Shown here: one piece after another, positions 1-64,000 of the stretch
Layout of the letters: every line of letters starts with the position of its first letter
How positions within the stretch are numbered: the stretch's first letter is position 1
Source: Lucinisca nassula
Lineage: Eukaryota > Mollusca > Bivalvia > Lucinida > Lucinidae
Length of the DNA stretch: 64,000 nt
Assembly (NCBI GenBank): GCA_963580285.1
Contig: OY757015.1
Location: forward strand, 130,259,688-130,323,687
Direction of reading: 5' to 3'
Notes under the pieces: generated by a model
Databases searched by the model: none
What the model saw: only the letters and a program-made list of their open reading frames with translations
What the model was told of the DNA's origin: nothing
Made by a program: the position numbers and the translations under genes

Positions 1-116
1 GAATATCTATATTTTGAACAGAAATTAGAAAAATACCACAATTTTTCATTTAAAAAATTGTAGACTTTTTGGAGGTAAAGTTCACAATGCATTTGTATAG
101 GCGTGTTTTCGTAATG
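1..116 (-). mobile_element. Pal-A MITE, right part, cut by window edge
   Basis: The copy ends in the Pal-A terminus GGCGTGTTTTCGTAATG at 116. It shows the AT-rich arm and part of the hairpin core with the AGAAATTAGAAAAATA stretch. The other half lies outside the window. Confidence 0.8.
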
Positions 117-123
117 TACATGT

Positions 124-282
124 GTGTTGTGGTTGCTCGTTAGAACCTCCTAAATCGAGTACCCACAACCTACGTCTTGGAGCAGAAATAAGAGAACAAT
201 GTTTACCCCCCTTAAACCACAATTTTCTCCATATAAAATTGGGGTTGGGTGGTGTTCATAACACGGACTTGTTCACGTGATG
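124..282 (+). mobile_element. Pal-B MITE, right half
   Basis: It holds half of the core (GAGTACCCACAACCTA), the AAACC..TATAAAA..GGGGTT arm, and the Pal-B right end CGGACTTGTTCACGTGATG. The left half is missing, so it abuts the Pal-A copy before it. Confidence 0.75.
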
Positions 283-529
283 TTTAGCTTAACAAATTGC
301 CATCTGCTAGGGTGCTTAGCGCTAAAAGGATTAATACTCAGTGGTCAGCAAAAATAGTTTCTAAACCTTTCTGATCTAGAACCTACCATAGATTGTAGTT
401 CGGATATAAGAGTGTTTTTCCTAATAGTTTGTATGATTTGGTTCTTCGAAAGCATTTCCGCTCCATTTGTCGGAAAATCAGGACTTTCTCTCACGTGACT
501 GGGAATGGACTTTAGCCGAGAAGAATCTT

Positions 530-1065
530 TGAAGAAAAGGGAATCAGTTTAGCACGAAAGTACTGACTCGTGAAGAAAAATCGAGACATCGTTACAGCCT
601 GTTTCTCAAGCATGTTGATATCTTCAGCCATGTTGGGTTCCCATACTGGAGATGTATTCCCGAACACCGGGTCCACAAGGACGGTGTAGGCAACACTCTT
701 GACTTCGCTGGTTTACTCCCCGAGGTTTCTGCGAAGGAATCAATGTGTTCTGGATGCCTTGGCTGTAATACCGCCTCTGTGTTTTAGGCCAGCTGGGGTC
801 GTAGATGATTGTAACGCCGAGGTATTTGACAACAACATCCGATACTTGACCATGGAGTGTGTACTCGGTGATTCTCTCGTGGCGTCTGCTGTAGCTGATG
901 CAGGAGACCTGTTACTTCACAGGATAGAACTTCATTTTCCATTTATGTTCCCATTCCTCCAAACTTGGGAGATCCCCTTGCGCTGACTTGGCATTGGCAT
1001 CGCTGATGATGAGCTTGTATCTTAGACAGCCGTCGGCAAAGAAAACTGACGAAGGGTCATAACTC
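530..1065 (-). pseudogene. LINE reverse transcriptase fragment (thumb region), decayed
   Basis: Reading the minus strand from about 1010 downward gives a run typical of the end of CR1/Jockey-type reverse transcriptases: a W-x3-KWKMKF block, then TEYTLHGQ, then KYLGVTI followed by D-x2-W. An in-frame stop follows the first block. The frame is lost after the D-x2-W motif, although VWEPN- and AEDINMLE-like pieces continue in other frames. It is a dead internal piece of a LINE and differs from the two longer LINEs in the window. The plus-strand open frame over the same bases has no support. Confidence 0.7.
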
Positions 1066-1129
1066 TGGTAATAAAAGGATCGCTAACCGTGACTGTCTGA
1101 TACCCCACCACTTCAGACCAATACGGCCC

Positions 1130-2500
1130 GTTAACAAACACGTTTCCTATAGTGTTCTATATATCTGCTAAGTTTTATCCATATATTCCATAAAGTAAAA
1201 GAATAACGGTCCACAACCATTGGATGGGAATTGTTAACGGCCATAATTGTGTAAAATGTTAACGATTTTGCCCATTAACATTCCAAAACATGTTTCCTAT
1301 AGTGGCCTATATATCTGTGAAGTTTCATCCATATTGTAAAGGAATATGTGTCCAAAAATCATTTAATTGAAATCGTTAACGTCCCTAACTCCGTCAAATG
1401 TTTACGTTTTTTGTTGTTGTTTTTTGACAATCCCTAACCATACATCCACAATACCAATGTATATATGAAATTTATAGAAGTTTCATCCGAATATTCCATA
1501 AAGTAAAGGAATAAGAGTCCAAAAATCAATGGGTGGAAATTGTTAACGACCATAACTGTGTAAAATGTTAACGCATTTTGCCCAATGACAATCCGAACAT
1601 TCTTCCTATATTGGTTTGTATATCTGTGAAGTTTCATCCATATATTCCATAAAGTAAAAGAATAACGGTCCACAACCATTAGATGGGAATTGTTAACGGC
1701 CATAATTGTGTAAAATGTTAACGATTTTGCCCATTAACATTCCAAAACATGTTTCCTATAGTGGCCTATATATCTGTGAAGGTTCATCCATATTGTAAAG
1801 GAATATGTGTCCAAAAATCATTTAATTGAAATCGTTAACGTCCCTAACTCCGTCAAATGTTTACGTTTTTTGTTGTTGTTTTTTGACAATCCCTAACCAT
1901 ACATCCACAATACCAATGTATATATGAAATTTATAGAAGTTTCATCCGAATATTCCATAAAGTAAAGGAATAAGAGTCCAAAAATCAATGGGTGGAAATT
2001 GTTAACGACCATAACTGTGTAAAATGTTAACGCATTTTGCCCAATGACAATCCGAACATTCTTCCTATATTGGTTTGTATATCTGTGAAGTTTCATCCAT
2101 ATATTCTAATTTATTAGAGGAATAAGTGCCCAAAACCCATTTAATTGGAATTGTTAACGGCAATAACTTTTCAAATGTTAACGTATTTGTTAATGCCTTT
2201 GCACATTAACAATCCCAAGCATGCTTCCTATATAGGTCTATACATCTGTGAGTTTCAGCAATATATTCCATTTAGTAAAGTAATAAGTGTCCAAAAATCA
2301 TTTAATGGGAATTGTTAACATCAAATGTTAACTCATTTGTTAACACTTTTCGCATATTTATAATCCCAAACATGCTACCTATTGCGGTCTATATATCCAT
2401 ATATTTCGTTAAGTAAAGAAATAAGTGTCCATAAAACATTTAATGTGAATTGTTAATGGTCATAACTCCGCCAAAGATTTACACATTCACAATCCCAAAA
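1130..2500. repeat. Satellite of ~153 bp units with a 459 bp higher-order repeat
   Basis: About nine units repeat the theme TTCCTATA-x-GGTCTATATATCTGTGAAG, a frame of ATTCCATAAAGTAAA, and GTTAACG..CATAACT. Segment 1141-1599 recurs almost unchanged at 1600-2058, an offset of 459 bp or three units. Units after 2100 are more diverged. Minus-strand open frames here simply repeat with the array and are not genes. Confidence 0.85.
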
Positions 2501-2504
2501 CCAC

Positions 2505-3060
2505 ACATCCCAATATTGATAAAATGGCTAAATCTGACAAAGGGCCATAAATCTGATAAAATCCGTCGAGCATGACCTCGATGAAATATGATCATCTTCA
2601 GGAACAATAACTGGAAAGTTTCATCAAAATCCCTTAAAAACAGTAGGTTAAGTTGCTTAGACAAGACATTCTGTTGATAAAATGAGTAAGATGACAAAGG
2701 GTCATAACTCTGATAAAAATCAGCCGCGCATAACCTGATAAAATTTGATCATATTCAGGTTATGGGAACAATAACTGAAAAGTTTCATCAAAATCCCTTG
2801 CAAACGGTAGGAGAAGTTGCGGAGACGAGAACTTTTATTAATAAATTGACTAAAACTGACAAAGGGTCATAACTCTGGTAAAAGTCATGTATAGCATGAC
2901 CTCGATAAAATATGATCATCTTCAGGTCATTGGAACAATGACTGGAAAGCTTTATTGAAATCCCTTGAAAATCTAGGAGGCGTTGCGGAGATAAGATTGA
3001 CGGACGGACAGACGGACGGAAGCCGGACGGATGAACGGACGAACCCATTACTTTAGTCCC
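2505..3060. repeat. ~170 bp tandem repeat ending in a GGAC-rich tract
   Basis: Three units contain GACAAAGGGTCATAACTCTG, GATCATCTTCAGGT and GAAAGTTTCATCAAAATCCC. The last runs into (CGGA/CGGACAGA)n at 2998-3040 and CCTTCGACTAACGTCGG before a G run. This unit and its GGAC tail are a common repeat type in bivalve genomes (family knowledge). Confidence 0.8.
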
Positions 3061-3345
3061 CTTCGACTAACGTCGGGGGGGGGGGGGACAATGAACCAGG
3101 ACAGTGCCCTGGGCAACCACGGGAAAAGTCATATGCTTGCTGTGATTTGCAGCCATCCAATAGCACTTGCTGCTTCCAATGACCCAAGAACGCCTCGATC
3201 CATCTGAGTACATCTCTTCAGATAAGATAGCACAGAAGCTGAGTTTATGCTGATGTTCAACTTTTGAAAGGATGTAAATCCCAATATACTCGTACACGTA
3301 TTCATGTACATGGAGAGCTGTGCTGCAACGGTAAAGCCATTATTC
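3061..3345. other. Unassigned interval
   Basis: A 12-base G run (about 3077-3088) is followed by about 250 bp of ordinary-composition sequence. Two minus-strand frames of 76-79 residues overlap here, but neither resembles a known domain and no splice signals were convincing. No gene is called. Confidence 0.4.
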
Positions 3346-3348
3346 AAA

Positions 3349-3500
3349 TTCATTATAAATTTTTCCACTGTAAAAGCGAAAATTTTAAGATAAAAATCGT
3401 GATATTCTACTTATTTCTGCTCAAAATATGAGTGAGGGTACACGTTAGAACCGCCTCAAATGGAGTGCGGGTACACGTTAGAACCGCCTCATCGAAGAAA
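3349..3500 (+). mobile_element. Pal-A MITE, damaged left half
   Basis: The left arm (TTTTAAGATAAAAATCGTGATATT, then TTATTTCTGCTCAAAATAT) is followed by two successive half-cores, each with GTTAGAACCGCCTC. The right arm is missing. Confidence 0.65.
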
Positions 3501-3544
3501 ATATGAATATCACATTTTGCATAAGAACGGCATCGACGTTATAC

Positions 3545-4550
3545 ACGCTGAAAAAAATAAGTAGTACATTCGACTAGTTTACCTAGTAAACACAGAGGGT
3601 CACCTAGTCGTCTGTAGGTTGACTGAGCATTCTTAGTCAATTTAACTAGTCTCTCTAGTAAGCGTAAATCAATAATCGTTGACAGGGCATCTGGTCAGTA
3701 TGACTACCCTTTCTAGTCAGTATGACTAGGGTGTCTAGACAGTTTTCCCGCCGAATGTTGATTGACAGCTTGCAGAATGTGTAGAGGAAGCGTTCCAGAC
3801 GCCATCTTAACGTTTAGGAGAACATGCTCCAACATACAGTGGGTTGATTCTGATATTATTTCACCCAACATACAGTGGGTTGTTGTACTCACCTTGAGCA
3901 CTTTGTTCTTATTGTTTGTAACTCTGCAGGTAAGAAATATTCTTTTATTTCTTAAGCACCTAGTGGTTATAAGCAGCGTTATAATGCTTACAAGATAAAC
4001 AACAACAACAACAATGTCAACATACAACTATACGTCCAGAAGCTCTAAAGTCGACATTTCCGTGAATCCAAGCATAAATAATGGGGATTTTCTTTTCTGC
4101 AATATGAAAATATAACTCTGCAGGTAAGAAATATTCTTTTATTTCTTCTCTTATCTTCCTAAAGGCGCCTTTACACAGCATGTTTTTCCATATGTGTTTT
4201 GAGTACTAGTAATCAGTACTAAGAATCTAGTAATCTACGACTAAAGCAACTAGTAATCAGTACTAAGAATCTAGTAATCCTGACCATGCTTGCTAGTACT
4301 TTTGACAGTCACACCAGTACATTTGACTATTAAGCTAGTACATATGACTAGCTTAAACTAGTGAACTTTGACTAGATGAAGCTAGTCAAATGTACTAGGC
4401 TAAGTAAAGCTAGTCAAGTTGACTAGTTTTTTCTAGTCAAAATGCTTGACTAGGTCTTCCTAGTCACATCGACTATTTTGCATAGTGCTTTTTTGGACAA
4501 TCATATTGACTAGGTTCCTTAGTCGGCATGACTATTTTTTTTTCTCAGTG
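3545..4550. mobile_element. Non-autonomous element built of GACTAG/CTAGTC motifs
   Basis: The ends are inverted relatives: CGCTGAAAAAAATAAGTAGT on the left and, on the other strand, CACTGAGAAAAAAAAATAGT on the right. Both ~200 bp flanks are packed with ACTAG/CTAGT words at roughly 10-22 bp spacing, alternating in direction. The middle (3740-4150) holds two copies of AACATACAGTGGGTTG and two of CTCTGCAGGTAAGAAATATT. A DNA transposon with sub-terminal motif arrays fits best. No transposase is present. Confidence 0.65.
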
Positions 4551-4555
4551 CATTT

Positions 4556-4625
4556 ATATTTATTATTATTATTATAATTATTATCAATATCATTATAATG
4601 TTTATAATTATTATTTTATTATTTG
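4556..4625. repeat. ATT-rich simple sequence
   Basis: Irregular (ATT/TTA)n repeats follow the right end of the GACTAG-motif element. Confidence 0.8.
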
Positions 4626-4662
4626 TTATTGGTTTCGGATTTCATCCTTTCAAAATTATTTC

Positions 4663-4721
4663 CATTACGAAAACACGCCTATTCAAATATATTGAAAATT
4701 TTACCATCAAAACATAAAAAT
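4663..4721 (+). mobile_element. Solo left end of Pal-A
   Basis: CATTACGAAAACACGCC plus about 40 bp of left arm stand directly in front of a complete copy, like a broken tandem insertion. Confidence 0.7.
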
Positions 4722-4988
4722 CATTACGAAAATACGCCTATAAAAATACACTGTTCACTTTACCCTCTGAAAAATCGAAATCTTTAAGATGAAAAATTGT
4801 AATATCTCAGAATATAGATTGTGGGTACTCGTTAGAACCGCCTCATGGAGGCGGTTCTAACGAGTACCCACAATCTATATTTTTGAGCAAAAATAAGAAA
4901 AATAAGGTTTACCCCTGTAAACCCCAGTTTTACTATATAAAAGTTGGGTTCTAGGGGGTCAAAATTTTATAGGCGTGTTTTCGTGATG
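4722..4988 (+). mobile_element. Pal-A MITE, complete
   Basis: It runs from CATTACGAAAATACGCC to GGCGTGTTTTCGTGATG, 267 bp. The central hairpin is near perfect: arms of about 40 bases around GGTTCTAACGAGTACCC meet at CCGCCTCATGGAGGCGG. The right arm carries ACTATATAAAAGT. Confidence 0.9.
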
Positions 4989-5165
4989 ATTAAGATGAAA
5001 TTTCTGATATTTTTAATATGCCTGCTCAAGTCATACAGTACCCACAATCTATGATTATGAGCAGAAATAAGAGAAATAATGTATACCCAAGTAAACCCAA
5101 GTTTTACTATATGAAAGAGGGTTTAAAGGGGGTCAATATTTATAGGTTTGTTTACGTGATTACTG
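4989..5165 (+). mobile_element. Pal-A MITE, right half, diverged
   Basis: It has a half core (CAGTACCCACAATCTATG), the TTTTACTATATGAAAG arm and a worn end GGTTTGTTTACGTGAT. It abuts the complete copy to the left. Confidence 0.65.
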
Positions 5166-5232
5166 GCGCATGTGCTACGAGATCAACAGTGTAAATCTAA
5201 CTGACCGAGAATACAGGGCAATTTTCGGTCAT

Positions 5233-5533
5233 CATTACGAAAATCACCTAGTCAAATATAATGATTTTTTTCTCACAAAAAGTCCCGATATTTTTTTCAG
5301 TTTCTGCTGAAAACATAGGTTGTGGGTACTCGTTAGAACCGCCTCGCTCTCAAAACATAGGTTGTGGGTAGTCGTTAGAACCACCTCAGCGAGGCGGTTT
5401 TAACGAGTACCCACAATCTATAGTTTAGAGCAGAGATAAGAAAAAAATAAAGAAGACCCCGGTAAAACCCAGTTATCCTAAATAAAAGTGGGGTTTAAGG
5501 GGATCAAATTTATAAAGGCCTGTTTGCGTGATG
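5233..5533 (+). mobile_element. Pal-A MITE with a doubled left core arm
   Basis: The block AAAACATAGGTTGTGGGTA..GTTAGAACC occurs twice in a row (about 5310 and 5345) before the single right arm. The centre of the hairpin has therefore been locally duplicated. The ends are CATTACGAAAATCACC and CCTGTTTGCGTGATG. Confidence 0.8.
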
Positions 5534-6149
5534 GATGGCGTTATCCATACATTTGTTAGCGCTGACCCTGTAGGCACACAAAATTGAATTAACGCCGAGT
5601 GCCTGCAGGAAATATTGAACCATTGTTGTATCCCGGATGTAAACTGTATCCCGGATGTGAACTCACCGTACTACAGTCGGGTATGTTTCAACTGTCGCCA
5701 CTTGAACAAAGTGCCAGGCACAAGCGATTCCAATGTTCGTCGCGAGCGCCAACCACGTGGTAAGTGTATCTCTGTGTTCTGTTTCTATTTGAATGAAAAC
5801 AAATTGAGCCGGGGCACAGCATTTCCTACAATTTACAGGTGCGTCGAGCGTAGACTCAGATCAGCCTGCGCATCCGCGCAGTCTGATCAGAGTCTTTGTT
5901 GTGCGCTTTAAGGATAGCCAAGGGCCATTGCTCCTTCATGCAGCAAGAGACTATATGGTTGCGTATGCTGATCTGATTTTTCGCTGGGCGCACATGTAAA
6001 TTGTAGAAAATGGTATGCCCGGCTCAGTTATAAGAATTCAGATACATTTACTGATTTTTGCGTTTATTCGCAAGCTTTCCTAACAGTCGATCGCAAACCA
6101 CTTCGTCAGTACATCACTGTAAGACAAAATATGAACTCAGGTACGAAAT
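5534..6149. other. No supported gene; one degenerate hairpin
   Basis: A 98-residue plus-strand frame starts with a duplicated CIPDVN peptide, but its end is a GATCAGAC-type hairpin (about 5855-5915: TGCGCATCCGCGCAGTCTGA), so it is unlikely to be a gene. Nothing else was recognised. Confidence 0.5.
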
Positions 6150-6310
6150 AGAAATGAAGGCAATGACCAGAAATCGATACAAGTACCTTACACCTCCCAA
6201 CAGAAACATAAAACAACTTCAACTTAATGAAACCGACATAAGCAGAAAGCCAAAAGGACAGTTATTTTCCCCACAATGGCCAAAAGCAACCGATCTAATG
6301 CATTTATCAA
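6150..6310 (-). mobile_element. Rep-I fragment
   Basis: It begins at the constant Rep-I end (GAAGGCAATGACCAGAAATC) and continues with GCCAAAAGGACAGTTATTTTCC. It is diverged and truncated. Confidence 0.6.
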
Positions 6311-6448
6311 CAATCGCTTCTTCTCTTATCAGAACTGTCATTAACACTTATCTCGCTGAATATTCATTTAACTCACACCCATTTCTGTCTATCAACCAAT
6401 CAAATTACTTGATGTAATTTCTTTCTACAAATTCATAAACTGAATGCC

Positions 6449-6520
6449 AAACAGTGTAGATCCTGATCAGATGGCTTCTTCAGAAGCCATCTGATCTGGA
6501 TCTACACTGTTAGCAAAGAT
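6449..6520. repeat. GATCAGAC-type hairpin
   Basis: Arms AACAGTGTAGATCCTGATCAG and CTGATCTGGATCTACACTGTT flank GGCTTCTTCAGAAGCC, giving an almost perfect ~70 bp palindrome. Confidence 0.8.
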
Positions 6521-7169
6521 ATGGGTTGTCGTGAACAGCATGATGAGGGTTAATACTCAACATAAGATCAATAAGGCCATGTATAGGAAACTTAGTTATG
6601 TAGGGACACTTTGAATATTAAATGATATACAATAAGCATTTTACATGGTTGTGAGTGGTGCATAGAAAAACATCCGTCCAGGGGATCAATGTCAGGCATC
6701 ACAAGACTTCCCGAGTAATGCCGGACAGTTATCCAGAGGGCCGGATGTATCTGTCCACATGTACGATTGTTTTTTTTTTGCCTACCTTTCTGAGAGTGGG
6801 TGCAGTTACTTCGTTTGTCGACGTCCGTCATATTTTAATGACAATAATGTGGCGTTTTTGACGTGACCGTACAATGCATGTGCAGGGAAGTCTAGCTTAC
6901 CGACGGCGTACGTAACCACTGCACTTCAAGCACGTGAAAACCACGATTTCTAGGTAAAATAAGAATTTCTATCACAGGGTTAATTCCAAGAATACAAGAA
7001 AGTCTCTTTCTTCAAATCAATAACAGGGCGGTTCAAAAAAGCACTCCATTCTATGTGTGGAGTAACAATGTGAACCAATGTATTAAATATCACTCTGTGT
7101 GTGATGTGTTTCATCATACGACATCAAAGGCACATCGCAGTATTGCTGTTCTGGATATGCGTAGCCTAC
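6521..7169. other. No supported feature
   Basis: Overlapping short frames on both strands at 6590-6860 show no domain. Nothing repetitive was matched. Confidence 0.4.
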
Positions 7170-7449
7170 CATCACGAAAACAAGTCTATATAAACTTGAC
7201 CCCCTTGAACCCCACTTTTATAGTGTAAAACTGGGGTTATCATGGGAAATCTTATTTTTTCTTATTTCTGCTCTAAAATATAGATTGTGGGTACTCGTTA
7301 GAACCGGCTCGATCATGCGGTTCTAACGTGTGCCCACATTCTATATTTTGAGCAGAAATAAGAAAAAAATCACAATTTTCATCATAAAATCTTCATTTTT
7401 CTTTGGCGAAAAATGTACTATGTATTTGTAGGGGCATGGTTTCGTAATG
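7170..7449 (-). mobile_element. Pal-A MITE, complete but worn
   Basis: Inverted orientation: the GACCCCCTTGAACCCC arm comes first, then the core with a mutated tip (CGGCTCGATCATGCGG), then the AT-rich arm and GGTTTCGTAATG. Confidence 0.85.
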
Positions 7450-7639
7450 AAGTGTTGTATCGCTTGGTTACGTCAATAATACAGGTTAGTTATCGAAGTG
7501 TTTGTGATTCACTTAAATGAGCCCCGCCAAGCGAATTTGTGTCTTCGAGCATTCCGTCATGACATATTTTAACTGCGCATGCCCAGCCATTCAGAGGGGC
7601 CAGGGATATGGCTGTCTGTCTGAAGGTTCCTCTTGATTC

Positions 7640-7735
7640 ACTGCTTGTTTGAGCGAGCAGCGAAGGTTCTGGCGAGACTGTGCGGATGCGCAGGCTCGCC
7701 TGAACCTACGCTGCTCGCATAGACGATAAGTACCA
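7640..7735. repeat. Long imperfect hairpin
   Basis: GAGCAGCGAAGGTTCTGGCG pairs with CGCCTGAACCTACGCTGCTC around TGTGCGGATGCGCAGG. It has the same tip as the GATCAGAC hairpins but different arms. Confidence 0.6.
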
Positions 7736-7843
7736 AAATCGCTTGACGGGGCCCAAATAATAGTTTTTCGTGTAACCCATGAATTCCCGCACTATTAACA
7801 AACAGCAAAGGGACACTATTCTCTTATAAAGAATATTTACCTG

Positions 7844-8087
7844 GGATCAGTTGTTAAAAACTAACGCCGTCGTTAGCTAACGTATCGTTAAAACTTTGAT
7901 CATGCAGTATTGCAAAAATGCTAAAATGTTTGCTGAAAAAATGGGAGCAGGTTTTGCGGATGCAAAAGCTGCTCACATATTTTCAGCAAAAATACCAAAA
8001 TCTTCGATATTGCACTTGCTAGAACAGTTGATAATTTGACCACTAATGAGCTCGTTAAGCCGACGAGGCTTTGAACAACTGGATCCT
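7844..8087. mobile_element. MITE with GGATCAGTTGTT ends
   Basis: The left end GGATCAGTTGTTAAAA and the right end (other strand) GGATCCAGTTGTTCAAAG are inverted repeats. The inside has GTTAACG/CGTTAGC words. A related but diverged piece is seen at 9398-9620, and its end recurs near 15060. Confidence 0.6.
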
Positions 8088-8128
8088 GCACTATAAACAA
8101 ACAGCAAAGGGACACTATTCTCTTTTAA

Positions 8129-8666
8129 AGGTGCATTATTGAGCTACCGGGTCTCAATTTTTTTTCTGTTTTTTATCTTCAATGCATACTCCTTTGTCAT
8201 GTGTACACTTTTGGAGCCAAATACAGCTTCAAAACTTTGTGAAAATGGTCGTTTTCATTCGTGTTTACCCTTCGCTCTGAACATGTGTTCGGAATTTCTG
8301 TTCTAAAAATAAATCTGTCACTTTACACATACATGGCGACAGTATCGTCTCTGAGTGTCGTTACTTATGGCATGGTATTCAGCATCATATTTCTTCCAAT
8401 TCAGGCATGACCTAAGCAAACAAGGCCAAAAATGAACGTCGCATAACGTCATATATGGGGATTCTATTTTTGTCACGAACTGAAAATAGATCTAACTAGT
8501 GTGCGAAACCTTGTTAGGGAATCCCTCTCAAACTCGTTTACCTGTCATCATAATTTTTCGCATTTTTGCATAAAATGCAATCATTTGTATTGTTTTAAAG
8601 AAAAATACCGGCTATATGTATTTTATTTTTGGAAGCATTTTTTCCAGATAGCTCAATAATGCACCT
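8129..8666 (+). mobile_element. TTAA-flanked MITE, copy 1
   Basis: The 538 bp element has ~20 bp inverted ends AGGTGCATTATTGAGCTA and is bounded by TTAA on both sides (8125-8128 and 8667-8670). TTAA duplication is the hallmark of piggyBac-type transposition. The flanking sequence CAAAGGGACACTATTCTCTT..AAGAATATTTACCT exists uninterrupted at 7806-7842, which is a related empty site. There is no coding capacity. Confidence 0.85.
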
Positions 8667-8723
8667 TTAAAGAATATTTACCTGAGTGAGTGCTACTTTT
8701 GACGAGACAACTTTGCCGCAGTG

Positions 8724-9348
8724 CATTACGATAACACACCCGTGCGATATAGTGATTTTTTTCGAATTTCCGAAACGAAAAAAAAAATCACATTTTCACA
8801 TCTCCTAAACACGACCCCCGCCCATCGGGGCTTGAAGAAATAAATGGGCTGCATGGTGCGCCACACAATGCTGAATCCGACCGCACACGAGTACTGGTAA
8901 CCCGCTTAGAGGATCTAAGCCTGCCCAGGCAAAGCGGTGCGAGTCGGACCGTCCATGCTTATAAACTGTATTGGTTTCATTGGGCGACAGGGCTTGAGAT
9001 GTCATTTCATCTAATTGTCGGGTTAAAGTCCCACTAAATGGAAGCAACGTCTCCAAAATGACCTATATAGTGTTGACGGGGACGTAAAACATCAAATCAA
9101 ACAAAAACAAACATCCCCGAACGGGCTACATTTCCGATAAAATTCCGCGATGTTGTTCTTGTTTAAACTGCAAATATAGATGTGGGTGCTCGTTAAAACC
9201 GCCTCATTGAGGCGGTTCTAACGAGTACCAACAACCTATGTCTTGGAGCAGAAATACGAAAAATAGTGTATACCGCCGTAACCCCCAGTTTTGTATATAT
9301 AAAGTGGGCTTAAGGGGATGTTTATTTCGTGGACTTGTTCACGTGATG
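8724..9348 (+). mobile_element. Pal-B MITE split by an S1 SINE
   Basis: It starts CATTACGATAACACACCCGT and ends GGACTTGTTCACGTGATG. The S1 insertion (about 8814-9112) broke the left arm at the CACATCTCC word, which is duplicated imperfectly on both sides. Confidence 0.85.
8814..9112 (+). mobile_element. SINE S1, copy a
   Basis: The head is CCCCCGCCCATCGGGGCTTG. The body has AGTACTGGTAA and GCGACAGGGCTTGAGATGTC. The tail is GACGGGGACGTAAAACATC then (CAAA)n. It lies inside a Pal-B copy. Confidence 0.85.
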
Positions 9349-10229
9349 GAGAACAGCACGGGGGAGCAATGTTTCATGCTCTCAAGAAAACAATACCTTG
9401 ATCCAGTTGTCCTAAACTGACGACATCGTCCGTTAACGAATCGTTAATGCTTTGATAATTTAAAATGGCAAATACATGCATACTAACATTTTTGTTGAAA
9501 ACATGTGAGTAGCTTTTGAAAATGCAAAACTGAGCTGCTCAAATAGTTATTCACATTTTTGCAGCAAAACATACCAGATGATTAGACATTGCATTTGCCA
9601 AAACAGTGAACAATTTAACCACTAACGACATACAATGTATAGAGAAATCTGCTTCATTTAACAAAAGAAAGGAAGGTAAATTTGTCAAGCTCAGTAAACA
9701 CAATTATTTCCCTTGCCACTTACTGATCTTAGCGAATTTACTTCGGTATACAAAGCGTGTTGGAACACAGGTAGGTCCATACAGAGAAGCAATTTCCATA
9801 TTTCTTATTTTTATGAAAATAGTGTAAAGTATGGAATGTAGTCGACATAAAAATACTTATAATAGTAACTTGTGAACAAACATAACACGGATTAATGGTC
9901 TGAACATGCAACTCGATGCATTTCGCATCAATTTCTTTGATATTTAGGTAGCAGTATACCATTGAAAATCTGAAACACTAGAGAACCAACAAACAGTATT
10001 AAAATTTTAACGAAAACGATAATCGTCAAAGGCAAAGAATGAATTTTAATGTTAACACTTATAATTTTGTGCCACTTTCCAAGACAAAATATCATATTAA
10101 ATTAAATGTCGTGGTTGCATACATTGTACTGCATTATTATCGAACTAGATGTCAAATAAATCGATAACTCTCATGACTACCAGAGGGTTTTGAGGATAGG
10201 TTTGACATATGGCTCGTTAAGCTATCAGA
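9349..10229. other. No gene; diverged relative of the 7844 MITE
   Basis: 9398-9620 resembles 7844-8087 (ATCCAGTTGTCCTAAACTGA, CGTTAACGAATCGTTAATGC). The rest shows nothing I recognise. Small frames at 9606-9962 have no support. Confidence 0.5.
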
Positions 10230-10521
10230 ATCATAATTGTTACTGGTGACACGTCAAATGATATTCACACACCAGGACCTGTGATATGGGAAGGTAGTCC
10301 CTAGCTCTCACCAAAGAGTTAAACTTAGCTATACTATCCTCTGCACCTTCAACAGTGGGCATTCCAACCTCTAATGGTTCGAGGGAAGAAAGCTTCTTTA
10401 TGGATGTCGGTTTTTTGCAGTAGGAGTCTGAAAAAATATGAGTCTTCTGTCTCTTCTCCTTTTCTTGGGAGACTCCCATCTTACTTTTCCTAGTATTCCA
10501 GTCATGCTCAGTAATTGCTTG

Positions 10522-10785
10522 TTAAAAATCTAGCAGCTCTATTCTGAACCTATTCAATTTCTTCGATAAGGACCACTCCACTGGGGTCCAGATGCAACTA
10601 AAATATTCCAAGATTGGGCGAACATGTCCCTTATATGCTGCCTCTTCCACATCCTGAGGACAATGATGACGATTTCGCCTCAGGAAGCAAAGCGTTCTAT
10701 TCGCCTTTGTACATATGTTGCTAATGTGTGTATTCCATCTCAAATCGTGTGAGATTGTCGCACCAAAATATTTAATGGAATTCAT
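10522..10785 (-). pseudogene. LINE 1 reverse transcriptase thumb
   Basis: The frame shows IKYFGATISHDLRWNTHIS, CFLRRNRHHCPQDV and GHVRPILEYFSCIW, the standard end of CR1/Jockey-class reverse transcriptases, where members of this class usually have GVTIS and YAS/GSxVW. It is continuous for about 80 residues, then broken. Confidence 0.85.
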
Positions 10786-10901
10786 ATTTTCGAGGACCGT
10801 TCCTTCTAAGGTGTAGAAGCCTCAACTTTATTGGTTCCCTTCCTAGTTATCTGCATAATATTGCATTAATTAAGCTGAAATATCATGCCCCATTTTCATG
10901 C

Positions 10902-11336
10902 CTAACATACTAATCTATCTATATCATTCTGAAGTTTCATTGCTTGCTCTGTATCTCTAATTTCCCGAAAGCAAACACAGTCGTCTACGAATATTCTATT
11001 TTCTGAGTGAATGTCAGTGGAAATACCATTAATGTACAGGGAGAATAGCATCGGACCAAGAACAGTCCCCTCTGGGACCCAAAATAAAACTTGCGCCCAT
11101 ACTGAAGATTCACTATTAACAATACGCTGTTTTCTATAGAAAAGGAAGGATCTATCAATTTCCAATTCCATAATAAATGTGTCTAATTGCCCTCCACCTT
11201 TGTCCAAGATTTTTACACATTCATAGATAAACGTTTTCAACCGTTTTTCGCAACTCTGCCTTTTCCTAAATGCATGTTGCCTGTCTGACAAAAGCTTATT
11301 TTCATCGAAGTTGGTCATGATGGCCATGATGTTCAA
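10902..11336 (-). pseudogene. LINE 1 reverse transcriptase palm, defective
   Basis: The frame keeps PEGTVLGPMLFSLYING (motif B, where PQG is usual) and IFVDDCVCF (motif C, FADD changed to FVDD). Motif A is disrupted: the expected DF-x-KAFD stretch after DTFI is missing, and the frame jumps straight to a fused remnant (MELEIDRS). This copy cannot encode an active enzyme. Confidence 0.85.
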
Positions 11337-11398
11337 TCAGACTATGTGTTCAAACAATTTGCACAGAACACAGGTCAGGGACACCGGGTGATAATTAC

Positions 11399-11716
11399 CT
11401 ATCTCCGAACCCTATCTCCGTTTTTGAAGAGTGGGCACATGTTCGCTAGGAGCCATTCTTTGGGGATTTCAGCCGTATCGAGAGACTGTTGGAATAGATG
11501 TGCAAAAACTGGACCTAACCCATTTGCTAGTTCATTCCGGACTCTAGGATGAAGCTCATCAGGTCCAAAAGCTTTAGACGGGTTCAAGCCTTTAAGTAAC
11601 TTGATCACTCCCGCTGATGATACAACAATATTATCCATGAAATGGGCGGATCTTCCAGTCAATGGAACCTTCTTGTACTCAGTTTTATTAAATGCATCAT
11701 TGAATTGACCAACCAA
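11399..11716 (-). pseudogene. LINE 1 reverse transcriptase fingers
   Basis: It contains LKGLNPSKAFGPDELHPRV, QQSLDTAEIPKEWLLA and PLFKNGDR, the blocks before motif A. The copy in LINE 2 matches at most positions. Confidence 0.85.
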
Positions 11717-11971
11717 ATCCTCTGCCCTTTCAGGATCCGATTCAGCGACCCCATTCCCTCCTCTTTTATTAAGGGGTGGGATATCTTGCCTGTCTTTCTT
11801 CTGGCTGTTGCTATCTCTGTAGAAGTCTATGGGGGTTGCCTTTATATCACCTACAAGTTATTCGCATACAAATAATGTTGATTTGTGATGTCATTCTTAA
11901 TTTCTCGTCTCAAGTTTTCAAATTTTGCCCGGCGTTTACTACTACCCAATGTTTTTTGCCTTATCATGAAT

Positions 11972-12571
11972 CTAATTTCTTCTCCGAGTCTTTCTTCTTA
12001 TCTCTGGTGTGATCCAAGGAATCGAAAATACGAACCTGCTATGTTTGGAGGGGATATAAATTTCGGACGAAGCTTGAATGAAAGAAGTTATCATATCAAA
12101 ATTTTCCTGGACTGGCCGAGCATCTGAATGACCATTAAAGTATTTCTTCTTTGCAAATGATGGGACACCCTTCTTCATAGTTTCATAGTCACCTTTGTGA
12201 TATAAGAACATCTTTCTACGAGGTTTCTTTATAGGTGGATATGAATATTTTAAAATATCCGGAAACAATATCATGATCACTTAGTTTGTCTGGAGATTCA
12301 ATATCTTCAAATTGTCCGGAAAAGTTGTAAGAATCAAATCCAAAGTGCTCTTATTATGAGTAGGGAAGATATCAATTTGTCCTAAGCCATGGTCGTTCAG
12401 AATGTCAACCAGTACTTGTCCTTCGGACGAACTCAGCATCGTGTCTTGTTTGCTGAACCTGTCAGGCCAAACGACGTCCCTGAAGTTGATATTGAATGGC
12501 CCAACCCACCGGGGCTTGAAGAAATATATGAGCTGCATCATACTTCCACGCAGAGCTGAAACCGACCGCAC
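11972..12571 (-). pseudogene. LINE 1 endonuclease C-terminus and linker
   Basis: 12571-12281 reads VVWPDRFSKQ, LVDILNDHGLGQ and NKSTLDLILTTFPDN, the end of an APE-type nuclease. 12280-11972 reads YHKGDYETMKKG and WITPEIRRK, the linker to the polymerase. The first residues of the upper frame come from the inserted S1. Confidence 0.8.
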
Positions 12572-12825
12572 ACGAGTACTGGTAAACCACTTGGAGGATC
12601 TAATAGAAGTAGAGGCAATGATCAGGAATCTAAGCCTGCCCAGGCAAAGCGGTATGAGTCGGACCGTCCATGCTTATAAACTTTATTTGTTTCATTTGGC
12701 GACAGGGCTTGAGATGTCAAATCATCTCCGTTTCGGGTAAAAGTCCCACAGAATTGGTAGCAGCGTCTCCAAAATGACAGATACAGTGTTGATGGGGACG
12801 TTAAACCTCATATCAATCAATGAAC
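12500..12825 (+). mobile_element. SINE S1, copy b, inside LINE 1
   Basis: The head CACCGGGGCTTGAAG lies near 12510 and the tail GACGTTAAACCTCATATC near 12810. It splits the endonuclease frame of LINE 1. It itself holds a 24 bp Rep-I end (12603-12626) flanked by ATCTAA repeats. Confidence 0.8.
12603..12626 (-). mobile_element. Minimal Rep-I insertion (24 bp)
   Basis: Only the constant terminus of Rep-I is present (TAGAAGTAGAGGCAATGATC and a few more bases). ATCTAA stands on each side, while the other S1 copies have one ATCTAAGCCTG. This looks like an extremely truncated retro-insertion with a short target duplication. Confidence 0.65.
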
Positions 12826-13140
12826 GTGTATTGCGGGATTTTTTTACCGTTATTCTGAGACTTAATTTGATCAAAATGATTTTTAAATAACTGGAAGTTT
12901 TCGACCGTGCCATTTGGTGGTCGATACCAACTTACTATTAAGTTAGAAGTTTTGTTTGCACAAACCTTAACCCAAACAGATTCTGGGTCGTTTTCCAGTT
13001 CCATGAATAACACATGAAAAATGTCTGTATGAACGAGCAACATCACCCCGCCGCCTTGACGGTTTCTATCTTTCCTATACTCACAAGTTTCAGGGGAAAG
13101 CTCCGAAGTCATAATTGAACTCTGTCAATCTTTGTTTCCT
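12813..13140 (-). pseudogene. LINE 1 endonuclease N-terminal part
   Basis: It contains RQGGGVMLLVHTDI, ESVWVKV and IVSWYRPPNGT, characteristic of APE nucleases of non-LTR elements. Upstream frames to about 13220 give LLAFLD and ETKID-like remnants. The frame ends at the S1 insertion. Confidence 0.85.
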
Positions 13141-13645
13141 GAATAGACTCAATATGTGGTTGGTGGGTATCAAGGAAAGCTAAAAGTTCAAGAATTTTCC
13201 TCTTATACCATTGATGTTTATATTGCAAGGTTTCAAACGTTTTACAAAATTTGGCTTTTTGTGTCAGTAGTCGGAGATTTAACCCCATTTTCCTGTGACA
13301 GAGGTTCAGATTTGTTTCTCTATTCCAGTTTTACAGGTTCGTTGAAGAACGAGTGAGAAAATTTGAAAATCTCGCACTCCGGGTATATCTATGAACAACT
13401 GGAATTTATCAATTTCCCATACCCAGTAGCTGAAAGGATTCTACATTTCACACTGGTCACACTGTTCAAACTGCCTTATGTTCATTCAGATCAGCACCGC
13501 TGCATATGGCATTGTCAGCTTTGCAATCTTTGCTATTTTTGCAATACCAAGTTCCAACTCCGATTTCAAGCTCTAGCATCTATAGCAGTCTATATCCAGA
13601 ACATGAGGAATGAAAACGTTTGTCACAGTCCAACGGTTCCAACGT

Positions 13646-14214
13646 AAAGGCTTATTGAGAATTAGAGAGATCGAATTCAAGTTAATGTTGGTTGGTGCCT
13701 GATGATCTGTCTCTGGTTGGGCACATCGGAGTCTAACTGTTGGTTTTCTTTCGCTCCAGCATTTCAGTGGTTTCTTGCTGTCGAGTCCTCACCGTTGTCT
13801 CACCTCTGTGGTTGTTTGATTATTTGTGTTCACGGAGATGTTGCACTGATGAGTTAGGAGGCCTTCATGCGGACTGAACAAATTATTTGTCTAAATCGCG
13901 ACGGAAATAAGGGCGAGGATTGTGGCCACGTAAAATCGATTTAAGCCCCCCAGTGGAAATCTTTCCACTGACCGTTCCAAGGCGGTTCTTCTGTGGCGGT
14001 TTATTTATGGTGTTGTTTGTTACTTACTGTGTGTATCACTTGTGTCTTTTTATTTTGGATGGCCATATGGCCATATAACTGTCCTTATGGCCTTCCTTTG
14101 TTTACGTTTCCATTATGGTATGGTCGCTTAATGTTTGTGTTTCTTTCCCTTTGGTGTCTTTGATGGGTGGCATAAGTTAATTGTATCGGTTCCTGATCTT
14201 TGTTTTACTTCTAC
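13646..14214 (-). mobile_element. Rep-I, full-length copy 1
   Basis: A ~570 bp dispersed repeat. Its constant end lies at 14214 (CTGATCTTTGTTTTACTTCT on plus) and its other end at 13646 (GGCTTATTGAGAATTAGAG). It is an inverted match of 16483-17050. It contains TTAA at 13941-13944, the empty site for the TTAA-MITE found in another copy. It interrupts LINE 1 after the 2A-like motif and a zinc-finger-like start. Confidence 0.8.
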
Positions 14215-14261
14215 TTAACATTCTCTCCATTTTTGACTGTCTTTGCAATATTTTTGCACTG

Positions 14262-14513
14262 TCAACAGCGAAATCTTGGACCGGGGTTAGATTCAATGTC
14301 GACCAAGATTAAAAGAAAAGCCAAATTTGTTCCACTGGAGGATATGAAGTTGCATAAGACCTCCGAACATCTTCTGTTCCCTAGCTTCCTAGTTAAAGCC
14401 AAGAACTGCGAAACTCTTCCACAGTGTTTCTCCTTTGCTATCCTGCGCTCCTGATTTCCATCATCCAGGGTCGTTCTGATACTTAATTTCCAAAGGGTAA
14501 ACCAAAGAACCAA
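14262..14513 (-). pseudogene. LINE 1 ORF start with 2A-like motif
   Basis: The frame ends GTNLAFLLILV then DIESNPGP (14300-14277) then RFRC and a stop. D-(V/I)-E-x-NPGP is the consensus of 2A ribosome-skipping peptides, known at the start of ORFs in some APE-type LINEs of marine invertebrates. The motif itself is intact although the ORF is broken just after it and by Rep-I. The equivalent site in LINE 2 has lost the key residues. Confidence 0.8.
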
Positions 14514-14725
14514 GGGAGACCTTCATTTTAATATACTGGGCAATCGTATGTCAAACAGCAATACAAAATAATGAGCTAGATCTGACAACACTTGGTTTCT
14601 AGCGGTGTGCCAGCTGTACGGACAGTCCACACTCGCTGATAAGCTGACAACACAAGGCAAAGTAACAATCCTGATTCAAAATTTTTTCATAGCCCTTGCA
14701 CTGATAGTTACAAAGGACTATTCAG

Positions 14726-15167
14726 TACCCTGGTAAATTTATATATAGCTCAGCACACTCAAATATCCGACAATTCACCGGCTCTTCAGAGAAATGAATG
14801 TAGCAAGCCCCTCCAATGTATATTTCAATTTTGTACCCCGCCCACTAATGCGATAATGGCGGGAAAGAATGTTAACAAAGTAATTGATCTACAAGGGAAA
14901 GAATTAATAATCTAAGGTAACCAGCAATAATATGTTGCTGGTTTGTGCTTGACTGCTATGAGTCAGACAAGAAACTGCTAGGTAATATAAGAAAACCACT
15001 TCTCTTTTGGAGAGCCATTTTCTTTGTAATCTGCCCAGGTCAGACGGAATACCCCTAGAATGAGGCTTTGAACAACTGGACACAAATATAGAAGTTCGAA
15101 AGAGTATTCGAAAGTGATCTCTCGTGATGGTGTTTAAATGCACTGGAAAAGGAGTGAACATACTTAC
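14726..15167. other. Intron 5 of gene 1 or 3' flank; nothing recognised
   Basis: Short frames overlap on the minus strand (14904-15173), but no domain is seen. The word GGCTTTGAACAACTGGA at 15064 matches the end of the 7844 MITE. Confidence 0.5.
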
Positions 15168-15250
15168 CAACATATTGCACTATTCCAGCAATGAATGCCG
15201 GAGTGGCAGTTACCAAGTAGACACACATACATAATGGTCGTCGACCAAAT
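15168..15250 (-). CDS. Gene 1 exon 5, SLC22-type transporter (internal exon)
   Basis: This 83 bp exon encodes FGRRPLCMCVYLVTATPAF and then IAGIVQYVG. It is the loop motif F-GRR and transmembrane helix 9 region of an SLC22 transporter. The acceptor is TTTTGCACAG before 15250 and the donor is GTAAGTA from 15167. Phase 2 entry joins AG to A (Arg) and the exon leaves in phase 1, in register with exon 4, giving LLNR-FGRRP. This is the last exon of gene 1 that I can find. About 150 C-terminal residues expected for the family (helices 10-12) are not seen to the left, so further exons lie outside the window or were missed. Confidence 0.8.
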
Positions 15251-15438
15251 CTGTGCAAAACAAAACATGAGCCAGGTCAAAACAAAATGATTTTCTAACA
15301 CCGCGTACTCATATAGGTAAATAAAGTAACTGGTTTATTCTGCTAAAAGCCGTCGTTTATGACATCAATCGTAAATAACGTGAGGTTAGTCGTGGTAACG
15401 TCATCTTCTGGAGTCGATAACGTCACAACAGAACTTAC

Positions 15439-15540
15439 ATCACGTTAACAAGTCTGTGAAATTAACTTCCCCTGAACAACAATTATACAGAGAAAACTGG
15501 GGTTTACGGGGTCATACATTATTTTACTTAAATCATACAT
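15439..15540 (-). mobile_element. Pal-B MITE fragment
   Basis: It shows the Pal-B end CATCACGTTAACAAGTCTGT and the GAGAAAACTGGGGTTTACGG arm only, within intron 4 of gene 1. Confidence 0.65.
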
Positions 15541-15844
15541 TTTAAAGCAAAAGTATCCCTGGAGCTCATACATAACAGCATAAGAAAAATCCAGTCTTTA
15601 AATACGTCAGACCTACGGAGACAAATGAAATGAACAAAGAAGAAAATAGTTTGATACCTTACGTTACAACATTGAACCCCCATAATCCAGACATATATCC
15701 AGAAATTCGCAAAATAAGACCACCCCTTTTAAAGATGAAAGGCTGAAAACGTTGTTTTCAAATAAAAGTTAAAAAGACAAACAACCCGGAGGTGAAACAA
15801 TCAGATCCCAAATTATTCCAACAATATCATTTGGGACAGAAGTC

Positions 15845-16430
15845 GAAACATGGAGAGAAGGCAGTAAACAAAACGGACGACAGGTTAACCGAGTCAGCAG
15901 AACTTTCCAAAACAGGAGGTGACTCAGAATATCCAAACCTAACTAAAAAGGAGCAATATACATAATGTGGGAAAGAATCAGAATCACCAACGTGACAAAC
16001 ATAAAACTGGAACGACAAACGTAACTAAAAAAATCTAAAAAGTTAACGTCAGCCTCCAAACTTTAAGAATTTGTTAACTAAACAAAATTTTCGAATGAAA
16101 ATGAAACAAAATTTACAGTAAAAAGATGTAAATAACCCAGATGTTGACACTGCAAATATCCAAAGGAAAGATCGTATTTTAACTTTAAAGAAAACAGTTT
16201 AATATTAATGTCAACATGACTTGTACAGTCAAGGATGTTTTCTTCGTTACTGAGTGCCGGGGATGTGGAAAATATAACATCAGAGAAACTAACAACTTAC
16301 GAAACAGAACCACACTTCATAACCAACATATAAGACATGCACACTTAAGAATTATCCCCTTAGTGGATATATCGCTTCTTTCCCAAATACTGAACCCAAA
16401 TATTGTTTACTTTTTTAAATAATAGGATAC
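15845..16430 (+). mobile_element. Penelope-like element remnant with GIY-YIG fragment
   Basis: The frame 16216-16422 reads VKDVFFVTECRGCGKYNI then RETNNLRNRTTLHNQHI. This matches the GIY-YIG endonuclease of Penelope-like retroelements (x-TC-x-GC-x-x-YYIGET-x-x-LR-R-x-x-H). Here YIG has become NIR, so it is inactive. The upstream stretch 15849-16020 (GACTCAGAATATCCAAACC, GGAGCAATATACATAATG) recurs at 31870-32010. The Rep-I copy starting at 16483 may be part of the same element, which is unproven. It lies in intron 4 of gene 1, antisense to it. Confidence 0.7.
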
Positions 16431-16482
16431 CATAATAGACCGGAAAAGAGTAAGGCAAGATTTTCTTTCAACAATATAAAGT

Positions 16483-17050
16483 AGAAGTAAAACAAAGATC
16501 AGGAATCGATACAATTAACTTACTCAACCAATCAAAGACACCAAAGGGAAAGAAACACAAACATTAAGCGACCAGACCATAATGGAAACCTAAACAAAGG
16601 AAGGCCATAAGGACAGTTACTTTCCCACAAAATGGCCATATGGCCATCCAAAATAAAAAGACACAAGTGATACACACAGTAAATAACAAACTGCACCATA
16701 AATAAACCGCCACCGAAGAACCGCCTTGGAACGGTCAGTGGAAATCGATTTTACGTGGCCACAATTCTTCGCCCTTACTTCCGTCGCGATTTAGACAAAT
16801 AATTTGTTCAGTCCGCATGAAGGCCTCCTAGCTCATCAGTGCAACATCTCCGTGAACACAAAAAATCAAAGAACCACAGAGGTGAGACAACGGTGAGGAC
16901 TCGACAGCAAGAAACCACTGAAATGCTGGAGCAAAAGAAAACCAACAGTTAGACTCCGATGGGCCCAACCAGAGACAGAGCATCAGACACCAACCAACAT
17001 TACCTTGAATTAGGTCTCTCTAATTCTCAATAAGCCTTTACGTTGGAGCC
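16483..17050 (+). mobile_element. Rep-I, full-length copy 2
   Basis: It is an inverted match of 13646-14214 over its whole length. The constant end AGTAGAAGTAAAACAAAGAT is at the left and CTCTCTAATTCTCAATAAGC at the right. A few short deletions relative to copy 1 are visible, including the segment around the TTAA site. Confidence 0.8.
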
Positions 17051-17668
17051 GTCATAGAATCTGAGGCCTGACCCTGAATTAAATTCGCTTTGGTGTGTTT
17101 TAAGCAGAGACGCCAGAATTACTTTTGTTGCAGTAATTAGACCCCACAGGAAGTCTAAAGATGGTTACGTTAACGTTATGCAACTACCTTGACAACGTTA
17201 GCGCTTATGCTGTGTACATGTACAATAGTTATATATAGCTTTGGAAATTGTTAATAGATGAACCCGGTTAGACTTAAATAAATTGATACTGTGGGGAATC
17301 TGATCAATACATTTCCAAACATCGGAAAGCCCCGTTCTTTCAGAACTGGAGAAAACAATATTGGCGTTTATTTCTTATTGGCTTTTATTTTTCACAATCA
17401 GAGGTTGGAAACGAGACAAACGGCATTGATGTTTCAACTTATCGGGATACTCGGGCCTATTGGATCCGGGGCAGACGGTACAGATATTTCAAATCCGAAG
17501 GATTAGGTAGGTCGGGACGTTTATAGAAAGATTATTTCAAAAGTAGTTTTTTTTTATTATTCATTTTGGTATTTAAGTGGCCATGGTAACCACCTAAAGT
17601 AAGCTCATCTGGTAGAAGACCACATGAGAAACAATTGCATAAATGTTTTACAAACCTATCTGCAAAAT
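17051..17668. other. Intronic sequence, nothing recognised
   Basis: Part of intron 4 of gene 1. A 71-residue plus frame at 17291-17506 has no recognisable domain. Confidence 0.4.
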
Positions 17669-17945
17669 ATTACGATAACTCACCCGTGCGACATAGTGCA
17701 TTTTTCACATCTCCATAATGGCTACTTTTCTGATGAAAATCCTTGATGTTTTTGTTATAAATGTTCAAAACATAGGTTGAGGGTGCTCGTTAGAACCGCC
17801 TCAGTGAGGCGGTTCTAACGAGTACCCACAACCTATGTCTTGGAGCAGAAATAAGAAACATAATGTATACCCCTGTAAACTCCAGTTTTCTCTATATAAA
17901 ATGGGGTTTAGGGGGTCTTCGTTTCACGGACCTGTTCACGTGATG
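17669..17945 (+). mobile_element. Pal-B MITE, complete
   Basis: It runs from ATTACGATAACTCACCCGTG to CTGTTCACGTGATG. The core is a perfect hairpin at its centre (CCGCCTCAGTGAGGCGG). The right arm has CTCTATATAAAATGGGGTTT. It is in intron 4 of gene 1. Confidence 0.9.
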
Positions 17946-18663
17946 ATAAAGTTAATGTCATTCTTCTATTTTCGCAAATTCAATTTCGCAATGCGGTGTC
18001 TGGCACTTTATGTTGACATAGAAACTGAAGCTGAAAACGTTTTTTCATACAAATACTAACTTTATAAGTGAATAGAGGATTTTCCAATGTGGGCGACACT
18101 TTATAAGATCCGAGGGGGCCTGGTGAACTAAGATACCACAACTACTCCAGGTAAAGGACCGCTCAAGGAACCATTTGTTAAAAGGTTTGTCAAATTATCA
18201 GCGATGACTTTATAATTAATGTTTTTTTTTTCTTGTTTTCAATTCTAAGCCTATGGCAATTTGTGTTGCCATAGAATCTAAAGTTGAAAACCGATTGTTT
18301 CATTAAAAAGCACTCATGATTGTTTCCAATGATATTTTGGGCGGCTTCAGAAAAGATTTTGTTGAAAGTGTTGACGACGTAGAAGAAGCCGACGGATGAC
18401 CGACCACTGCCTTTCCAACAGGCTTCCGTAGCCTTCTGCTCTAGTATCATTCATATAACATTATCTGACATAAAAGGTTTTATGTTCTTTTCATGATCAG
18501 TCGCCGCATCACGACCCTGGCTTCTGTTTTAGCTTAGTTCCAAAGTGACCGGTCTGCTTTGATGCACAGGATCTGCCAGACCCGAGTCTTTGCTGGTTGT
18601 GCATGGCCTTTTTAAGATTTCTGTCATTTGTGTTTATCACATGTTACATCTTGATTGCCTTAC

Positions 18664-18798
18664 CTGTTTAATAGCCAGGGTTGAATTAAGCGTGGAGGTA
18701 TTTCAACAAAGGAAAACAGTAACATGTTCAAATAAATACTTCCGGAGAGATGAGGTATTCCAAAACTGATTCCATATTGAATCACGCCCAGAGCAAAC
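18664..18798 (-). CDS. Gene 1 exon 4, SLC22-type transporter
   Basis: This 135 bp exon encodes FALGVIQYGISFGIP, SGSIYLNMLLFSFVEIP and PRLIQPWLLNR. It covers transmembrane helices 7 and 8 of SLC22 proteins, where YGISF/YGLSF, G-x-x-Y-x-N and the E-IP motif are conserved. The acceptor is TTTCTATTTCAG ending at 18799 and the donor is GTAAGGC from 18663. It enters in phase 2 (TG from exon 3 plus G gives Trp) and leaves in phase 2, in frame with exons 3 and 5. The reading is uninterrupted, so the exon appears functional. Confidence 0.88.
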
Positions 18799-18866
18799 CT
18801 GAAATAGAAAAAAAAGGTCTCGACCAAGTGAAACGGTTCTTCTAGCATGTGCGTTCAGCGAAGTCT

Positions 18867-19123
18867 CATAACGAAAACACGCCTAAATTATTTTGACCCC
18901 CTTGAACCCCACTTTTATATAGTTAAACTGGGGTTTGTAGGGGTAAACCTTATTTTTCTTATTTCTGCTCTAAAATATAGATTGTTGGTACAATTAAAAA
19001 CCGCCTCGATGAGGCGGTTCTAACGAGTACTCATAATTAATATATTGAGCAGAAATAAGAAAATAATCACGATTTTTCATCTTAGAATTTTCAATGTATT
19101 TGTATAGGCGTGTTTTCGTAATG
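18867..19123 (-). mobile_element. Pal-A MITE, complete
   Basis: Ends CATAACGAAAACACGCC and GGCGTGTTTTCGTAATG. The core tip is CCGCCTCGATGAGGCGG. It starts 69 bp outside exon 4 of gene 1, in intron 3. Confidence 0.9.
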
Positions 19124-19129
19124 TAAGCG

Positions 19130-19341
19130 GAATGGGAACACCTTCAGCGGAGGAAACTCCTTCATAAGAATTTCTGTTTCCCATGTCAACAGGGGACAAC
19201 TCTTAACGGAAAAAATTGCTCATGGGGAGCAAAATTGTTCTTTTAAGAGCAGACCCCTTTTTCAGTGGGAAAGCGAAGTTCCGAAAGTTGTCTCCTTTTG
19301 AAACATTGCAGCAAAATGTGCTAGGTGTTCCCATTCCCCTG
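19130..19341. mobile_element. MITE with GGAATGGGAACACC ends
   Basis: The left end GGAATGGGAACACCTTCAG and the right end (other strand) GGAATGGGAACACCTAGCA are inverted repeats ~210 bp apart. The inside holds CAACTCTTAACGGA..TTCTTTTAAGAGCAGACCCC. The same inside, with a cleaner hairpin, is found at 26336-26510. Confidence 0.65.
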
Positions 19342-19349
19342 AAATCAGA

Positions 19350-19476
19350 CTCCTTTGTTTAGGTTTCCATTATGGTCCGGTCGCTTAATGTTTGTATTTC
19401 TTTCCCTTTGGTGTCTTTTATGGGTGGAGTAAGTTAATTGTATCAATTCCTGATCTTTGTTTTACTTCTACTCTAC
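19350..19476 (-). mobile_element. Rep-I fragment
   Basis: About 125 bp ending at the constant terminus (TTCCTGATCTTTGTTTTACT on plus). Confidence 0.7.
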
Positions 19477-19477
19477 A

Positions 19478-19720
19478 TAACGGGACTTGAAGAAATGGAT
19501 TGGGCTGAACGGTTCTTCCACGAACAGATGAAACTGACCGCACATGAGTACTGGAAAACCGCTGAGAAGGTCTAAACCTACCAAGACAAAGTGGTGCGTA
19601 TCAGATCGTCCATGCATATGATTCCTACTGGTTCCACTGGTCGACATGGCTTGAGATGTCATTGCAACTCCGTGTCGGGTAAAAGTCGCACAGAAAGGGA
19701 AGCATGTCTCCAAGACACTG
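19478..19720 (+). mobile_element. SINE S1, copy c, diverged
   Basis: GGGACTTGAAGAAATGGAT, ATGAGTACTGG and GGCTTGAGATGTCATT are present. The GACGTTAAAC tail is missing. Confidence 0.65.
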
Positions 19721-20035
19721 CACTGATCATCCGTATAGCGTACAGCGAAGAATATGATCAGCATATGCGGAACTGAGGCTTCACTGTACGACAATGCTCC
19801 TTACCACTTTGCGCAACCAACATGCAGTTTATACAATCATTGTCTATCGCCCCAATTAACGTAGGTGACCAATAAATAAAAAAAACGTTATAGCGTCAAC
19901 CTTGTCGATGCCATATTAGAATTCCGCCATGATTCTGAGGCCTTTTTGAAGTCAACGTAGTTGTTAGCATGCGGATGACATGACCGTCAACCGGTATACT
20001 TTTCAGTAATGACCTTAGAAACTGAAGATGAATAA

Positions 20036-20235
20036 CTTTTCATGTTTTCCTTTTATCTGCTCTTAACATAGATTGTGAGCACTCGAAAGAACCGCCTCAA
20101 GAAGCTGTTTCAAAGAGTTCCACAACCGATTTTTAACAGAAATAAGAATAATAAAAAATATATAGCCTTTTAAACCCAATTGACCCCATATAAAGTGGGG
20201 AGCCCAGGGTGATTATTTTTCGGACTTACTAATGT
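20036..20235 (+). mobile_element. Pal-B MITE, very diverged
   Basis: TTATCTGCTCTTAACATAGA, GAACCGCCTCAAGAAGCTG and CATATAAAGTGGGGAG keep the order of the family. Both ends are worn. Confidence 0.6.
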
Positions 20236-20284
20236 ATTGGCAATGGATGTGTAAGTTGTACTTAGACTAGTTTAGGGGATGATA

Positions 20285-20375
20285 GGGTGAGGCAAAGGTG
20301 ACGTGTATCTTGCGTCACTGGGGCGTCCAACTGATATTGGCTTACAGACGGTCAAGGCCTTTTGTCTTTGCAGCA
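20285..20375. repeat. ~90 bp dispersed repeat
   Basis: GGTGAGGCAAAGGTGACGTG through GTCAAGGCCTTTTGTCTTTG matches 60227-60312. Its nature is unknown. Confidence 0.6.
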
Positions 20376-22194
20376 GGGAATGTTGTTATTTCTTGTTTCT
20401 ACACTTTCATCATTCAATTTCCACGTTCACTCCTGTCCCAAACTATCATCTCCTCTACTATCTCGTCCATCTTTGTTCCCATGTTCTCTGACCCACAAGG
20501 GCTGATGTGTCGGTAAACTCAAAACAATCATCCACACTAGACAAGTTTGTCACGATAAGTAGACCATACTATGGTGTTAGTTACAACGGTGTCATACATA
20601 TATGCAAAACAATTCCACTCATGATTACCTCATAATGAAAACAAAACAAAAAACACATGAAAATTCGTCCTTAATAGTAAGCCGTGTCAAATAAAAATGG
20701 TTTAAATATATTTTATTTCAACAACAATATGACATTACAATATAATGTTTACACAGGTCAATAACATAGTGTCGAAGACTTAGCGCATGTTCGCTTTATA
20801 AATTTTATCTTGTCTATTGGCCAGTGTCTGTTTGGAATTTAACGGCCCAGTCAACACATTTAACGTCATATCGTGCCTGTCAGTTCACCTAATCACACTT
20901 CTCCCGTTAGGCTTATACATAAGCTGTTAATGGGTACAATGCACATTCTTCCGCCAGTAACTGCTTGAATCAGCGGAAGGTATTCTAATTCGCTATCATT
21001 ATATACATTTCGAGCGATTTGGTTGGTTGAAATTAAAGTTTTATACGCCTATAAATCCAATGAACAAGAATCTGAGATTTGTTTTACATAGCGACAGGTT
21101 GTAATATGACGTGATGTCAAATAGCACGCTTAGAACCCACGTGTTACGTCATTACTGGAAAACACTTAAGTTTGGCGGCAGCAAATTTTGGAGTTTTTGT
21201 GAAAGGACCTTTTGGTGGATTTATATTTTGGCGGATTTTTTATTTTCAACATATGAAAAAAAAATCCGATATTTCTGAATTAGCCCGTATGCATGCGATA
21301 TTACTATAGCGATTTGCAAGTTATCAAGGTGGTTTTCAAATGTTTTCCAGATTGCAGTGTTCTTGGTGTGAAAACAAATCAGTTCTATTGTTATCTAATT
21401 ATTTGTTGTTTTTTTTTTTTTTCACAGGCAAAGCCATCAATCAATATCAATTATACAATTTTCAGGAGTATTTGCTTTTATTCAGTATTGTATTTTCTTT
21501 TATCAATGAATATCAATTATACAATTTTCAGGAGTATTTGCTTTTATTCAGCTTTGCTGCGCATGCTAAATGGCTTAATATTCAACGAGTTAAGCAAAGT
21601 AAAAGACTTGATAAAACATCGTATCGCTCTATATAATACTTGCGATGTGTATTGGAAGTATATTTTTGCCAGTGTGTTATTCTTTTTTATCTTTATTGGC
21701 TGTTTTTAATTTTGGCGTTTTTTCCCCCCACCGCCAATAGCACCAAAATAAAATGACCGCCAAATATATGTGTTTAACAGGACATATAACAGACGTCAAT
21801 AGCTTTCGATTAAAGGATGTAAAAGTATTCAAAACATAAATGCTAAAAACTTTAACGACTTGATGTTTTTTCGCATGGGTTTCTTTCAACGATTCTTCCG
21901 CCGTGGTAAGTCATTTCTAAGTAAGCGCTTTTGAAAGAATTTCTAAAATTGTGGTAATAATTTTTAACAATTCGATGACAAAATCGGAATTATGAGAAAT
22001 GAGTTATCATTTTTGTAGCTTTTATCGATGTGTAAATTCAGGCGAATCACTCACAAACTTAGCATGAAGATCGCAGCTATATTCGTTTGTGTGAACTTGG
22101 CTTGGGATTCGCGGCTTGGAATATCGATTTTGCCTAACATTCACCAATATTTTACTATACTTTACTACTACGGAATAAATCGAATTCCAAACTC
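20376..22194. other. Intron 3 of gene 1, mostly unassigned; a 66 bp tandem duplication
   Basis: 21445-21486 (TATCAATTATACAATTTTCA and on) recurs at 21511-21552. 22020-22075 resembles 37620-37690 (GGCGAATCACTC-CAAACTTAGC). No gene was found. Confidence 0.6.
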
Positions 22195-22474
22195 CATACG
22201 AAAACATTCCTATATAATTTTGACCCCCTTTGAACCAAATTTTTATGTAGTAAAACTGGCGTTTACAGGGGTATACATTATTTTTCGTAATTCTAATCTG
22301 ATGTATAGATTGTGGGTACTCGTTACAACCGTCTCGACGAGGCGGTTCTAACGAGTACCCGCATTTTATATTTTTAGCAGCAATAAGAAAACTATCAAAA
22401 TAATTTAAAAAATTTCGTTTTTTTTTTCGGCGGTAAAGGTTACAATGCATGTGTGTAGGCGTGTTTGCGTAATG
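22195..22474 (-). mobile_element. Pal-A MITE, complete
   Basis: Ends CATACGAAAACATTCC and GGCGTGTTTGCGTAATG. It has a long core with one or two mismatches. Confidence 0.85.
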
Positions 22475-22500
22475 AAATTGTCGATTGCCAACGGATACTG

Positions 22501-23270
22501 ATCAGTCAACACGAAAACACGCCTATATGATTCTGATCCCTTTGAACCCCCGCGTTATATAGTAAAACTGTGTTTTACAAGGATTAACTTTATTTTACAA
22601 GGATGAATGTTTTATATATAAACGCCAGTCCCACCTAAGATCAGAACTGAATATTTCAAGCATAGCTTGAGGTATTCTGGATGTTTGATATGGAACAGCC
22701 TCCCAGAACACGTTAAAAATTCTCAGACCCTTGATACCTTTCACTGTAGATGCCTGAAGTGGTTAATCTCCTGAAGTATTTACTCAATGAAGATAATTAC
22801 ACCTGTTGCATACGTGTAAATTTTGTAATTACTGTACCTACTTTGTATTTAATTTCTTGTCTTGTTTTATGTACGAATGAAGTGAACGTATATTGGCCAT
22901 AGCATAACTGGTATTTTCCTGCATTTTTCCTGGACTTTAGTTATATTAGTTTTGTGGTGGTCAGTAGACTGTCACTGATTTGTACACCTGTACATGTGTA
23001 TACTTTTGAGGGCCTCATGGAAGATTAGCTAACACATGTAAATGTCTATGCTAAATGTTGTTACCCTCGTTAAATAAAGACTTACTTACTTACTTACTTA
23101 CTTACTAATTTTCCTTATTTCTGCTCTAAAATATAGTTTGTCGGTACTCGTTAGAATCGCTTTAATGTTTTGAGCAGAAATAAAAAATATATCGCAAGTG
23201 TTCATCTTAAAATTTTCGATTTTAGATGGTAAAATTAACAATGTATTTATAATCGCGTGTTTTCGTAATG
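22501..23270 (-). mobile_element. Pal-A MITE split by a LINE 3' end
   Basis: The first part (22501-22621) has ACACGAAAACACGCC and the GTTATATAGTAAAACTG arm. The second (23106-23270) resumes with TTATTTCTGCTCTAAAATAT and ends TTTCGTAATG. The interruption is the LINE fragment at 22622-23105. Confidence 0.75.
22622..23105 (+). mobile_element. LINE 3' fragment with TTAC tail
   Basis: It begins in the last coding stretch of a non-LTR element. One frame reads IWNSLPEHVKNSQTLDTFH and ends at a stop; IWNSLP-x-x-(V/I)-x-x-x-x-(T/S)LxxF is the usual C-terminal signature. A 3' UTR follows and ends AATAAAGACTTACTTACTTA. The family differs from LINE 1 and LINE 2. It is a 5'-truncated insertion into a Pal-A MITE. 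Confidence 0.8.
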
Positions 23271-23319
23271 TTTCGGCAATTTCTGGCGAATGTAGGAAAC
23301 AGTTCAACGTGGTACTCAC

Positions 23320-23553
23320 CAACAAACGGACAATATAAGAGTAATTTTTATCAAAAATCTTCTTCTGAAGAGATCCAGTGCTGTGTACTTTTTATCTCGT
23401 TTGTTTTCTTCCAGACTGGCCATAACCTTCTGCTTCATGTACGTCATATCCGGTATAGGACGACGATTCATTTTTGACATTGTAGTTATTACTTTCTCGG
23501 CGTCAACTATTCTGTCACGTGCGTAATACCATCGGAAACTTTCAGGCAGAAAC
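23320..23553 (-). CDS. Gene 1 exon 3, SLC22-type transporter
   Basis: This 234 bp exon encodes FLPESFRWYYARDRI, DAEKVITTMSKMNRR, EENKRDKKYTALDLF and ILSVCW. P-E-S-x-RW at the start of the large cytoplasmic loop is a signature of SLC22 transporters, and the end leads into helix 7. The acceptor is TTATATTTCAG before 23553 and the donor is GTGAGTA from 23319. Phases are 2 in and 2 out. Length and phases equal those of exon 3 of gene 2, and the proteins are close (ESFRWYYAxDRI and KYTALDLF are shared). Confidence 0.93.
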
Positions 23554-23837
23554 CTGAAATATAATCGCACTGTATATAAACCCGGCAAAGGACTGACAAT
23601 ACCGATATATCCGAATATTTAATGCTTTATATATAATCTGTGAAAATGTATTGCCATGTTTTGATATTTCTATTGAAATGCAGCTGGATGTCATGTATAT
23701 GACCGGAGTTTTTTCAATAAAGTACATCGTATCGTATCGGTACTGGTATGTCGATTGTCTCTGAGTGTAGGCTGTCTAAATTGTTCTGAACGCGTTTTGA
23801 CTGGTTCGTTTAACCCTTAAATTTCTTTCTGTACGCA

Positions 23838-23905
23838 AACAGTGTAGACCTGGATCAGACGCCGCATTCTGCGGCGTCTGATCTAGGTCTACACTGTTTG
23901 CAAAA
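23838..23905. repeat. GATCAGAC-type hairpin
   Basis: CAAACAGTGTAGACCTGGAT pairs with ATCTAGGTCTACACTGTTTG around GACGCCGCATTCTGCGGCGTC. Confidence 0.85.
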
Positions 23906-24149
23906 CCCCAACACATCATTCCAGTCCAAATTCTATAGATAAGCCTCTTACGCAACACTCAGGCCTCACGCCGATAAAATAGCGCAGTTATTTTCTATGA
24001 ATACCCGTTACCTTAATTTCCTACAAATGTGTGATAGTCACGTGGACTTAGCTCTGAAGAGCTTCTATTATCTGCACCTTCGGGTCGATTGACAAACATT
24101 CTACCCAACAAAACTACAACATGAAATTTTGGCCAGAAAGACCAAAAAC

Positions 24150-24176
24150 AAAAAAAAAAAAAAAAAAAAAAAAAAC
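24150..24176. repeat. Poly(A) run
   Basis: An uninterrupted A run of about 25 bases. It could be the tail of an unrecognised retro-insertion. Confidence 0.7.
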
Positions 24177-24229
24177 AAGATGGCATGTACTACTACAGAA
24201 GGATCAAATCAACCTGCGTACCACATAAT

Positions 24230-26256
24230 TATCCCCTCGCACAACATAGTTGTGAGGGGCGATATAGCGTTTGTCCCCGTACGTACGCATGAACTGTTGT
24301 AATCACTCTAGCGCCTCCATTTCTTGACCGATTTTAATATAACTTCACACAAATGTTCCTTATGACAATATCTCGAGCTAGTTCGACTTTCGTGACCTCA
24401 AGGTCAAGGTCACTATGGCTATTTTTAGAAAAACTTTGTCATCGCTCTAGCGCCTACATTTCTTCACTGATTTCAATATAACTTCACTCAAATGTTCCTT
24501 ATGACAATATCTCGAGCGAATTTGACTTTCAAGGTCATTGTCTCAGGGTCAAGGTCACTGTGGCTATATTTAAAATTCTTTGTCATCGCTCTAGCGCTTA
24601 CATTTCTTCACCGATTTCAATAATACTTCACACAAATGTTTCTTATGACAATATCTCGAGCTATTTCGACTTTCAAGGTCGTGACCTCAAGGTCAAGGCC
24701 ACTGTGGCTACTTTTAGAAAAAAAACTTTGTCATCGCTCTAGCTCTTACATTTCTTCACCGATTTCAATATAACTTTACACAAATGTTCCTAATGACAAT
24801 ATCTCGAGCGAGTTCGACTTTTAAGGTCATTTCTTCAAGGTCAAGGTCACTGTGGCTTTTTATTAGAAAAACTTTGTCATCGCTCTAGCGCTTACATTTT
24901 TTTCACCGATTCAATATAACTTCACCCAAATGTCCCTTATGATAATATCTTGAGCGAGTTCGACTTTCAATGTCAAGGCCTCAAGGTCACTGTGGTTATT
25001 TTTAGAAAAACATTGTCATCGCTCTAGCGCCTACATTTCTTCAGTGATTTTTATATAACTGTACATAATGTTCCTTATGACAATATCTCGAGTGAGTTGG
25101 ACTTTCAAGTTTGTGGCCTCAAGGTTAAGGACACTGTGGCAATTTTTAGAAAACCTTTGTTATCGCTCTAGCGCCTATATTTCTCCACCGATTTCAATAT
25201 AGTTTCACACAAATATTCCTTATGACAATATCTACAGCACGTTCGACTTTCAAGGTTGTGGCCTCAAGGTCAATGTCACTGTTGCTAGTTTTAGAAAAAC
25301 TTTGTCATTGCTCTAGTGCCTACATTTATTGACCGATTTCAATATGACTTCACACAAATGTTCTTTATGACTATATCACGAGAGAGTTTGACCTTCAAGG
25401 TCATGGCCTTAAGGACAAGGTCCATGTGGCTATTTTTTGAAAAACTTTGTCATCGCTCTAGCGCCTACATTTATTGACCGATTTTGATATAACTTCACAC
25501 GTGCTACTTATGATAATATCTCGAGAGAGTTCGACTTTCATGGTCATGGGGTCATGGTCACTGTGGATATTTTTAGAAAAACTTTGTCATCGCTCTAACT
25601 TCACACAAATGTTACTTATGATAATTTCTCAAGCAAGTTCCATTTCAAGGTCATGGCATTAGGAGCAAGGTCACTGGCTATTTTTAGAAAAACTTCTTCA
25701 TACCTCTAGCGGCTACATTTATTAATGGATTTTAATAGAACTTCACACGTATGTTACTTATGATAATATCTCGAGTTACTTTGACTTTCAAGGTCATTGC
25801 CTCAAGGTCAAGGTCACTGTGGCAATTTTAAGAAAAACTTTGATCGCTCTAGCACCTACGTCTATTGACAGATTTTTAATATAGCCTCACACAAACGTTA
25901 TTTATAATAATATCTCGAGAGAGTTCGACTTTCAAGGTCATGGTTTCAAGGTCACTGTGGCTAGTTTTAGAACAAAAAACATTGTCATCGCTCTACCGCC
26001 TACATTTATTGACGGATTTTAATATAACTTCACACAAAGGATGCTTATGATAACATCTCGATTCAAGGTCATTGCCTCAAGTCATGGTCACTATGGCTAT
26101 TTTTAGAGAAACATTCTCATCACTCTAGAACCTACATTTATTGATGGATTTTAAACAATCTTTACACAAATGTTGCAAATGATAATATCTCAAGCAAGTT
26201 GGACTTTTGCCAGTCCAGTGTTTTCCACACACGAGGTTGTCTTGTGCGAGGGGATT
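24230..26256 (+). mobile_element. Satellite-core element (pearl-like, possibly Helitron-derived)
   Basis: The left end has CCCCTCGCACAA (24233-24244) and the right end has its inverse TTGTGCGAGGGG (26242-26253). Each end also folds on itself, for example CCCCTCGCACAA-CATAG-TTGTGAGGGG. Between them are 14 tandem units of about 141 bp with CTCTAGCGCCTACATTT, TATAACTTCACACAAATGTT, CAATATCTCGAG and CAAGGTCAAGGTCACTGTGG. Tandem-core elements of this layout are known in bivalves as 'pearl' and have been linked to non-autonomous Helitrons (family knowledge). It fills much of intron 2 of gene 1. No protein is encoded. Confidence 0.75.
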
Positions 26257-26335
26257 TGTATCGCATGCGATGCCTTGTTTGATTAGAGTCACGTATGTAT
26301 AGAATGTTTGTAATACCTGTAATAGTATTTTTGTC

Positions 26336-26510
26336 TCCCATGCCAATAGGGGTCAACACTTAAAGGGGTCAACACTTAAAGGACAGAATTTGCTCCTGAG
26401 GAGCAAACTATTTCCTTTAAGAGTTGACCCCTTTCTCTATGGGATAGAGCTTATAGAAAGGCGAACAGAAAGTTCCGAAAGTTGTCTCCCTTTGGAAAAT
26501 GGCGGAAAAT
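26336..26510. repeat. Hairpin repeat related to the 19130 MITE
   Basis: GGGGTCAACACTTAAAGGAC pairs with TTTAAGAGTTGACCCC around GCTCCTGAGGAGC. AGTTCCGAAAGTTGTCTCC is shared with 19270-19290. Confidence 0.65.
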
Positions 26511-27029
26511 ATTACAATGAAAGAATAACGCGACTATAAATAACCGTTACCTGATTGTTTTACCTGGTTAGCGGTAGCCGCGTGGACAATAGCAGGTGGG
26601 AAGCTTATGTAGTAAGTATCTTTGGATGGACTGACAAAACACCGACCGAACAATTGATCTTACACTAAAAAATTACTAAAGCAGTTCTATAATGTCAGCC
26701 GTCACCACAATGAACATGACTTTTTTTTTCATAATGATCACACATTGATGTAGAGGTGTTCATATAATAGAGGTTGTTAAGTAAAAGTTTGCACTTGGTA
26801 AAAAGCTTGGAATGCTACTTCAATAAAATCTCCGCAGTTTACTAACCTGATCTGACATCGTGCGCATTAATTATGCTGCGTCGACGATTAAAGAGACGCC
26901 ATCGGTCTTAATGACACGCGAACGTGTGTCACGAAATTTCTGACACACAAATTAATTATTTGTAACTAAATGACCTCGAATAAACAGAGGATACATTATA
27001 ATTTTCAATGATAACCGGAAACTGCTTAC
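26511..27029. other. Intron 2 of gene 1, nothing recognised
   Basis: Ordinary AT-rich sequence next to exon 2, with no repeat match found by eye. Confidence 0.4.
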
Positions 27030-27451
27030 CACCATGTTGCTATGAATGGTATCCCAACTATCGCTGTGGCAAGATGAGTAACCCTCCAGTCTTTGAAAAA
27101 CCAGAGTACGGGAACCAGTAGGCAAGCTTCTAGTGACCAACTAGGAAATCCAAGCAACCATGGTCTCCAGCGAGACAGTCCAAACTCCGCCATGTAGTTG
27201 TAGCGAACAGTCAAGAACAGCGCCGTACCAACGCCTATGGCCGCTCTTATTATCGCATACATCAGCCAACTTACAGAGTAGTAGGCGAGCAGATTGAAGG
27301 CAATTAGAACACTGAGTGCCATGAATAATGGGATTTTTCTGCCGACAGCATCCGCAATATGACCGGAGGCAATGTTGCCTAGAAGCTGAAATCCGGTCTG
27401 TAAAGAGCTTATACCAGCTGGTATCCATGCTGTATCACAAACCAAACTCCA
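27030..27451 (-). CDS. Gene 1 exon 2, SLC22-type transporter
   Basis: This 422 bp exon encodes residues from WSLVCDTAWIPAG through PFIATWW, covering transmembrane helices 2 to 6. The family loop motif GHIADAVGRKIPLF is the major facilitator G-x-x-(A)D-x-x-GRK signature between helices 2 and 3. Another landmark is LTVRYNYMAEFGLSRWRPW in helix 4 and the following loop. The acceptor is TGTTTGTTGCAG before 27451 and the donor is GTAAGC from 27029. It enters in phase 0 after TIVDE of exon 1, giving the typical TIV-x-E-W-x-LVCD junction, and leaves in phase 2. The exon is intact. The product should be a plasma-membrane organic ion carrier; the substrate cannot be told from sequence. Confidence 0.95.
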
Positions 27452-27509
27452 CTGCAACAAACAAAAATACAAATGCATTACGTTGTTATGATTCTACTCA
27501 CTACAGGAG

Positions 27510-27788
27510 CATCACGAAAACACACCTATATAATTTTGACCCCCTTGAATCCCACTTTTATATTGTAAAACTGGGGTTTAGAGGGGTAAACCTTATTTTT
27601 CTTATTTCTGCTCCAAAATATAGATTGTGGGTACTCGTTAGAACCGCCTCGATGAGGCGGTTCTAACAAGTACCAGCACGCTATATTTTGAGCAAAAATA
27701 AGAAAATATCACAATTTTTCATCTTAAAATGTTCTTTTTTTCGGCGGTAATGTTTGCAATGTATTAGTATAGGCGTGTTTTCGTAATG
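27510..27788 (-). mobile_element. Pal-A MITE, complete
   Basis: Ends CATCACGAAAACACACC and GGCGTGTTTTCGTAATG. It lies 59 bp upstream of exon 2 of gene 1, in intron 1. Confidence 0.9.
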
Positions 27789-27934
27789 TTTTACAAAAGA
27801 ATGGCGACAATATCAATTTAATATAGTCCATTGCTTGTAACATGACAAGATACAAGCCAATTTGATTTTGGCCATGTATTTAAGCAACTGTAAATGTTAG
27901 TAGTATGTATGTAGTAGTGTTATGTAAAGGGGGG

Positions 27935-28045
27935 TAATCCTTTAGAAGCAAGGACTACAGCACAGAATTGAAAAGAATGGAGTGCACGAGATTTTTTTGG
28001 GCCTCACTAGCTAGTTTCGGCCAATCATGCATCATCAGTGACCCT
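27935..28045. repeat. ~110 bp dispersed repeat
   Basis: GTAATCCTTTAGAAGCAAGG through TTTCGGCCAATCATGCATC matches 38770-38885, and a shorter piece recurs at 28200-28250. Confidence 0.6.
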
Positions 28046-28261
28046 CAAATATTTCTTAATTCCCGTGGAACAGTGAAATCAATGATTCCAAAGGACTAGA
28101 AAATATAACCAACACTGTAATGAAGGGCAGGGAGACTTTTTACAACCGCCACACCCACACAGTCCCTTAACATCAGCTGTTGTGAAGTCAAATTTTTGAA
28201 AAAGGATAATTCTTTGGAAGCAAGGACTACATCAAAGAACTGAAAACATGCCTTAGTTGGA

Positions 28262-28416
28262 GTTGGTTATTAGACGAGGCGGTTCTAAAGAATATCCACA
28301 GTCTATATTTTAGAGCAGAAATAAGAAAAATAAGGTTAACCCATGTAAACCCCAGGTTTACTGTATAAAAGTGGGGTTCAAGGGAGTCAAAGTTATATAG
28401 GCGTGTTTTCGTGATG
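28262..28416 (+). mobile_element. Pal-A MITE, right half
   Basis: It starts in the core (GACGAGGCGGTTCTAAAG) and ends GGCGTGTTTTCGTGATG. The left half is lost. Confidence 0.75.
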
Positions 28417-28419
28417 ATT

Positions 28420-28560
28420 AACCCATTTTGTACCGGGTAATCATTGGCAAACGGTGCAGGCCTAGATCGCGCCGTCTGATCATGGCTGACACTGTTTGCA
28501 AAAGTACAGTCATTCTCAAAATGAATTTTGAAGAGAACCCAACCCGACACCCTTAGATTT
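28420..28560. repeat. Hairpin element of the 40370/45300 family, partial
   Basis: AACCCATTTTGTACC, the broken hairpin AAACGGTGCAGGCCTAGATC..CACTGTTTGCAAA and then CCCGACACCCTTAGATTTTGA follow the same order as in the longer copies. Confidence 0.7.
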
Positions 28561-28571
28561 TGAAGTATATA

Positions 28572-28850
28572 CATCACGTGAACAAGTCCGTGAAATGAAC
28601 ACCTCCTTAAACCCCACTTTATATAGAGAAAACTGGGGTTTACAGGGGTATTCATTATTTTTCTTATTTCTGCTCCAAGACATAGGTTGTGGGTACTCGT
28701 TAGAACCGCCTCAATGAGGCGGTTCTAACGAGCACCCATAACCTAAGTTTGCGGTATAAATAAGAAAAATATCACGGAATTTTATCAGAAAAGTAGCCAT
28801 TTTGGAAATGGGAAAAATACACTATGTCTCACGGGTGTGTTATCGTAATG
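28572..28850 (-). mobile_element. Pal-B MITE, complete
   Basis: Begins CATCACGTGAACAAGTCCGTG and ends CACGGGTGTGTTATCGTAATG. The central hairpin CCGCCTCAATGAGGCGG is perfect. Confidence 0.9.
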
Positions 28851-28943
28851 AAAAGTAGGAAGACACAAAGAGTTATAACCTATAAGTATTAAACAAATAC
28901 ATGTTTTAGGCAAACGCATTTTGATTACCCCTCTTTCGCCGAT

Positions 28944-29212
28944 CATTACGAAAACAGGCCTATACAAATACATTGAAAATTTTATCACCGGAAAAAGGAA
29001 CATTTTAAGCCGAAAAATTGTGAAATTTTCTTATTTCTGCCCAAAATATAGATTGGGGGTACTCGTTAGAACCGCCTCATCGAGTACCCACAATCTATAT
29101 TTCAGAGCAGAAATAAGAAAAATAAGGTTTACCCCAGTCAACCCCGGTTTTACTATATAAAAGTGGGGTTCAGGGGGGGGGGGGTAAAATTATAAAGGGG
29201 TTTTTCATGATG
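28944..29212 (+). mobile_element. Pal-A MITE with shortened core
   Basis: Starts CATTACGAAAACAGGCC. The tip of the core is deleted (GAACCGCCTCATCGAGTACCC), so one arm of the hairpin lacks about 15 bases. The end GGGGTTTTTCATGATG is worn. Confidence 0.8.
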
Positions 29213-29269
29213 CAAGAAGGGCAAATGTCAGTTTCTGGTTAAAGAATGTACATTTTTACTGGACATCAT

Positions 29270-29606
29270 GTGTGTGTGTGTGTGTGAATTCGGGTTTAAC
29301 GTCGCTTTCAACAATTTTTCAGTTATATCACGACGGTGTCTGGTTGCGACAGGGAGCTCAATGCTCACATTTATAGTGCTGCCTCACTGAAGTATCATGT
29401 CCCAGACACATTACATTATACCACACCCAGTCACATTATCCTGACACTGGATCGACCAGTCCTAGCTCTACCCCGTAAATCTGAGTGCCAAACGAGGAGC
29501 AGCTAGTACCATTTTTAACGACTTTGGTATGTCGCGGCCCAGGGTCGAACCCCAGACCTCCCGTTCCCCGGAGCGGACACTCTACCAACTGAGCTATCGG
29601 GGCCGG
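29270..29606 (-). mobile_element. SINE-3, tRNA-derived, with 12 bp target duplication
   Basis: On the minus strand the head reads GATAGCTCAGTTGGTAGAGT (box A) and GGGGTTCGACCC (box B), as in a tRNA. A central part has TAGCTGCTCCTCGTTTGGCA. The tail is ACGTTAAACCCGAATTCAC then (CA)n. ACTGGACATCAT flanks it on both sides (29258-29269 and 29607-29618). It is not a functional tRNA: the acceptor stem is not closed and the body is ~300 bp too long. Confidence 0.88.
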
Positions 29607-29703
29607 ACTGGACATCATATCCTATCAATAAAAGCATTGGATATTTCTGTTTAATCTTTGGTAGTAATTTGTTAATGAAATAATTTTCTCATGATTTTCT
29701 TGT

Positions 29704-29795
29704 GTACACAGGAAGCGTGGTTAGGTGAACTTAACGACCCGATATGACCTAAATAGTGTTGACTGGGCCAATAACACCCAAACCAAACAAAAGCA
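29704..29795 (+). mobile_element. SINE-2 tail fragment
   Basis: TAACGACCCGATATGACCTAA and TGTTGACTGGGCCAATAACA resemble the tail of the SINE at 38313. A further piece (AAGGGCAAATGTCAGTTTCTG) stands at 29215-29257, left of SINE-3. Confidence 0.5.
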
Positions 29796-29998
29796 ATTCA
29801 GCAACGAAAATGATTTGCGTGTCATGATTAAGACTGTTTTACGCCTGGCACACGGGCGCCGTACGATTAATTTGTCTACGATTTTCCGTACGGATTTTTA
29901 GAAATCGTAGGAGGATACCAGCTACGATTTATGTGGTTGCATTGTATACGGACATCGTGCGATTTATTGTACGGGTTTTCTGTGACAGGCTGGTTCAG

Positions 29999-30078
29999 TG
30001 AGTGTTCGAGTTTTACGTCCCACCAACAGCTTAGGTCATACGGAGACGGCACCTCGGTTTTAAGACTCATCCGAAAGT
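29999..30078 (-). mobile_element. SINE-4 fragment with target duplication
   Basis: AGTGAGTGTTCGAGTTTTAC to CTCATCCGAAAGTCT is the tail half of SINE-4 (compare 57444). ACAGGCTGGTTCA occurs at both edges. Confidence 0.75.
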
Positions 30079-30177
30079 CTAACAGGCTGGTTCAAATCGT
30101 ACGGAGACCGTATGGGCAATGTATGGGCATTGCACGGAGACCTTGCGGAAATCTTACGGAGTCCGTAAAATGTATCT

Positions 30178-30435
30178 CATCATGTGAACAAGTCCGTGAA
30201 ATGAAGACCCCCTAAACCCCACTTTATATGGAGAAAAAACTGGGGTTCAAGGGGGTATACATTATTTTTCTTATTTCTCCAAGACATAGGTTTGGGGTAC
30301 TCGTCAGAACCGCCTAATGAGCACCAACAACCTATGTTTGCAGCGTGAATAAGAAAAAGATCGCGGATCAGAAAAGTAGCCATTTTAGGGATGTGAATAA
30401 AATGCACTATGTCGCACGGCTGTGTAATCGTAATG
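30178..30435 (-). mobile_element. Pal-B MITE with reduced core
   Basis: Ends CATGTGAACAAGTCCGTG and CACGGCTGTGTAATCGTAATG. The core tip is deleted (GAACCGCCTAATGAGCACC). Confidence 0.8.
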
Positions 30436-30498
30436 GAAACAAGCCTTCACTAAAATTTGGAATCGACTCATCACGTTTGAATTTTGAACTCTCATTAC

Positions 30499-30776
30499 CA
30501 TTACGATAACACACCCGTACGACATAGTGCATTTTTCACATCTCCAAAATGGCTACTTTTCTGATGAAAATCTGCCATATTTGCTTATAAATGCTCATAA
30601 CATAGGTTGTGTGTGCTCGTTAGAACCGCCTCATTGAGGCGGTTCTAACGAGTACCCACAACCTATGTATTGGAGCAGAAATAAGAAAAATAATGATGAC
30701 CCCCGTAAACCCCTGTTTTCTCTATATAAAGTGGGGTTTAGGGGGGTCTTCATTTCACGGACTTGTTCACGTGATG
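30499..30776 (+). mobile_element. Pal-B MITE, complete, near consensus
   Basis: CATTACGATAACACACCCGT to GGACTTGTTCACGTGATG, 278 bp. The core is a perfect hairpin and the right arm has CTCTATATAAAGTGGGGTTT. It lies 63 bp from the inverted copy before it, so the two could pair with each other. Confidence 0.92.
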
Positions 30777-31332
30777 ACTATACAGTGTATTGTCGTTACA
30801 TTCGTGCCTTTGTTTCTCGTAATGCTTACTGGTCATTTGATGGAGGAAAAATAATGTAAACCCCACTAATAATGGACAGACGGTTGCCAGTTTTGCAATT
30901 TTGTTTGTTGGAAAGAAAGTTAAATTATAATAATAATAACAATAATAATGCACAATTCAACAAAAATGTCGAAAAGAGAAATCAATATTGCCAACCTGCC
31001 AACACGACAAGTCGTGTTGAATTTCAATGCTATATGTGGAAAAAAATCTAAGAGTTCCAGTTTATATCTGACCTAAGATTTAAAACGACTAAATTATTTT
31101 TGCATTTCCTTTTCTTAATTATATTTATACATTGATACTAATGCCATTATGTTAAATTATAAAGCATCACGGACATTAATCTGGAAGGCAGAACGGAGTC
31201 CTGAAAATGGTCATTTATCATCTCACACATTAGTTTTGGAATGTCTAGTTTTAATGAAGTAAAATGCTTCAAAGGCAATATCTACTCTACAAGAAGTAGT
31301 GGCGAAAAAAAAAAAACTTGGAATTAACAAAG
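30777..31332. other. Intron 1 of gene 1, nothing recognised
   Basis: AT-rich, with a short (AAT)n near 30920-30950. Confidence 0.5.
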
Positions 31333-31565
31333 TCATTACGATAACACATCCGTGCGACAAAATGCATTTTTCACACCTACAAAATGGCTACTTTTCTGAT
31401 GAAAATCCGTGATATTTTTCTTGTTTATACTGCAAACATAGGTTAAGGGTGCTCGTTAGAACCGCCTCATTGAGGCGGTTCTAACGAGTACCCACAACCT
31501 ATGTCTTGGAGCAGAAATAGAAAATATATGGCATAATCCCTTAAACCCCAGTTTTCTCTATTTCG
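31333..31565 (+). mobile_element. Pal-B MITE, right end missing
   Basis: CATTACGATAACACATCCGT through a perfect core to CCCCAGTTTTCTCTATTTCG, then the homology stops. Confidence 0.85.
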
Positions 31566-31799
31566 AAAATAACAAGAGTTTTTGCTTAAGAAAACAAATA
31601 TCCGCAGACAGCCATCTCAGATTTCAAGATGTTTGCCACAAAAGGCTTGATTAATGTTTGATCTATCTATGCAATTTAATTTTTTGTTACAAGTATACGT
31701 TCATTAATGTTGTCAGTTTTATTGCAAATTTAAAACACATGGCTTGGCAAGTAGATATTTTGCAGGATGCATTTTATATCCGGGGTATGTACGCATAAG

Positions 31800-32024
31800 A
31801 AAATGAAAAAGAGAAACGACCAGGAATTGATACAATTAGATCCTAATCACTAGGGAAATAAAGAGAAACGTGAAGTGACGACAGTAAACAAAACGGACCA
31901 CAGGTAAACCGAGTCAGCATCTCTTCCAAACAGGTGGTGACTCAGAATTTCCAAACCTTACTCAAAAGGAGCAATATACATAATGGGAGAAAGAGAATCT
32001 GAATCACCCATCTGACAAACATTA
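31800..32024. mobile_element. Fragment related to Rep-I and to 15849-16020
   Basis: GACCAGGAATTGATACAATTAG (Rep-I-like) is followed by GACAGTAAACAAAACGGACC and GGAGCAATATACATAATGGG, which match the Penelope-type remnant. This is the only place where the two are seen close together besides 15845-17050. Confidence 0.55.
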
Positions 32025-32324
32025 TTTGTTTGCTTGATTTGAGGTTTAACGTCCCCGTCAACACTGTAAAGGTCATTTTGGAGACGTTGCTTCCGATTTT
32101 GTGGGACTTTTACCCGAGATTGAGATGAAATGACTTCTCAAGCCCTGTCGCCCAATGAAACCAATAGGGTTTATTAGCATGGACAGTCCGCCTCGCACCG
32201 CGGTTCCTGGACACGCTTAGATCCTCTAAGCGGTTTACCAGTACTAGTATGCGGGCAGGATTCAGCTCTGCGTGGAAGCATCATGCAGCCCATATATTTC
32301 TTCAAGCCCCTATGGGCGGGGGCT
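32025..32324 (-). mobile_element. SINE S1, copy d, with 14 bp target duplication
   Basis: Complete from the (TTTG)n tail to GGGCGGGGGC. TCTGACAAACATTA is repeated at 32011-32024 and 32325-32338. Confidence 0.92.
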
Positions 32325-32597
32325 TCTGACAAACATTAAACTGGAAAGACAAATGTAACCAAACAGGGGGAAGAATCAGAATCATCAACGTAACAACATA
32401 TATAATAATGGAAAGAATTAGAATCACCAACACAAAACACGGAGGAACCACAGTAAAAGTACCGACTTGGAACGGTTATTAAAAATTACTGGTGGGTTGA
32501 ACTTAACTTTACGGGATCCCAATCCTCAACCTCAGTTTTACTGTGACTTAGAAGGCTCAGTCAACATTTCGGACACTTGATTTAGCTTGATACAAAT

Positions 32598-32865
32598 CAT
32601 TACGATAACACATCCATGAGAAATAGTGCATTTTTTCACACCTACAAAATGGCTACTTTTACGATGAAAATCCTTTATATTTGTCTTATTTATACTGCAA
32701 ACTTAGATTGTGGGTGCTCATTAGAACCGCCTCAACGAGGCGGTTTTGACGAGTACCCACAACCTATGTCTTGGAGCAGAAATAAGAAAAAAATATATCC
32801 CGTAACCTCCAGTTTTCTATATGTAAAGTGGGGTTTATGGGGGGGTCATTTCACGGGCTTGTTAA
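32598..32865 (+). mobile_element. Pal-B MITE, right end replaced by Rep-I
   Basis: CATTACGATAACACATCCAT through the core to CATTTCACGGGCTTGTTAA, where Rep-I starts before the final CGTGATG. Confidence 0.85.
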
Positions 32866-33935
32866 TAACAGAAGTGAAGGCAATGATCAGGAATCGATAC
32901 AAATGCCTCACACATACTATCCCAAACATCAAAAGGGAACGAAACACGAAAACAAAATAACTTTTCTGTTCTCTGTTCTCTATAATGAAAAGCCAAAAGG
33001 ACAGTTACTTTCCCACAAAATGGCCAAATGGCTATCCAAAATTAAAAGATCATAGCAATGCACAAAAGCAAAGACGAACCATGACAAAAATAAACCACGA
33101 CAGAAGCACCATGGTCAGTAAAAAGGTTTTACGGAGAAGGGAGGCTTAAAGGTGCATTATTGAGCTATCTGGAAAAATGCTTCCAAAAATAAAATACATA
33201 TAGCCAGTATTTTTCTTTAAAACAATATAAATGAATGCATTTTATGCAAAAATGCAAACAATTATGATGACAGGTAAACGAGTTTGAGAGGTATTCCCTA
33301 ACTAGGTTTCAAACACTAGTTAGATCTATTTTTAGTTCGTGACAAAAATAGAATACCCATATATGACGTTATGCGAAGTCCATTTTTGGCCTTGTTTGCT
33401 TAGGCCATGCCTGAATCGGAAAAAAATATGACGCTGAATACCATGCCATAAGTAACGACACTCAGAGACGATACTGCGGCGGCCACGTATGTGTAAAGTG
33501 GCAGATTTATTTTTAGAACAGAAATTCAGAACACATGTTCAGAGCGAAGGGTAAACAAGAATGAAAACGACCATTTTCACAAAGTTCTGAAGCTGTATTT
33601 GGCTCCAAAAGTGTACACATGACAAAGGAGTATGCATTGAAGATAAAAACCAGAAAAAAATATTTGAGACCCGGTAGCTCAATAATGCACCTTTAAATCG
33701 ATTTTACGTGGCCACAATCCTCGCCCTGAGTCATGTCGTGGTTTAGACAAATAATTTGTTCAGTCCGCATGACGGATTGCAACTTATCAGTGCAACATCT
33801 ACGGGAACATAAAAAAAAAAATCAAACAACTCGTAGATGAAACAACAATGAGGACTCGACAGCATGAAATAACTGGAATGCTAGAGCGACAGATAGACTC
33901 CGATAATGTCCAATCAAACCTTATCTACCCATTTT
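32866..33935 (+). mobile_element. Rep-I, full-length copy 3, split by the TTAA-MITE
   Basis: The constant end AGAAGTGAAGGCAATGATCA begins at 32870. The sequence continues to 33149, is interrupted by the TTAA-MITE (33150-33692), and resumes with ATCGATTTTACGTGGCCACA to about 33935. Confidence 0.8.
33150..33692 (-). mobile_element. TTAA-flanked MITE, copy 2
   Basis: 543 bp, inverted relative to copy 1. TTAA stands at 33146-33149 and 33693-33696. Rep-I copy 1 has the uninterrupted site (CGATTTAAGCC, 13937-13947), which shows that exactly TTAA was duplicated. Confidence 0.9.
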
Positions 33936-33994
33936 AAAAGTAGTGATCCTTCTGACGTATTAACAAAGGAAAATGTGTCCTTGCGCATATACGC

Positions 33995-34065
33995 ACAGCC
34001 AAGACTGTGATCAGACTGCGCAAGTGTGCAGTCTGATCACAGTCTTCGCTGTGCGCAATATATGA
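33995..34065. repeat. GATCAGAC-type hairpin
   Basis: CACAGCCAAGACTGTGATCAG pairs with CTGATCACAGTCTTCGCTGTG around ACTGCGCAAGTGTGCAGT. It lies just inside intron 1 of gene 1. Confidence 0.85.
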
Positions 34066-34197
34066 ATGCACGTTAGCCCAAAAGTTCTTCCTGTATAATT
34101 GGAAATATTGCATAAGGGCTAAAACGATACACATGGTGACTTGAGTCTTTTCCCTAGACACATTTTCTCTTGTTGGGGCACATTTTATGACTGCTAC

Positions 34198-34488
34198 CTC
34201 GTCTACTATAGTATGCATGTCCTTCGAAAATGTAAAACTCGAGCATTCTGTGTTGTTCTGAAGAAGACAGGTTTCTTTCAGTGCGTTGTCCGACAGATCC
34301 GTTGTGTTAAGGCCGTCTGTACACCACCATGTAGGAGCTGCTGTGACAAATATGGTTGATTGTAGGCTCCAGACAATCACTATATTGATCAGATGAACAA
34401 AGATAGCAAGCCGTATCTGGAACCAACCGCATCCTCCAAGTTCGTAAATGACCTCATCCGGGCCTTGGCGAGTTTCCTGTCCCGTCAT
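34198..34488 (-). CDS. Gene 1 exon 1, SLC22-type transporter (start)
   Basis: This 291 bp first coding exon gives 97 residues from MTGQETRQGPDEVI. YELGGCGWFQIR leads into helix 1 (about residues 25-48, IFVHLINIVIVWSLQS). The extracellular loop that follows has cysteines and two N-glycosylation sequons (NTT, NNT), and the exon ends MHTIVDE. This layout is that of SLC22 carriers, where the big loop is usual. ATG 34488 is chosen because it aligns with MSTQES in gene 2; an in-frame ATG at 34590 would add residues encoded by MITE debris. The donor is GTAGCA from 34197, phase 0. Confidence 0.9.
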
Positions 34489-34547
34489 TGATACTAGAAC
34501 AAATATTTCAAATATGGCACAGTATGTGGAATAACATATCGCATTAA

Positions 34548-34597
34548 CCCCACTCTGTATAGTTAAATATGAATTTACTTGTGTATACACTATTTTC
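34548..34597 (-). mobile_element. Pal-B fragment in the gene 1 leader
   Basis: TTAACCCCACTCTGTATAG and GTGTATACACTATTTTCCTT match the Pal-B right arm and core edge. It lies only about 60 bp upstream of the start codon. Confidence 0.55.
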
Positions 34598-34600
34598 CTT

Positions 34601-34882
34601 CATAACGAAAATACGCCTATACAAATACATTGTAACCTTTATCGCCGAAAAAAAATGAAAATTTTAAGATGAAAAATTGTGATATTTTTCTTATTTCAAC
34701 TCAAAATATGGATTGTGGGCACTCGTTAGAACCGCCTGATCGAGACGGATCTAACGTGTACCCACAATCTATGATTTTGAGCAGAAATACGAAAAATAAT
34801 GTACACCCCTGCAAACCACAGTTTTACTATATAAAAGTAGGGTTTAAGGAGGTCAAAATAATATAGGAGTGTTTTCGTGATA
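34601..34882 (+). mobile_element. Pal-A MITE just upstream of gene 1
   Basis: CATAACGAAAATACGCC to GGAGTGTTTTCGTGAT. The copy begins 113 bp upstream of the gene 1 start codon. Its TATATAAAAG box points away from gene 1. Confidence 0.88.
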
Positions 34883-35028
34883 TCTTTTTTCAATACATAG
34901 ATGTAGGTACTCGCACCAAAAATCTATGTTTAAAGCAAAATTAAGAAATGTATCATAAATTTTCAACAAATGCCCGTTCTTGAGCCATGACAGAATGTGT
35001 TATGTCATATAGGTGTGTTGTCCTAATG
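34883..35028 (-). mobile_element. Pal-B-like MITE fragment, diverged
   Basis: A half core (ATAGATGTAGGTACTCGCAC) and a left end reading GGTGTGTTGTCCTAATG. Confidence 0.6.
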
Positions 35029-35438
35029 ATGATTTTTGTATACGCTTAGGGGCGTAGATAATTGTAAAATAGGAGTGTTATTAAAGGAAATGGCTAGCCC
35101 TTCCGTAGAGGCAAATAGGTTTGGCTATCATAACATCACGGCTATACCCTTGAAAGACAGGCTTTGAAAGACAGGCTTTGCTTCTTATGGTCCGTACGAT
35201 TCCATAGCAATAGGTAACTTTTTCACACTTTGAAATTCTCGCTTTGGCAATGAAAAGTTATTCATTTACACGGGAAATGCAAAATTGAAGCCCTTACTAC
35301 CTTATAAACACCTGAAATTAAGTATTTTTAAACCACTCAACCCGAAACTTGTCTTCACCGGGGCCTTCTTTTTGTGCAATTTAGTCAAGTTTGTCACGGA
35401 AGGTGGACAATAATCTATAAATTGACCATCATGATAAC
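35029..35438. other. Upstream region, nothing recognised
   Basis: A direct repeat GAAAGACAGGCTTTG occurs at 35152 and 35164. No gene is seen. Confidence 0.5.
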
Positions 35439-35717
35439 CATTACGATAACACATCCGTGTGATAAAGTGCATTTTTCAAACCTCAAAAAAGGTAGTTTTT
35501 CAGATGAAAATGTGTGATATTTCTCTTATTTATACTCCAAACATAGGTTTTGGGTGCTCGTTAGAACCGCCTCACTGAGGCGGTTCTAACGAGTACCCAC
35601 AACCTATGTCTTGGAGCAGAAATAAGAAAAATATTGTTTACCCCCGTAAACCCCAGTTTTCTCTATATAAAGTGGGGTGTAAGGGGGTGTTCATTTCACG
35701 GACTTGTTCACGTGATG
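35439..35717 (+). mobile_element. Pal-B MITE, complete
   Basis: CATTACGATAACACATCCGT to GGACTTGTTCACGTGATG, with a perfect core hairpin CCGCCTCACTGAGGCGG. Confidence 0.92.
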
Positions 35718-35772
35718 AAAGTACAGGAAGATTACTCGGAAAACGAGCGTTGCTGGAATAAGAATAAGAATT

Positions 35773-35803
35773 GTTTTTTTTTTTTTTTTTTTTTTTTTTT
35801 TCA
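35773..35803. repeat. Poly(T) run
   Basis: About 30 T in a row. Confidence 0.9.
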
Positions 35804-35999
35804 TCTTAAATATTAAAATGGTTTTCTATCTTGAAATTTACTGATTAACACGCTGGTATGTTCAATACACGGATTCATGTATTTTAACTGGTCAAAATGA
35901 ACGCTTCTTTACATGTCAAGTTTCTCCTAAAGAACGAAATGTGGGTCCTATTCCGGGCTTCTCTAGACTTTCGAATGTGTCTTTAAACGGAGGATCTGT

Positions 36000-36920
36000 C
36001 TCCACCGGAATGGTCTTGCCCTCAGGAACCCGCATATAAATCTTGAAAGCTGTGTTGGGTTTGTAAAAATGAGAGACCAAAACATGTGTGTTTTGTTTTT
36101 TTTGCGTGTGTCACAAAGAGTGATAAATCAGTCAAGTCGCATGATAAGTTATGAAAGTTGGTAAAAATGAAGCTCTCAGTGTGATCATACAGATCTGTGT
36201 AAAATTCATGAAGGTAACGTAAATACATTTGGAAATATGACCAAGGATAAAGTGTTTTTTGGGGGGTTACATTTTCGAAGATAGGTCAAAGTTCAAAAGT
36301 CTAGGGCAAGGGTCAAACAGCTTGGCATCAATAGGAATGTCGTGTCTCAAGGAATATCCATGAGACGTTTGAAGGCTGTAATGTTAGTGGTATTACAATG
36401 TGTGACAAAAACTTTTTTTTTTTTTTGGTTGTTGTTGTTGTTGTTTTGTTTATTGTTTTGTTTTGTTCGCAGTTTTATTTTTAAACGGAGAGAAAAGGAG
36501 AAATAATTTAGTCGAATCGCAAAATACAGCTATGAATCATGAAAATGATGTAGCTCTTATGCTGGTGGGTGGGTGAAGTTTCATGACGATGGGCCAAATA
36601 CTGTTTGAAATATGTTTTTTAATAGTTCAAAAAGGTCAAGGTCACAAGTAAAAAAAATAGTATCAGTGGAAGGGTCTTGTCCCAAGAAACATCACTGAAG
36701 GCTCTGTTATAAATAGTATTGAAATGAGAGGAAAAATGTGTTTCAGAAAAAAAATTGAAAAAGGGGAGATAATTCAGCCAAAATCAGTTATGACTCTTGA
36801 TCATTGTGTAGCTCTTGTGATGGTGAGATGTGTATAAAGTTTCATTAAGCTAGGGCAAATACTTTTGAAGTTATAGCCAAGGTTTTTTTTGTGTGTTTTT
36901 TCGGAATGACAACGGCGACG
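36000..36920. repeat. ~330 bp tandem repeat, three units
   Basis: GGTCTTGCCCTCAGGAAC (36013), GTCGTGTCTCAAGGAATATCC (36341) and GGTCTTGTCCCAAGAAACATC (36674) head three diverged units. Each is followed by a GAAGGCTGT/GAAAGCTGT word, by AATGAGAG or ACAAAAAC, and by AGGTCAAGGTCA-like text. It is a decayed tandem repeat. Confidence 0.65.
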
Positions 36921-36974
36921 CTTTTTAAATAGATGTTATACGGCTAGCTTGGATGACAATTGTTTTTGCATAAG

Positions 36975-37274
36975 CTTTGTTTGTTTGATTTGAGGTTTAA
37001 CGCCCCCGCCAACACTGTAAAGGTCATTTTGAGACGTTGCTTCCAATTTTGTGGGACTTTTACCCGACATTGAGTGAAATGACATCTCAGGCCCTGCCGC
37101 CCAATGAAACCAATAGGGTTTATGAACATGGACGGGCCGACACTCGCACAGATTTGCCTGGGCAGACTTAGATACTCTAAGCGGTTTACCAGTACTCGTG
37201 TACGGGTCGGTTTCAGCTCTGCGTGGAAGCATCATGCAGCCCATCTATTTCTTCAAGCCCCGATGAGCGGGGGC
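36975..37274 (-). mobile_element. SINE S1, copy e
   Basis: From TTTGTTTGTTTGATTTGAGG to GATGAGCGGGGGC. GTTTTTGCATAA on the left and GTTTGCATAA on the right look like the target duplication. Confidence 0.88.
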
Positions 37275-37883
37275 TGTTTGCATAACCTACAGTGTGAAAT
37301 GTCATGAAAGACAACTATTTCGATGTACAAGTTTTACCAATTTCTAACTTGTTGTCTTTAGTGAAAGATTATCAATTTGGTTTAAATATGGAACTTGACT
37401 GAGCATTACGAATCTTTGGCTGTTATACCCTATACAGTTTTGTCATTTTACCTTCTAATCCTAAATAGACTCAAGCTTTTTGTAAAAGATAATACTTGTC
37501 AGATTACACTTCTATAAATTCCAGCATCACAATCATGATAATCTCGTTGAACTTTTTTGTTTCAATGAAAAAAAAAATGCAACTATTTTTCACGTTTTCA
37601 TGACGAAGTTGGAATTATTATTATTGTGGAATTTATCGATGTGTATACGCCGGCGAATCACTCGCAAACTTAGCATGCAGCTATTGGGGGTTTACTCAGG
37701 ATTTGCCGGCGTTAACGCGTCGATATTAATTCCTTTATTGATGGAGGTTATATTTGAGAAAGGGCATAAAAAAGTGTGTCAATAAACTCACCTCAATTGA
37801 AAATTGATACTTTATGCTGCAGCTGGAAATTTAATACTTCGGTTTGACAAATGAAAACTTTAACTTTCTGTTGGTTACATCAA
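37275..37883. other. Upstream region with diverged low-copy repeats
   Basis: 37620-37690 resembles 22020-22075. 37770-37850 (AAAGTGTGTCAATA, GGAAATTTAATACTTCGGTT) resembles 40685-40790. A 61-residue frame over it has no domain. Confidence 0.5.
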
Positions 37884-37897
37884 ATGAACCACGACAA

Positions 37898-38184
37898 TTT
37901 TTTTGTTTTGTTTGATTTGAGGTTTAACGTCCCCGTCAACACTGTAAAGGTCATTTTGGAGACGTTGCTTCCAATTTTGTGGGACTTTTACCCGACATTG
38001 AGATGAAATGACATCTCAAGCCCTGTCACCCAATGAAATCAATAGGGTTTATTAGCATGGACGGTCCGCCTCTCACCGAGGTTCCTGGACAGGCTTAGAT
38101 CCTCTAAGCGGTTTACCAGTACTAGTGTGCGGGCTGGATTCAGCTCTGCGTGGAAGCATCATGCAGCCCATATATTTCTTCAAT
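37898..38184 (-). mobile_element. SINE S1, copy f, 5' truncated
   Basis: The last ~15 bp of the head are missing, and ATGAACCACGACAA flanks it at 37884-37897 and 38185-38198. A target duplication together with 5' truncation points to LINE-type retroposition. Confidence 0.93.
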
Positions 38185-38211
38185 ATGAACCACGACAAGC
38201 AAAAATATGAC

Positions 38212-38292
38212 TTCGGACATGTGTGCCCAGAGAAGACTCTGATCAGACTGCGCATATGCGCAGTCAGATCAGAGTCTTCGCTAGGCGCTAGG
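38212..38292. repeat. GATCAGAC-type hairpin
   Basis: AGAAGACTCTGATCAGACTG pairs with CAGTCAGATCAGAGTCTTCG around CGCATATGCG. GCTAGGCGCTAGGCGCT follows. Confidence 0.85.
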
Positions 38293-38312
38293 CGCTTGTG
38301 GATACCACTTAA

Positions 38313-38606
38313 GCCGGCCTCTTTAGCTCGGTCGGATGCGAGTCTGACTGGTGATCAGGAGGACGCGGGTTCGATACCTGCTGGGGTCGGCAACATCCAT
38401 TCGTGGAGATTGATCATGAAATCTTTTCTAGGGTCATTCTCTCCCTTCCGCTGATTCAAGAAGGGCAGTTGTCAGTTTCCGGCGAAAGAATGTGCAGTGT
38501 ACTGGTTAACCGCTTATATATAAGCCTGTCCAGGAAAAGTGTGGGAAGGTAAACTGACCGGCTCAAAAGTGACATAAATTAGAATTGACTGGGTCGTTAA
38601 ACAAAC
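38313..38606 (+). mobile_element. SINE-2, tRNA-derived
   Basis: The head has TTTAGCTCGGTCGGATGCG (box A) and GCGGGTTCGATACCTGC (box B). The body has TGATCATGAAATCTTTTCTA and CTTCCGCTGATTCAAGAAGG. The tail is TGACTGGGTCGTTAAACAAA. Pieces occur at 29215, 29704 and 47420. Confidence 0.82.
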
Positions 38607-38769
38607 ACCCCTTAAATCGAGTGCCTTCTGACTGAAAGGGTAAGTGACAGATTGATATGCGTTAGAGCTCGAAAACGCCTTTTCGGCTGACGCGGTAAAA
38701 GTAAATCATATGTGCCCCCGCCACGAGAAAACATGTCTTCTAGTTCTGCGCCTTGGTTAAGACACAAAT

Positions 38770-38885
38770 ATGTTCTAGAAAGGGTTATCCTTTGAAAGCA
38801 AGGAATACACCACAGAACTGGCAAATATGAAGTGTACATGTTTTCTGGGCCAGACTAGCGAGTTGCGGCCAATTAGGCCTCATCA
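38770..38885. repeat. ~110 bp dispersed repeat, second copy
   Basis: It matches 27935-28045 (CTTTGAAAGCAAGGAATACA, GCGGCCAATTAGGCCTCATC). Confidence 0.6.
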
Positions 38886-38930
38886 GTGACATCATCATCC
38901 CAGCCTACAAGGCTTCACAAACTAGGAAGA

Positions 38931-39211
38931 CATCAAGAAAACACACCTGTATTATTTTACCCCCTTTAACCCCACTTTTATCTAGTAAAACTGGGGAATA
39001 TAGGGGTAAACCTTATTTTTTATATTTCTGCTCTAAAATATAGATTGTGTGTACTCGTTGGAACCGTGTTCTAACGCGCCTCACAATCTATATTTTGAGT
39101 AGAAATAAGAAAAGTATCGCAAATTTTCATCTGAAATGGTTTCTTTGGGGGGGGGGGGCGATTTCGGCCTAAAATTGACAATGTCTTTGAACACGCGTTC
39201 TTTCCGTAATG
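38931..39211 (-). mobile_element. Pal-A MITE, worn core
   Basis: CATCAAGAAAACACACC at the left; the core tip has been lost (GGAACCGTGTTCTAACG); a G run at 39147; TTTCCGTAATG at the end. Confidence 0.8.
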
Positions 39212-39224
39212 CGATTTACGATAT

Positions 39225-39503
39225 CATTTCGCAAACACGCCTATACAAATACATTGCCACCTTTATCGCCGAAAAAACGAAAATTTTATGATGAAAAATT
39301 GCGATATTTTTCTTATTTTTGCTCCAAATATAGATTGTGGGCACTCGTTAGAACCGCCTCATCGAGGCGGTTCTAACGAGTACCAACAATCTATATCTTG
39401 GAGCAGAAATAAGAAAAATAAGGTATACCCCGGAAACCGCAGTTTTACAATATAAAAGTGGGGTTCAAGGGGGTCAAAATTATAAAGGCGTGTTTTCGTG
39501 ATG
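39225..39503 (+). mobile_element. Pal-A MITE, complete
   Basis: CATTTCGCAAACACGCC to GGCGTGTTTTCGTGATG, with a perfect core CCGCCTCATCGAGGCGG. It is inverted relative to the copy 14 bp to its left. Confidence 0.9.
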
Positions 39504-39529
39504 ATGTAATCTATGGATTGCTAAGAAAA

Positions 39530-39845
39530 CAACGGCCACAAAGGTCCTTATCAGAATGCGCGAATGCGCAGACCGATCTGCACCTTTGATGTTCGGCAAT
39601 AAGAAAAAAAAACAGGTTTTCTGATAACTATGCCGAATACCTACAGCTGTACATGTTACATTGTTTTGGCGTTACGTCAGTTTGAATGACCCGAATTAAT
39701 TCGGGACTGTATTTCAACCTAACCTAACCGAAGTTCTCATGGGCTGCAACATGAAAAATTGTGTCTTCGGATATGCGCGTACGTTTAGCGAAGACTCAGA
39801 TCAACCTGTGCAGTCTGATCAAGGCTGTACCTGTGCGCAAGGTGA
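39530..39845. repeat. Two GATCAGAC-type hairpins, diverged
   Basis: 39530-39590 has GTCCTTATCAGAATGCGCG..GCGCAGACCGATCTG. 39775-39842 has GCGAAGACTCAGATCAACC..GTCTGATCAAGGCTG. Confidence 0.6.
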
Positions 39846-40129
39846 AAATCCACTATCTCAGAGCTTTGTCAGTATCCAGAATGAATTACTGTAGGGAAAA
39901 AATGAAGCGTATTGTCTAGATCTTTGTAAACCCTACTTTCTTCTGTATAACGTGATACCCTATCTCTTGCGGCGGCTTGGGATGGGCAGGGCAGTCAAAA
40001 TTTTACATTTCGACAATTAACATGTTTTTGGTTCTTTCTGGCAACATCTATTTCGGCTTTCACCATCCTCAATTTTATTCCATAGTTTTAAAATGGAAAT
40101 TATTTGAAACTGTAAAAAGAATATGCGTG

Positions 40130-40328
40130 AATTGATATTTTTGGGTTGTTTGTTTGTTTTGGTTTTACGGCCCTTACAGGGTTATTTTACTATTATCAAG
40201 CCGATCGTTCATCAGAAGCTGGCGAAAACCCGAGTACCCGGAGAAAAAAAACTTGCAGAACTCGGCGGGAGCCAGGCTCGAACCACAGCGGTGAGAGGCA
40301 TAATGATTAAGAATCAGCGCTCTAGATG
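40130..40328 (-). mobile_element. SINE-5 fragment, tRNA-derived
   Basis: On the minus strand the head has TCTAGAGCGCTGATTCTTAA and a box B GTGGTTCGAGCCTGGC. The body has TTTTTCTCCGGGTACTCGGG. The plus-strand tail region is TTGTTTGTTTTGGTTTTACGG. The plus-strand frame over it is not a gene. Confidence 0.65.
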
Positions 40329-40377
40329 ATGAACGAAATTTAAAATGGTGTAACTGATTAAATCATTTCAGACTGGA

Positions 40378-40590
40378 AACCCCTAAACGGGTACTGTGGC
40401 AAACAGTGCAGTCCCAGATCAGACGCCGCAGAACGCGGCGTCTGATCAGGGCCTACATTGTTTGCGAAAAGTTCAGCCATTTTCCGAATCAATTTTGATG
40501 AAAACACAACCTGACACCCCTAAATTTTGAAATGAACTCCTGCTATATATAAGGAGGGAGATTCCATTTGGTACAAAAAGGGTTAAATTA
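40378..40590. mobile_element. ~210 bp hairpin-bearing element, copy 1
   Basis: It holds the hairpin CAGATCAGACGCCGCAGAAC..GCGGCGTCTGATCAGGGCC, then CCTGACACCCCTAAATTTTGA, and ends CCATTTGGTACAAAAAGGGTTA. It matches 45300-45510 over its full length. Confidence 0.8.
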
Positions 40591-40684
40591 TATGAACCAT
40601 GTGTAATAAAAGAAACTAAAAGAGATATCTGTTCTAGATTCAGTTAACTCCCCTTATAAAGAGAAAAGATGGAAGGGCGATATA

Positions 40685-41454
40685 TTTGAAGAAGGTCATA
40701 CAAAAGTGTGTCAATAGTGATTGAGAATGGTTGAGAAATGATACTTTATGTTGCAGCCGGAAATTTAATACTTCGGTTTGACAATAATTTTGTCATAAGA
40801 CTGCGGACGTCAGCAATCGATGTGACTTGCATTATTAAAAGGCTTACGTTTCAAGATCAACTTAAATGTGTGTATCATCACTATACCGGTCAAACGTGAT
40901 AGCCCGCTGTGCATCTATATCGTACATTAGCGACTTGCACGTGAAGAAGGTATTTTATTTGTGACTAAACTTGTTTAATCTCTGCGTTGCGGATGCGTTA
41001 TACGGTCACATCTCTCTTGCACAGTGTTCGAAGACCAGTGGATACCCTTAAATGACTGACGCTCAACGAAAGGCGGACTGGCTTCTTACCATCGGTCTTC
41101 AAGATATCAGATATTACCAATCCCATTAACGCACTCGTTGCAAATTGAGCGACGGGGCTTTCAACAGTCTTAAGGCAACTTGAGATATTGAACTTTTCAA
41201 GCAGCGGACAAAAGGTGCTGATTAGACTGCGCAGATGCGCAGGATGTTCTGTACCTACGTTGTTTGCAAATGTCATCTAAAATATTTTCTCCCAACGACT
41301 CATATAAAGTATGTGCCAGCGCATTACTTTAATACCTATAAAAAGTGTGTGCTGAGCCAAGACTGAAATCAGACGGCATTACCACATAGTCTGATCAGTG
41401 TTTTGCTTGTCTCCCTATAGATATGCTGCAAGGGACTCGTGCGATTAGCAAAGT
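40685..41454. other. Upstream region; two worn hairpins, no gene
   Basis: 41205-41275 and 41345-41420 resemble the GATCAGAC hairpins (ACTGCGCAGATGCGCAGG; GTCTGATCAGTG). A 92-residue minus frame over the first has no domain. Confidence 0.5.
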
Positions 41455-42085
41455 CTTTGATCAGCCAGACGGCCATCGGGGCTTGAAAAAAATAGATGGG
41501 CTTCCATGCAGAGCTGAAACCGACCGCACATAAGTACTGGTAAACCGCAATAGAACTAAAGGCAATTATCAGGAAGGAATCGATACAATTAACCTACAGC
41601 TCCCATCAGAGACACCAAGGGAAAGAAACACAAACATGAAACAACTAGACCCTAATAGAAACATCACTAGCGGAAAGCCAAAAGGACAGTTACTTTCCCA
41701 AAAAATGGCCAATTGGCTATCCAAAGCAAAATAATATAAGCGATACACACACTCAAAGACAAGCCATAACAAAAATAAACCACGACAGAAGAACCGCATT
41801 GGGACGGTCAGTGAAACGAATTCCACTACACATGCGGCTTATCGATTTTACGAGGCCACAATCCTCGCCCTTATTTCCGCCGCGATTTATCCAGGCAAAG
41901 GGGTGCGAGTCGGACTGTGTGTGCTTGAAAAACCTATTGGTTTCATTGGGTGACAGGGTTTGAGATGTCATGTCATCTGACATCTCAATGTTGGGTAAAA
42001 ATCCCACAAAATTGGAAACAACGTCTCCAAAAATGACCTATACAGTGTAGACGGGAACGTTAAACCGCAAATCAAACAAACAAAT
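41455..42085 (+). mobile_element. SINE S1, copy g, split by Rep-I
   Basis: The head part is 41465-41548 (CATCGGGGCTTGAAAAAA..AAACCGCA). The tail part is 41892-42085 (CCAGGCAAAGGGGTGCGAG..ACGTTAAACCGCAAATCAAA). Rep-I lies between. Confidence 0.8.
41549..41891 (+). mobile_element. Rep-I, partial copy 4 inside S1
   Basis: It starts at the constant end (GAACTAAAGGCAATTATCAGG) and stops after CCTCGCCCTTATTTCCG. Other parts of the repeat are missing. Confidence 0.75.
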
Positions 42086-42182
42086 TGATCAGTCCGCTGA
42101 TCTGAGTTTTTGTTAGTCGGGTATAGATCTTCATGTAAAACTCTAACGCTGCATGGCAGTACCGATTATTATTAGGAAAGGT

Positions 42183-42365
42183 CTATTGCCAGTTAACTGG
42201 CAATAGCGGTTTTACGATAAAATCGCTATTGCCAGTTAACTGGTAATAGCGGTTTTACGATATAATTGCTATTGACAGTTAACTGGTAATAGCGGTTTTA
42301 CGATAAAATCGCTATTGCCAGTTAACTGGTAATAGCAATTTTAACGTAAAATCGCTATTGCCAGT
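42183..42365. repeat. 43 bp tandem repeat of a palindrome, array 1
   Basis: CTATTGCCAGTTAACTGG followed by (C/T)AATAGCGG, then TTTTACGATAAAATCG, repeats about four times with a 43 bp period (42183, 42226 and on). Each unit contains the dyad GCTATT-GCCAGTTAACTGGC-AATAGC. Confidence 0.92.
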
Positions 42366-42474
42366 TGACGTGCAGAATTATTCCATTTACAGTTATGAAT
42401 GTAATGGCTTAAATGCATGTTTTTGTTTTTCTGCTTTGACCAAGCATTTCCATATTTTGCATATGTAATCCATA

Positions 42475-42692
42475 ATCGCCCCAGCTCATCGGGGCTTCAA
42501 GAGAAATAGAATGGGTTGCATAATGCTTCTATGCAGAACTGAAACCAGCCGCATGGCATATGAGTACAGGTAAACCACTTAGAAGTTTAAAGCGTGATGC
42601 GAGTCGGACCGCCCATGCATACAAACCCTATTGGTTTCATTGGACGATAGGGCTTGAGATGTCAATTCATCTCAAAGTCCGGTAACAGTCCA
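42475..42692 (+). mobile_element. SINE S1, copy h, tail missing
   Basis: The head CCAGCTCATCGGGGCTTC through GGGCTTGAGATGTCAATTC. It stops before the GACGTTAAAC tail. Confidence 0.75.
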
Positions 42693-42734
42693 AGAATGCG
42701 GGTTATTGATAAAACCAGTTCTTTGAAGGGGTTC

Positions 42735-42811
42735 TAGTGAGTCTAGGGCAGAAATATGAAGTATATCAGTAAATTTAGACAGTAAATGTTTATAGGCGCG
42801 TTTTCATAATG
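42735..42811 (-). mobile_element. Pal-A end fragment
   Basis: AGGGCAGAAATATGAAGTATA to ATAGGCGCGTTTTCATAATG. Confidence 0.6.
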
Positions 42812-42830
42812 AATTGTTATTCCAAACATA

Positions 42831-43005
42831 CATTACAAAAACACGCCTATACAAGTACATTGCCAAATTTTGATCAGAAATGGAAATTTAAGTAGCTAGA
42901 AGATATTCTTCATACATCTGTTCAAAACATTGATTGCTGGGACTCGATAGAATCGCCTCGACAAGGCAGTTCTATCGAGTATCCACAATCTATGTTGTTC
43001 AACAT
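42831..43005 (+). mobile_element. Pal-A MITE, left half
   Basis: CATTACAAAAACACGCC, the AT-rich arm and a core with mismatches (ACTCGATAGAATCGCCTCG). The right arm is missing. Confidence 0.75.
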
Positions 43006-43645
43006 GTATTTCATGTAATCCCAGCCAGCTAGATTACAAAGACATGTTTCATGTAAGTGAATTCCAGTTCTCGGACAAAAGTAAGACTTCTTACTCGTAG
43101 CAAAATAAAGACTGAATTGTTTTTAAATGTGTAAGTTAATGAGGACACATAGACATATTTGAGGGTGCTGCACGTACATGTACGAGTAAGAAGTCTGAAA
43201 AGAAAACAACAAGAAGAGAAAGACAGTTGGTTCTGTCAGTTTTATTACAACGAAGCTAGGGAAACTTTGAATATGTAAAGTGAAATTATCCCAATTAAGT
43301 CTAACACATTTCCGCCAGTTTAGGACTGTATCCCTAAAAAGTGATGCTAGTCGGACCCGTCCTTAAATTCTAGCCCTATTATTGTTCATATTTCTGTCCG
43401 AAACCAAATGTCATTCTTTACCCGTTACTCGTTAGAACCACCTCGATGAGACAGTTCTAGTACCTATATACTGTGTTGTTGGAAGCAGTAGGAACATACC
43501 TTTTACATATTTCTTCCGAAAATATTCGCATATATGTATGTCTACGTGTCAGAAATTCATTCATTTGTTTATTTTCAGTAGTTCGTTTTCATTCATGCTT
43601 CAATAACAATAAAAAATTGTCATAAGATATTTTATATTAATCTTT

Positions 43646-43832
43646 TAACTGGTAATAGCGGTTTTACGTTAAAATGGCTATTACCAGTCAACTGGCAATA
43701 GCGGTTTTACGATAAAATCGCTATTACCAGTTAACTGGCAATAGCAATTTTATCGTAAAACCGCTACTACCAGTTAACTGGCAATAGCGATTTTATCGTA
43801 AAACCGCTATTACCAGTTAACTGGCAATAGCC
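43646..43832. repeat. 43 bp palindrome array 2
   Basis: The same dyad as array 1 (CAGTTAACTGGCAATAGC), about four units. The orientation of the spacer switches inside the array, from GGTTTTACGATAAAATCG to CGATTTTATCGTAAAACC. It lies 1.28 kb from array 1 and is followed by (ATT)n. Confidence 0.92.
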
Positions 43833-43837
43833 ACTTC

Positions 43838-43886
<49 letters not shown>
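43838..43886. repeat. (ATT)n microsatellite
   Basis: About 15 ATT repeats with one interruption. Another (AAT/ATT)n tract lies at 44145-44222. Confidence 0.95.
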
Positions 43887-43890
<4 letters not shown>

Positions 43891-43974
43891 TATTGAATAT
43901 TTACCCATAAGATGCCAGTCACAACCATTGCTGTCTACTTTGCCGTCTTCTGGTAACATTAAAAGACATTTATG

Positions 43975-44036
43975 GAGACAGTGTGATCCCAGATGAGACT
44001 GCTGCAGTCTGGTCTGGGACCACACTGTTTCCTGTA
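43975..44036. repeat. GATCAGAC-related hairpin
   Basis: GACAGTGTGATCCCAGATGAG pairs with CTGGTCTGGGACCACACTGTT around ACTGCTGCAGT. Confidence 0.75.
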
Positions 44037-44185
44037 TGAAAAAATGTGCTTTAAAGTTTGCAAAGACAATCAAGAGAAAAAATTTAAAGCTGCAGTTTTT
44101 CATGGCATCTTAAGGGTTGACACGAAATCACTAATTATTATAAGTATTATTAATAATAATAACAATTAAAATAATAATAATAATA

Positions 44186-44223
<38 letters not shown>

Positions 44224-44437
44224 GCTGTAAGAAATGCTTGATAAAATCCGAAGAAAAAATCGAGTTGATATCATTCGATATCAGGGTCCACTTGTTTAAA
44301 CCACCAATAGCTTAACGATCCCGTTAGTGATCAAACTGTCAACTGTGCTAGCAAGTATAGTATTTTAAATTCTGGCATTTTTGATGAAAAATGTGAATAT
44401 CTTTTGCATACATTTTTTTTCTTCAAAATAAATAAAT

Positions 44438-44717
44438 CATTAGGAAAACATGTCCGTAAGAAATAATGGTGTCCAACATGGTGTCAGAAAATGATAAATA
44501 TTAGGTAAAAATGATAACATCTTAATTATTTCTGCTTTCAACATAGATTGTGGGTGCTCGTTAGAACCGCATCAATGAGGCGGTTCTAACGAGTACCCAT
44601 AATCTATGTTTTTGAGCAAAAATGAAGCAGATAATGTATACCCCCGTAAACCCCACTTTTCTCTATATAAAGTTGGGTTTAGGGGGGTCTTCGTTTCACG
44701 GATTTGTAATCGTGATG
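44438..44717 (+). mobile_element. Pal-C MITE, complete
   Basis: The ends differ from Pal-A and Pal-B: CATTAGGAAAACATGTCCGT with AATAATGGTGTCCAACATGG at the left and CACGGATTTGTAATCGTGATG at the right. The hairpin core and CTCTATATAAAGTTGGGTTT arm are those of the superfamily. Confidence 0.88.
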
Positions 44718-44930
44718 AAATAAAGAAATGAAATATTAGTTTATTTGTAATAGTAAATTATCGAAATTTTAACGATTGTTAGTTTCGAACAACTGAAACC
44801 AGATCGCACGCTTACCCGTATATCTTCGGATTGTATCGATAGGCAACGTTGCAGTTGGTGACGTTCCACGGCAATGGCGTCACACGTAAAATAAAAAAAT
44901 GCAAACTTTTAGACTAAACTACCGTAAGGG

Positions 44931-45245
44931 CCCCGCCCATCGGGGCTCGAAGAAACATATTGATAACTGAGCTGAATGATGCTTAGACATAGTGCTGAAA
45001 CCAACTGAACATGACTACCGGTAAACCCCTTAGAGGCTCTTAGCCTGCCCAGGTAAAGTGGTGCGAGTCGGACTGGTGCATGCGAGTCGGACCATTCCTA
45101 CATATAAGCATTTTCCGTTTGTCTGGGCGGCAAGGCTTGAGATGTCATTTCATCTCAATGTCGGGTAAAAGTCAAACAAAGTCTCTAAAATGACCTAAAC
45201 AGTGTTGAGGGGGACGTAAAATTTTAATTTATACAAAAACAAACT
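44931..45245 (+). mobile_element. SINE S1, copy i
   Basis: CCCCGCCCATCGGGGCTCG head and GGGGGACGTAAAATTTTAAT tail. A short internal duplication of GTGCGAGTCGGAC is seen near 45060-45090. Confidence 0.8.
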
Positions 45246-45299
45246 ACTGTTATGACGCAGAATATGTTAAGCATTATCATTTTAGTATAAAACTACTGT

Positions 45300-45510
45300 T
45301 AACCGCACGGGTAGTTGGCAAACAGTGTAGGCCCAGATCAGACGCCGCAGAACGCGGCGTCTGATCAGGGCCTACACTGTTTGCAAAACGTTCAGCCAAT
45401 TTCCAAGTAGATTTTGAAGATAAGACAGCCTGACACCCCTAAATTTGGAAATGGACTCCTGGTTTATATAAAAAAGAAGATTCCATTTGGTACAAAAAAG
45501 GTTAATGACG
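45300..45510. mobile_element. ~210 bp hairpin-bearing element, copy 2
   Basis: The hairpin CAGATCAGACGCCGCAGAAC..GCGGCGTCTGATCAGGGCC is perfect over about 70 bases from GGCAAACAGTGTAGG. The rest matches 40378-40590. Confidence 0.85.
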
Positions 45511-45724
45511 CAAACTATGTATAATTAATGGGTGAACTTAGCAAACGTACGTACCCTCTTTTCTGTAGTTATATCGTGAACTTTGGCCATGAAATACATA
45601 TATATATATATATTGCTGGATGATCATATTAATGATATATAATTACAAAAACCGCTTCTCAAGATACAGGTCATGCATCTCCAAATCCACATTATGTTGT
45701 ACGAGGCCCACAAAATGGTCGAGT

Positions 45725-45725
<1 letters not shown>

Positions 45726-45757
<32 letters not shown>
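45726..45757. repeat. (CT)n microsatellite
   Basis: About 16 CT repeats. A (TA)n tract lies at 45595-45613. Confidence 0.95.
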
Positions 45758-45767
45758 ATAGATATGT

Positions 45768-46020
45768 CATTACGTAAACACGCCTATACAAATACACTGT
45801 AAATTTTACCAACGAAAAACTAAAAATTTTAAGATGAAAAATTGTAATATTTTTTCTTATTTCAGCTCAAAACATACATTGTGGATACTTGTTAGAACCG
45901 CCTCGAACGAGTACCCACAATCTATGTTTTTGAGCAGAAATAAGAAAAATAATGCATACCCCTGCAAACCCCAATTTTGCTATATGAAAATGGGGTTTAA
46001 GGGGTTCAAAATTATATATA
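45768..46020 (+). mobile_element. Pal-A MITE, right end missing
   Basis: CATTACGTAAACACGCC; a shortened core (GAACCGCCTCGAACGAGTACC); GCTATATGAAAATGGGGTTT. It stops in ATTATATATATTC. Confidence 0.82.
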
Positions 46021-46617
46021 TTCTCTTCCTTATACCTCCACATACCTTAATCAATACACCACTACAGTAACTGTTAACAGCAAGTCAAGTCGTTCTCTTT
46101 TCGTATGTAACTGGCCCATCTCTAGAAAAACACCCATATCGTTTTTGTGAAATCCTGATTGAAATAGTAGTGGTAGATGAGATCATTTTACCATACAACC
46201 TGATCTTTTGGACCAACTGGCCATGCTTTCTATTCGACATGGAAAAAACTATCTTTTTATGATGTCGTCATACGTCATGGCGCACGTGTCATTATTAGCT
46301 CAAACATGCCCATAGAGTGTCTTCATTGTTGCCGCACTTCGGCACGCCACCTCAAATGAAAATTTCGGAGACCATTTTTTTTTTCGTCGTTTTGGTAACG
46401 GTCTTCTCCTACGAGTAGTATATCTAAGATCTATCAACCGTCTTGTAGCATATTCAGGAACATCCATGTCAAAAGAATGGTTGAAAACGTGAAGGAATGA
46501 GAGAAATAGTTGTGCGCGGCGATTACGCGTAAATAGCATACGATAGTTTAAAGGTTATGGCATAGTACGTTCCTTCTTGGCTCCAATACTGATAAATTAG
46601 GGATAAAATGTGTCATT
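46021..46617. other. Upstream region, no supported gene
   Basis: A 79-residue minus frame (46300-46539) is basic (RRRRPLPKRRKKK) but shows no known domain and no partner exon, so it is left out. Confidence 0.4.
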
Positions 46618-46885
46618 GCGTTAACAAGCCGGTCAAATGTATAGCCCCCCCCCCCCCCCACACACACAGACCCCAAACTCCACTTTATATAGAAAAAACT
46701 GGGGTTTACGGGGATATACTGTTATTTTTCTTATTTCTGCTACAAGACATAGGCTGTGGGTACTCGTTAGAACCACCTCAATGAGCTCTAAAAAATTTGG
46801 TTGCTTTAAAAAAAATAAAATATCACGGATTTTCATCAGAAAAGTAGCCATGTTGGAGACAAGAAAAAATGCCCTATATCGAAAT
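46618..46885 (-). mobile_element. Pal-B MITE, worn
   Basis: It has CACTTTATATAGAAAAAACTGG and TACTCGTTAGAACCACCTCAATGAG, with the second core arm deleted. A C run of about 15 lies at 46646. Confidence 0.72.
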
Positions 46886-47589
46886 GAGCCGTATGTTGCG
46901 TAGAAACTTTCTTCAACATCTACCGTATTGTATCTAAATTTTTGGGTTGCACTAAAACAACGAATTAACAATGTAGCGTTGGTTCGGCTTGGAGCGCTTC
47001 CGAATGCTTTTCTAAAGCGTTTTTGTAACTTAACGTAACGGGTTTCTAACGTTTGTCGAGGGAAAAGAAATATATACACTTTAATGACCCGACATTGGTT
47101 CTGTTAGTCCAAAATTATGTACACATGTCTGCTTTAAATGCTATACACGATAAAGCATAAACAACTCATTAACTAATATTAAAATAAATAAATAAAGGGA
47201 ATGTCTTTCTCTAACGTGCGCTAACATAATGATTTGAAACTGTCAAATTGGCAAGCGAAATTAGGTTAGTGTTTCATTCTCATGCGTTTGCCTATCAGTT
47301 TTTAATACGACAAGATAAATCCAGTTCTTTTATTGAGGGTGAGTCTTTTTAATTATTCATCTCTAATTAATGATCAGTTCAGTTATTTGACATTTTACCA
47401 AATAACAAAAAACAAAAAACAATTGCCGTTCCTGAATCAGCGGAAGGGTGAGAAGACCGTAGAAAAGATTTAATGATAGAATGTTACTGACCCGGTGTAA
47501 CAGGCCGGTTCTTCCCCCTAGTCAGTTTCTTCCTCACCCTGTCAGTTTCTCCCCTCCCCTAAAAGTTTTTAGAACCATTGTAAACGAGC
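46886..47589. other. No gene; SINE-2 scrap
   Basis: 47425-47475 (CTGAATCAGCGGAAGGGTGAG, TAGAAAAGATTT) is the inverse of part of SINE-2. CCCTGTCAGTTTCTCCCCT-like runs near 47510-47560 are low complexity. Confidence 0.5.
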
Positions 47590-47591
47590 TA

Positions 47592-47993
47592 TTAATGCCT
47601 CACTATTTGTTCAAAATGAGTAAAAGAAACCATTCTGAATAAGTTTTGAGCCTTTATAGCAATACATGGAGATCTAACACCAGGACCCGTGCTATGGGAA
47701 GTCACCAAAGATAAAAACTTAGCTACACTATCCTCTGCACCTTCAGCCTTGGATATGATCGAATCGGGAAGGGCATTCCAATCTCTAATGGTTCGGGGGA
47801 AGAACGATTCTTTACAGCTGTCAGTTCTTGCAGGAGGGGTCTGAAACGCCAGTGAATGATGATTTCTACAGTGGCTAGCTTCGGGGAACAAGGTTAACTC
47901 CACTGAGGTCCCATATGCAACTACCATATTCCATGATTGGGCGAACAAGTCCCTTATAATTATGCTGTCTTCTTTACATCCTGAGGACACCAA
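47592..47993 (-). pseudogene. LINE 2 C-terminal region
   Basis: It contains SFFPRTIRDWNALPDSII and EGAEDSVAKFLSLV, the usual end of this polymerase class (R-x-x-x-WN-LP). LINE 1 keeps only EGAEDSIAKFNSLV of this. Confidence 0.82.
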
Positions 47994-48174
47994 GTGTTCT
48001 ACATGTATTCGCCTTAGTACACATGTTGCTAATGTGTGTATTCCATCTCAAATCGTGTGTGATTGTCACACCGAGACATTTAATAGAATTCACATTTTTG
48101 AGGACGGTTCCCTCTAAGGTGTCAGAAGCCTCAATTTTATTTGTTCTCTCCCTATTTATCTGCCTAATATTGCG

Positions 48175-48924
48175 TTAAACGGGCTGAAATCCCATGCCCC
48201 ATTTTCGTGCCCAACATCCTAATCTGTCTTTATCCATCTGAAGTTTTATTGAGTCCTCTGAATCTATAATTTTCTGATAGCAAACATAGATGTCTGCGAA
48301 CAGTCTTATTGTTGAGTCAATGTCAGTGGAAATATCATTAATGTACAGGGAGAATAGCATCGGACAAAGAACAGTCCCCTGTGGAACCCACAATAAAACT
48401 GGAGCCCCTACTGAAAATTCACCCATTTCCAATTCCATTACCAAATAATTTGGATTTATGCAGTTCACTAGGTGGGTGTCTAAAGCCTTCTTGAAGTCCA
48501 GAATAAATGTGTCCACCTGCCGCTCTTTGTCCAAGATTTTTACCCAATCATTAATACGTGTGCTAATCTGAGATTCATAACTATGCATTTTTCTAAATTC
48601 ATTTTGTCTGTCTGGCAGAAGTTTATGTACATCCAAGTGACCCATGATGTTTGAGCAGACTATGTGTTCAAGCCATTTACACAGAACACAAGTCAGGGAC
48701 ACCGGGCGATTATTACGAGCAAGAGCCCTGTCTCCGTTTTTGAAGAGTGGACAAAAGTTCGCTAGGAGCCATTCTTTGGGGATTCCGTCCGTATCGAGAG
48801 ATTGTTGAAACCGATGTGCAAAAACTGGACCTAACTCGATTGCTATCTCCTTCATGACTCTAGGATGAAGCTTATCAGGTCCTAAAGCTTTAGGCGGGTT
48901 CAAGTCTTTAAGTAACTTGATCAC
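48175..48924 (-). pseudogene. LINE 2 reverse transcriptase, catalytic site mutated
   Basis: A 250-residue frame covers fingers and palm: LKDLNPPKALGPDKLHP, NRPVSLTCVLCKWLEHIV, motif A as FILDFKKALDTH, motif B as VPQGTVLCPMLFSLYIND, and motif C as RLFADIYVC. In active enzymes motif C is (F/Y)ADD, so one of the paired aspartates is lost here. It is the longest preserved piece of either LINE. Confidence 0.9.
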
Positions 48925-49639
48925 TGCCGCCGCTGATATAACAATATTAACGATGGAAGGGGCCGATCTTCCAGTCAGTGGAACCTCTTTAAACTCAGTT
49001 GTATTAAACGCATCAAACTAGTTCCTCTGCTCTTTTAGAGTCCGATTCAGCAACTCCTTTCCCTCCTCTTTTATTAAGGGGTGGGATACCTTTGTCTGGC
49101 TTTCTTCTGGATAATGATATATCTGTGGAAATCTCTGGGGTTTAAAATTACATCACCTACCAAGTTATACATATACAAAGCATGCTGAGTTTTATGTCAT
49201 TCTTAATTTCTCGTCTCAAGTTTTCAAATTTTGCCCGGAGACGTTCTGCTTTGGCATGGCCCTTATATCTTTTTCCAAATCGTTCTTCTTATCTCTGGCT
49301 TAGATTATCTGGAGACTAAATATCTTCAAATTGTCCTGGTAAAGTTGTAAGAGTCAAATCCGAAGAGTTCTCATCACGAGTAGTGGAGTTAACACATTTT
49401 TTCTAAGCCAGCCATGATCATGTCAACCAATATTTGTCCTTCGAACGGACTCAGCATGGTGCCACGTTTGCTGAACCTAACGGGCAAACGACTCTTCAAA
49501 GTTGAAGTCACCTTCAACATGCACTACATGAATGTTTTTACCCTTATTCCGAGATTTAATCAGATCAAGCTAATCCTTAAATAACCGAAAGTATTCGACT
49601 GTGCCGTTTGGTGGTCGAAACCAACTTTGGGAAAGTAAT

Positions 49640-49790
49640 TGTCCTTTTTGGCTTTCCACTGTTGGTGTTTCCACTAAGGTCTAGTTATTTCATGTTTGTG
49701 TTTCCTTCCCTTTGGTGTCACTGATTGGAGCTGTTGGTTAATTGTATCGATTCCTGACCAATACCTTCGCTTCTAGTTTGCTATAAACTG
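49640..49790 (-). mobile_element. Rep-I fragment in LINE 2
   Basis: GGAAAGTAATTGTCCTTTTGG through GATTCCTGACCAATACCTTC then GCTTCTA, which is the constant end. Confidence 0.7.
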
Positions 49791-50364
49791 AGAAGTTTTG
49801 TTTATAAAAAAGCCATGACCCAAACATATTCTGAGTCGTTTTCCAGTTCCATGAATGGCATATGAGAGATGTGTCTGTGAACGAGCAACATTACACCGCC
49901 ACCACGAGAGTTTCTATATTTTCTTTAGACATTGAATTCACAAGTTCAGGGACAAGCTCCGAAGTCATATTTGAACTGTCAATCTTTGTTTCCTGGACAG
50001 CCACAATATGTAGTTGGTGACTATCGAGGAAAGCTAAAAGTAAAAGTATTTTTCCTCTTGTACGACAATGTTTACACCGCAAAGATTCAAGCCTTTTACA
50101 AAATTCGGCTTTCTCGTGTCAGTAGTTGGAGATTTAATTCATTTTTCCTTTGACAGAGGTTAAAATTTTGTTTTGTTTTCTAGTTCTATAGGTTCGTTGA
50201 GAACCTGGTACTTCGGGCATATCCATGAAAAACTGGAATTTACTAATTTGCCATACTCAGCATCTGAAAGGACAGCACAATATGTGTAAATCCAAATTTC
50301 ACACTTGTCACACTGAACTGCCTAATTTTCATTTAGAACATCACCGCTGCAAAAGCCACAGTCT

Positions 50365-50602
50365 TCTGTCGCGGTTTGTTTTTGCTATGGTTTGTCTTTG
50401 GGTGTTTATGTCGCTTATATTATTTTATTTTGGATAGCCTATTGGCCATTTTGTGGGAGGTTGCTGTCCTTTTGGCTTTCCGCTGTCGGTGTTTCCATTG
50501 GGGTCTGTTGTTTCATGTTTGTGTTTCTTTCCCTTTGGTGTCTCTGATGAGAGCTGTGGGTTAATTGTACCCGTCCCTGATCATTGCCTCCACTTCTATT
50601 TT
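50365..50602 (-). mobile_element. Rep-I fragment in the LINE 2 zinc-finger region
   Basis: GTCGCGGTTTGTTTTTGCTA through TGATCATTGCCTCCACTTCT. It interrupts the LINE frame after TRYCKDSK. Confidence 0.75.
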
Positions 50603-50926
50603 GCTATCTTTGCAATACCTAGTTCCAACTCCAATTACAAGCTCTAGCAATTGGTTTTTATGCAATTCAGAACATGAGGAAAGAAAACGCTTTTCACAAC
50701 CCTCACATTCTATCCATTTCTGAGTCTTTGCAATACTTTTGCACAGCCCATAGCGAAACCTTGGGGCGGGGATAGTTTCATTGTCTCCGGTCAAGATTAA
50801 AAGAATGACCAAATTTGTTCCACCTGAGGACTTGAAGTTGCGTAAGCTCTCCAAACGTCTTCTGTTCCCAAACTTCATAGTTAAAGTAAAGTACTGAGAA
50901 ACTATCGCAGTGTTGCTCTTTTGCAA
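50603..50926 (-). pseudogene. LINE 2 ORF start with decayed 2A site
   Basis: The frame reads NLVILLILTG, DNETIPAP, RFRYGLCKSIAKTQKWIEC and CEKRFLSSC. Where LINE 1 has NPGP this copy has IPAP, so the skipping motif is lost. The C-x-x-C and C/H pairs that follow suggest a small zinc-binding domain. Confidence 0.75.
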
Positions 50927-51414
50927 TCATGCACTCCTGATTTCCATCATCCGGGTGTGTTTTGTTACTTAAATTCCAAAAGGTGAATCAAAGTACCAAG
51001 ATCACTTGAAACAGGGAGACCTTCATTTTAGTATACTGGGCAATTGCGTGTCCAACAATAATACAATATAAAGAGCTCGGCACACTCAAATATCTGAAAA
51101 CACTTGGTTTCCAGTCGTTTGCCAGCTGTACGGACAGTACACAATCGCTGACTAGCTGACAACGCAATGCTCATCAAAATGAACGTAACAATTCTGATAC
51201 CAAGTTTTGAGCAGCTAGTGCACTGATAGCTACAAAGGACATGAGACTGACCTCTATGCAAAGAATAGATTAGTCTATGTCATCGGCTGATAGGTCGGGT
51301 TTCGTAAACTTCTCGTGAATTTTCGACATCTCGTGAATGGCGACCCATTTAACGACCTCTATGTATTGGATAAAACATTTAGACCTCTTTGGGAAAAGGC
51401 AAAGATAAAAATAT

Positions 51415-51682
51415 CATTACGAAAACACGCCTATACAAATACATTGTAAATTTTACCACCAAAAAATGAAAATTTTCAGATAGAAAATTTGATATTTTTC
51501 TTATTTCTGGTCAAAATATGGATTGTGGGCACTCGTTAGAACCGCCTCATCGAGGCGGTTCTAACGAGTACCCATAATCTATATTTTATGCCAGAAATAA
51601 GTAAACAAGGTATACCCCCGGAAACCCCAGTTTTACTATATAAACGTGGGGTTCAAAATTATATAGGCGTGTTTTCGTGATG
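51415..51682 (+). mobile_element. Pal-A MITE, complete
   Basis: CATTACGAAAACACGCC to GGCGTGTTTTCGTGATG, with a perfect core CCGCCTCATCGAGGCGG. Confidence 0.92.
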
Positions 51683-51908
51683 GCATTCAATCAGGTGTGA
51701 AATTATTGTAATAGAGGTTATCAATCTCATTTCAAATTGCATAAGCTATGCAGTTATCTTATGACTGTTTGGACACTAGTCAAAACGAAGGCCGGGGCAA
51801 TAGCGCATCCGATCGTCCACAACACCTCGGGGCAATAGTTTTGATGATTTTCCAAACAGCCTTGAAATAACTGTTCTATTACCCAATCCAGCATTCAGAC
51901 ATTCTTTT

Positions 51909-52185
51909 CATTACGATAACATACCCGTCATAGTGCATTTTTTACATCTCCAAAACGGTAAATTATCTAAAGAAAATTTATGATATTATTCTTTTTTATA
52001 CTAAAAATATAGGTTGAGGATACTCGTTAGAACCGCCTCATAGAGAGGCGGTTCTAACGAGTACCCACAGCATATGTCTAGGAGCAGAAGTAAGAAAAAT
52101 AATGTATACCCCCGTTAACCCCAGTTTTCTCTATATAAAGTGGGGTGTAAGGGGGTGTTTACTTCACGGACTTGTTAACATGATG
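51909..52185 (+). mobile_element. Pal-B MITE, complete
   Basis: CATTACGATAACATACCCGT to GGACTTGTTAACATGATG. The tip is CCGCCTCATAGAGAGGCGG. Confidence 0.88.
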
Positions 52186-52312
52186 TTGAATGAACGCTTT
52201 CCTGTGTAATCTGCGTCATTCAGTCGGCATTGTTTACATTTCTTTGAATGTCGCGTGCCGTTGCCTAGATACTGTTCCCTGCGTCTCTTGTGTTGGGAGC
52301 AACACAGATGAT

Positions 52313-52583
52313 CATCATGCGAACAAGTCCGAGAAATAAAGACCCCCCCTAAACCCCATTTTATATAGAGAAAACTAAGGTAAACATTATTGGTCGTATT
52401 TCTGCTCCAAAACATAGGTTATGGGTACTCGTTAGAACCGCCTCATTGAGGCGGTTCTAACGAGCACCCAAAAACCAATGTTCTGAGTATAAATAAGAAA
52501 AATATTACAAATTTTCATCAGAAAAATACCTTTCTTGAGGAATGAAAAAATGCACTATATCTCACGAATGTATTATCGCAATG
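52313..52583 (-). mobile_element. Pal-B MITE, complete
   Basis: CATCATGCGAACAAGTCCG to CACGAATGTATTATCGCAATG. It is inverted to the previous copy, 127 bp away. Confidence 0.88.
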
Positions 52584-52894
52584 AACGGAAAACCGACCCA
52601 ACCGTCCAATAGGAAAACCAAATGTATTGGACGTTCAGGCTCAATCTGGTTCAAACTAACCCAAATAGACAAACATACACCATAATGCTTTATATAACAG
52701 ATTTAGTAATAAAAGCTTATTAATTGACTTTCCGGTATTAATCGGAGGTCATATGTATTAACACTAGGTCTACCAATATTAACAGGAGGTCAAGTGATTT
52801 CGTAGTAGGCTGAGGTAAAAAAAAAATCAATAAATAATTAATAACATCATATTTACAAGCTCCATTCAATATAAAATAGAATAATAAATTATTT

Positions 52895-53052
52895 TTACTT
52901 CAAACACATGTAGGGGTGTTCGTTAGCACAACCTATTTCCTATGTTTTAAGTAGAAATAAGAGAAATAACTGTACATCCTGTAAACCCCAGTTTTCCCTA
53001 TATAAAGTGGGGTTTAGATGGGTACTCATTGTAGGGATATGTTATCGTGATG
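52895..53052 (+). mobile_element. Pal-B MITE, right part
   Basis: A remnant of the core (GTAGGGGTGTTCGTTAGCAC), CCCTATATAAAGTGGGGTTT and ATGTTATCGTGATG. Confidence 0.72.
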
Positions 53053-53069
53053 TAAACCATCATGGTGTA

Positions 53070-53619
53070 CATTAAGAAAACATGTCCGTGTGAAATAATG
53101 GCATCCAGCATGTTGTCAGAAGTGACAAATTTTAGGTAAAAATGATAACATCTCTCTTATTTCTGCTTTCAACATAGATTGTGGGTACTCGTTAGAACCG
53201 CCTCAATGAGGCGGTTCTAACGAGTACCCACAAGCAATGTTTTTGAGCAAAAATAAGGCAGATAATGTATACCCCGATAACCTCACTTTTCTCTGTATAA
53301 AGTGTCATGGGGTTTAGTGGGGTCTTCGTTTCACGGTTTGATTGATTGATTGATTTGAGGTTTAACGTCGCCGTCAACACTGTAAAGGTCATTTTGGAGA
53401 CGTTGCTTCCAATTTTGTGGGACTTTTACACGACATTGAGATGAAATGACATCTCAAGCCCTGCCACCCAGTGAAACCAATAGAGTTTATAAGCATGGAC
53501 TCGCATCGCTTTACCTGGGCAGGCTTAGATTCTCTAAGCGGTTTACCAGTACTCGTGTGCGGGTCGGTTTCAGCTCTGCGTGGAAGCATCATGCAGCCCA
53601 TGGACTTGTTATCGTGATG
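53070..53619 (+). mobile_element. Pal-C MITE split by S1, just upstream of gene 2
   Basis: CATTAAGAAAACATGTCCGT, a perfect core, and CTCTGTATAAAGTG at 53291-53304. The S1 SINE then intervenes, followed by the right end GGACTTGTTATCGTGATG. It ends 68 bp before the gene 2 start codon, and its TATA-like box has the same direction as the gene. Confidence 0.88.
53338..53601 (-). mobile_element. SINE S1, copy j
   Basis: The tail is (TTGA)n TTTGAGGTTTAACG and the head stops at CATCATGCAGCCCA (5' truncated by ~35 bp). It lies inside Pal-C, between its arm and its right terminus. Confidence 0.88.
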
Positions 53620-53687
53620 AATCCAATGATAGGTGAAAATGCGAGTACAATGATTTCAGACGGATAAAACCACCTTAGTTGGGAATA

Positions 53688-53999
53688 ATGTCGACTCAGG
53701 AGTCAAGAAAAGGGCCAGATGAGGTTATTCGGGAGCTTGGAGGATGCGGTCGATTTCAGATCCGGATAGCGCTTATTGTACATATGATGAATACAGTAAT
53801 TGCATGGACCTTGTTTGCAGCGATATTTGTCACTGCGGCACCAGATTGGCGGTGCAAGGACGATAGTACGTTGATTTCTAATTATAACTCCACAAGCGCA
53901 ATTAACAAGACATTTGGACAAGTATGTGATAACCACAATGGCACCACGTGTTCGGATATCGAATTTGAAACATCCGGCATGCGAACAATTGTTACTGAG
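53688..53999 (+). CDS. Gene 2 exon 1, SLC22-type transporter (start)
   Basis: This 312 bp exon gives 104 residues from MSTQESRKGPDEVI. RELGGCGRFQIR leads into helix 1 (ALIVHMMNTVIAWTLF), then AAPDWRCKDD opens an extracellular loop with cysteines and sequons NST, NKT and NGT, and the exon ends MRTIVTE. With exon 2 this gives TIVTE-WNLVCD, a conserved SLC22 junction. The donor is GTAAATAT from 54000, phase 0. The start matches that of gene 1 (MTGQETRQGPDEVI), with no plausible upstream ATG in frame. Expected role: plasma-membrane carrier of organic ions; substrate unknown. Confidence 0.93.
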
Positions 54000-54097
54000 G
54001 TAAATATTTATATTAAAATAATGAAAAATATTCATCTTATACAGTATATAGTGCTGCTGCTGCAATTTCTTCTTCTTTTTCTTTTTCCGAGCACCTA

Positions 54098-54184
54098 CAA
54101 CCCATGTTTTAAGCAGGAATAAGAAAATTATCAGATTTTTTTTTTTTTATCTGAAAATTTTCATTTTTCGGTGGTTTCGTAATG
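54098..54184 (-). mobile_element. Pal-type right scrap
   Basis: CCCATGTTTTAAGCAGGAATA..TTTTTCGGTGGTTTCGTAATG, lying in intron 1 of gene 2. Confidence 0.6.
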
Positions 54185-54257
54185 ATACCACCGGTAAAGA
54201 CCTGTTACCGTAATGATCCAAAGTATTGGGACAAACAGGACTAAGAATACAATAAGC

Positions 54258-54562
54258 CACCGCCCATAGGGGCTTAAAGAAATATATGGGCTGCATGATG
54301 CTTCCACGCAGAGCTGAATCCGGCCCGCACACTAGTACTGTTAAACCGCTTAGAGGATCTAAGCCTGTCCAGGAACCGCGGTGCGAGGCGGACCGTCATT
54401 GCTAATAAACCCTATTGGTTTCATTGGACGACAGGGCTTGAGATGTCATTTCATCTCAATGTCGGGTAAAAGTCCGTCAAAATTGGAAGCAACGTCTCCA
54501 AAATGACCTTTACAGTGTTGACGGGGACGTTAAACCTCAAATCAAACAAACAAACAAAACAA
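54258..54562 (+). mobile_element. SINE S1, copy k
   Basis: Head CACCGCCCATAGGGGCTT and tail GACGGGGACGTTAAACCTC plus (CAAA)n. GACTAAGAATACA on the left and GACTAAGAACACA on the right form the target duplication. Confidence 0.92.
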
Positions 54563-54569
54563 AGACTAA

Positions 54570-54842
54570 GAACACAGGCAGACCTAGATCGGACTGCTCC
54601 TAAGCAGTCGGATCAAGGTCTTCACCGTTTGTCATTCCGTCCCCATTATTTCGACTCCTTGCGGAATCGCGAAACATACTTTGTTATTCTGCATAGGCAT
54701 TTGGCCATTGTGAGGGAAAGTAACTGTCCTTGTGACGTTTTCATTACAGCGGAGATTCCTTCCCTTTGGTGAATTGGACGGGGGTTGTGGGGTATTTGAT
54801 CATTTCCTTATCATTGCCTTTACTTCTGTTTTGTGAACATTT
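54570..54842. mobile_element. Worn hairpin and Rep-I fragment
   Basis: 54580-54635 has GACCTAGATCGGACTGCTCC and GCAGTCGGATCAAGGTC. 54690-54835 has AAGTAACTGTCCTTGTGACG and CATTGCCTTTACTTCTG, diverged Rep-I. Confidence 0.6.
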
Positions 54843-55147
54843 CATCACGAAAACACGGCTATATAATTTTGACCCCCTTGAACCCCACCTTTATATAGTA
54901 AAACTGGGGTTTTCGGGGGGTATACCTATTTATTCTTATTTCTGCTCTAAAATATAGATGGTGGGTACTAATTAGAACCGCCACGATGAGGCGGTTCAGA
55001 ACCGCCACGATGAGGCGGTTCTAACGAGTGCCCACAATCTATATTTTGAGCAGTAATAAGAAAAATATCACAGTTTTTCTTCATAAAATTGTCATTTTTT
55101 CGGCGATAAAGGTGGCAATGTATTTGTATAGGCGTGTTTGCGTAATG
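54843..55147 (-). mobile_element. Pal-A MITE with duplicated hairpin tip
   Basis: The tip GAACCGCCACGATGAGGCGGTT occurs twice in tandem (about 54977-55022), so the centre forms two loops. Ends CATCACGAAAACACGG and GGCGTGTTTGCGTAATG. Confidence 0.9.
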
Positions 55148-55257
55148 TTATGAAAATTGTAGTAAGTTCCCAAGGTGTCTGAGTATTTAGCATTTTGATG
55201 GCAATTCTTCATACAACCTCGGTTGCAATAGCTCTTTAATGGACTGATACATGTTTT

Positions 55258-55553
55258 GTTTTTGTTTGTTTGATTTGAGGTTTAACGTCTCCGTCAACAC
55301 TATGTATGTCATTTTGGAGACATTGCTTCCAATTTCGTGAGACATTTACCCGACATTGATATGAAATGATATCTCAATCCTGCCGCCCAATAAAACCAGT
55401 AGGGCTTATATCCATGGACTCGCACTGGTTTGCCTGGGCGGGCTTACACCTTCTAAGTGGTTTACCAGTACTCATATGCGGTCGATTTCAGCTCTGCGTG
55501 GATGCATCATGCAACCCAATCTATTTGACAAAGCCCCGATGAGCGGGGGCCCT
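55258..55553 (-). mobile_element. SINE S1, copy l
   Basis: From (TTTTG)n TTTGATTTGAGGTTTAACG to GATGAGCGGGGGC. It is more diverged than copies m and n. Confidence 0.82.
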
Positions 55554-55568
55554 TGACTGACACATGGA

Positions 55569-55835
55569 TCATGCCAACAAGTCCATGCGATGAAATCCCC
55601 TCTAAACCCACTTTATATTGAGAAAACTTGGGTTTACGGAGGTAAATATTATTCATTATTTCTGCTGCTAGAGACACAGGTTTTGAGTAGTCGTTAGAAC
55701 GGCCTCAATGAGGCGGTTCTAACGAGTACCAAAAACCTGCGTTCTGAGTGTAATCAAGCCAAGTATCACAAATTGTCATCTTTGGAGGTATGAAAGAATG
55801 CACTTTAGGACCCGGATGTGTCATCTTAAGGTGAG
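55569..55835 (-). mobile_element. Pal-B MITE, worn ends
   Basis: CATGCCAACAAGTCCATGCG; core GAACGGCCTCAATGAGGCGG; end CCCGGATGTGTCATCTTAAGG. Confidence 0.78.
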
Positions 55836-55966
55836 AAATGGGTCCTCATAATATCCGATTTATTTTCTCCAAAAAGCCTGATCAGTCAACTAACATGCTA
55901 GGCGCATTACCCTTTGTACGATGCTGCCATAGCGTCTTCTCTTAGTTCAGCGAACACAGCGAAAGC

Positions 55967-56421
55967 CATTAGGAAAGCATGTCCGTGTGGAGTGAGTGAA
56001 TGCTTGGGCTTTACGTCCCACCAACAGCTAAGCTCATACGGAGACAGGACCTCGGTTTAAAGACTCATCCGAAAGTCTGGAGAAGCCCGGGATGGATCCT
56101 GCGATCCCTGGTTTACAAGGCGAGTAACGTAACCACAACACAACGGAGGCTTCTTTGTCCGTGCGGAATAATGGCGTCCAACATGGTCTCAGAAATGACA
56201 CATTTTTGGTCAAAATGAAAACATTTTTCTTATTTCTGCTTTCAACATAGACTGCGGGTGCTCGTTAGAACCGCCTCATTCAGGCGGTTTTAACGAGTAT
56301 CCACAATCAATATTTTCGAGCAAAAAGAAAGACAGATAATGTATACCCTCGTAAACCCCAGTTTTCTTTATATAAAGTGGGGTTTAGTGGGTGTTCATTT
56401 CACCGACTTGTTCACGTCATG
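55967..56421 (+). mobile_element. Pal-C MITE split by SINE-4
   Basis: CATTAGGAAAGCATGTCCGT is at the left, and the insertion follows at once. After it come TGTCCGTGCGGAATAATGGC, the core and CACCGACTTGTTCACGTCATG. Confidence 0.85.
55992..56155 (-). mobile_element. SINE-4 with 12 bp target duplication
   Basis: The minus-strand head has GTTACGTTACTCGCCTTGTA and GGGATCGCAGGATCCATCC, a worn tRNA-like promoter. The tail side reads GTGAGTGAATGCTTGGGC. TGTCCGTGTGGA and TGTCCGTGCGGA flank it. Confidence 0.8.
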
Positions 56422-56462
56422 TCAGGCGATTATTAACAGGCTCGTCTATAGGCTTTTATTTA

Positions 56463-56746
56463 TTATAATAACACACCCGTGTGGCATAGTGCACTCTTTT
56501 ATATCTCCGAAATGGTTACTTTTCGGATGAATAATTTTGATATTTTTCTCATTTATACTCCAAACATAGGTTGCGGGTGCTTGTTAGAATCGCCTCTTAG
56601 AGGCGGTTCTAACAAGCACCCACAACCTTTGTCTTGGAGCAGAAATGAGCAAAATAATGTATATCCGTGTAAAGTCCTTCTTTGTCTATATAAAGGGGAT
56701 GGGGAAGTTGGAATGGTGTTCATTTCACGGACTTTTTAACGTCATG
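56463..56746 (+). mobile_element. Pal-B MITE, complete
   Basis: ATAATAACACACCCGTGTGG to GGACTTTTTAACGTCATG. The tip is CGCCTCTTAGAGGCGG. Confidence 0.85.
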
Positions 56747-56932
56747 TGACGCCGAAAAAATTGGCATACTTTACTCATGAGCTGGTTTAAATTTTGTCGA
56801 AAGTTGGATCAGTAACTGGCGAGAAATCGAAAGCCAAATGCTTGGAAAAGAGCTTTGGCTGCCAAATAATCCGAGACATATCGCTGTAATCCAACTTCAT
56901 ACATTTAGTCTTTCCCTGCCAGTATTACTTCA

Positions 56933-57152
56933 CATTAGGAAAACACGCCTATACCAATACATCGTAAAATTTACCGTCGAAAAAAATGAACATTTTAAGA
57001 TGAAAAAATGTGATATTTTTCTTATTTCTGCGCAAAATATAGATTTTGGAGCAGAAATAAGAAAATTAAGATTTACCCCTGTAAACCCCCGTTTTAGTAT
57101 GTTCAAGTGGGGTTCAATTTGGTAAAGATTAAATAGGCGTGTTTTCTTGATG
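56933..57152 (+). mobile_element. Pal-A MITE without hairpin tip
   Basis: CATTAGGAAAACACGCC to GGCGTGTTTTCTTGATG. The core is reduced to ATAGATTTTGGAGCAG, so about 65 bp of hairpin are missing. Confidence 0.85.
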
Positions 57153-57386
57153 CAATACATTGTAAATTTCACCGCCGAAAAAAAAAAAAAAAAGAAAATT
57201 TTAAGATGAAAAAATGTGAAATTTTTCTTATTTCTGCTCGGCGAGGCGGTTCTAACGTTTACCCACAATCTATATTTTGAGCAGAAAACAGAAAAGTAAT
57301 GTTTACCCCTGTAAACCCCAGTTTTACTATATAAACGTGGGTCTCAAGGTGGGAGGTCAAAATTATATAGGCGTGTTTTCGTGATG
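57153..57386 (+). mobile_element. Pal-A MITE in tandem, left end and one core arm missing
   Basis: It starts CAATACATTGTAAATTTCACC directly after the previous copy, lacks the left core arm (TTTCTGCTCGGCGAGGCGG), and ends GGCGTGTTTTCGTGATG. Confidence 0.85.
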
Positions 57387-57443
57387 ACACCGAAGAAGCC
57401 AGGACCAAAATAATATTAAACAACACGAATATGCTCAACACGA

Positions 57444-57593
57444 GTGAGTGTTTGAGTTTTACGTCCAACCAACGGCTAAGGTCATACGGAGACGGGACCT
57501 CGGTTTTAAAGACTTATCCGAAAGTCCGGAATCGATCCTGCGATCCCTGGTTTACAAGGCGAGTAGCGTAACCACTGCACCACGGAGGTTCTG
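57444..57593 (-). mobile_element. SINE-4, best copy, with target duplication
   Basis: On the minus strand: GGTGCAGTGGTTACGCTACT (box A region), then CAGGGATCGCAGGATCGATT (box B region), then CGAGGTCCCGTCTCCGTATG and a tail ending AAACACTCACT. TGCTCAACACGA and TGCTTAACACGA flank it (57432 and 57594). Confidence 0.85.
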
Positions 57594-57763
57594 TGCTTAA
57601 CACGAAAGAACATATATACATGTACAAAAACAAAGCACGGTTGGAATTCTAGCATGATAGAGAATATAGCTCTTTTGTGAAGTACTTTCGGATACGAATA
57701 GTGTCTTACGAACATGCTACTTCAATGTCCTCCAATGTCCTCAAACGACTGCTTTGGCCACGT

Positions 57764-58064
57764 TTGTTTGTTTGTTTGCTTTGAGGTTTAACGTCCCCGT
57801 CAACACTGTAAAGGTCATTTTGGAGACGTTGCTTCCAATTTTGTGGGACTTTTACCCGACATTGAGATGATATGACATTTCAAGCCCTGTCGCCCAATGA
57901 AACCAATAGGGTTTATTAGCATGGACGGTCCGCCTCGCACCGCGGTTCCTGGACAGGCTTAGAACCTCTAAGCGGTTTACCAGTACTAGTGTGCGGGCCG
58001 GATTCAGCTCTGCGCGGAAGCATCATGCAGCCCATATATTTCTTCAAGCCCCTATGGGCGGGGG
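57764..58064 (-). mobile_element. SINE S1, copy m, with 12 bp target duplication
   Basis: Complete, from (TTTG)n to CCCCTATGGGCGGGGG. CTTTGGCCACGT is repeated at 57752-57763 and 58065-58076. It is very close to copy n, so a recent insertion is likely. Confidence 0.95.
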
Positions 58065-58383
58065 CTTTGGCCACGTAATGTGCGTGATAATATTGGACAC
58101 GATGTTATTTCTTAATAAGTCCCTTAACAAAAAAAAATCTGATTGAGAAAATAACTGATATTTTTCGATATATTACATTATATATAATAATAGCAAGATT
58201 GCGAATATGAAACACAGATAGTAAGTTTTACACCACTTTCGGTAATTTCAACAAACATGGAAACCCTAATCAAATGCCGCAATCTGTGGTGTATGATCAT
58301 TATCTTCATTGTTTGCAACTGTCGCTATGCACACACTGGTTTACTCCTTTACTGTAAAAGATGTTCTCTGCAATTTATTTCAG

Positions 58384-58805
58384 TGGAATCTGGTGTGCGA
58401 CATGGCGTGGATACCAGCCCTAATCAATTCTGTACAAGTAGGATGCCAGCTCTTCGGAAATCTTTTTGCAGGCCATCTAGCTGATTATGTAGGAAGGAAA
58501 ATTCCCTTGTTTCTATCCATTGCTACACTAATAGTGTGCAATCTCCTGTCCTACTTTTCTGTTAACTGGTTTATGTATGCGATTTCCAAAGCACTTACTG
58601 GAATTGGGACCGGTATGTTTCTCACAGTGCGATACAACTTCATGTCAGAATTTGCTCTAGCCCGTTGGCGGCCTTGGCTGATTGGCTTCCCAACCTGGCC
58701 GATACAGAGCTGCGTTTTGTGTTTGTTTCTATGGTTGCTGAAGGACTGGAGAAATACCCATCTTCTTATTGCTGTCGTTGGGGTTCCGTTTCTAGGAGCC
58801 TGGTG
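58384..58805 (+). CDS. Gene 2 exon 2, SLC22-type transporter
   Basis: This 422 bp exon runs from WNLVCDMAWIPALIN to PFLGAWW. It covers helices 2-6 with the major facilitator loop GHLADYVGRKIPLF, then LLSYFSVNWFMYAI, GIGTGMFLTVRYNFMSEF and LARWRPWLIGF. The acceptor is CAATTTATTTCAG before 58384, phase 0. The donor is GTAAGT from 58806, phase 2. Length and phases equal those of gene 1 exon 2. The donor lies inside a target duplication made by an S1 insertion, so an identical second donor motif sits 311 bp downstream (59117). The upstream donor keeps the reading frame. Confidence 0.95.
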
Positions 58806-58810
58806 GTAAG
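58799..58810 (+). promoter_or_regulatory. Duplicated splice donor, proximal copy
   Basis: CCTGGTGGTAAG contains the exon 2 end TGGTG and the donor GTAAG. It is the left target duplication of S1 copy n. The base after it now comes from the SINE tail (T), giving GTAAGT, a stronger match to the donor consensus than GTAAGA. Confidence 0.85.
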
Positions 58811-59109
58811 TTTTTGTTTGATTTGAGGTTTAACGTCCCCGTCAACACTGTAAAGGTCATTTTGGAGACGTTGCTTCCAATTTTTTGGGACTTTTACCCG
58901 ACATTGAGATGAAATGACATCTCAAGCCCTGTCGCCCAATAAAACCAATAAGGTTTATTAGCATGGACGGTCCGCCTCGCACCGCGGTTCCTGGACAGGC
59001 TTAGATCCTCTAAGCGGTTTACCAGTACTAGTGTGCGGGCCAGATTCAGCTCTGCGTGGAAGCATCATGCAGCCCATATATTTCTTCAAGCCCCTATGGG
59101 CGGGGGCCC
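58811..59109 (-). mobile_element. SINE S1, copy n, on the exon 2 donor of gene 2
   Basis: A complete S1 in antisense to gene 2. It starts with TTTTTGTTTGATTTGAGG and ends GGGCGGGGGCCC. CCTGGTGGTAAG flanks it at 58799-58810 and 59110-59121. Confidence 0.95.
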
Positions 59110-59121
59110 CCTGGTGGTAAG
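59110..59121 (+). promoter_or_regulatory. Duplicated splice donor, distal copy
   Basis: The right target duplication, followed by the original intron (AAATATCAC). Use of this donor would read through the exon end and put the SINE in the transcript. The stop codon TAA at 58807 would then come directly after the second Trp codon. Confidence 0.8.
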
Positions 59122-59240
59122 AAATATCACATATGTTATAAACGCGAGTACAGATGCATCTTTATAACGACAGTATTTGTTGCCTAATATTTTGCCATTA
59201 TAAACACTGTGTCGCTGTAAAGAATCTCAATAAGGAGTGC

Positions 59241-59514
59241 TATTACGAAAACACGCCTATACAAATTCAGTGTAACCTTTATCGCCGAAAAAAAAATTGA
59301 GATGAAAAATTGGGATATTATTCTTATTTCTGCTCAAATATAGATTGTGGGTACTCGTTAGAACCGCCTCATCGAGGCGGTTCTAACGTGTACCCACAGT
59401 CTATATTTTAGAGCAGACATAAGAAAAATAAGGTTTACCCCTGTAAACCCCAGTTTGACTATAGAAAAGTGGGGTTTAAGGGGGTCAAAATTATATAGAC
59501 GTGTTTTCGTAATG
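59241..59514 (+). mobile_element. Pal-A MITE, complete
   Basis: TATTACGAAAACACGCC to GACGTGTTTTCGTAATG. The core CCGCCTCATCGAGGCGG is perfect. Intron 2 of gene 2. Confidence 0.92.
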
Positions 59515-60226
59515 TATAATAAGAAGTAAAGGGCCGGGTTTTTTTTCTCCTTATTCCAAATAACACATGCTGTGGAGATTTGCAAGAATCACCTCGCCGA
59601 AGAGACAGGTATTGTAATCATTTGTTAGAATCTCCTCATTGAGGCGATTCTAACAAAATGCCACAATTATATATAATTTTTATTTACATGTATTTTTTAT
59701 TTTATTTTATTTCATTTTTATTTGCATGCTCCTTAGAATTGGTGATTATACAACCGCCAACTAACAGTTGACATCTCTCGTCGGATCATTTATGTGTAAA
59801 TATTTCAAAACACAATGACACGCTGAAAAAGAATTTCGTCACAAGTGAAATATTTGTTAAAGGTACAATAATTTAGCACATTCAATACTGGTAAATTCCG
59901 CTTGTCACAGAAAGTTGGGGCGGAGCTTAGCGATTGTCAAAAAATCTACACCACTGCAATCCCGCCTTCTTCAGATTTGTGCTGCATATTAAAAAGTCGT
60001 TCCGCATATCTAATACCTGTTCAGAAGCGTATGATAGAAAGTTCAGTACGCTGCGACATAGCTTTCCACGCGTCTTTGATTTTCGTTGCAAACAGCATCA
60101 AACCTACGATGGGCAGACGTCTTATTGTCTAAACTGCTGGTTAAGTGGTTAAAAAGACCTAGCAAAAGTCTATGTTGTTAAAAAAAGACTAACGTTCGAC
60201 AGTAGTAGTCGTCAATGATGGTGGTT
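59515..60226. other. Intron 2 of gene 2; small hairpin at 59620-59660
   Basis: TTGTTAGAATCTCCTCATTG and GAGGCGATTCTAACAAA form a hairpin like the tip of the Pal core but with other flanks. (TTTTA)n near 59690-59725. Overlapping plus frames at 59902-60152 show no domain. Confidence 0.55.
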
Positions 60227-60312
60227 GGGTGAGGCAAAATTGACGTGTATCTTGCGTCACTACGACAGTCAATTGATATTGGCTTACAGTCGGGCAAGGC
60301 CTGCTGTCTTTG
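60227..60312. repeat. ~90 bp dispersed repeat, second copy
   Basis: GGTGAGGCAAAATTGACGTG through CGGGCAAGGCCTGCTGTCTT matches 20285-20375. A Rep-I end (GAAGTGAAGGCAATGATCAG) follows at 60427-60485. Confidence 0.6.
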
Positions 60313-60539
60313 ACACTGGACAAAAATATGGGCGAAAACAGCAATGTTAAATCAGAAGAACAGAGTGTGTACTGTAAAGTACGCGCATTGCCAGACGTAT
60401 CGCCTTTGGGGATAAAAAAAAAATAGAAGTGAAGGCAATGATCAGGAATCGATACAATTAACCACCAGCACACATCAGAGAAACCAAAGCCGATTTAGAT
60501 AAAGTTTATGATGAAAATGCACTATTGTATCAAACAGTT

Positions 60540-61480
60540 TGCATATGTGTGCAACTTTTCATAGGTGGACGAACTTCATTCAAAGATGAGCCGCGGAGGG
60601 TCAACCGTTTTCAGCAGTGTCCGAAAAAGAAATCGAGATTGTGAAAACGGCAGTTGAAGAAGATCCGCGGTACATTGAATTTTTTAACGTGATTTCGTCG
60701 GCCGTATTTTATATATTGAAGTAGTATTTAAGCTGAAGGTTTGTGCTAGGTGGATCTCCCATCTTTTGACACCTGAACAAAAGGGAGTAAGGGTAAAGCC
60801 ACATAACTTCTACTAAAATATAAGGATGCGGATCCTAGGAGACTCAGAGAAATTGTAACTAGAGAGGAAACGTGGATGTAATTTTTAACCCAATTGCAAA
60901 GAAAACAAAGTTTGGGTAGGTGAAAAATGGCGAAAGACCTCAAATCGCGCGGAGAAATAAGACTTCGAGGCGTGTCATATACGCTCTTTTTTTTTTTTTT
61001 TTTTTTTTTTTTGACTGCGAAGCAATAGTGGCCCGAGTACCAGTGCCTGAGAACAAGAATGTCACAGAATGATTTCATAAAGAGAAACATCTTTCTGCTG
61101 TGGTGGACCACTATTTGCAGTTGCAAAGCGCCCACGAAAGGGGTATGTGCTTTTCATATTCTTCATGATAACGCCCCTGTGTGCAGATCAGCCGTGGTGC
61201 TCGAATATTTTGAGGACTTAAACATTAAAACTTTACCACATCCTCCATACAGTCCAGACCTTTCTCCTTGTGATTTCTAGCTCAACCCATATATTAAAAC
61301 ATGTTTGCGACGACGTCGTATTGACAGTCGCCATACCTTGGGTGGTGCGTTTTTCTAGTGTATAAACAGTACACCGCAAAAAGTGCTTCAAAATACATTA
61401 TCTAAGTGGATGAAAAGACTGGAAAAGTGCGCACAGGTCAAATGGAAATACTTCGAGGGACACCACTAGTTCGTTTTGAA
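60540..61480 (+). pseudogene. Mariner transposase, decayed
   Basis: Pieces in several frames read GRTSFKDEPRR, then ARWISHLLTPEQKGVRVK, then LHDNAPVCRSAVVLEYFE and LPHPPYSPDLSPCDF before a stop. The last two blocks hold the second and third catalytic aspartates with 34 residues between them, the DD34D spacing of mariner transposases. Many stops and shifts and a poly(T) run of about 26 bases (60987-61012) in the middle show it is dead. It lies in intron 2 of gene 2, same strand. Confidence 0.85.
60987..61012. repeat. Poly(T) run inside the mariner remnant
   Basis: About 26 T in a row, with no matching retro-insert recognised. Confidence 0.9.
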
Positions 61481-61592
61481 CCGGTAAGCCTTATTTTTAC
61501 AAGCCGCACCCGCTATTAATACTTTTCAAACGCCCCTCGTATTTTGTATCGACGCGATATGGTCTTTTCAACCTTTATCAAAAACCTGATTA

Positions 61593-61832
61593 CATCACGT
61601 GACCAAGTCCGTGAAATAAAGCACGGGGGTAAACATTATTTTCCTTATTTCTGCTCCAAGACAGAGGTTGTCGATACTCGTTAGAACCGCCTCAATTAGG
61701 CGGTTCTAACGAGCACACAAAACCTATGTTTGGAGTATAAATAAGGAAAATGTAACAAATTTTCATCAGAAAAATTACCATTTTTGTATTTTGAAAAAAT
61801 TCACTATATCACACGGATACCTAATCTTAATG
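61593..61832 (-). mobile_element. Pal-B MITE next to exon 3 of gene 2
   Basis: CATCACGTGACCAAGTCCGT to CACGGATACCTAATCTTAATG. Part of the right arm is deleted. It ends only 35 bp before the exon 3 acceptor, so the polypyrimidine stretch and probable branch region lie directly against it. Confidence 0.85.
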
Positions 61833-61867
61833 AGAATAGAATTTTCCTGCATTTGTTTTATATCTAG

Positions 61868-62101
61868 GGCTGTACCTGAAAGTTTTCGATGGTACTATGC
61901 TCATGATAGAATAGACGAAGCGGAGAGAGTGATAACAACTATATCGAAGGTCAATCATCGCCCTGTACCAGATATGTCATACATGAAGCAGTTGACAGTG
62001 GCCAATCTAGACGAAAACAAGACGGACAGGAAGTACACAGCGCTGGATCTTTTCAAATCTATGTTTTTAACGAAAGTGACTCTGTTATTGTTTCTTAACT
62101 G
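61868..62101 (+). CDS. Gene 2 exon 3, SLC22-type transporter
   Basis: This 234 bp exon encodes AVPESFRWYYAHDRI, EAERVITTISKVNHR, DENKTDRKYTALDLF and LLLFLNW. It carries the P-E-S-x-RW signature and the large cytoplasmic loop. The acceptor is TTTTATATCTAG before 61868 and the donor is GTAAGAC from 62102, phase 2 in and 2 out, exactly as in gene 1. TG at the end of exon 2 plus G here gives the second Trp of WW. The next exon (helices 7-8) was not found before 64000. Confidence 0.93.
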
Positions 62102-62174
62102 GTAAGACCTTTCAACTTATAGCAGCGCCAAAAACTTCTGCAACTGCAAACTGTCGTGGCATTTGGACAGCATT

Positions 62175-62449
62175 CATCACGGGAACAAGTCCGTGAAATG
62201 AAGACCCCACTAAACCCCATTTTATATAAAGAAAACTGGGGTTTACAGGTATAGGGTATACATTATTTTTCTTATTTCTACTCCAAGACATAGGTTGTGA
62301 GTACTCGATAGAATGAGGCGGTTCTAACAAGCACCCACAACCTATGTTTGGAGTACAAATAAGCAAACTATCACAATTTTTCATGAAAAATCTACCACTT
62401 TGGAAATATGAAAGAATGCACTATTTCCCACGGATGCGTTGTCGTAATT
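62175..62449 (-). mobile_element. Pal-B MITE, core tip reduced
   Basis: CATCACGGGAACAAGTCCGT to CACGGATGCGTTGTCGTAAT. The left core arm has lost CCGCCTC (CTCGATAGAATGAGGCGG). It lies 73 bp after exon 3 of gene 2. Confidence 0.85.
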
Positions 62450-62535
62450 TAACTCTCCGAGTACTATGGACATTTCTACAGCAGACTTAAATTTCTGTTT
62501 TTATTATTTTTGCAAAGGAAATTACTTGAAATCAT

Positions 62536-62580
62536 CATGTTAACAAGTCCGTGCAATAAACATCCCTCTAAACCCTACAT
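62536..62580 (-). mobile_element. Pal-B solo end
   Basis: CATGTTAACAAGTCCGTGCAA and CCCTCTAAACCCTAC only. Confidence 0.65.
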
Positions 62581-63418
62581 TTGTTCTAAAGTTATGCTCA
62601 TTTATATTTGAAACATACCTATTCTCCTCTAAGAGTAACCTCCCCTGAATTTTCTTTGATTTTAACCCGCAATGCAATATTCTGTGATGTCAGTGGCTTT
62701 AAACTTTACAAAAAATAATTATAAACACCATATATTCCATTTTGTAGTTGCCTAATACAGTTTGATTACTGTGTGTCTTGTTCATAATTCATCCGCAACT
62801 ATTATTGACATTTATACCTTTGGCGCAAAGGATTAAGCCTTTTACCGTGCGCTGACCTTCTCGGCTTACCTGTACAGAATCATTTGTTGGAAATAGCTGG
62901 CGCTTTAATGGAAAACAATTTTTAAACAAATATAACTTTTTTATTATACAATTTGACAAACATGTTCCGATTTAATCTAATTGTCCGTTTAAATTCCTTT
63001 AAAACGATATCAAATAAGTGCAACTTTTATTTAATTAGCTGCCGGCATTTTTATTTTCAAATTAATAACCCTTAATCCTTACTTGAACCATACAAAACTG
63101 TGGAAAAACAACGACAGTACCCTACTTTAACGGCTAAAATCCGCACTTTCTGTTAATATTATGAAAAAACGCCCGTATCAGACGCAATGTGTTTACAATA
63201 GTGTGGAATTTTATAGCAATTATAATATTTCAAGATAATATTTAATAACGGCATTTTGCGATTTAATTTGGAGCCTATTCAGAAAAAGCTTTATCGTCTG
63301 CACACGCGTGTAATCCCAAAGCGGGTCATTTTCAATCGACTGTAAAATCAACACATCTTCGCCTGGGCATCTCCTTGGAATGTAAATCAATCTAAGAATG
63401 CGGTGTCTAATCTGCATC

Positions 63419-63461
<43 letters not shown>

Positions 63462-63929
63462 TTCACGTAGTTTTTTTTATTTCCATGTCCCGATTAGATT
63501 TTTGCACATTCTTTATACTTACTACGCAAATTTAAATAAACATTGCTAGTAATAAGATTTATGATTACATTTGTTTGTTTTGTATGTTTGTATGATTACA
63601 GCTGAAAGAAAGAAAGAAAGAAAGAAGCCCATGTGAATTCGTCACTAAATTTCTAAAAAGTTAAAAATTTATCTTTGTTATAATTTATATCTTATTTCCA
63701 TTACTCAGATACAGGCTAATCTGACATTTCGTTGTTCGCACATTGTTTTGCTGGAATACCAGAGGAATGTTTGTTTTATATTACTTTTTTTTTTTTTTGT
63801 AACACTGTTTGATTATTTAAATGCTATTGTGAATTCAGTCTGGTAAATATAAAAAAAAACCGTAAAGATGCCATTAATGCCTATGTTAATTGTTTTGTAT
63901 TCATTATTATCATCTTGGTTGCAATGAAC
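62581..63929. other. Intron 3 of gene 2, AT-rich, microsatellites
   Basis: (TTTA)n at 63419-63463, (GAAA)n at 63604-63628, and T and A runs at 63787 and 63851. No exon matching helices 7-8 of the transporter was found. A minus frame at 63220-63417 is unsupported. Confidence 0.6.
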
Positions 63930-64000
63930 ACCTCATTAAAAACTGCTATATTTAGAGAAAACTGGGGTTTACTGTGGTATTCATTTTATTTCATTTCTTG
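63930..64000 (-). mobile_element. Pal-B MITE, cut by the window edge
   Basis: ATGAACACCTCATTAAAAAC, then TTAGAGAAAACTGGGGTTTAC and CATTTCTTG, the start of an inverted Pal-B copy. Confidence 0.65.

Follow-up and report, generated by a model that had tools for sequence, protein, structure and literature searches.

That a SINE can duplicate a splice boundary is already known for an acceptor: in dog merle, a SINE lies antisense at the boundary of PMEL intron 10 and exon 11, flanked by a 15-bp target duplication and showing a T-run on its upstream side; it strikes the acceptor, carries a cryptic acceptor, and disturbs splicing in a manner dependent on the length of its tail (PMC7349775). Introners are mobile insertions whose target duplication supplies a splice site and which create a new intron; by the reading of that paper they are mostly DNA elements (PMC9860276). 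For Alu, a retroposon-derived pyrimidine tract downstream of a donor inside the exonised element enhances this donor (PMC2766253). Some bivalve genomes are rich in SINEs, and the curated bivalve SINEs (V, Meta, Deu, MIR and Core) are 174-404 bp long and were required to have a detectable tRNA-like head (PMC10294476). In a search of the open-licence literature, we found no account of a donor doubled through the target duplication of a SINE.

Here we describe an element, S1, which most likely converted a single donor into two in an SLC22-like transporter gene (gene 2) of Lucinisca nassula. The analysis is based on a stretch of 64,000 nucleotides (the window), whose numbering is used throughout. 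As in merle, the element occupies a splice boundary in antisense orientation, its target duplication is short and a T-run lies upstream; unlike in merle, it strikes a donor, and the antisense tail sits where help is expected. S1 shares with introners a target duplication that supplies a splice site, but the intron is old and the donor alone was doubled, by a retroposon. Similar to the Alu tract, a retroposon-derived pyrimidine tract follows a donor, here the host gene's own. The length of S1 is comparable to that of the curated bivalve SINEs and the host is of bivalve type, a likeness by description; no tRNA-like head was detected in S1 with Rfam or ARAGORN, and we assign S1 to none of these groups. 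What this locus adds is an antisense tail landing where the correct donor should gain strength. The features are the following (slashes mark exon ends).

27029..27451, minus strand: match of the neighbouring paralogue, gene 1, to exon 2, with a single donor TGGTG/GTAAGCAG and an intron 2 without S1
53688..53999, plus strand: coding part of exon 1 of gene 2 (open frame from ATG, tblastn match, donor GAG/GTAAAT)
57751-58076, same orientation as the S1 copy at exon 2: a further young copy of S1, located in intron 1 of gene 2 and flanked by a 13-bp duplication GCTTTGGCCACGT
58384..58805, plus strand: exon 2, its last bases inside the duplicated target (open frame, AG acceptor, homology)
58799..58810, plus strand: upstream target-duplication copy CCTGGTGGTAAG (repeat search)
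58806..58811, plus strand: upstream donor GTAAGT (sequence, U1 duplex)
58811..58825, plus strand: U-rich tract immediately past the upstream donor, complementary to the S1 tail (sequence)
58811..59109, minus strand: S1 element in antisense orientation to gene 2; the (CAAA)n-type tail is at 58811 and the head at 59109 (blastn matches)
59110..59121, plus strand: downstream target-duplication copy (repeat search)
59117..59122, plus strand: downstream donor GTAAGA (U1 duplex; paralogue L041 with GTAAGAAA)
61868..62101, plus strand: exon 3, joined in phase to 58805 (homology)

Together with five further exons downstream on the same contig (exons 4-8, reaching 103303), gene 2 consists of eight exons in one open frame of 506 residues with no inner stop, and all seven introns are bounded by GT and AG. 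There was no sign of a pseudogene, the frame being open across the eight exons. The protein matches Pfam PF00083 (Sugar_tr) and PF07690 (MFS_1), and its best solved structure is organic cation/carnitine transporter 2 (E 2e-36). SLC22 organic ion transporters are characterised by an MFS fold and by SLC22 members as nearest relatives, and the protein shows both. Among the best 120 of 285 protein hits, the nearest named proteins were bivalve organic cation transporters and none exceeded 59% identity; the product of gene 2 itself is thus absent from these 120. A 517-aa protein encoded on a 2-kb contig was 58-59% identical. The two SLC22-like paralogues of the window are arranged head to head, with tblastn matches at 5666-34461 (minus strand) and 53688-62101 (plus strand).

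The initial annotation had placed the end of exon 2 at 58805 and the start of exon 3 at 61868. These positions join in phase, and the residues GAWWAVPESFRW across the junction aligned without gap in 9/9 homologues chosen from the 285 hits, which sets the end of exon 2 at 58805 and its donor as the GTAAG at 58806-58810. The two copies of the 12-mer CCTGGTGGTAAG (58799-58810 and 59110-59121) are exact and form the sole direct-repeat family of at least 10 nt within 58600-59300. The 299 bp separating them correspond to one full S1 copy. Exon 2 contributes its final seven bases to the 12-mer and the GTAAG donor makes up the rest, so that a complete 5' splice site stands on each side of S1, with a spacing of 311 bp. 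The upstream donor takes positions +1 to +5 from the target, and its +6 T belongs to the S1 tail; at the downstream copy, +6 is A, and the GTAAGA found there presumably represents the ancestral donor context. Identical 12-bp flanks, a complete donor on either side owing to the target duplication, and a gain at +6 of the proximal donor (GTAAGT) had all been proposed before and were recovered here. The antisense orientation of S1 relative to the gene had been missed. Due to this orientation, the A-rich tail reads as TTTTTGTTTG immediately behind the upstream target copy, which supplies the upstream donor with T, the consensus base, at +6 and with a U-rich tract, TTTTTGTTTGATTTG.

Read in its own sense, S1 starts with GCCCCCGCCC and finishes with CAAATCAAACAAA(CAAA)n, the (CAAA)n-type tails differing in length between copies. 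By blastn, 17 matches were found inside the window (this copy counted, some partial). Across the genome there were 42 matches, a count coming from 40 scored out of 339 candidates. The 2.9-Gb genome contains 108,203 exact occurrences of a 23-mer from the tail. Where flanks were read, 26 of 46 copies have target duplications of 8-15 bp, while none was found in the other 20; 16 of the 26 measured 12-14 bp, and the 12 bp seen at exon 2 are thus a typical length. Five duplications of 8-9 bp could be chance. Ten S1 tails (L045, L047-L050, L054, L057, L059, L062, L064) share a GGYAGGTAAGTTTGATTTGAGG context and have no target duplication; perhaps they represent a sub-lineage or a tail repeat.

The element is short (299 bp), non-coding, dispersed and of very high copy number, and it has variable-length target duplications and an A-rich, simple-repeat 3' tail, as expected of a SINE. 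Searched at E values of up to 5, Rfam yielded no tRNA-, 5S- or 7SL-like Pol III head, and ARAGORN over 57700-59200 detected no tRNA-like head; the head is possibly degenerate. A neighbouring S1 copy weakly matched the 3' end of the UnaL2 LINE (18.4 bits versus a curated cut-off of 55, E 3.3). The SINE label of the initial annotation thus designates a putative SINE, recognised by tail, target duplication and dispersal. This copy differs from a rough consensus of 28 copies at 5/295 bases (1.7%), the lowest value among the 28; the copies were collected through similarity to this same copy, so that the low divergence gives merely a hint that the insertion at the exon 2 donor may be recent.

Based on the tail and the target duplication, S1 would have entered the exon 2/intron 2 boundary via target-primed reverse transcription: a staggered cut would span the donor, and its repair would write CCTGGTGGTAAG onto both sides. 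Alternatively, the two 12-mers might match by chance, or might stem from an earlier tandem duplication that S1 invaded afterwards. Tandem duplication of a donor does occur in this gene, as a 30-bp minisatellite has multiplied another one; the CCTGGTGGTAAG copies, however, abut both ends of S1 exactly, have a length typical of S1 duplications, and face a single donor in each of 16 paralogous copies within the stretch read. These observations argue so strongly against a chance or tandem origin that we give it next to no probability.

The multiplied donor is that of exon 6, which lies inside an 8.5-copy minisatellite of 30-bp units (L010:6115-6369, corresponding to 80115-80369 in window numbering, past the window end). 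The end of exon 6 and a GT recur, with point changes, in all eight full units, five of which keep CAGGTAAAT intact. Beyond the first exon 6 donor the frame runs into TAA, and gene 1 has a single donor at the corresponding place within the 90 bases read. Donors of gene 2 are duplicated by two unrelated processes, and in both cases the first donor keeps the frame. Intron 2 and its surroundings further contain fold-back repeats (59333-59411, 61661-61729 and 62288-62347; core GTTAGAACCGCCTC/GAGGCGGTTCTAAC), probably a separate dispersed family. On the plus strand at about 60100-61500, intron 2 holds frames (HDNAP...YSPDLSPCDF) which we take to resemble a broken mariner-like transposase.

The state before insertion was approached through the paralogues. 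Genome-wide, exon 2 has 23 protein-level matches including gene 2 itself, 17 of them on contig C2. The donor region was read for 16 of the 22 others (gene 1 in the window, L041 and 14 fetched stretches), the remaining six being partial or distant. All 16 have a single donor and no S1 within the stretch read. The initial annotation had named two donor copies lacking the SINE at an outgroup locus as the observation that would speak against it; no such pair was found in the paralogues within the stretch read. Their donor is at TGGTG/GT in 14 copies and at GCT/GTGAG in two (L092, L093); among the 14, that of L099, GTTAGT, was judged by eye. In gene 1 (across 3.5 kb) and in L041 (across 1.5 kb beyond the donor), TGGTGGTAAG is single and S1 absent; in the other 14, about 75-80 intron bases each were read. 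The donor context of L041 is GTAAGAAA, as inferred for the empty site, and it runs on as GTAAGAAAAC, resembling the sequence right of S1 in gene 2, GTAAGAAATATC. The proposed pre-insertion site thus has a natural counterpart. A DNA search with exon 2 revealed no second haplotype with an empty site in this assembly, as the sole other match was a paralogue of 66% identity. Given an S1-free donor at the same place in 14 of the 16 copies, and nearby in two, the insertion did not create a new intron in the manner of an introner. Together, S1-free paralogues with one donor and an exon end supported by homologues indicate that one donor most likely became two via the insertion.

It may be asked whether S1 prefers donor-like targets, so that a donor insertion would reflect target choice and not accident. 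GGTRAGTTT precedes the S1 tail at 182 places in the genome, compared to 148 for a scrambled motif, but of the 30 donor-like places first examined, ten have one common GGYAGGTAAG context and no target duplication, so that the excess of 34 may be a repeat effect. Moreover, the recovered S1 targets have no evident common sequence except a weak T ahead of the cut. With these counts and the shared repeat context, S1 displays no visible donor seeking; targeting is unsupported by the comparison with the scrambled motif, and we regard it as very improbable. Before selection, approximately 50 such donor insertions would be expected, an estimate that takes the 108,203 tail matches as insertions, assumes approximately 200,000 introns and allows seven positions for a 12-bp duplication to include the donor core.

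Visual inspection, together with frame length, was applied to 48 (30 + 18) of the 182 donor-like places. In 17 of them, the whole GGTRAG lies within a target duplication no shorter than 9 bases, including three in one common repeat context (L066, L079, L086); by the same inspection, none of the 17 was shown to end a coding exon. At L065 (G000:C3:42148658; L072 near base 4650), S1 stands behind a signal-peptide-like frame, MKTLIFHSFLAVAFFVQ, that ends exactly at GTAAG. The duplication, GTTCAGGTAA, is just 10 bases long, and visual inspection of about 15 kb downstream revealed no further exon. L065 is a possible second donor insertion, in a signal-peptide exon.

Next we considered which of the two donors is likely to be used. 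The upstream copy GTG/GTAAGTTT gave a U1 pairing energy of -9.1 kcal/mol and the downstream copy GTG/GTAAGAAA -8.0 kcal/mol, the latter being equal to the donors of exon 3 and of gene 1; the next-best candidates in 58600-59300 were overlapping CTG/GTGGTAAG sites at -7.4, followed by one at -5.5. Read through the upstream donor, the frame gives TGG TAA, with the stop TAA at 58807-58809 and further stops within S1. The immediate stop predicted earlier for the distal donor is thus confirmed, and would arise at every phase-2 intron whose donor begins with GTAA. In older studies of duplicated donors, the one closer to the 3' splice site was often preferred. A reference title on the activation of proximal sites by SF2 is cited within PMC8724738. 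In a reporter library in human cells, the first of two tandem donors was mainly used if both were consensus, and the stronger was favoured if they were unequal, for variable regions of 147-162 nt as compared to 311 nt here (PMC6783452). In Alu exons, a pyrimidine tract after the upstream donor favours this donor even if the downstream one is stronger, an effect that acts via TIA proteins; in 22 eukaryotes, donors are enriched for a tract of this type on their downstream side (PMC2766253).

An insertion that is not harmless would use the downstream donor often enough to render a good share of the transcripts unproductive, and the allele would be hypomorphic or regulated. The downstream copy is a complete donor with a U1 pairing equal to that of the exon 3 and gene 1 donors, and the antisense SINE with its 15-bp target duplication at the merle acceptor does alter splicing, in dependence on tail length (PMC7349775). 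Yet the upstream donor is the stronger, the first in order and the one followed by the U-rich tract, a combination favoured by published data; furthermore, the downstream copy repeats just seven exon bases, so that the exon 2 enhancers are presumably not duplicated with it. On balance, we consider such a damaging insertion rather unlikely.

The +6 T and the U-rich tract behind the upstream copy most likely make the upstream donor the preferred one. It would be used nearly always, leaving exon 2 and the protein unaltered, and the SINE would leave with intron 2. Use of the downstream donor would retain S1 in an exon of 733 nt that runs into a stop at once, and nonsense-mediated decay would probably follow. 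Judged from the DNA, normal splicing probably continues after the insertion, which would then be harmless. We hold with considerable confidence the account as a whole, namely that S1 doubled the donor by target duplication and that splicing most likely starts from the upstream donor in nearly all cases.

The locus may serve as a clear natural example of retroposition rescuing, by its own repair step, the splice signal that it struck. Target duplication can save a donor, which is short and self-contained, but probably not an acceptor with its upstream tract. More tentatively, and with the odds in our judgement rather against it, antisense insertions of A-tailed retroposons into donors might be self-repairing by geometry, with a duplication that restores the donor and a tail whose T-rich complement strengthens the upstream copy. 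If true, the +6 T and a U-rich tract of the TIA type would always make the correct, upstream copy the stronger one, whereas sense insertions would place the head of the element there instead and acceptors would be without such help. Surviving donor insertions should then be mostly antisense, a countable prediction of orientation bias among retroposons with target duplications spanning donors; with more than 100,000 S1 tails, the genome should contain a number of them.
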